Shown: one piece after another, positions 1 to 22,889 of the stretch | Layout of the letters: every line of letters starts with the position of its first letter | Position numbering within the stretch: position 1 is the stretch's first letter | IMG/VR virus record: IMGVR_UViG_3300028712_000015 | Location: 1 to 22,889 of that record | DNA: 22,889 nt | Direction: 5' to 3' (one strand) | From: a virus | Position numbers and translations under genes: made by a program | The notes under the pieces: generated by a model | Told to the model about the DNA's origin: nothing | What the model saw: only the letters and a program-made list of their open reading frames with translations | Databases searched by the model: none

Positions 1-887
1 AGGACACCATCGACTTTGAGCTCAAGCACGCCAGCAAGCATGGCTGGGGATCGTGGTACGGCGCGCGCAACACCGGCATCGGCAACTTCGCTGGCATCGG
101 CGGCAACCGTGGCGTCGGTGCGGAGCGCGGCAGGGTAGCTGGCGGAGGAGCAACGGCGGCACCGGCTGAGACGACCACGCAGTTGGAAGGCGGTGGCGGC
201 AACTTAGTCGAAGAAGCACAGGGGCGTGTTGCCGGTATTCGCAAGGGTAAGCTCGATCCGCAACTGAGAGATGCGCTGGAGGGCGCAGCTGAAGCCTCTG
301 GCGTCAAGATTCGCGTCACCTCTGGCGGTCAACGCATGGAGGGAGCGCACGGTCACACCGGGTCGCATCGTCACGATAAAGGCCGCGCCGCCGATGTTGA
401 CATTGTCGATCCGAAGACCGGCAAGGTGCTGGGGCTGAATGATCCGCGTCGTCTCAAGGTGATCGAGGAAGCGGCGCGACGCGGCGCTGGTGGTACTGGC
501 GCGCGCTACATGAGCGATCCGGCTAAAATCCACATGGGCATCACGGGCAACCGCGCCATCGTTGGTGAAGGTCTCGGTGCCTATGCAGGAACGGCTGAAG
601 AGAGAGCGGCGGTGCAGCGCGGTCTCGATAACCGGTTGACGCCAGATCAAATGAGAGCGGAGCGCGAAGCCAGAAACAACAAGGCAGCACCGACAGCGCC
701 GACGGCGGAGATGCCGCCCGTGCAGCCAACCGACGACACGCCGGTCACGCGCGATCAACGGGTCAACCTCAACATGAGGGTCAACGACAACGAGGTGCAG
801 TTCGCGCGCGCGTCGATGCGCAGACAGGCGGACCGCGAAGTGCGCGAGGCACGCTGGAGTTCTTATTCCGACATCGGAGCGGCATAA
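1..887 (+). CDS. C-terminal part of a tape-measure/tail-lysin protein with M15-like peptidase motif (partial)
   Basis: The frame is open from the window edge (first whole codon at position 3) to a TAA at 885-887, so the start lies outside. The visible 294 residues begin with a Gly/Trp-rich stretch (KHGWGSWYGARNTGIGNF) and a Gly/Ala-rich linker. A domain around bases 230-590 follows, with HDKGRAAD (the HxxGxAxD zinc motif of M15/VanY-like D,D-peptidases) and a later KIHMGI that could supply another ligand. The tail is charged and probably helical. In P2-like phages the gene before gpU is the tape measure, so this is probably its C-terminal end with a peptidoglycan-cleaving domain used at DNA entry. 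The motif is seen; the tape-measure identity is inferred from gene order. It overlaps the next gene by one base (TAATG). Confidence 0.7.
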   Translation, partial: DTIDFELKHASKHGWGSWYGARNTGIGNFAGIGGNRGVGAERGRVAGGGATAAPAETTTQLEGGGGNLVEEAQGRVAGIRKGKLDPQLRDALEGAAEASGVKIRVTSGGQRMEGAHGHTGSHRHDKGRAADVDIVDPKTGKVLGLNDPRRLKVIEEAARRGAGGTGARYMSDPAKIHMGITGNRAIVGEGLGAYAGTAEERAAVQRGLDNRLTPDQMRAEREARNNKAAPTAPTAEMPPVQPTDDTPVTRDQRVNLNMRVNDNEVQFARASMRRQADREVREARWSSYSDIGAA

Positions 888-1468
888 TGGCCAACTGGGT
901 TATGTTTCAGTGGGGACCGATTCAATTTCAGGTCTTTCCGATGAACGTCGAGAACTTCGCGCACCAGACCGGCGCGGATTGGGCCAAGAAGGAAATCGCT
1001 GGCGCTGCGATGTATCGTGAGTGGGTTGGTGAGGCCGACGAGCACATCTCGCTGAAGGGCAAGGTCTTCCCGCATTTCTTTGCTGGCAAATCGCGCAACT
1101 CCAGCGATCCCAACAGCGGGCTGCCTCGCAACATCACGCATCCGATACAGGGGCCGGAAGCATCGCGCGCCGCTGACGACGTGCTGCGCGAGCATCTCGG
1201 CGGCGGCGCATCATCCGGCGGCCTGACCCATCTCGACGTGCTCGACAACATGCGACGGCTGGGTCAGGCGCACATCCTGATCAGGGGCGATGGCTGGCAC
1301 TTCGGTTGGTACATCATCGAGACGCTGAGCCGTGGCCACACGTTCCTCGGCTATGACGGCATCGGACAGATGATCGAGTTCGAGGCGAGCTTCCAGCGTG
1401 TGCCGATCCCGAACGACGGAGCCAGCAACATCGCCCAGCTTTACAGTTCGGGAGCCATTGGAGCATGA
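887..1468 (+). CDS. U: Phage tail protein, P2 gpU family
   Basis: This 193-residue protein matches the gpU tail-completion family. It has an N-terminal strand-rich part (MFQWGPIQFQVFPMN), then HISLKGKVFPHFFAG, the family's 'I(T/S)LxGxxxP' signature, then a gap rich in His and Gly, then GQAHILIRGDGWHFGWYIIE, which matches the family's 'G...L..G.G...G.Y.I' core. The order U-X-D that follows is the P2 order. GpU sits at the head-proximal end of the tail tube and sets tail completion. A GGAG at about 875 precedes the ATG. It is about 30-40 residues longer than typical gpU because of an insertion around residues 75-110. Confidence 0.88.
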   Translation: MANWVMFQWGPIQFQVFPMNVENFAHQTGADWAKKEIAGAAMYREWVGEADEHISLKGKVFPHFFAGKSRNSSDPNSGLPRNITHPIQGPEASRAADDVLREHLGGGASSGGLTHLDVLDNMRRLGQAHILIRGDGWHFGWYIIETLSRGHTFLGYDGIGQMIEFEASFQRVPIPNDGASNIAQLYSSGAIGA

Positions 1469-1776
1469 GCGTCTCATCTTACGACCTTGTCACCGTCGGC
1501 TCGGATTACATCACCGTCGACCTGATCCTGTGGCGGCGCTATCGCAACCGCGCGCCGATGATGCTGGAGCGTATGCTGGACGACAACCCGCATCTGGCGA
1601 AGTGCCATCGCTACTCGCCGTTCCTTCCCGTGGGCACGCAGGTGCGCATCCCGATTGATTACGATGTTCTAAGCGGCATCCCGCAACGCAAGAACACCGT
1701 GGTGCTGTGGGGCAAGACGCCGGAGGACAACATGACGCAATTCGGATCGCAGGGCACCGCACCGGCAGGGATGTGA
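1465..1776 (+). CDS. X: Phage tail protein, P2 gpX family (LysM-like)
   Basis: The 103-residue product carries the gpX pattern: a short N-terminal strand (YDLVTVGSDYITVDLILWRRY), a helix ending in ML..NP.L (MLDDNPHLAKC), then FLPVGTQVRIP. GpX is a small LysM-like tail protein found between gpU and gpD in P2-like phages. Its start overlaps the gpU stop as ATGA, so translation is probably coupled. It is somewhat longer than P2 gpX because of a tail after residue 75 (PQRKNTVVLWGKTPEDN), which may be specific to this phage group. Confidence 0.85.
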   Translation: MSVSSYDLVTVGSDYITVDLILWRRYRNRAPMMLERMLDDNPHLAKCHRYSPFLPVGTQVRIPIDYDVLSGIPQRKNTVVLWGKTPEDNMTQFGSQGTAPAGM

Positions 1777-1777
1777 C

Positions 1778-3388
1778 ATGGTCGAGCATCAGGGGCCGCG
1801 TCGGCACGCATGGTGTCAAATACTGGTGCACGGAAAGGACATCTCGTCCCGGCTGTTTCCGTATCTGATCTCGGTGCAGGTGATCGACAAGCTCGGTGGC
1901 GGTTCTGACGAGTGCAACATCGAGCTTGATGATCGCAACGCCGAGCTTCAGATTCCGCCCGACGGCGCGGAGCTACAGGTCTGCCTCGGCTGGAAAGGTG
2001 AGGGTCCGCGCCTGACCGATTACGGCAGGGAGAGCGCCGCAGGCGGGCAGGGCATAATTCAAACGGCACCGATGGGCGAAGCCAAGTTCGGCGGCCCCGG
2101 TCTTGAGATCGTGTTCGATGGCTGGGTCGAGAACTGCGAGTCCGGGTTCGGTCGTCGCGGCGGCGGTCGTCGGTTGTGGATCGAGGGCAAGGGCCACAAC
2201 GACAAGGGTCTCAACAAGGAAGTGCAAAGCGATTTCTTGGGCGCTGGCAAGGAGGACGACAGCGCTGGCGGCGAGGGCGGTGTCGCTGGCGGTGCCGGTG
2301 GGGACGGCGGCACGGGTGACGCTGCGACCGCAGGCGGCGGTGGTGGTGGCAAGATTCCGCTCAAGGACATGATGACCAAGGTGTTCGGCGCTGCCGGGCT
2401 GCAGGTCGTGATGTCGCCTGCGATGGAAAAGATTTCGCGCGACTATTGGCGCATCAATGACAGCCCGATGAACTTCGGAGAACGCATCGCGCGCGAGACC
2501 GGCGGGTTTTTCAAGATCATGAAGAACAAGGCGGTGCTGGTCAGCGCCGGGGAATCCACCGCCGCCGATGGATCGCCGATGCCAACCATCGAGGCGATCT
2601 GGGGCATCAACCTGATCGGCTGGCGCATCAAGCCGTACATCGGGCGTCCGCAATATGGCGAGGCGCAATCGAAATTCTTCGACGTGTTCAAAGGCGGATG
2701 GGAAGACATCAAGAGCCAGATCAGCGCGGTCACGCCGTTCGGCGGCACCAATGCGGTTGCGCATGCCGTCAACTCGGTGGCCGACAAAGCCACGGGCGAG
2801 CAAACCAACCAAGGTGCCGGTGCCGACGTCCAAGGCAGGCGCGGCACCGGTTGGGTGTTGCTCAATGGCGAACCGACAGCAAAGGCCGGTGGCTATGTCG
2901 TGATCGACGGCGCACGCCCGGGCGTCGACGGCACCTATCGGATCAAGGAAGCCGAGCACAATTACACGCGCGGTGTCGGCTACACCACGCGCTGTCAGGT
3001 TGAGAACCCGAGCGGCACCGACGCTGGCATGAAGTGGAAACAGGACCCGGGACCGGGTCGTGTCGCTCCGCCGGAAATGGAAGGCCCGCCAGCGCCGCCC
3101 GAGGAAGGCGAGTCGTGGTCGCCTGAAGATGACCCGAACGAGCTAACGCCAGCGTTCCCACCCGGGACACCTCCGGAAGAATCGTGGTCTCCGGAAGACG
3201 ATCCGAACGAACTGACGCCGTCGTTCACGCCGGGCGAAGGTTCTCCGGGTGAATCGTGGTCGCCGACACCGGGCGATCCCGGCGGCAGGGTAACCCCGCC
3301 GATCTCCGGAACGCAGACGTGGACGGCGGAGGAATTGCAGCGCATCCAGCGAGCACAAGAGGCGGTCAGGCCGCCGATCTCCAGATAA
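1778..3388 (+). CDS. D: Phage late control/tail hub protein, gpD family
   Basis: The 536-residue protein has the baseplate-hub gpD fold signature: an N-terminal strand domain (LISVQVIDKLGGGSDECNIE, then DGAELQVCLGW), a central FDGWVENCESGFGRRGG and LWIEGKGHNDKGLNKE, and PLKDMMTKVFGAAGLQV with a following YWRINDSPMNFGERIARETG, typical of the family. A Gly-rich insertion lies at about residues 155-190. After about residue 420 the protein becomes Pro/Glu-rich with three copies of an ESWSP repeat, which is not part of the usual fold. GpD is the tail hub to which the tube and spike attach. The gene starts two bases after the gpX stop, and AGGGA precedes the ATG. Confidence 0.87.
   Translation: MVEHQGPRRHAWCQILVHGKDISSRLFPYLISVQVIDKLGGGSDECNIELDDRNAELQIPPDGAELQVCLGWKGEGPRLTDYGRESAAGGQGIIQTAPMGEAKFGGPGLEIVFDGWVENCESGFGRRGGGRRLWIEGKGHNDKGLNKEVQSDFLGAGKEDDSAGGEGGVAGGAGGDGGTGDAATAGGGGGGKIPLKDMMTKVFGAAGLQVVMSPAMEKISRDYWRINDSPMNFGERIARETGGFFKIMKNKAVLVSAGESTAADGSPMPTIEAIWGINLIGWRIKPYIGRPQYGEAQSKFFDVFKGGWEDIKSQISAVTPFGGTNAVAHAVNSVADKATGEQTNQGAGADVQGRRGTGWVLLNGEPTAKAGGYVVIDGARPGVDGTYRIKEAEHNYTRGVGYTTRCQVENPSGTDAGMKWKQDPGPGRVAPPEMEGPPAPPEEGESWSPEDDPNELTPAFPPGTPPEESWSPEDDPNELTPSFTPGEGSPGESWSPTPGDPGGRVTPPISGTQTWTAEELQRIQRAQEAVRPPISR
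3110..3292 (+). repeat. In-gene repeats coding for ESWSPEDDPNELTP-type units
   Basis: Three in-frame copies start at 3110, 3179 and 3251 (spacing 69 and 72 bases). The first two encode ESWSPEDDPNELTP exactly, with several synonymous base changes between them. The third is shortened to ESWSPTPGDP. Conserved protein with diverged codons suggests an old duplication held by selection on the peptide. Confidence 0.85.
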
Positions 3389-3399
3389 GGAAAACCCCA

Positions 3400-4962
3400 A
3401 TGACGATCTGCATTTCGTCCGGACACGGCAAGTATGTGCGCGGCGCATCAGGCTATCTGGACGAAGTGAATTGCGCGCGCGATGTCGTTGACGAAACCGC
3501 GCGGCTGTTGCGCGCCGCTGGCGTCGACGCGATGACATATCACGACGATTGGAGCCATTCGCAGAACGAGAACCTGAACCGCATCGTCAACTGGCACAAC
3601 GCGCAAAAGCGAACGCTCGATGTCAGTGTGCACTTCAACGCCTATCAAACCACCAGCGCCGAGATGGGGACCGAGTGTCTGTACCTGACACAGAAGGACC
3701 TCGCGAAAAAGGTCGCGGATGGAATCGCCAAGGCGACAGGCCTGCCAAATCGCGGGCCGAAGTATCGCGACAACCTGTTCTTCCTGAACTCGACGGCGGA
3801 AGCATCTGTGCTGGTCGAGGTGGTGTTTGTCGATAGCTCCGCCGATGCCGACGCCTATCAGGAATACTTCGATGACGTGTGCGTCGCACTGGCGTCTGCG
3901 CTCACCGGCAAGAAGATATCGGCAGAGCCACCGCCCGACGAGGTCGAAGAGATCGAACCTCCTCTCATACCGGAGGAAGAACCGGGACGGCCAACGATAG
4001 GCCTCGGCGACAGTGGCGACCATGTTGTGTACGTGCAGACATTGCTCGGCGTCTTTCCAGCGGACGGCGATTTCGGCCCCGTGACCGATGCAGCAGTGCG
4101 CGGTTATCAATCGGCTTATGGCGAGGGTGTGACGTCAGACGGCATCATCGGCCCAAAGACGTGGGCTGCGCTGGATTATCTGGAGAACGCCAAGGCGTCG
4201 GGCAATGACCGTATGCCAGCGGATCAGGCGCGCAGGATCGCAGATATCGCAAAGCATTCCGCCATCGCCAATTACAAATGGCGTGATCGCGGCAAGCTGC
4301 CGCTCGGCTACACCGCTGGCATCGCGCAATGCTTCGGGCTGGCGGCGACGCGGCTGATGCAGGGTCATCCGATAGCAACGACGGCGGCGCAGGCGGATCG
4401 CAACCTGTCGGAGAAGGATGCGCTGACGTGGTATCGCGACGAGTTTGCCGCGCTCGGAATGGACAACAGCGTCGACGGCATCGACACGCTGCGCCATCTG
4501 TTCGTGCTGATGCTCGGGCTCGGCGCGCGCGAAAGCTCCGGGCGCTACTGCGAGGGCCGCGACATGAGCGCGGAGAACGTCAGCGCAGACACCGCCGAGG
4601 CGTCGCTGTACCAGACCTCGTGGAATATCCGCTCGTGCTCCTCATCGATCCCGCCGTTGCTGCAGGAATACTGGGCCAACCCGAATGGATTCCTGCCGAC
4701 GTTCCAAGAGGGCGTGAAGCTCGACAAGGACGATCTCGGCAACTACGGCAGCGGCGACGGTGCCAAGTTTCAATTCCTGTCGAAGTTCTCCCCGGCGTTT
4801 CATGCCTTCGTGACCGGCGTCGGTCTGCGCTATCTGCGCCAGCACTGGGGGCCGATCAACCGCCAAGAGGTCGAACTGAAGCGCGAGGCCAACGAAATGC
4901 TGCTCGACGTGCAGCGCCTGCTTAGCGAAGACGCTGCCGAGAATCCTGATGCAATGGCTTAG
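3400..4962 (+). CDS. Endolysin: amidase_3 + peptidoglycan-binding domain + lysozyme-like domain
   Basis: The start is the ATG at 3400, preceded by TAAGGA. The frame is open further upstream, but that part overlaps the gpD repeats. The 520-residue product has three parts. Residues 1-170 are an N-acetylmuramoyl-L-alanine amidase of the amidase_3 type: SSGHG (H9), E22, SVHFNA (H78) and VLVEVVF (E140) fit the zinc and catalytic positions. Residues about 195-260 are a PG_binding_1 domain (GDSGDHVVYVQTLLG, DGDFGPVTDAAVRGYQ, DGIIGPKTWAAL). Residues about 270-510 look like a lysozyme or transglycosylase-like domain with GARESSGRYCEGRD (E378) and AEASLYQTSWN. It would cut both the amide and possibly the glycan bond of peptidoglycan at lysis. 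The first two domains are sure; the glycosidase role is inferred from the E-S-S-G motif. No signal peptide is seen, so it probably needs the holin. Confidence 0.85.
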   Translation: MTICISSGHGKYVRGASGYLDEVNCARDVVDETARLLRAAGVDAMTYHDDWSHSQNENLNRIVNWHNAQKRTLDVSVHFNAYQTTSAEMGTECLYLTQKDLAKKVADGIAKATGLPNRGPKYRDNLFFLNSTAEASVLVEVVFVDSSADADAYQEYFDDVCVALASALTGKKISAEPPPDEVEEIEPPLIPEEEPGRPTIGLGDSGDHVVYVQTLLGVFPADGDFGPVTDAAVRGYQSAYGEGVTSDGIIGPKTWAALDYLENAKASGNDRMPADQARRIADIAKHSAIANYKWRDRGKLPLGYTAGIAQCFGLAATRLMQGHPIATTAAQADRNLSEKDALTWYRDEFAALGMDNSVDGIDTLRHLFVLMLGLGARESSGRYCEGRDMSAENVSADTAEASLYQTSWNIRSCSSSIPPLLQEYWANPNGFLPTFQEGVKLDKDDLGNYGSGDGAKFQFLSKFSPAFHAFVTGVGLRYLRQHWGPINRQEVELKREANEMLLDVQRLLSEDAAENPDAMA

Positions 4963-4993
4963 GGCCGCGCTCGCAAAGGTTGGAGCCCAACGC

Positions 4994-5137
4994 ATGACGC
5001 AACTACTGGATCGCATCATCTGCCGATTGTTTCATCGGCGCTATCACACGCTGGCACCCGGCGACGCCGTCGCGGGCTGGCGCTTCATCCGTTGCAGCAA
5101 GTGCAACGCGACGTGGCCCGAAAGGAAAATGCCATGA
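4994..5137 (+). CDS. Small Cys-pair protein in the lysis cluster
   Basis: A 47-residue ORF with one CxxC (RCSKCNATWPE) near its C-terminus and a basic N-terminal half. The ATG at 4994 is preceded by TTGGAGCCC and leaves a 31-base gap to the endolysin stop. An in-frame ATG at 4949 would add 15 residues and overlap the endolysin by 14 bases; its Shine-Dalgarno is weaker. The stop overlaps the next gene as ATGCCATGA. It lies between endolysin and holin-like genes. I do not recognise the family. One Cys pair could be half of a zinc site in a dimer. Confidence 0.5.
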   Translation: MTQLLDRIICRLFHRRYHTLAPGDAVAGWRFIRCSKCNATWPERKMP

Positions 5138-5349
5138 TCACATCGCTCGTATCGCTCGTCGTCTACATCATCGTCATCGGCGTGGTGTTCTGGCTGTTGA
5201 GCTACCTGATCGACAACCTGCCGATGGACGAGCCCTTCCGGCGCATTGCCAAGATCGTGCTGATGGTGCTCTCGGTCTTGATCGTCATCGTGCTCCTGCT
5301 CCAGTTCGTCGGAGCCATCGACGGCGGGGTGCCCCGGATCGCCCGGTAG
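5134..5349 (+). CDS. Two-helix membrane protein, holin-like
   Basis: Start chosen at the ATG at 5134 because AAAGGAAAA precedes it and it overlaps the previous stop; the frame is open upstream without a better start. The 71 residues form two hydrophobic helices (about 6-26 and 40-62) separated by a short charged loop (DNLPMDEPFRRIAK). Location directly after the endolysin, size and topology suggest a holin that would let the endolysin reach the cell wall. Similar small proteins also occur as phage membrane proteins of unknown role, so the function is inferred from context. Confidence 0.65.
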   Translation: MITSLVSLVVYIIVIGVVFWLLSYLIDNLPMDEPFRRIAKIVLMVLSVLIVIVLLLQFVGAIDGGVPRIAR

Positions 5350-5383
5350 GAAATATCGCCCACCGTGGGAGCTAACGGGTTCC

Positions 5384-5680
5384 CTATTTCAGCCTGTCCG
5401 GGGACCTGAACCGGGTGGCGAGCGAGGTGGCCAGTTCGAGCGCCCGCGCCGCCTTGGAATCCGCCTCGCTCATTAGCGCGAGCAACTGGTCCGGTGTCGG
5501 TGGAGGGCCGGATGGCAAAGGCTCTCCACGGGCTTCTAATGCGATCCTGCGGCGGCTGAGCCCGGCGGCTTCGCGGCGCAGCGAGCGAGCCCGGCGGCAG
5601 GCCGGGCAGGAACCGCCCCACCTCTTCTCCCCGGGGGCCAGCTTCCATCGCCTGTGGCATGTTTCACAGATCAGGCGCAC
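5384..5680 (-). CDS. Small zinc-ribbon phage protein
   Basis: This 98-residue product starts with GTG at 5680 (AAAAGGTG upstream). It opens with CETCHRRWKLAPGEK and SCPACRRAR, two CxxC pairs about 20 residues apart that would hold one zinc. The middle is Arg-rich, and the C-terminal third is an Ala/Leu-rich helix (DQLLALMSEADSKAARALEL). It is the last gene of the leftward block and converges on the lysis genes with about 34 bases between. The family is unknown; nucleic-acid binding is a guess from the ribbon and the basic stretch. Confidence 0.55.
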   Translation of the reverse strand: MRLICETCHRRWKLAPGEKRWGGSCPACRRARSLRREAAGLSRRRIALEARGEPLPSGPPPTPDQLLALMSEADSKAARALELATSLATRFRSPDRLK

Positions 5681-5696
5681 CAGACCACACCTTTTC

Positions 5697-5969
5697 CTAA
5701 CTCGTTGACCGCTTTCGCTGAAATTCGTTCCAGCCAGTGCGTAGCTGCGTGAAACGTTCGTCCCGCTCTATCTCGCGGCGCTCTGCCTTGGTTGGCCTGC
5801 GCAGCCCGGCGTCCCGGGTGCTGTCCAAGATGACGAACGCGCCGCAGCCAAAGCACATGGTGGCGTCGCCGTCGGTCGGCGTCGCCTCATCGTCGTCGCT
5901 GAAGGCCACGCTGAGCCGGTTGTGATGGAAGCCGCAGAACGGGCAAGTGGTGCGCATCACCAGCGTCAT
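5697..5969 (-). CDS. Small zinc-ribbon phage protein (restriction-alleviation-like size and motif)
   Basis: Start chosen at the ATG at 5969, which overlaps the upstream stop as ATGA; the frame runs further upstream, but those codons belong to the neighbouring gene. The 90-residue product has CPFCGFHHNRL and MCFGCGAFVIL, a C-x2-C plus C-x2-C arrangement, followed by a basic helical tail. The layout resembles small phage zinc-ribbon proteins, including Lar-like ones, but the match is not close enough for a name. Confidence 0.6.
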   Translation of the reverse strand: MTLVMRTTCPFCGFHHNRLSVAFSDDDEATPTDGDATMCFGCGAFVILDSTRDAGLRRPTKAERREIERDERFTQLRTGWNEFQRKRSTS

Positions 5970-6352
5970 CGCTTCGGCCCCACCAGCAACGACGGTGGCA
6001 TCGGAATCACCATCGTGCTCGGCTTCCAGATGTGCAGCACGTGCGGATGGAAGTTCACGTATTCGCTCTTCGGCGGATGGTACTGCACCGCCATCTCGTG
6101 CTCGCCCCAGAACAGGTCCTTTATCCAGCACATCTCCTCCCACGTCGGACATCGCTTCTCCGCCGAAACCGACACGTGCTCCCAGCCCGTGTCATTGCCG
6201 TTGCCTGACGGCCCGCTCGACAGAGCCATCAACATTGCGCCGCTCGGCGCGATCAGGCGAAACGCTCCAGCTAAACCAAAGCTCTCATCGCTCGCGTAGC
6301 TGCCCTCACGAAGCCGGTTCGCCTGCAGCGTCAGCGGCACGAACTTTTTCAT
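5966..6352 (-). CDS. Conserved phage protein, DUF7694-like
   Basis: Start chosen at the ATG at 6352 because it overlaps the upstream stop by four bases; the open frame continues to 6691 but that part shadows two other genes. The 128-residue product contains the conserved block GWEHVSVSAEKRCPTWEE, then MCWIKDLFWGEHEMAVQYHP and NFHPHVLHIWKP, which I associate with DUF7694, a phage family without known function. Its conserved Trp, His and Cys residues suggest a compact fold. Confidence 0.65.
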   Translation of the reverse strand: MKKFVPLTLQANRLREGSYASDESFGLAGAFRLIAPSGAMLMALSSGPSGNGNDTGWEHVSVSAEKRCPTWEEMCWIKDLFWGEHEMAVQYHPPKSEYVNFHPHVLHIWKPSTMVIPMPPSLLVGPKR

Positions 6353-6582
6353 TGCGTCCTCGGTGCTTTCTCGATGATCACATCGATGATGCGGTCGAGG
6401 TGCGCGCGCATCTTGTCGTGCTGCTCCGGCGGAAGCTGGATCATGCCGAAGCCGATGCAGGCGGCGCAGGCGCTCATGGCATCCTCCAAACGCTCGCCGC
6501 CCAGTGCTTGGCTGACACGGATCGACAGCTTGTCCATGTGATCCTGAAATTGATCGGGGGTCATGTTGCTGGATATCGGCAT
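6349..6582 (-). CDS. Hypothetical phage protein, helical
   Basis: A 77-residue ORF with ATG at 6582, separated from the upstream gene's stop by no bases. It is predicted mainly helical (DQFQDHMDKLSIRVSQAL, EQHDKMRAHLDRIIDVIIE) with CAAC near the middle. The ATGA overlap with the next gene and good third-position GC support it as a real gene. I do not recognise the family. Confidence 0.6.
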   Translation of the reverse strand: MPISSNMTPDQFQDHMDKLSIRVSQALGGERLEDAMSACAACIGFGMIQLPPEQHDKMRAHLDRIIDVIIEKAPRTQ

Positions 6583-6843
6583 TTACAATTCCTCCTCGGG
6601 ATCGATCATGTCCGGCGCGTCGAAGTTCGGCGGCATGGTGCGCTTGGCGATCACCGTGTTGGTCGCCTTGTCGTAGCTGGTGACGAACCACTTCTTCTTG
6701 TGCATGCCGTAGGCTGTCGCGTAGAGCCTGATCTCGTCCGCCGGATATTCCTTGGTGACCGGGATCGATCCGGTATCGCCCATCTTCAGGCGTTTCACCA
6801 CCCCGTGCACGTGACCGTGCAAGCCGTCGAGATGCTCGTCCAT
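6583..6843 (-). CDS. Hypothetical phage protein with acidic C-terminus
   Basis: The ATG at 6843 is preceded by TAAGGAGCAACAA, the extended Shine-Dalgarno form seen across this phage. The frame continues upstream into the PEP-CTERM gene's 3' end, so the longer start is rejected. The 86-residue product has a His-rich N-terminus (HLDGLHGHVHGVV) and a strand-rich middle (KKKWFVTSYDKATNTVIAKR), and ends DPEEEL. Function unknown. Confidence 0.65.
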   Translation of the reverse strand: MDEHLDGLHGHVHGVVKRLKMGDTGSIPVTKEYPADEIRLYATAYGMHKKKWFVTSYDKATNTVIAKRTMPPNFDAPDMIDPEEEL

Positions 6844-6863
6844 TTGTTGCTCCTTATAAGAAA

Positions 6864-6896
6864 CGCAGGGGACCGGTTGATTCCGATCTCCCTGCG
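6864..6896 (-). terminator. Weak hairpin downstream of the first PEP-CTERM gene
   Basis: CGCAGGG (6864-6870) and CCCTGCG (6890-6896) form a 7-bp stem around a 19-nt loop, 20 bases after the PEP-CTERM stop. Read leftward it is followed by TTTCTTAT, so it may act as a weak terminator before the gene starting at 6843. The long loop lowers confidence. Confidence 0.4.
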
Positions 6897-6916
6897 CTGC
6901 TCCTTCTTGGATCGCT

Positions 6917-7489
6917 TTATGCGACGCGGAAAGATGCCTCACCGTTTCGCTTGCGATAGGCCATGAAGCCCACGCCAGCGAAGCCAGCGATTAAAAGCAC
7001 CCAAGTCGCAGGCTCAGGTACGGGTGCCACTTGCGTGACGGAGAAGTTGCCGCCATAGCCTGCGGTCGCTCCGGCGTTACCGGAGATTTGCAGGTAGTAG
7101 CTGCCCTCGTCCAAGAACCCGATGCCGTTGAGCGACTGGCTCCTTGCACCAGTGTTCAGGCTCGCGAATTGCGGGCCAAACACCAGAGTGTCGTCGCCGC
7201 CGCCGGGGTCACCAACTGTCTCGTAAATCGCCGCAGCGAAATTCCCGATGTAGTTGGCACCACCGATGACGCCATCAGCAAACGTGTTGGTGGCGTTGGC
7301 GACCGCGATGTATGCTCCATCCAAAAGGGTGAAGGTGTAGTAATCGGTAAACAGTCCTGCACCCGGAGCGTTGCCGAAAGGGGCCGACGACGACGGCGGG
7401 TCAATGCCGAAGTCACTAACGACGGCGGCGCTCGCCGGGGCGGCGAGGCCTAAAGCAAGTGTGGCTGTTAACAGCAGCTTCTTTAACAT
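6917..7489 (-). CDS. PEP-CTERM sorting-signal surface protein (FxDxF-like)
   Basis: The 190-residue product has a signal peptide (MLKKLLLTATLALGLAAPAS, cut near ASA-A), a mature strand-rich domain with FTDYYTFTL, which resembles the FxDxF PEP-CTERM family, and from residue 157 a full sorting signal: VPEPATW, a hydrophobic helix (VLLIAGFAGVGFMAY) and the basic cluster RKR. Such proteins are cut by exosortase and placed at the cell surface or in the exopolysaccharide matrix. No exosortase lies in this window, so a host enzyme would be needed. The last residues after the basic cluster (FRVA) parallel the second PEP-CTERM protein (FRLA). CTAGGAG precedes the ATG. Finding this class in a phage operon is unusual. 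Confidence 0.85.
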   Translation of the reverse strand: MLKKLLLTATLALGLAAPASAAVVSDFGIDPPSSSAPFGNAPGAGLFTDYYTFTLLDGAYIAVANATNTFADGVIGGANYIGNFAAAIYETVGDPGGGDDTLVFGPQFASLNTGARSQSLNGIGFLDEGSYYLQISGNAGATAGYGGNFSVTQVAPVPEPATWVLLIAGFAGVGFMAYRKRNGEASFRVA

Positions 7490-7511
7490 GAGTAAAACTC
7501 CTAGCTAGAGA

Positions 7512-7530
7512 GCGGTGCGGGATGCACCGC
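7512..7530 (-). promoter_or_regulatory. GGTGC-GCACC leader hairpin before the first PEP-CTERM gene
   Basis: Plus-strand GCGGTGC (7512-7518), loop GGGAT, GCACCGC (7524-7530): a 7-bp stem with 5-nt loop, 22 bases before the PEP-CTERM ATG. Read leftward the core is GGTGCATCCCGCACC. Nearly the same 15-mer lies before the second PEP-CTERM gene. A role in leader RNA control or as a protein-binding site is inferred. Confidence 0.5.
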
Positions 7531-7561
7531 GCAACGTCTTAATGGGCGCTGCGCGCTGCAT

Positions 7562-8074
7562 CTATTTTCCCGAGTGTGCAAACCTTCCGAAGTATTTTTT
7601 AGCCGCCTGACAATACGCTGCGTGGGCCTCCTTCTCGGTTTTGAAATTACCCAGCCAATAGTTTTTCCCGTTGGCGCGAATCGCACTTGTCCATTTTTGA
7701 TCTGGCTCATGCCAGTACGCACCTTTCAATCCCTTCCTCCGGACCACGCTGTTTCCGCCGTTCTGGCTCTTGGTGGCTTCACGCAGGTTCTTAATCCTAC
7801 AGTCGTCAGGGTCGCGGTTGATGAAATCGAGATCGAGTTTCGGCCACTCGCCATGCTCCCAGAGCCATGCCAGACGGTGGGCCTTGTAGCTTTGTCCGGC
7901 AATCTTGATCACCCGGTAGCCCTTTGCATCCAATGAACCGGCCCGCTGACCAAGCGCAACACGCGCGGAAGGTTTCACCAGCCAGATAAAATTCCCGGTT
8001 TCCGGGTCGTAGTCGAGCACGTCCTTCAACGTGTATTGGGTTAGCTCCCAGTCTTCGAAATCGTAAATCTTCAT
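7562..8074 (-). CDS. HNH-AP2 homing-endonuclease-like protein with altered active site
   Basis: Start chosen at the ATG at 8074 (GGGAG upstream); the open frame continues to 8116 but overlaps the terminator hairpin. The 170-residue product has the usual order for these free-standing endonucleases: YDPETGNFIWLV, KAHRLAWLWEHGEWP, the HNH core at residues 80-100, and an AP2 DNA-binding domain (KGAYWHEPDQKWTSAIR, YWLGNFKTEKEAHAAY). The core reads LDFINRDPDDCRIKNLREAT. Most relatives have a DH pair and DNR here, so the general-base His is Phe84 and Asn92 is Cys. It is therefore probably unable to cut DNA while still able to bind it. It sits between two PEP-CTERM genes. Confidence 0.85.
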   Translation of the reverse strand: MKIYDFEDWELTQYTLKDVLDYDPETGNFIWLVKPSARVALGQRAGSLDAKGYRVIKIAGQSYKAHRLAWLWEHGEWPKLDLDFINRDPDDCRIKNLREATKSQNGGNSVVRRKGLKGAYWHEPDQKWTSAIRANGKNYWLGNFKTEKEAHAAYCQAAKKYFGRFAHSGK

Positions 8075-8090
8075 GGGGTGATGCTCCCAG

Positions 8091-8120
8091 AAAAATGGGG
8101 TGCGTGTTAACCGCACCCCA
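8091..8120 (-). terminator. Intrinsic terminator after the second PEP-CTERM gene
   Basis: TGGGGTGCG (8096-8104) and CGCACCCCA (8112-8120) form a perfect 9-bp stem with a 7-nt loop. Read leftward it is followed directly by TTTTT (complement of 8091-8095). It lies 11 bases past the stop of the gene at 8132-8851 and 17 bases before the HNH start, so it should separate the two. Confidence 0.85.
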
Positions 8121-8131
8121 CTACGCTTACG

Positions 8132-8851
8132 CTACGCTAAACGAAACGCTTGACCGCCGTTGTTTTCACGCCGACGATAGGCCATGAAACCGAGACCAGC
8201 GAACCCGATGCACATTAACGCCCATGTGCTCAATTCAGGTACAGCCGCAACCTGCGGGATCGGGCTCACGTCGATGCGGAAGTGTTCGAAGTCGTTGATC
8301 TTGCCGCCGACACCAAGGTAGAGGTCCAGATCGACAATGACCTCGCCACCACTGGCGATGAAGTCAAAGCCCTTCTGCTGATTGCCGTTGCCAAGATCGT
8401 AGCCGCCACCCCCAAGCCCTGCCACACCTCCCGGAAGGTTGGTGAAGGCGAGGTTGTTGATGGTGCCATCCGGTTCTGCGACCTGCAGGAGGAAGAAGAT
8501 GTTGCCCGTTCCCTTGATGGAGAAGGCATTCTCTGTAGTACCAAGCTGGGTCGTGTTGGTGCTGTCCCAGATGGTGATATCCAGATCGCGGGTGTTCTCG
8601 ATTTTGATGCTCTGACCGCTTGCTTGTCCAGTGAACCCAGTGGTGTTGGACCGGTCGAAGAACCTTACGATCTCGTTGTTCTGGCCGTTGAGGTGACCAA
8701 GAATCAAGCGAGGATCGTTGGCATCAATGCCAGTAAACACCACGTTGGTGCCGGTGCCACCTTGTCCAGTAGTATCAAGCACAACATTTGCGCTGGCGGG
8801 TGTCACCGCCGCTAACGCAAGTAAGGCCGTAGCCATTAATAGTTTTCTCAT
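8132..8851 (-). CDS. PEP-CTERM sorting-signal surface protein
   Basis: The 239-residue product has a clear signal peptide (MRKLLMATALLALAAVTPAS, cut near ASA-N). The mature domain is Gly/Asn/Thr-rich and strand-rich, like other PEP-CTERM beta-sandwich proteins. The sorting signal from residue 204 is VPELSTW, a hydrophobic helix (ALMCIGFAGLGFMAY) and RRR. The VPELSTW form is a common alphaproteobacterial variant of PEP. It would be anchored and cleaved by a host exosortase. AAGAAGGA precedes the ATG, and a perfect terminator follows the stop. Its own terminator and leader hairpins make it look like a self-contained expression unit inside an early phage operon. The exact role is unknown; surface change of the lysogen is the most natural guess. 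Confidence 0.83.
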   Translation of the reverse strand: MRKLLMATALLALAAVTPASANVVLDTTGQGGTGTNVVFTGIDANDPRLILGHLNGQNNEIVRFFDRSNTTGFTGQASGQSIKIENTRDLDITIWDSTNTTQLGTTENAFSIKGTGNIFFLLQVAEPDGTINNLAFTNLPGGVAGLGGGGYDLGNGNQQKGFDFIASGGEVIVDLDLYLGVGGKINDFEHFRIDVSPIPQVAAVPELSTWALMCIGFAGLGFMAYRRRENNGGQAFRLA

Positions 8852-8872
8852 AATTTGTAGTCCTTCTTCTGA

Positions 8873-9085
8873 TCAGGAAGTTGGTGCGGAATGCACCTCA
8901 GAAGGCTCCTCGCTGGTAGCCTTCTGAGGTGGATGGCATCGTTCCAGAATCCTCAGTTTCTCGTCAATTGCTGCGATCTGCTGGCGGATGTGTAGCATCT
9001 CCAGCCTGCGCTCGGCCCGCGCCACAGATTGGTTCAGCCAGTATCTGGCGTTGGGATTGTAGGATGGTGGTTTTCTGTCGGTCAC
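8873..9085 (-). CDS. Small coiled-coil phage protein
   Basis: GTG at 9085 is chosen because GGGAGGGAGCAAACC precedes it; upstream codons to 9118 have no comparable signal. The 70-residue product has a helical centre (VARAERRLEMLHIRQQIAAIDEKLRILE, quoted in parts: RRLEMLHIRQQ, IDEKLRILE) with heptad-like Leu/Ile spacing, so it probably forms a coiled coil. Its 3' end contains two overlapping inverted repeats. The family is not recognised. Confidence 0.55.
   Translation of the reverse strand: MTDRKPPSYNPNARYWLNQSVARAERRLEMLHIRQQIAAIDEKLRILERCHPPQKATSEEPSEVHSAPTS
8883..8897 (-). promoter_or_regulatory. GGTGC-GCACC leader hairpin before the second PEP-CTERM gene
   Basis: Plus-strand GGTGCGGAATGCACC: 5-bp stem, 5-nt loop, 31 bases before the PEP-CTERM ATG at 8851. 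Read leftward it is GGTGCATTCCGCACC, one base different from the element at 7514-7528. It lies in the last codons of the upstream gene. Confidence 0.45.
8894..8931 (-). repeat. 14-bp inverted repeat overlapping the leader hairpin
   Basis: CACCTCAGAAGGCT (8894-8907) and AGCCTTCTGAGGTG (8918-8931) match perfectly around a 10-nt loop. It has no T-run on either side in the leftward direction, so it is not a standard terminator. Four bases (8894-8897) are shared with the smaller hairpin at 8883-8897, so the two cannot form fully at once. That arrangement recalls an attenuator, but this is inference. Confidence 0.6.
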
Positions 9086-9121
9086 GAGGTTTGCTCCCTC
9101 CCCGATAATTACAACCAAGGC

Positions 9122-9134
9122 TGCGTACTACGCA
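9122..9134. promoter_or_regulatory. Operator-like palindrome TGCGTA-C-TACGCA
   Basis: A perfect 6-1-6 inverted repeat in the short gap 9086-9211, upstream of the leftward gene starting at 9085. An AT-rich stretch nearby contains CATAAT in leftward reading, a possible -10. No convincing -35 is seen. Confidence 0.3.
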
Positions 9135-9211
9135 AGCCCCATTTGTATTATGTTGTGTCCGGTGTCAGACCGTTATCGGGAAGGGTTTGGTGTCGGCCAA
9201 GCTAACGTGAG

Positions 9212-9706
9212 TTAAACGGACCCAAGCCCTACAACGCGGTGATGCAGGTCATAGGTCCGCTTGTCCGGTCGACCTTCTGCCGCCCGTCTCTCGCGCGCCT
9301 CGTAGACCTGCGCCAGCCGCTCCTTGGTGAACGGCGTGATCTTGCTCATCCGCTCGACCTCCATGCGATACTTGTGCGGCTTGACCCGCGAGACATGCTG
9401 GCGGCCTTCCTTCTCGGCCTTGGCGCGAGCCCTTGCTTCCTTGTCGAACTGGATCAGGGACCGCTTGGCTATCTTCGGCGTGATGCCGCGCCAGCGGTAG
9501 CCCTTCAGTGCGAACTTCACGATGCCAGCGTCGATGCGAACCTTGTGGTCACCACCCTTCGGATCGATCTTGCGCAGCGCGCGCTCGATGGAAATCTTCT
9601 CCATGCATTTGGAGACGAGGCCGCACTTGCCCTCATCGATGTCGCGCTGGATTACTTCCACGGTCAGCTTGAACGTCTCTACTGTTTTGGTTCTTATTGC
9701 CGTCAT
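9212..9706 (-). CDS. Conserved hypothetical phage protein
   Basis: The ATG at 9706 is preceded by GAAGGAGCAAGACC and overlaps the upstream stop as ATGA. The 164-residue product opens with a strand-helix stretch (FKLTVEVIQRDIDEGKCGLV), has an Arg/Lys-rich central helix (KRSLIQFDKEARARAKAEKE) and ends in charged helical sequence. The frequent basic residues are compatible with nucleic-acid binding. I do not recognise the family. Confidence 0.65.
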   Translation of the reverse strand: MTAIRTKTVETFKLTVEVIQRDIDEGKCGLVSKCMEKISIERALRKIDPKGGDHKVRIDAGIVKFALKGYRWRGITPKIAKRSLIQFDKEARARAKAEKEGRQHVSRVKPHKYRMEVERMSKITPFTKERLAQVYEARERRAAEGRPDKRTYDLHHRVVGLGSV

Positions 9707-10248
9707 CGGTCTTGCTCCTTCTCTGCTTCGGTTTGGTCAGGGAGTTTTCGGTGTCGCCCAAACGCGCGGTCGGCTTGGCGGCGGCAGTGGTCAGTGCAGT
9801 TCCTTCCATCATCACGGATAAGCCGTAGCGCCGCTTCCAGCGCCTCGATGCGGGCGGTTTCACATGGGACTGAAACACCATTTATCATCGCATCGTTACA
9901 GATGTGCTGTGCCGTTGTGAGGTCGATCTTATGCTCGCGCAGAAGCTCCCAAAGAGTTCGGGTCACTTGTCTCTCCTCCGGTGCGAGTGCGGCGCTGGCG
10001 AGGGCTTTGCGGGCGATCCCCATCGCAGTATGGTCGATTGTTATGTCATCAATCTTGTGCAGCGCCGCCTCCAGCGCCTCGATGCGCTCGCCACGTTCAC
10101 GCCAATCATCGACGCTTTTTTGTATCGCCGGGTTCAGCCCCTCGATGCGGACGGCGGCGTCTCGCAGCGCCGCTTCCAGTTCCTCGATGCGCTCGACCTG
10201 TTTGTTGATGGTGGCTTCCAGTAACTCGACGCTATAGGTGACGCTCAT
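9703..10248 (-). CDS. Coiled-coil phage protein with RIEALEAAL repeats
   Basis: The 181-residue protein carries three similar heptad segments, RIEELEAALRDA, RIEALEAALHKI and RIEALEAALRLI, joined by longer linkers. It therefore probably forms a long coiled coil or oligomer. The ATG at 10248 overlaps the HNH-AP2 stop by four bases, and its own stop overlaps the next gene in the same way. A His/Cys/Arg-rich tail (CTDHCRRQADRAFGRH) follows the last heptad. No catalytic motif is seen; the function is unknown. Confidence 0.65.
   Translation of the reverse strand: MSVTYSVELLEATINKQVERIEELEAALRDAAVRIEGLNPAIQKSVDDWRERGERIEALEAALHKIDDITIDHTAMGIARKALASAALAPEERQVTRTLWELLREHKIDLTTAQHICNDAMINGVSVPCETARIEALEAALRLIRDDGRNCTDHCRRQADRAFGRHRKLPDQTEAEKEQDR
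9828..10191 (-). repeat. Three dispersed 25-bp direct repeats in the coiled-coil gene
   Basis: Plus-strand copies of GCGCCGC(T/C)TCCAG..CTCGATGCG lie at 9828-9852, 10062-10086 and 10167-10191. They code for the heptad segments. Their near-identity at the base level suggests recent internal duplication or gene conversion. Confidence 0.75.
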
Positions 10249-10790
10249 TTGTTCCGCTCCGGTACGTGAAATTCGCCGTGAAGTTTTCGTGCCATCTCGC
10301 TATAAGCGGCGGCAGCTTCTGTAGCGGTTGGAAAGTAGCCGAGATGATGTTGGACTTTGTTTAGGTAAATGACAGCCCGCCACTTGTTGCGAGAAAAGCT
10401 AACGCCAGTGTATCCAGAACAATTGTTTCTCATTCTCTCCCTGTTGCAATTCTGGTTGGTCTGGGTGGCTGGTCGTAAATTGTCAAAGCGATTGTCGCAC
10501 CCGTCGCGATTCTTGTGGTCAATGTTCGGCGGCGGCTCATTACCTGTCTCTAGTTTCCATATCACGCGATGCGCCGCGTAACACGCGCCCGCAAGACTGA
10601 TGCGGCAGTGGCGTCTGCTATACCCGACAGCCGTTCCGGCAAATCGTATATTCCATCTTTTCCATTCGCGCTCAGAACCGAAGTGGTTGCGCGGTCGGTG
10701 TCTCCAGCGCAAACTTCCCTCGGTTCGATTATAGTCGAAGCATGAGCGCAGGTATTTTATTGGCGGCAACTTCAGCGTCGGCAGCGCCAT
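10245..10790 (-). CDS. HNH-AP2 homing-endonuclease-like protein, active site intact
   Basis: Start chosen at the ATG at 10790 because GGAGGT precedes it at good spacing; the open frame extends to 10838 without such a site. The 181-residue product has YAAHRVIWKLETGNEPP, then the HNH core NIDHKNRDGCDNRFDNLRPA (D91, H92, N100 and N104 present), and an AP2 domain from about residue 124 (GYTGVSFSRNKWRAVI, HHLGYFPTATEAAAAY). It should be able to cut or nick DNA and act as a mobile endonuclease gene. It is locked into the operon by an ATGA overlap with the next gene and a 19-base overlap with the previous one. Confidence 0.88.
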   Translation of the reverse strand: MALPTLKLPPIKYLRSCFDYNRTEGSLRWRHRPRNHFGSEREWKRWNIRFAGTAVGYSRRHCRISLAGACYAAHRVIWKLETGNEPPPNIDHKNRDGCDNRFDNLRPATQTNQNCNRERMRNNCSGYTGVSFSRNKWRAVIYLNKVQHHLGYFPTATEAAAAYSEMARKLHGEFHVPERNK

Positions 10791-11233
10791 GAGCGACCTC
10801 CATTCGTTATAACTTTTCTGAGCTTGTGCCTCGTGCAAACGTTGCTCTCGGTTTCGGCCACCCGCTTCGCCGCCGGTTGCGGTCCCTCCTTCGCAACCGG
10901 CGGCTCAGCTACCGGCGCATCGGGCACGACGCGCTCGGTGACCAATTTCGATGTGTCGATGATCCTAACCGGAGCGACCTTCGGCGGCGCAACGCTGAAG
11001 ATCGGATCGGTCTTCTGCGCCAGCGGCAACGGCTCGACCTTCGGCACCTCGATGCGCTCCTCACCCGGGAGCCGCTGGATCGCCAGCACCATCAGCAACG
11101 ACATCATTGCAGCGAACGCGAATAGTATCTTGATGGGGCTCATCGCGATGCTCCCTTGCGGTAGCCATTCGGTCAGCACGCGCCAGTGCGTAGGTACGCG
11201 CAGGCTTCTCGATTCCATCGCCGTGATCGTCAT
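10772..11233 (-). CDS. Membrane-anchored phage protein with C-terminal Cys/His/Trp motif
   Basis: The start at 11233 gives 153 residues and overlaps the previous stop as ATGA. An inner ATG at 11143 (AAGGGAGC upstream) would give 123 residues. The 30 codons between them end in G or C about 77% of the time, which supports the longer form. A hydrophobic helix (ILFAFAAMMSLLMVLAI) lies just after the inner start, followed by a Pro/Val-rich linker and a C-terminal CTRHKLRKVITNGGRSWRCRR-like motif (C, H, W, C spaced). It may be a single-pass protein with a cytoplasmic or periplasmic tail. Function unknown. Confidence 0.6.
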   Translation of the reverse strand: MTITAMESRSLRVPTHWRVLTEWLPQGSIAMSPIKILFAFAAMMSLLMVLAIQRLPGEERIEVPKVEPLPLAQKTDPIFSVAPPKVAPVRIIDTSKLVTERVVPDAPVAEPPVAKEGPQPAAKRVAETESNVCTRHKLRKVITNGGRSWRCRR

Positions 11234-11475
11234 GCCGACATCCGCATGCCGAGCTTTATCTCCCTCAAGGCGACGCCCTTGCTGATCGGCCCGGTCTCGT
11301 TGAACCAAGCATACCGGTCGCAGAACGGATAGTAGCGCACGCCGATGTTGCCGTGCATCGCGTAGCCGGTCTTCCAGTGGTCCTTGGTCGCCTTGTACTC
11401 GCTGTTGATCAGCGCGTCGTTCTTGGCGCGGCGCTCAAGCTCCTTGACGATCAGCGGGTCGCTCGACTTCGGCAT
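11230..11475 (-). CDS. Hypothetical phage protein
   Basis: The ATG at 11475 is preceded by GAAGGAGCAACACC. The 81-residue product is rich in aromatic residues (HWKTGYAMHGNIGVRYYPF, CDRYAWFNE) and has basic helices at both ends. Overlaps with both neighbours and the strong start site support a real gene. The family is unknown. Confidence 0.65.
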   Translation of the reverse strand: MPKSSDPLIVKELERRAKNDALINSEYKATKDHWKTGYAMHGNIGVRYYPFCDRYAWFNETGPISKGVALREIKLGMRMSA

Positions 11476-11722
11476 GGTGTTGCTCCTTCAAGTTCAATTG
11501 TAGACCGGCAGCGTTGACCCACTTCACCCATTGATATGCAAGCTGGTCCTTGGCCAACACTTCTGATTCCGCAATGCCAGCGGCACGACCGCCGCCCGGC
11601 TGGATGGTGTTGAGCGACCATAGCCATCGCTCGCTCGCGCTGCTCTCGACGTAGCCAATCCGCACGCTGCCGGAATATGCGGCCTGCAGCGTGCTCCTCG
11701 TGTTGCGCTTGTAGGTGATCAC
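11435..11722 (-). CDS. Hypothetical phage protein, GTG start
   Basis: GTG at 11722 is chosen because it overlaps the stop of a 26-codon ORF as GTGA; upstream codons of this frame shadow that ORF. The 95-residue product starts MITYKRNTRSTLQAAYSG and contains SERWLWSLNTIQPGGGRAAG and DQLAYQWVKWVNAAG. It overlaps the next gene by 41 bases. No family recognised. Confidence 0.55.
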   Translation of the reverse strand: MITYKRNTRSTLQAAYSGSVRIGYVESSASERWLWSLNTIQPGGGRAAGIAESEVLAKDQLAYQWVKWVNAAGLQLNLKEQHHAEVERPADRQGA

Positions 11723-11799
11723 GCCAGCTTCCTGAGCTTGGACCCTCGACGCTTGAGGTGCTCGGCGGTGATCACCTTCTGGTCTGCCCACGTGTCCAT
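11719..11799 (-). CDS. 26-residue mini-ORF in the overlap chain
   Basis: ATG at 11799 shares its A with the upstream TGA (TGATG), and its own TGA overlaps the next start (GTGA). The peptide is basic (MDTWADQKVITAEHLKRRGS, then KLRKLA). It fits exactly into a gap that no other frame fills, which suggests a translated small gene or a coupling peptide. Too short for family assignment. Confidence 0.45.
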   Translation of the reverse strand: MDTWADQKVITAEHLKRRGSKLRKLA

Positions 11800-12191
11800 C
11801 AGCCCACCTGCTTCTTGAATTCAGCGCAGGCCGCGCGGATCGACTTCGACAGATCGTTGACGCGCTCGATCAGAGCCTGCGAGTGCTTACCCTTCTCGCG
11901 AATCTCGACGGCGGTCTCGTTGATGTGCTTCATGTCGTCAGCACATTCGAGCAAGGCCTCGCCGAGCTTCTTCACCATCTCCTTGACGGAGATTCCCATG
12001 TCCTCGACCGCGATGGCGGCGGCCTCGTACTGGGTCAGAACCGCCTCGGCTGACATGCGGCCAAGATCATCGAGGTCGTGCATCGCCTTCATCGGATCGG
12101 TGAACTTGCGCGACAGCACTTGCTGCACATCATGGTCGATGTTCTCGACGTTGACGAGCGGGCTGCGGCGAACTGGGGTCTGGTCGTTCAT
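11799..12191 (-). CDS. Helical phage protein (DivIVA/tail-fibre-like coiled coil, unassigned)
   Basis: The ATG at 12191 has AAAGGAGCTACCG before it and overlaps the DUF968-like stop as ATGA, so the longer reading to 12278 is rejected. The 130-residue product is almost all helix: AVLTQYEAAAIAVEDMGISV, VKKLGEALLECADDMKHIN and a last amphipathic helix (IERVNDLSKSIRAACAEFKK). No motif for function is visible. It is an early-operon protein beside a nuclease-like gene. Confidence 0.65.
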   Translation of the reverse strand: MNDQTPVRRSPLVNVENIDHDVQQVLSRKFTDPMKAMHDLDDLGRMSAEAVLTQYEAAAIAVEDMGISVKEMVKKLGEALLECADDMKHINETAVEIREKGKHSQALIERVNDLSKSIRAACAEFKKQVG

Positions 12192-12514
12192 TCGGTAGCT
12201 CCTTTGATGTTTTGATAGCGTTGATAGTATTGCTGCGCCAGCGCGAAGGGATCGCTGACACCGTGCGCGGCCCACCATGCAAGTTCGTTGCCGTGGTGGT
12301 GCTGTGCCATGTGGTGATTATGCTTCAGCGGCAAGGCCCAGCGGTCATCGGGTCGACCCCAACCGCCGGGCTTGCCGTGCTCGAACGATGTCGCACGAAG
12401 GTGGGCGGCGTCGCACGGTGGTGGCTGCAGGCATCCGCAGGCGCAGCGTTGCTTGCGGAGCCATGCAAGATAGCCCGGATCAGACAAGCGAGGTTTGCGT
12501 TGCCTCAGTGTCAC
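12188..12514 (-). CDS. DUF968/Ref-like HNH-type nuclease
   Basis: GTG at 12514 overlaps the recT stop as GTGA. The 108-residue product has CACGC at residues 24-28, CDAAHLRATSFEHGK, then RPDDRWALPLKHNHHMAQHH and a Trp/Gly-rich end (ELAWWAAHGVSDPFALAQQY). This spacing of Cys, DAAH, PDD-W-PL and HH-QHH is that of the DUF968/RecA-dependent nuclease (Ref)-like group found near recombination genes in phages. It could process recombination intermediates together with RecE and RecT. Nuclease activity is inferred from the motif only. Confidence 0.7.
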   Translation of the reverse strand: MTLRQRKPRLSDPGYLAWLRKQRCACGCLQPPPCDAAHLRATSFEHGKPGGWGRPDDRWALPLKHNHHMAQHHHGNELAWWAAHGVSDPFALAQQYYQRYQNIKGATE

Positions 12515-12728
12515 CGTTTGCCTTTGGGCTTCGCTGGGGTGCGGTCCGGCGGGAAGGTGTCTTCCTTGCCTTGGTCCTCGTCCTCGGCTTGCTGTCCGGC
12601 AGGCTCTCCGCCCACTTCTCGATCATCGCCGACAGCGACTTCGCCTCGGTCTTCGTTTCGATCTCCATCTGGTCGATCACCAGCATCTGCCTGCCGTCCT
12701 TCAACGTCAGGCTCATTGACGCGCTCAT
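12480..12728 (-). CDS. Out-of-frame gene nested over the recT 3' end
   Basis: ATG at 12728 is preceded by CAGGGAGAGAACG. The 82-residue product reads like a normal protein (SLTLKDGRQMLVIDQMEIET, then AKSLSAMIEKWAESL) with a basic C-terminal tail (KPRTRTKARKTPSRRT). In its first 47 codons I count 45 ending in G or C, while the recT frame over the same bases has many codons ending in A or T. Third-position bias therefore favours this frame as the long-standing coding one. It overlaps recT by 218 bases and the next gene by 35. The family is not known. Confidence 0.7.
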   Translation of the reverse strand: MSASMSLTLKDGRQMLVIDQMEIETKTEAKSLSAMIEKWAESLPDSKPRTRTKARKTPSRRTAPQRSPKANGDTEATQTSLV

Positions 12729-13533
12729 CGTTCTCTCCCTGTTCGGCTTCACCGGAATTGGTGCTGCCCTCGATCACTGAGCTTAGCGTCGCCTCTCGTG
12801 CGACATGCTCTGCATCGAATCCCCTATGGTCAGCGTGCTTCTCTCGCCCTTCCTTTAACCGCTGCATCAATGCATCGGTTTTCTTTCCACTGTCTGGCGT
12901 TACGTCTACCGGCTCGTGGTCTGGTAGTTCGTCGCGGGTGTAGACGCCAGCCAGCACGTCAGGACAATTGATGCGCGCCCAGTCGCGCGACGCATCATAG
13001 AACAACTGCACGCGCGGCTTCTGCAGCCACAGCGGTGAGCCACGGAAGTTGCCCTTCTCGTTCCTGCCGATGTCCTTGACCCGCTTGCCGAGCGGCTCGC
13101 TGGTGTATTCATGCGGCGCGTCCTCGCCCTTGAAGGTGCCGGATACGATGCAGACGGTGTCATCGCCTTCGCCCTCAAAGCGATGGCGCAGCCTGCCCTT
13201 GAGCGGAGCCAGCGCCTCGATCACGGCATGAACCAACTGGCTTTCATAACCAACCCTGACCTCACCGCTCTTGTTCTGCATCGCGTAGGATTTCTCCGCG
13301 ACGAAGAACGGGTCCATGCCCCAGCGCAGCGCGCGCGTGCAGATCATCAGGCAGTCACCAACCGATCCGCGCAGCCATTGCGGAATGCCAGCGCGGCAGG
13401 TTGCCATCGCCTTCGAAAACTCCATCACCTGACCGTAGTTCTCGGGATCGATGCCGCCCAACTTGACGCTGATCGGGATCGCGGAGGTGATGGCGCGATC
13501 AACACGCCGCTCGATTTCAGCTACGTCTACCAT
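12511..13533 (-). CDS. recT: RecT-family single-strand annealing protein
   Basis: The ATG at 13533 follows AAAAGGAGCAAACCAA. The 340-residue product has the RecT core: CRAGIPQWLRGSVGDCLMIC, ALRWGMDPFFVAEKSYAM, VRVGYESQLVHAVIEALAP and GSPLWLQKPRVQLFYDASRD, followed by WARINCPDVLAGVYTRDEL. RecT anneals single strands for recombination and pairs with the RecE-like nuclease at 15922-16851. From about residue 269 the sequence becomes an acidic Asp/Glu/Gly tail that overlaps another gene out of frame, so the tail is probably an overprinted extension after loss of an earlier stop. Confidence 0.87.
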   Translation of the reverse strand: MVDVAEIERRVDRAITSAIPISVKLGGIDPENYGQVMEFSKAMATCRAGIPQWLRGSVGDCLMICTRALRWGMDPFFVAEKSYAMQNKSGEVRVGYESQLVHAVIEALAPLKGRLRHRFEGEGDDTVCIVSGTFKGEDAPHEYTSEPLGKRVKDIGRNEKGNFRGSPLWLQKPRVQLFYDASRDWARINCPDVLAGVYTRDELPDHEPVDVTPDSGKKTDALMQRLKEGREKHADHRGFDAEHVAREATLSSVIEGSTNSGEAEQGENDERVNEPDVEGRQADAGDRPDGDRNEDRGEVAVGDDREVGGEPAGQQAEDEDQGKEDTFPPDRTPAKPKGKR

Positions 13534-13867
13534 TTGGTTTGCTCCTTTTCTTCGGTTTCGGTTGTTTCGCTGTCCACTCGGCGGCGACCTTGCGCTCGCG
13601 CTCGATGTCGATGGCTCTCTTTTTCACGAACTGTTCTTCATAGCCCATCGCGGTGATCACCGCAGCGACCGTGTGGTGCTGTGGATTTCTTGTTGGTCCG
13701 TGGAACCAGTTTGCCATCGTGGCACGCCCCACATTCGAAATCTCGGATGCGATGGTTAGCTGATCGAACAGCCCTTCGTCTTGCATGATGGTGCGCACCT
13801 TGTCGATCACCGGATTCTTGTCCACGTAGGAGTAGGTCCGGAAAATCTTGATGTAGCCTCTAGCCAT
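13517..13867 (-). CDS. HTH DNA-binding phage protein
   Basis: ATG at 13867 is used; a GTG nine bases upstream is also in frame. The 116-residue product contains QLTIASEISNVGRATMANWF followed by HGPTRNPQHHTVAAVITAMG, a Cro/CI-like helix-turn-helix where the second helix ends in NWF and the third is positioned for DNA contact. The C-terminus is Lys/Arg-rich. It overlaps the neighbouring genes by 8 and 17 bases. It may regulate the recT-end part of the operon; the target is unknown. Confidence 0.65.
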   Translation of the reverse strand: MARGYIKIFRTYSYVDKNPVIDKVRTIMQDEGLFDQLTIASEISNVGRATMANWFHGPTRNPQHHTVAAVITAMGYEEQFVKKRAIDIERERKVAAEWTAKQPKPKKRSKPNGRRS

Positions 13868-14459
13868 GCGCGGCACCGTTCATCGCCTTCGCGGTCAACG
13901 TGTAGCCGTCCTTGGTTTTCTTGATGATGCCATCACGCTTAGCGCGATCCAGCACCCCATTTACCGACTTGCCCGACATGCCGTTGGCCTTCAGGCTATT
14001 GCGTAAATCTGCGAAGCTCAGCGGCGTGTCGGATGATGCCAGTGAAGCCCGCAGAATCTCCGGTCCCCTTCCCGGCGTGGCGCGACCGTCGGAGCGACGC
14101 TTGACCGTTGGCGCAGGTAACGCCAGCGCCGCGAGTTCGAGGGCACCGTCGGCGTTCCTGCGGACGGCATCACCGAGCTTGCCGATTGCGTAATAGACGC
14201 GATGGTCCTTCATGCCGGTCGCCTTGATCAGGTCGCGCGATCTCAAAGGACCATTGGCCAGCGCCTTGAGAACCGCTTCGACCGGTGGCGTGTTCAGCAC
14301 CGCCGCCTGTTGCTGTAGCTTCTCGCGGCCAGCGCCTTTGCCGCCCTCTCCGAAATCCAGATCGAGCTTTGCGATGCCGGGCATGTCATGCAGCTTGCGC
14401 AGCACCGTACCTAACGCGACCTCCTCGATCTCCAGCCTCACTGAAAATGTCTTAGCCAT
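13860..14459 (-). CDS. Winged-helix-like phage protein
   Basis: GAGGAGCAAAC precedes the ATG at 14459. The 199-residue product has an N-terminal strand-helix part, then two segments that look like winged helices: EAVLKALANGPLRSRDLIKA with HRVYYAIGKLGDAV, and LSFADLRNSLKANGMSGKSV with GVLDRAKRDGIIKKTKDGY. It is probably a DNA-binding protein in the recombination region. No family name can be given. Confidence 0.6.
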   Translation of the reverse strand: MAKTFSVRLEIEEVALGTVLRKLHDMPGIAKLDLDFGEGGKGAGREKLQQQAAVLNTPPVEAVLKALANGPLRSRDLIKATGMKDHRVYYAIGKLGDAVRRNADGALELAALALPAPTVKRRSDGRATPGRGPEILRASLASSDTPLSFADLRNSLKANGMSGKSVNGVLDRAKRDGIIKKTKDGYTLTAKAMNGAAHG

Positions 14460-14479
14460 TGTTTGCTCCTCTGTATTGC

Positions 14480-15925
14480 CTACCGCTCGACGCGGTAGGT
14501 CTTCTCGATCACGCCGAGACGCTTGTCGCCGCGCGCGTGTGGTTTAATCGGCACGCGCCTGCCGCTCTTCAGCAAGCGGAAATGTCCGCGCACCTCATGC
14601 CAGCGGTGCTTGTGGTGCGTCGTCATCCGCGCCACCACCTTGTCTGGCGTCATCTTTCTCGCCAGATGCAGGTGCAGCACCTTGTGCTCCAGCGGCAGCA
14701 ACGGCTTGCCGTTCTTCATCGTCGGCGGCGTGCTCTGTGGCTTCGGCTGATCGCTGTACTTCGCTTCAATGCCAAGCTGACCGGCACCGAGCGCGATCAG
14801 GAACCCCCAGACGTGACGAAGCTCGCCGCCGATCTCCGTCATCAATTCCCTGACGTTGGCAGAATAGCTCGCCTCATCCATGTTTTGCATCCGCTCTGTG
14901 TGCAGCGGCGTCGGTGACGGGCGGGCGTCAGATGCGTAGACGCCAGAATTGTTGACGCCGAACGTGAGCCGCTCGACAAAGGCGACATCGATGTCCGACT
15001 CCCGCAACAGCATCGTCTGAAGCTCTTCTCCATTGGTGGGTCCGGTGCACCAGAAATAGGACAGTGGCGCAACCATCACCCCAGCACCCACCAAGGCGAC
15101 GTAGGTCGCATAATGGCCACCCTCCGCCTCGGGATGAATCAGCCAGCCAACGCGCTCGACCGGCGGGCCTGCCTCGGTCTCGCCTGCCGCCTGCGCGGTC
15201 AGCTTGACGCCGCGTTCCTTGAGGCGATCCAGCCGCGCGATGTTGTTGATCTCGATCCACGTCACCGGAAACGGTGGGATCGCCATCCGGCGCGCGCTCT
15301 CCAGATCGCTGGCTATGGCGAGCGAGAAATCGCCAACCATCGCCGAGGTCTCCTTGTCGAGGGTGAAGCAGTGCGCCTTCCGCAACAGCATGCGCAGATC
15401 GTACTTCTTCTCGATCCACTGCAGGCCGTCGGGCTCGGTGAAGGTCGCCTCGTGCAACAGGTCGATCAGCGGGCGGTCGTCGTCGTATTGCGGTGGTGGC
15501 GATCCAGCTTTCTTGTTCACGATGTTTAACAGCGTGCGCTTGAGGTCGGTGTCGTTCCTCGTGGCGCGCATGGTCTGGACCGGCGTACTGTTGTCGTAGC
15601 CGGGACCGAAGCGATGCGGTTTCGGCGGCGTCATCCCGCTCGGCATCGTGAGCCCCGGCACTTTGTTTCGCTTGTCGGTCGGGTGATCCACCTTTGCGGT
15701 GCTTTCAAACGGGTTGATCATCTCGCCGAGCGAAGCGAACGCTCCAGCATCGATCCGCTCGACTATCTCCTTTGCCAGCTTCGGCATCGCGTTTGGATCA
15801 TCTGACTTCTCGATGATGAAGTCGTCGCCGTTCTGCTTGATGTCGAGCCCCTTGAAGTTGAGCCTCGGGTGGCTGCCGCTGTTGAGCGCCGTCGGGTAAT
15901 GAGCGACCGGCTTGTCCTTCTTCAT
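14480..15925 (-). CDS. Large conserved hypothetical phage protein
   Basis: The 481-residue product starts at the ATG at 15925, overlapping the recE stop by four bases. The N-terminal third is Pro/Asp-rich, the centre has mixed helices and strands (CFTLDKETSAMVGDFSLAIA, YATYVALVGAGVMVAPLSYF), and the C-terminus has a striking basic motif: PLEHKVLHLHLARKM, HKHRWHEVRGHFRLLKSGRR and KPHARGDKRLGVIEKTYRV. That C-terminal HEVRGHFR...KPHxRGD pattern recurs in phage proteins of rhizobial type, to my memory, without known function. Position between recE and recT suggests a role in replication or recombination. Confidence 0.7.
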   Translation of the reverse strand: MKKDKPVAHYPTALNSGSHPRLNFKGLDIKQNGDDFIIEKSDDPNAMPKLAKEIVERIDAGAFASLGEMINPFESTAKVDHPTDKRNKVPGLTMPSGMTPPKPHRFGPGYDNSTPVQTMRATRNDTDLKRTLLNIVNKKAGSPPPQYDDDRPLIDLLHEATFTEPDGLQWIEKKYDLRMLLRKAHCFTLDKETSAMVGDFSLAIASDLESARRMAIPPFPVTWIEINNIARLDRLKERGVKLTAQAAGETEAGPPVERVGWLIHPEAEGGHYATYVALVGAGVMVAPLSYFWCTGPTNGEELQTMLLRESDIDVAFVERLTFGVNNSGVYASDARPSPTPLHTERMQNMDEASYSANVRELMTEIGGELRHVWGFLIALGAGQLGIEAKYSDQPKPQSTPPTMKNGKPLLPLEHKVLHLHLARKMTPDKVVARMTTHHKHRWHEVRGHFRLLKSGRRVPIKPHARGDKRLGVIEKTYRVER

Positions 15926-16851
15926 ATCAGCCCTTCCACCTTCAGCCGGGTCTCGATGCGCTGGCGCTCGTCGTTCGACAGCGGCATCGGCGACAGATCG
16001 CCTTCACCCGGTCCCGGGAAATGCTTTAGCTCCATGCACTCCCTGATCTTGCGCAGCATCAGGCGGTTCTGTTGTCTGCCGAACGCAAGGTCCTTGTCGT
16101 CCATCGGTGCTGTGCGGGCGCAGAACGGTCTGGTGGTCTCGATGAACATCAGCACGAACGATTCGAACGGCTGGCCGAGCACCTCGCACACCTCCCAGAT
16201 CAGCGCGCCCTGCATGTGATACGCGTAGCTGCGGATCGATGACATCAGCGCTGGCGTCGTCACCTCGGCTGCGGTCTTGAGGTCAGCGAAGTCTCCGCCG
16301 TCGGTCGGGATCACGTCGGGCCGCACCTTGATCCACAGCCCGGTCTCCTGATCCTTGATGAAGCCAGAGCATTCAACGTGGCCGGTCAACAGCCCTTCCT
16401 TGACCAGCGGTTCGAGCGCCATCGATTTCGCCATCTCGATGATCGCCTGCAATTCCTTCAGCGTGACGATGACGCGATCAGAGAACTTGTCGTTCCACGC
16501 CTTGCAGTAATCGCTGCCGTTGTGCCACGGCTTTTTCAGCCCGGTCTTCTTGTCGGGATATTCCGCTGGTTGTGCGATGAACTTCGCCGAGAAGCCATCT
16601 TCGCCGAGGAAGAGATGGTGCGCGGCCTGACCCAGAATCATCGCGCGCGTCGCGGTGCGCGGCTCGGCTTCGGGGTTCTCGGCCCACTCAGCGTTCATGT
16701 GCGCCGGGCTGTGCGTCCAGCATCTGCGCAAGTTGGACGACGACACCGCAGGACCGTCGCAGATGCCAGCCGAATGATAGCGCTCAATGGGGATGTTCGA
16801 ATACCAGCCCGGCTGCGTGATGGGCTGGCCATCCCAAGGGATAACCTGCAT
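15922..16851 (-). CDS. recE: RecE-like PD-(D/E)XK exonuclease
   Basis: ATG at 16851 follows CAAGGAGCAAGACGT; the open frame to 16899 has no such site. The 309-residue protein shows the RecE/DUF3799-type nuclease core: ATRAMILGQAAHHLFL (H79), GHVECSGF (E160), KVRPDVIPT (D179) and GGDFADLKTAAE (D190, K192), and a later YHMQGALIWEV helix. It would resect 5' ends of double-stranded DNA and hand the strand to RecT. It is the first gene of the leftward operon and lies after a 12-bp inverted repeat in its leader. Confidence 0.83.
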   Translation of the reverse strand: MQVIPWDGQPITQPGWYSNIPIERYHSAGICDGPAVSSSNLRRCWTHSPAHMNAEWAENPEAEPRTATRAMILGQAAHHLFLGEDGFSAKFIAQPAEYPDKKTGLKKPWHNGSDYCKAWNDKFSDRVIVTLKELQAIIEMAKSMALEPLVKEGLLTGHVECSGFIKDQETGLWIKVRPDVIPTDGGDFADLKTAAEVTTPALMSSIRSYAYHMQGALIWEVCEVLGQPFESFVLMFIETTRPFCARTAPMDDKDLAFGRQQNRLMLRKIRECMELKHFPGPGEGDLSPMPLSNDERQRIETRLKVEGLI

Positions 16852-17151
16852 ACGTCTTGCTCCTTGAAGAACGTTAAACGGGGCGGACAGTGCAAACACA
16901 CTAGGTTCTGTCCGCCCCGGTTGGCCCCGCGTCGTTCACCTTTTACGGTGGAGCAACGCGGAGCCTTCGGTCCTTCCGGAGGTGGGGCACAAGGGGTATT
17001 GGCTTTCCCCCGGGAGACCGACTCTGTCTTTAGAGGGTAGAAATCCAGAAATCAATGGGATAGATTCAAATGATGTTGTTCTCGTACAATGTGGAGTAAA
17101 CAAATGGAATCGACCAGTGTCGAGGCCCGACGCTTTATGCGAGGAGAGGTG
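16852..17151. promoter_or_regulatory. Divergent control region between early operon and regulatory operon
   Basis: No credible gene lies in these 300 bases. It holds the recE leader hairpin and an imperfect inverted repeat around 16927-16957 (CCGCGTCGTTCACC / GGTGGAGCAACGCGG). A rightward -10-like TACAAT is at 17085-17090, with GATTC (17063-17067) at about the -35 position. A second GANTC (GACTC) is at 17020-17024. Because a GcrA-like gene lies downstream, the GANTC sites may matter, but this is inference. Confidence 0.5.
16879..16919. repeat. 12-bp inverted repeat in the recE leader
   Basis: CGGGGCGGACAG (16879-16890) and CTGTCCGCCCCG (16908-16919) match perfectly around a 17-nt spacer. The spacer region holds a smaller inverted pair, AGTG...CACT (16889-16902). 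Read leftward, TTTAACGTT follows before the recE Shine-Dalgarno. It could be a leader hairpin or attenuator for the early operon, or a protein-binding site. Confidence 0.7.
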
Positions 17152-17388
17152 ATGAAGCGGTCCAGCCCGAGGCGTGACAAGGAGCGCGACCACGTGATGC
17201 GGCTGATCTTCTCCAAGCCGGGGTTCGCTGCGGTGATCGCACGACACCTCGGCGTAACGCACCAGAACGTGGCGGCGTGGAATCGTGTGCCAGCGCACCA
17301 CGTGATGGAGATCGCCCCGCTAATCGAGATGACACCGGAGCAGGTTCGCCCGGACATCTTCTCAAGCAAGCGAAAGCGCAAGCCATGA
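17152..17388 (+). CDS. YdaS/Cro-type helix-turn-helix regulator
   Basis: ATG at 17152 has AGGAG five bases upstream. An in-frame ATG at 17104 (GTGGAG upstream) would add 16 residues. The 78-residue product has FAAVIARHLGVTHQNVAAWN followed by RVPAHHVMEIAPLIEMTPEQ and VRPDIF, the standard layout of YdaS-type regulators of lambdoid and related prophages. It faces the leftward recE operon across the control region and is the first gene of the rightward operon, overlapping the gcrA-like start as ATGA. It probably acts as a repressor or Cro-like switch. Confidence 0.78.
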   Translation: MKRSSPRRDKERDHVMRLIFSKPGFAAVIARHLGVTHQNVAAWNRVPAHHVMEIAPLIEMTPEQVRPDIFSSKRKRKP

Positions 17389-17870
17389 TATGGACCGACG
17401 AGGCCGACGCCCTCCTCGTCCGTCTATGGGATGAGGGCGGTTCGTTGTCGTACGTGGCCAATGGCCTGCAACAGGCTGGCTACGCCGTCTCCCGCAATGC
17501 CATTGCCGGGCGCAAGCATCGCCTGCCTAGAGAGGCATTCAAGAGGAGGACCACAACCTCGCTGATGACCTTCAAGCCACCACCCAAGCCACCACCACCA
17601 AGGAGCAACAACGTGACCAAGATGCCACCCCGAACTCCCCTGACCGTCACCGAGGTCGACGCCATCAGCAAGACCCCCGGCGTTGAGTATCTCGACAACG
17701 GGTCGAACGGCTGCAAGGCCATCCTGCCGGAGCGCAGCGGCAAGTGGAAGCTGCAGAAGGTCTGCGGCAAGCCGCGCGGCTACGACTATAACGGCAGCAT
17801 GTCGTCGTACTGCCCGACGCACTTCCGCATGTACACCAACCCGCTCGCAGTAAGGAAACAGCATGCCTAA
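17385..17870 (+). CDS. gcrA: GcrA-family cell-cycle regulator
   Basis: The 161-residue product opens MIWTDEADALLVRLWDEG, then SLSYVANGLQ...SRNAIAGRKHRLP, the GcrA N-terminal DNA-binding domain. A Pro-rich linker (FKPPPKPPPPRSNN, residues about 63-76) joins it to a C-terminal domain with GCKAIL, VCGKPRGYDYNG and SYCPTHF, matching the C..PI/FCG/SYC..H pattern of the sigma70-contacting part. In Caulobacter, GcrA works with sigma70 at promoters carrying GANTC sites methylated by CcrM. This phage copy could redirect host or phage transcription. The DNA site of this copy is not known. At residue 77 an in-frame GTG (17613) is preceded by AAGGAGCAACAAC, a full phage-type start site. Confidence 0.83.
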   Translation: MIWTDEADALLVRLWDEGGSLSYVANGLQQAGYAVSRNAIAGRKHRLPREAFKRRTTTSLMTFKPPPKPPPPRSNNVTKMPPRTPLTVTEVDAISKTPGVEYLDNGSNGCKAILPERSGKWKLQKVCGKPRGYDYNGSMSSYCPTHFRMYTNPLAVRKQHA

Positions 17871-18867
17871 GAAGCCAAGCCGGGAATTGACTGTCATCAA
17901 GCCGGGCGAATTACAACTGACGAGACGACAGTGGGCGAAGCGGCTCAACGATCAATGGGATGTTATTAGGCAAACCGCCGTCACTGGGTTCATCGAGCTT
18001 GGCCGCGATCTGCATAGGGCTAAGGCTGGTCTGGAGCACGGGCAGTGGATCAATGTGCTCGATAGTGATCTGAAATTCCACCGTCGTGTTGCCAGCATGT
18101 TCATGCGGATTGCGACGTGGTGCGATTCCCAAATGGGAGTCATTGACTCCCATTTGGCCAAGATGCTTCCACCCGACTACAACACCATCGACAAGATCGC
18201 CCGGCTCGATGAAGTTACTTTCAAGCGGTTGGTGAAGGATGGCACGATCTGCCCGACGCTTCAGCGCAACGAGGTGTCGAGTATTCTGCGCACCACGAGG
18301 GTACAGGCCGATGAATATCGTATCCTGAACCTCGTGCCCCGCGTCGGAAAATTCCGCACTATCGTCATCGATCCGGCTTGGGATTACGATTGGTTGTCCA
18401 TCGCTGCACGCGCAAAGCCGGGCTATGCGATGCAGACCATCGAACAACTGCGTGAGCTTGACGTTGCGGCGTGGGCCGATGAAGAAGAAGGCTGTCAGAT
18501 GTATTGCTGGACGACCAACAACTTCATGAGCGAGGCGTGCAAGCTGGTCGAGCATTGGGGCTTTCAGCACCGCACCGTCATCACGTGGATCAAGCCGCCG
18601 CCGTTCGGGCTCGGCAGCTACTATCGCAACAGCACCGAGCACATGATATTCGCCACGCGCGGTGAAACCACCACACGTCCGGCGGCAGCCAGCATCCCGA
18701 CGCACTTCGAGGCACCGCGTGGTAAGCACTCGGAGAAGCCGGAAAAATCCTACGAGATCATCCGCGCCGGTTCTTATCCGCCATATGGCGAGGCCAACCA
18801 GCGTGAGGAGCGTTCTGACTTCACCAACCTGTTCGTTGAAGCCGGGACAGAGGCGGCTGCAGGATGA
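17863..18867 (+). CDS. MT-A70-type adenine methyltransferase with DUF3102-like N-terminus
   Basis: The ATG at 17863 overlaps the gcrA-like gene by 8 bases. Residues about 35-140 look like a DUF3102-type helical domain (GFIELGRDLHRAKAGLEHGQ, VASMFMRIA). Residues 163-320 are the methyltransferase: IVIDPAWDY (DPAW at 170-173, the motif IV DPPW variant), MYCWTTNNFMSEACKLVEHW, HRTVITWIKP and YYRNSTEHMIFATRG. It should methylate adenine N6 in DNA; the target is unknown. Pairing with a GcrA-like regulator suggests methylation-linked control, though the host's CcrM is from another methyltransferase class. A 29-bp palindrome lies inside its N-terminal domain. Confidence 0.85.
   Translation: MPKKPSRELTVIKPGELQLTRRQWAKRLNDQWDVIRQTAVTGFIELGRDLHRAKAGLEHGQWINVLDSDLKFHRRVASMFMRIATWCDSQMGVIDSHLAKMLPPDYNTIDKIARLDEVTFKRLVKDGTICPTLQRNEVSSILRTTRVQADEYRILNLVPRVGKFRTIVIDPAWDYDWLSIAARAKPGYAMQTIEQLRELDVAAWADEEEGCQMYCWTTNNFMSEACKLVEHWGFQHRTVITWIKPPPFGLGSYYRNSTEHMIFATRGETTTRPAAASIPTHFEAPRGKHSEKPEKSYEIIRAGSYPPYGEANQREERSDFTNLFVEAGTEAAAG
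18129..18157. repeat. 29-bp palindrome flanked by a cluster of GANTC sites
   Basis: CCAAATGGGAGTCA (18129-18142), a central T, then TGACTCCCATTTGG (18144-18157): a perfect 14-bp inverted repeat within the coding sequence (residues about 89-98). It contains GAGTC (18137-18141) and GACTC (18145-18149), and GATTC lies just before it (18124-18128). Three GANTC sites thus lie in 26 bases. Confidence 0.9.
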
Positions 18868-19514
18868 GCGACATCGACAACACTTTCGACATCAAGAATG
18901 CTTGGCAGGTCAGGCAGCGCGACATGATCCTGAAGCCATTTTTCTATGACCGATATTTTCCAGACAGGTATCGCTTTCTCGACAACAACGACCCAACCCA
19001 GCGCTACGTCGACACGCTGGTAGAAACGCCGGGCGGGCAGAAGACTGTCGAGGAGAAGATCGTGCACTGGCCCACCGACGGGACGACGGGATACACCGCC
19101 TTCGCGCTGGAGACGTGGACCTGTACGGTCCCGGGCTACGAGCGACAAGGCTGGATGTACACCTCGGTCGCCGACATCCTGATCTATGCGTTCTCGACAC
19201 CGAAGAGCGAGGTTGGCCTCAACGTCTACGTGATGGACATGCAGGCGCTGAAGAAGTGGTTCTGGGAAACCGGCGAGGAGATGTGGCCGATCACGCGCAC
19301 CAACGAGCGCAACCGCACTGAGTGCCGCGTGGTGCCGGTCAATGACGTCATCGGTGGCGGCGTGAAAACCAAGCGCTACCTGATCGGCCCCGGTTGGCCC
19401 GATTCCAATTTCTGCGAGGTGTGCTGTCGCGACGCTAGCTGGGGTTACGGTGTCAGTCTGTTGAAGGGCAAGCCGGGTCGGTGGTTCTGCCGGGAGCACA
19501 GGCCGCAGCCATGA
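18864..19514 (+). CDS. Conserved phage protein with zinc-ribbon-like C-terminus
   Basis: The 216-residue product starts with an ATGA overlap. Residues about 30-150 have a strand-rich layout, RYRFLDNNDPTQRYVDTLVE, VEEKIVHWP, TAFALETWTC and VADILIYAF, that recalls PD-(D/E)XK-like nuclease folds (D, E and E-K in order), but the match is loose. The C-terminus has FCEVCC and, about 20 residues on, FCREH, a possible CxxC...CxxH zinc site. It may be a nuclease or resolvase; this is inference. It belongs to the same operon as the methyltransferase. Confidence 0.6.
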   Translation: MSDIDNTFDIKNAWQVRQRDMILKPFFYDRYFPDRYRFLDNNDPTQRYVDTLVETPGGQKTVEEKIVHWPTDGTTGYTAFALETWTCTVPGYERQGWMYTSVADILIYAFSTPKSEVGLNVYVMDMQALKKWFWETGEEMWPITRTNERNRTECRVVPVNDVIGGGVKTKRYLIGPGWPDSNFCEVCCRDASWGYGVSLLKGKPGRWFCREHRPQP

Positions 19515-19696
19515 AGACCAAGCCGCTCACCAAATACGAATCGCTGGCGTACCTGCTCGGTCAGTACGGCGACAAACGGATGACGCGAGAGGAATTCTGG
19601 AAAGAGATGAACTCGCGCGGCTACACGCAGAGCGATATCGACACGTGGTGCATTCGATACCACGAACTAACCAGCAAGGAAAAACCGGGAGAGTAA
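19511..19696 (+). CDS. Small hypothetical phage protein, last gene of the rightward operon
   Basis: ATG at 19511 overlaps the previous stop as ATGA. The 61-residue product (MKTKPLTKYESLAYLLGQYG at the start) is helical with REEFWKEMNSRGYTQSDIDT in the middle, a spacing like a winged-helix or HTH core. Its stop lies inside the terminator hairpin. Function unknown. Confidence 0.62.
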   Translation: MKTKPLTKYESLAYLLGQYGDKRMTREEFWKEMNSRGYTQSDIDTWCIRYHELTSKEKPGE

Positions 19697-19714
19697 TTCT
19701 CCCGGTTTCCTTTT
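19682..19714 (+). terminator. Intrinsic terminator of the rightward operon
   Basis: AAACCGGGAGA (19682-19692) and TCTCCCGGTTT (19698-19708) form a perfect 11-bp stem with a 5-nt loop, followed by CCTTTT. The left arm contains the last codons of the gene and the stop TAA is in the loop. It ends the operon just before the pentamer array begins. Confidence 0.88.
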
Positions 19715-21236
19715 GCCTGCCACTCCGCGACGTGACCAACCCGAACATGCACGACCCTACCGAGCCCAGCCTGCCTGACCTAGCCTCGCGTCACCCAACC
19801 CATCCTCGTCTCGCCATGCCTCACGTCACCTGTGCGTGCCTAGCCTGCCGTGGCTCACCTAGCCGCTACATGCCAGACCTCGCCACGCCCAACCTTGCCT
19901 GCCGTGCCAATCCTCGCCACGCCCGGGCCGTCCTTGCCTCGCCGCGACAGACCCTAACTTGCCTGCCTCGCTGCGCCTTACCCAGCCGCGCCTAGCCATA
20001 CTGAGCCAGTCCGCGCCTGCCGTGCCTTGCCCCATCGTGCCCCGCCTCGCTGCGCCATACCAAGCCCAGCCTGCCTTGCCAGACCTAGCCTTATCCTGCC
20101 GGACCAAAACACGCCTCGCCTGCCACGCCTGACCACAACCTGCCCCACCGCAACGAACCCGACCGCGTCAAGCCAAGCCCAGCCTGCCACGTCACGCCGC
20201 AACAGAGCTAACCGCAACCAGCCATGCCTTGCCAAACCGAAGCCCGCCCAGCCTGCCTCGCCATGCCGTGCCTCGCCAGAGCCGACCCCGGCCTGACCGG
20301 GCTCGCCTTGCCGCGCCTGCCGCGCCAAACCCCACCAAGCCGGACCGTGCCATATCCGGCCTCGCCGCACCTCGCCTGCCTAACCTTGCCCAGCCACGCC
20401 GCACACTGCCTCACCAAGCGCCGACGCGCCTTGCCCAGCCTGCCCGACCTTGCCTCGCACGAACACACCTTGCCGTACCTCGCCTGCCATGCCTTGCCTG
20501 ACCCGACCACAACTAGCCGCCCGCGCCAGACGTCGCCTGCCACACCAATGACCTACCTTGCCCAGCCATAACGTGCCTGCCATGCCACGCCACGCCCGGC
20601 CTGACCGTGCAACACCGAGCGCCGCCGAAACCGAGCCATGCCTGCCATACCTTGCCTCGCCGTGCCCAGCCGTGCCCCTCGCCGCCTAACCGCGCCTGCC
20701 TTGCCTCGTCGCACCTGATCTCACCCCACACGATCACACCATGCCTTGCCTGCCACGCCATGACTTACCGGGCCGCGCCTTGACCTACCCGGCCATGACA
20801 TGACCTGACCTGACACACCGCGCCTGCCAAGCCTCGCCGTGACCGAGCTAGACGTGGCCAGACTACCTCGCCTGCCTCGCCGCGACATGCCTCGTCTCAA
20901 CCGGACTAGCCTCAACTCGCCATCGCCAAACGCGCCACACCATGCCTGCCTTGCCCAAACCTAATCGGACACAACACGCCGCGCCTCGCCGCGCCCTGCC
21001 TGACCAATCCCGGCCCGACCTCACCAGTCCTGCCCAGCCCGGCCTCGGCCCGCCATACCCTGCCGCGACGCACCTAACCTCGCCCGGCCTAACCGCGCCT
21101 GCCACGCCGCGACTTGCCATATCATAACTCACAACAACTCGCCGGGCCTTGCCTGCCTGACCTAACCGAGCCCAACCAGACCGCGCACAGCCGCGCCTCA
21201 ACGTACCTCACCTCACCGTGCCTGCCATGCCAAGCA
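19713..21236. repeat. Degenerate pentanucleotide (NNRCC) array with 4-nt punctuation
   Basis: The stretch between the terminator and the leftward gene is one long array. From 19722 to 20484 I parsed 143 pentamers, with 4-nt TGCC units between blocks: 134 of 143 pentamers end in C, about three quarters end in CC, position 3 is mostly G or A, and positions 1-2 vary freely. GCCTGCC occurs 25 times (from 19715 to 21220), each marking a 4-nt slip; 19 of 24 intervals equal 5n+4, and 54 bp is the commonest (7). The pattern holds to about 21236 with a few irregular blocks. The opposite strand is GGYNN repeated, a (G2N3)n series. ORFs in it on both strands are composition effects. It lies between two converging transcription units. 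Function unknown. Confidence 0.92.
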
Positions 21237-21239
21237 AGC

Positions 21240-21794
21240 TCACGGTGCCGGTGATGGCTCCGGCCCGCGCGGTGATGCGCTGCCACCGTCATCGTCGTCG
21301 CCATCGTCGTCGCGGCTGCCTAGCTCGTTGGCCGCCATCATGATCTCGGCAAGCGCGTTTTCGAAACGCTGTTCTAGATCGAACACAACAGCCAGACCTA
21401 TCGCGCGGTTGATCGCCGAAGCGATCCGGTCGCACTCCGCCTGCAGCACCGCCCTTTTGGTTGGTCCGCTTCGCGCGATTCTTACTGTGCGGATAAACGA
21501 CGACTCGGGAACGCGCGGATCGCTGACGTAAACCGGCGTCGCGATCTTGGCGTCACCGTAAACCACCATCACACGCACCTCGCGGATAAGCTCGCGCGCT
21601 CGATCTTCCCAGTGTGCTTGTGCAGCCTCTTGAACGTTCCAATTAAATTCGAGGGTGAGCACCTCATAGCTTGGGTGCGTTGGGTCCTGCGCTGCCGCCA
21701 CCACCACCTTCGGTATCGCATGGCCTGTTTCATCCTCGCATGCGCGGATCGCGGCATCGAGTTCTCTTTGGCGTTTGTCTGATCTACTGCTCAC
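21240..21794 (-). CDS. Hypothetical phage protein with acidic tail, GTG start
   Basis: GTG at 21794 is preceded by AAAGGAGCGAGACA; upstream codons of the open frame cross a terminator hairpin. The 184-residue product has helices with charged residues (RQRELDAAIRACEDETGHAI), a strand-rich centre (IREVRVMVVYGDAKIATPVY) and a second helical part (QAECDRIASAINRAIGLAVV). It ends in a poly-Asp stretch (DDDGDDDDGG). Such tails are seen in DNA mimics and single-strand-binding proteins, but no such role is shown here. Its stop abuts the pentamer array. Confidence 0.65.
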   Translation of the reverse strand: MSSRSDKRQRELDAAIRACEDETGHAIPKVVVAAAQDPTHPSYEVLTLEFNWNVQEAAQAHWEDRARELIREVRVMVVYGDAKIATPVYVSDPRVPESSFIRTVRIARSGPTKRAVLQAECDRIASAINRAIGLAVVFDLEQRFENALAEIMMAANELGSRDDDGDDDDGGSASPRGPEPSPAP

Positions 21795-21810
21795 TGTCTC
21801 GCTCCTTTCA

Positions 21811-21844
21811 AAAAAAATGGCGGCGACCATAATTGATCGCCGCC
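21811..21844 (-). terminator. Intrinsic terminator of the leftward gene at 21853-22677
   Basis: GGCGGCGA (21819-21826) and TCGCCGCC (21837-21844) form an 8-bp stem with a 10-nt loop. Read leftward it is followed by ATTTTTTT (from 21818 down). It lies 8 bases past the upstream gene's stop and about 25 bases before the GTG of the next. Confidence 0.88.
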
Positions 21845-21852
21845 GCTTTCGT

Positions 21853-22677
21853 TTACTGCACCGGCACCTGTGTCGGCTGCGGCTTCGGTTTGCCGTTACC
21901 CTTGGACGAGGGCACGGTTTTCTCACGACGCTCGGTCTCCTCATTGAACCACTGATATAGCTCAGCGGAATCCTCGTTGAAGAACGTAGGGGTCTCCAGC
22001 GCAGCTTCCTGCGCTATGCGCGCCTGTTGCTTCATGATACGCACGAAGTCCTTGTTGTCCGGGCTCACTACCTCGAAGCGACCGTACTGTCCGCCCTTCT
22101 GCGGGCGGTAGTCGCCGATGCCGACGATGAGACCGGCAGCATCAAGCAGGTTGATGATCTGCTCTTTCCCGATCAGCGACTTGATGTAGCTGATGTCCAC
22201 CGTGCAGCACCATTCCGGCAGATATGCGCGCGTGCGCACGTCCGGTGTTCTGGCCATGTCACTGGATCGCACCATATCCATGCCCAGCGTGGGCGTGCCA
22301 TAGATATTGATCTGTGTGCTGACGACGCCGACAAGCCGCAGGATTTGCGCCTTGGTTGCTCCGGGCAGGTCGAGCGCTGCCGCTGCCAGTGCCTTCGAGA
22401 ACGCGCCAGCCGGATAGTGGATCGCCGTCGGTTCTTCTTCCGAGCGGTTGCGGTAGCAGCACTCACGAAATTCGTTGAGCGGATCGTGCTTTAGATTCTC
22501 CGCCTTCGCTGCCGCGTTCTTCTTGGCGGCAGGCAACAGCAATTCTTGCCACGCCTTGAACGCGAACCGATGCATGATCATCGGCGAAGCACCGAGGATC
22601 GCGCAACGTACAATGTCAGGCTCGATCTTCTTGATCATGATCGCCTGATCGGTGTCGTCTTTTTTCTTCACAGCCAT
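21853..22677 (-). CDS. Conserved phage protein with Gly-rich loop (possibly RAMP-like)
   Basis: CAAGGAGCAAACTAAA precedes the ATG at 22677. The 274-residue product has GASPMIMHRFAFKAWQELLL, HYPAGAFSKALAAAALDLPG, VVSTQINIYGTPTLGMDMVR, VRTRAYLPEWCCTVDISY and AAGLIVGIGDYRPQKGGQYG followed by RFEVV. The last stretch (GIGDYRPQKGGQYGRF) resembles the Gly-rich loop of RAMP-fold RNA-binding proteins, but there is no other sign of that family. I know the general pattern as a recurring phage protein of unknown role. The tail is Pro/Lys-rich. Confidence 0.65.
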   Translation of the reverse strand: MAVKKKDDTDQAIMIKKIEPDIVRCAILGASPMIMHRFAFKAWQELLLPAAKKNAAAKAENLKHDPLNEFRECCYRNRSEEEPTAIHYPAGAFSKALAAAALDLPGATKAQILRLVGVVSTQINIYGTPTLGMDMVRSSDMARTPDVRTRAYLPEWCCTVDISYIKSLIGKEQIINLLDAAGLIVGIGDYRPQKGGQYGRFEVVSPDNKDFVRIMKQQARIAQEAALETPTFFNEDSAELYQWFNEETERREKTVPSSKGNGKPKPQPTQVPVQ

Positions 22678-22822
22678 TTTAGTTTGCTCCTTGCCCGGCC
22701 AGCACCACGCTGACGGTCAAACCCCCAGTAAGATAAATAACAACTATATGCAAGAGGACAGTGAAAAATAAATTGCGGGGGGTGTGTGATCCCGATGTCG
22801 TCTCCCTGTAGGCTACCCGCGC
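22678..22822. promoter_or_regulatory. Short divergent intergenic region
   Basis: These 145 bases separate the leftward gene (ATG at 22677) from the rightward HTH gene (ATG at 22823). An AT-rich stretch (about 22729-22774) stands out from the GC-rich surroundings and is the likely place for divergent promoters. No hexamer pair fits well enough to name one. The Shine-Dalgarno for the rightward gene is weak. Confidence 0.45.
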
Positions 22823-22889
22823 ATGGCAACGAGCAAAAAACGAATTCGGGATGAGGGTCTGCGGCTGGCGGTGGCGGCGGCTGGCTCAC
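22823..22889 (+). CDS. N-terminus of a YdaS-type HTH regulator (partial)
   Basis: The ATG at 22823 opens MATSKKRIRDEGLRLAVAAA, then GS at the window edge. The RDEGLRLAVAAAGS run matches the first helix of YdaS/Cro-type regulators, usually followed by an LA..LGI HTH. Direction and place (divergent from the leftward gene) fit a phage regulator. Only 22 codons are visible, so the assignment is tentative. Confidence 0.55.
   Translation, partial: MATSKKRIRDEGLRLAVAAAGS

What the first reader, a model, noticed from the sequence alone, without database searches (positions are those of the whole stretch)
19713..21236. 1.5-kb degenerate pentanucleotide array with variable first two bases
In a phage where most genes overlap, 1.5 kb is given to units of the form NNRCC. 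In the part I parsed (19722-20484), 134 of 143 pentamers end in C while positions 1-2 look unrestricted. Neighbouring copies are not identical, so simple recent slippage does not explain it; the frame of five is kept while content varies. This suggests selection on a 5-nt period, or repeated mutation with a fixed anchor. I know of no described phage element with this structure.
Basis: seen in the sequence. Interest (0 to 1): 0.92.

Follow-up and report, generated by a model that had tools for sequence, protein, structure and literature searches.

The report
Phage VIPR guide-RNA array
The odd five-letter repeat is very probably a 1.5-kb cassette of about 25 guide RNAs belonging to a recently described phage weapon (VIPR, a relative of CRISPR's ancestor), and at least two of its guides appear to be aimed at genes of sister phages while mismatching the phage's own copies.

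Summary
The array is real (19716-21235). On the minus strand it reads (GGYNN)n, and the frame slips by one base at about 25 GGCA tetramers, so its true mean period is 4.92 nt, not 5.0.

It is not an orphan repeat. Of these, 77 carry a homologue of one phage protein within 861 bp, 76 of them on the GGY strand. In the window this protein is 21853-22677(-). Its family profile matches PDB 36pp, 'SUSP1 Vipr protein' (E 1e-41), and its predicted fold is a CRISPR RAMP.

This is a VIPR system (bioRxiv 2026, PMC13142463): GGY is the scaffold, and NN dinucleotides pair with DNA, skipping one base.

Here each GGCA-to-GGCA block behaves as one guide. Under the 1-nt-skip rule only, two guides match sister phages at 25/28 and 23/26 bases (own alleles 20/28 and 19/26). 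None of 385 guides from unrelated phages reaches E<1e-4. A sister phage's array has a 16/16 match in the window phage's helicase gene (own allele 11/16), which is only suggestive.

Verdict: new member of a recently described kind. Target evidence is computational; expression and silencing are untested.

The parts
19716..21235 (-). vrRNA (guide) array: about 25 blocks of 8-14 GGYNN pentamers separated by GGCA tetramers
   Evidence: read on the - strand because vipr, accessory gene, array and terminator are collinear there
21853..22677 (-). vipr gene (274 aa), RAMP-family protein, phrog_4652
   Evidence: Profile of 61 homologues hits PDB 36pp SUSP1 Vipr at E 1.3e-41; AF2 model pLDDT 87 matches Csm3/Csm5/Cmr RAMPs, Foldseek E 8e-6 and Z up to 11.3
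21240..21944 (-). candidate vap (VIPR accessory) gene, 234 aa, phrog_15946; overlaps the vipr 3' end
   Evidence: Homologues lie beside vipr/array in about 27 independent loci and in cluster F mycobacteriophages; no Pfam or fold match
19689..19703 (-). intrinsic terminator closing the array transcript (hairpin extends to about 19708; the + strand copy serves the convergent gene)
   Evidence: RNA fold -39.8 kcal/mol, z -5.8
19776..19845 (-). guide block of 14 NN units; reads YT[HQ][DE][DE][IM][DE][DE][CW][CW][DE][DE]Y[HQ]; matches sister phages 25/28 with 1-nt skip
21158..21222 (-). guide block of 13 NN units; reads T[DE][DE]T[DE]A[CW]AL[CW]SY[HQ]; matches a conserved motif of a RuvC-like gene in sister phages 23/26
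19850..19899 (-). guide block of 10 units; 17/20 match in a RecT-like gene of sister phage G005 (suggestive only, E 0.04)
19511..19694 (+). 61-aa ORF; the phage's own allele of the gene matched by guide 19776-19845 in sister phages (own match only 20/28, at 19622-19663)

Best explanation
The locus 19689-22677 (minus strand) is a VIPR system: vipr, an accessory gene, a long vrRNA array and a terminator. The array is transcribed as (GGYNN)n. Vipr, a Cas7/RAMP-like protein, would coat it using the GGY anchors. Each GGCA-to-GGCA block is one guide whose NN dinucleotides pair with DNA, with one target base skipped per unit, mostly at codon wobble positions. The guides are aimed at homologous genes of related, competing phages and probably silence them, while the phage's own alleles are mismatched. 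Shown here: the array, the protein family, the association, and the skip-1 targets with controls. Inferred from the preprint: RNP assembly, DNA binding, silencing. Inferred here: that GGCA marks guide boundaries, and that mismatch gives self-sparing.
For: Array statistics. Of 102 loci found by DNA pattern or DNA similarity alone, 77 hold a Vipr homologue within 861 bp (median 11 bp), 76/77 on the GGY strand. The profile of these homologues matches the solved SUSP1 Vipr at E 1.3e-41; RAMP fold. NN content fits codon positions 1-2 best in 33 of 43 loci. Window guides match sister phages at 25/28 (E 1.7e-6) and 23/26 (E 2e-5) at skip 1 only; nothing below 0.01 at skips 0, 2, 3 or with reversed order. 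At E<0.1: 6/19 window guides versus 17/385 guides of unrelated phages; at E<1e-4: 2/19 versus 0/385. Both matches run over the whole block between two GGCA. Own alleles only 20/28 and 19/26. Sister phage G005 has an 8-unit guide matching 16/16 in the window phage's helicase gene, own allele 11/16. The preprint describes the same GGY/NN code and rule.
Against: No exact full-length target was found; the best have 3 mismatches. Only 2-3 of 19 testable guides have a recognisable target. The relatives were chosen by sharing the RuvC-like gene, one of the two target genes. E-values assume uniform base composition (partly offset by the decoy guides). No structured 3' tail like SUSP1's separates the blocks. 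No expression data. The 16/16 match of G005 includes 4 bases from its punctuation, and one of 385 decoys reached a similar E (4.8e-4).
Confidence: 0.95

Rival explanations
1. A C-rich, G-poor Rho-utilisation (rut) or decoy RNA made from the plus strand, ending transcription of the rightward genes.
For: The + strand is C-rich and G-poor (C 714, G 321 of 1520) and lies just downstream of a + strand gene.
Against: In 76 of 77 loci with Vipr the gene is collinear with the G-rich strand, so the C-rich strand would usually be antisense. Rut needs no GGY/NN period, no GGCA marks and no codon-like NN content. An intrinsic terminator already sits at the end.
Confidence: 0.02
2. A minisatellite or selfish repeat without function, expanded by slippage or unequal recombination of a ~54-bp unit and then diverged.
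For: A super-period of 54-64 nt between GGCA marks could record block duplications.
Against: NN diverged completely while GGY stayed; the same design recurs in about 100 diverse phage contigs, mostly beside one protein family; guides hit sister-phage genes under one specific rule.
Confidence: 0.02
3. A conventional CRISPR array or mini-array carried by a phage.
For: RAMP-like protein beside a guide array; alternation of constant and variable parts.
Against: No ~30-nt repeats and contiguous spacers; constant and variable parts alternate every 2-3 nt; skip-0 (contiguous) reading gives no target; no Cas family by Pfam or NCBIfam.
Confidence: 0.005
4. Assembly or sequencing artefact.
For: Long low-complexity repeats are prone to misassembly.
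Against: Same array in separately named IMG/VR contigs; same design in cultured, finished phages Saal and Donkeykong.
Confidence: 0.005

Closest known systems
VIPR systems (Viral Interference Programmable Repeat; bioRxiv 2026.04.26.720920, PMC13142463)
   Same: Phage-encoded RAMP-family Vipr, accessory vap gene, guide RNA of alternating GGY and hypervariable NN, 1-nt-skip targets in competing phages with the skip at the wobble position
   Different: A single array of about 25 guides separated only by GGCA, without the structured tails seen in SUSP1; the vap belongs to phrog_15946, function unknown. The preprint mentions staggered/overlapping and ribozyme-interspersed arrays in other types, whose details (supplement) could not be read
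SUSP1 VIPR (type II, experimentally characterised; PDB 36pp)
   Same: Vipr homologous (profile E 1.3e-41), same GGYNN code
   Different: SUSP1 has four ~100-nt vrRNAs, each with a folded 3' tail (preprint; sequence seen)
Class 1 CRISPR effectors (Csm3/Cas7, Cmr, type VII)
   Same: RAMP fold of the protein (Z up to 11.3); RNA-guided recognition with periodic unpaired positions
   Different: CRISPR guides are contiguous with every sixth base unpaired; here 2 of 5 guide bases are informative; no CRISPR repeats or adaptation genes

Membership tests
VIPR | Phage-encoded RAMP-family Vipr protein with RRM core and glycine-rich loop | tested here: met
   phrog_4652 family; profile hit to PDB 36pp SUSP1 Vipr E 1.3e-41; window protein alone E 0.0035; predicted RAMP fold; invariant G186, R191, G199
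VIPR | ncRNA of tandem GGY/NN repeats with hypervariable NN | tested here: met
   At DNA level: 199 of 267 pentamers exactly GGYNN, all 16 NN used
VIPR | About 9-16 repeats per vrRNA | tested here: met
   Blocks between GGCA hold mostly 8-14 pentamers; the two guides with targets have 13 and 14
VIPR | Accessory vap gene next to vipr | tested here: met
   21240-21944(-), family conserved beside vipr in about 27 loci; biochemical role not tested
VIPR | Non-contiguous DNA recognition, 1-nt skip | tested here: met
   Sequence level only: skip-1 matches 25/28 and 23/26 in sister phages, none at other skips, 0/385 decoys below 1e-4; binding not testable here
VIPR | vrRNA expression and co-purification with Vipr; silencing | not testable with these tools
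   Needs sRNA-seq, pull-down and reporter assays
VIPR type II (SUSP1-like) | Each vrRNA ends in a constant folded 3' tail | tested here: not met
   Blocks follow each other with only GGCA between them; no Rfam family in the array. So it is not filed as type II
CRISPR-Cas class 1 | CRISPR repeats with contiguous spacers and cas genes | tested here: not met
   No such repeats; no skip-0 targets; no Cas family by Pfam/NCBIfam among the proteins scanned

The most novel reading that the evidence does not exclude
Sister phages of one lineage wage reciprocal VIPR warfare: each carries guides against the other's copies of shared genes (RuvC-like resolvase, RecT, helicase, a small ORF next to the array) while its own alleles are mismatched. 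The guides sit in a tail-less array of about 25 in which GGCA alone marks guide boundaries, and the VIPR module itself is swapped between sisters (Vipr 27% identical while about 35 kb of aligned genome is 73% identical).
Probability: 0.55. Interest if true: 0.75.

Novelty: new member of a known kind. Interest (0 to 1): 0.6.

Why it matters
It is an independent, sequence-only confirmation of the newly proposed VIPR code in an uncultured phage lineage other than the SUSP1 and P. fulva clades studied in the preprint. It finds the system from the repeat side rather than the protein side, and names candidate natural targets. It also suggests that phages may aim guides at their closest relatives' versions of their own genes, which raises a testable self/non-self question: how many NN mismatches spare the owner. 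The array design (GGCA as the only mark between about 25 guides) makes the question of vrRNA processing concrete.

Tried and rejected
Multimeric ring (TRAP-like, 11 x 5 nt), RecT filament, G-quadruplex, nucleosome-excluding [(G/C)3NN]n and rut ideas were considered from the anatomy and dropped once the Vipr association appeared. Fixed ring stoichiometry: block sizes vary within one array. Coding: no frame is open through the array. Rfam: nothing in the array and no hammerhead in 12 array loci at gathering threshold. Target searches without result: local set of 1.2 Mb of mostly unrelated phage loci (no excess over controls); exact scans for guides at 20071, 19899, 21222 and 19845 in viral contigs and for 21222 in genome contigs gave none or only chance hits. 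Window Vipr in bacterial genomes: none. Vap: no Pfam, PDB-sequence or fold match. Host not identified. The preprint's supplement (types, staggered arrays) could not be read, so the VIPR type is not assigned.

Full report
OBSERVATION. The array is present at 19716-21235 and is far above chance: model score 822 bits, lag-5 autocorrelation z 17.7. Its strict period is not 5.0. The spectrum peaks at 4.92 with power 71 against a shuffle maximum of 3.5, while power at 5.0 is at background. The reason is a tetramer, TGCC on the plus strand or GGCA on the minus strand, found at about 25 boundaries spaced 40-84 nt (20 of 24 spacings equal 5k+4). Read on the minus strand the unit is GGYNN: 199 of 267 pentamers fit exactly, 265 keep two of the three anchor bases, and all 16 NN dinucleotides occur. 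The array starts 5 nt after the stop codon of 21240-21944(-) and ends at an intrinsic terminator.

THE ARRAY BELONGS TO A PROTEIN. Scoring these stretches, plus two mycobacteriophages found by DNA similarity and a contig with the window's own array, left 102 non-redundant loci with arrays. Of these, 77 encode a homologue of window 21853-22677(-) (phrog_4652, unknown function) within 861 bp of the array (median 11 bp), and in 76 of 77 the gene is collinear with the GGY strand. No Vipr sequence was used to choose them. Many of these arrays share the 4.90-4.92 mean period. Cluster F mycobacteriophages Saal and Donkeykong carry the same pair.

IDENTITY. A literature search turned up one preprint (read): VIPR, phage-encoded RAMP-family Vipr proteins with vrRNAs of alternating GGY and NN, in which NN pairs with double-stranded DNA with one skipped base per unit, used against competing phages. 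Membership was then tested. A profile of 61 sequences (the window protein and homologues from these loci) hits PDB entry 36pp, 'SUSP1 Vipr protein', at E 1.3e-41; SUSP1 was not in the profile. AlphaFold2 on an alignment of 60 of these sequences gives pLDDT 87. Foldseek and VIA-align match Csm3, Csm5, Cmr and type VII RAMP subunits (best E 8e-6, best Z 11.3). The neighbouring 21240-21944(-) is a conserved companion (phrog_15946) of vipr in about 27 loci and fits the role of a vap gene; it has no Pfam or PDB match.

THE CODE. If NN pairs with codons at a one-base skip, NN should look like codon positions 1-2. In 33 of 43 loci the NN content fits codon positions 1-2 (sense 21, antisense 12) better than 2-3 (10) or 3-1 (0). 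In the window the guides read like peptides in the sense direction. Two of them resemble the phage's own proteins: guide 19776-19845 the 61-aa ORF 19511-19694, and guide 21158-21222 the motif TDESDAAALWSFQ of a RuvC-like protein just outside the window (Gumbel p about 1e-4 each, none of 1500 shuffles). The RuvC-like label rests on my reading of the sequence; Pfam gave no match. The guides match these own genes at only 20/28 and 19/26 bases.

TARGETS. A search with the RuvC-like protein brought in sister phages. There the same guides match 25/28 (YTQDDIDSWCEQYH in G004, G005, G013; FTQEDIDRWCDEYH in G010; E 1.7e-6) and 23/26 (TDEADACALWSYQ in G009; TDESDACALWDYQ in G004, G005, G013; E 2e-5) at skip 1, in frame, across the entire block between two GGCA marks. 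Skips 0, 2 and 3 and reversed unit order give nothing below E 0.01. Against the same 19 contigs, 385 guides from the other array loci give none below 1e-4 and 17 below 0.1; the window's 19 guides give 2 and 6. A third guide (19850-19899) matches a RecT-like gene of G005 at 17/20 (E 0.04, suggestive). One caveat: the sisters were picked by the RuvC-like gene, so only the other target gene was found without selection for it. No site is an exact match.

RECIPROCITY. Sister phage G005 has its own array and a Vipr that is only 27% identical, although the two phages share about 35 kb at 73% nucleotide identity. One G005 guide (8 units) matches 16/16 in the helicase gene of the window's phage and of five others (antisense of PTKSDMLF), while G005's own allele (PTRSDMLF, with different codons) matches 11/16. 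Because one of 385 decoys reached a similar E-value and 4 of the 16 bases lie in the punctuation, I call this suggestive.

MECHANISM. Shown at sequence level: array, Vipr family, RAMP fold prediction, collinear operon with terminator, skip-1 targets in relatives, mismatch of own alleles. Inferred from the preprint's experiments on SUSP1: RNP formation, dsDNA binding and transcriptional silencing. Inferred here: GGCA marks the limits of single guides, because the two matching guides fill the space between two GGCA exactly. How the RNA is cut, or whether overlapping RNAs are made, is open.

VERDICT. The element is a VIPR guide array, so it is a new member of a recently described kind. It is not of the SUSP1 type, since folded tails are missing. 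What is added here is the array-first demonstration across 102 loci, candidate natural targets with controls, and signs of mutual targeting between sister phages.

Noticed in passing
L011 637-1197; L101 74-827; L087 610-1432; L057 7465-8163; L081 5698-6056: Other arrays use different marks between pentamer blocks: a ~50-nt hairpin element every 10-12 pentamers (L011), GTTGAGAAGAAAA-type spacers (L101), A-rich spacers (L087), TGCGATGCC-type marks (L057, L081). No Rfam RNA in the arrays of 12 loci scanned at gathering threshold.
   Followed up: partly
L133 3976-4229 (Saal), L134 4001-4353 (Donkeykong): Cluster F mycobacteriophages carry Vipr (Saal gp51, Donkeykong gp49), a phrog_15946 companion and a 250-350 bp array; annotated gp48 of Donkeykong lies on the array and is probably not a gene.
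   Followed up: partly
phages collection: Gordonia phages Ecliptus, ODay, Pipp and UmaThurman and Pseudomonas phage vB_Pae_LESphi2 encode Vipr homologues annotated as hypothetical.
   Followed up: no
L062, L111, L123, L124, L050, L108: Contigs with two separate arrays 0.5-1.5 kb apart with genes between them, often vipr.
   Followed up: no
G005 (L233) versus G001: VIPR module seems replaced between sister phages: Vipr 27% identical while about 35 kb of genome aligns at 73% nucleotide identity.
   Followed up: partly
window 6917-7489 and 8132-8851 (-): Two secreted-looking proteins with PEP-CTERM-like C-termini (PEPATW...GFAGVGFMAYRKR), unusual cargo for a phage; host hint only.
   Followed up: no
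window 20540-21000: Blocks in the middle of the array contain many irregular units (indels, degenerate triplets), while the blocks with recognisable targets lie near both ends; could be decayed old guides.
   Followed up: no
25 array loci without a detected Vipr, e.g. L009, L068, L113, L103: Some strong arrays have no recognised Vipr in the held DNA; may be truncated contigs, divergent Viprs or satellites borrowing one.
   Followed up: no
L091 2739-3109: The only locus with Vipr on the strand opposite to the GGY array.
   Followed up: no
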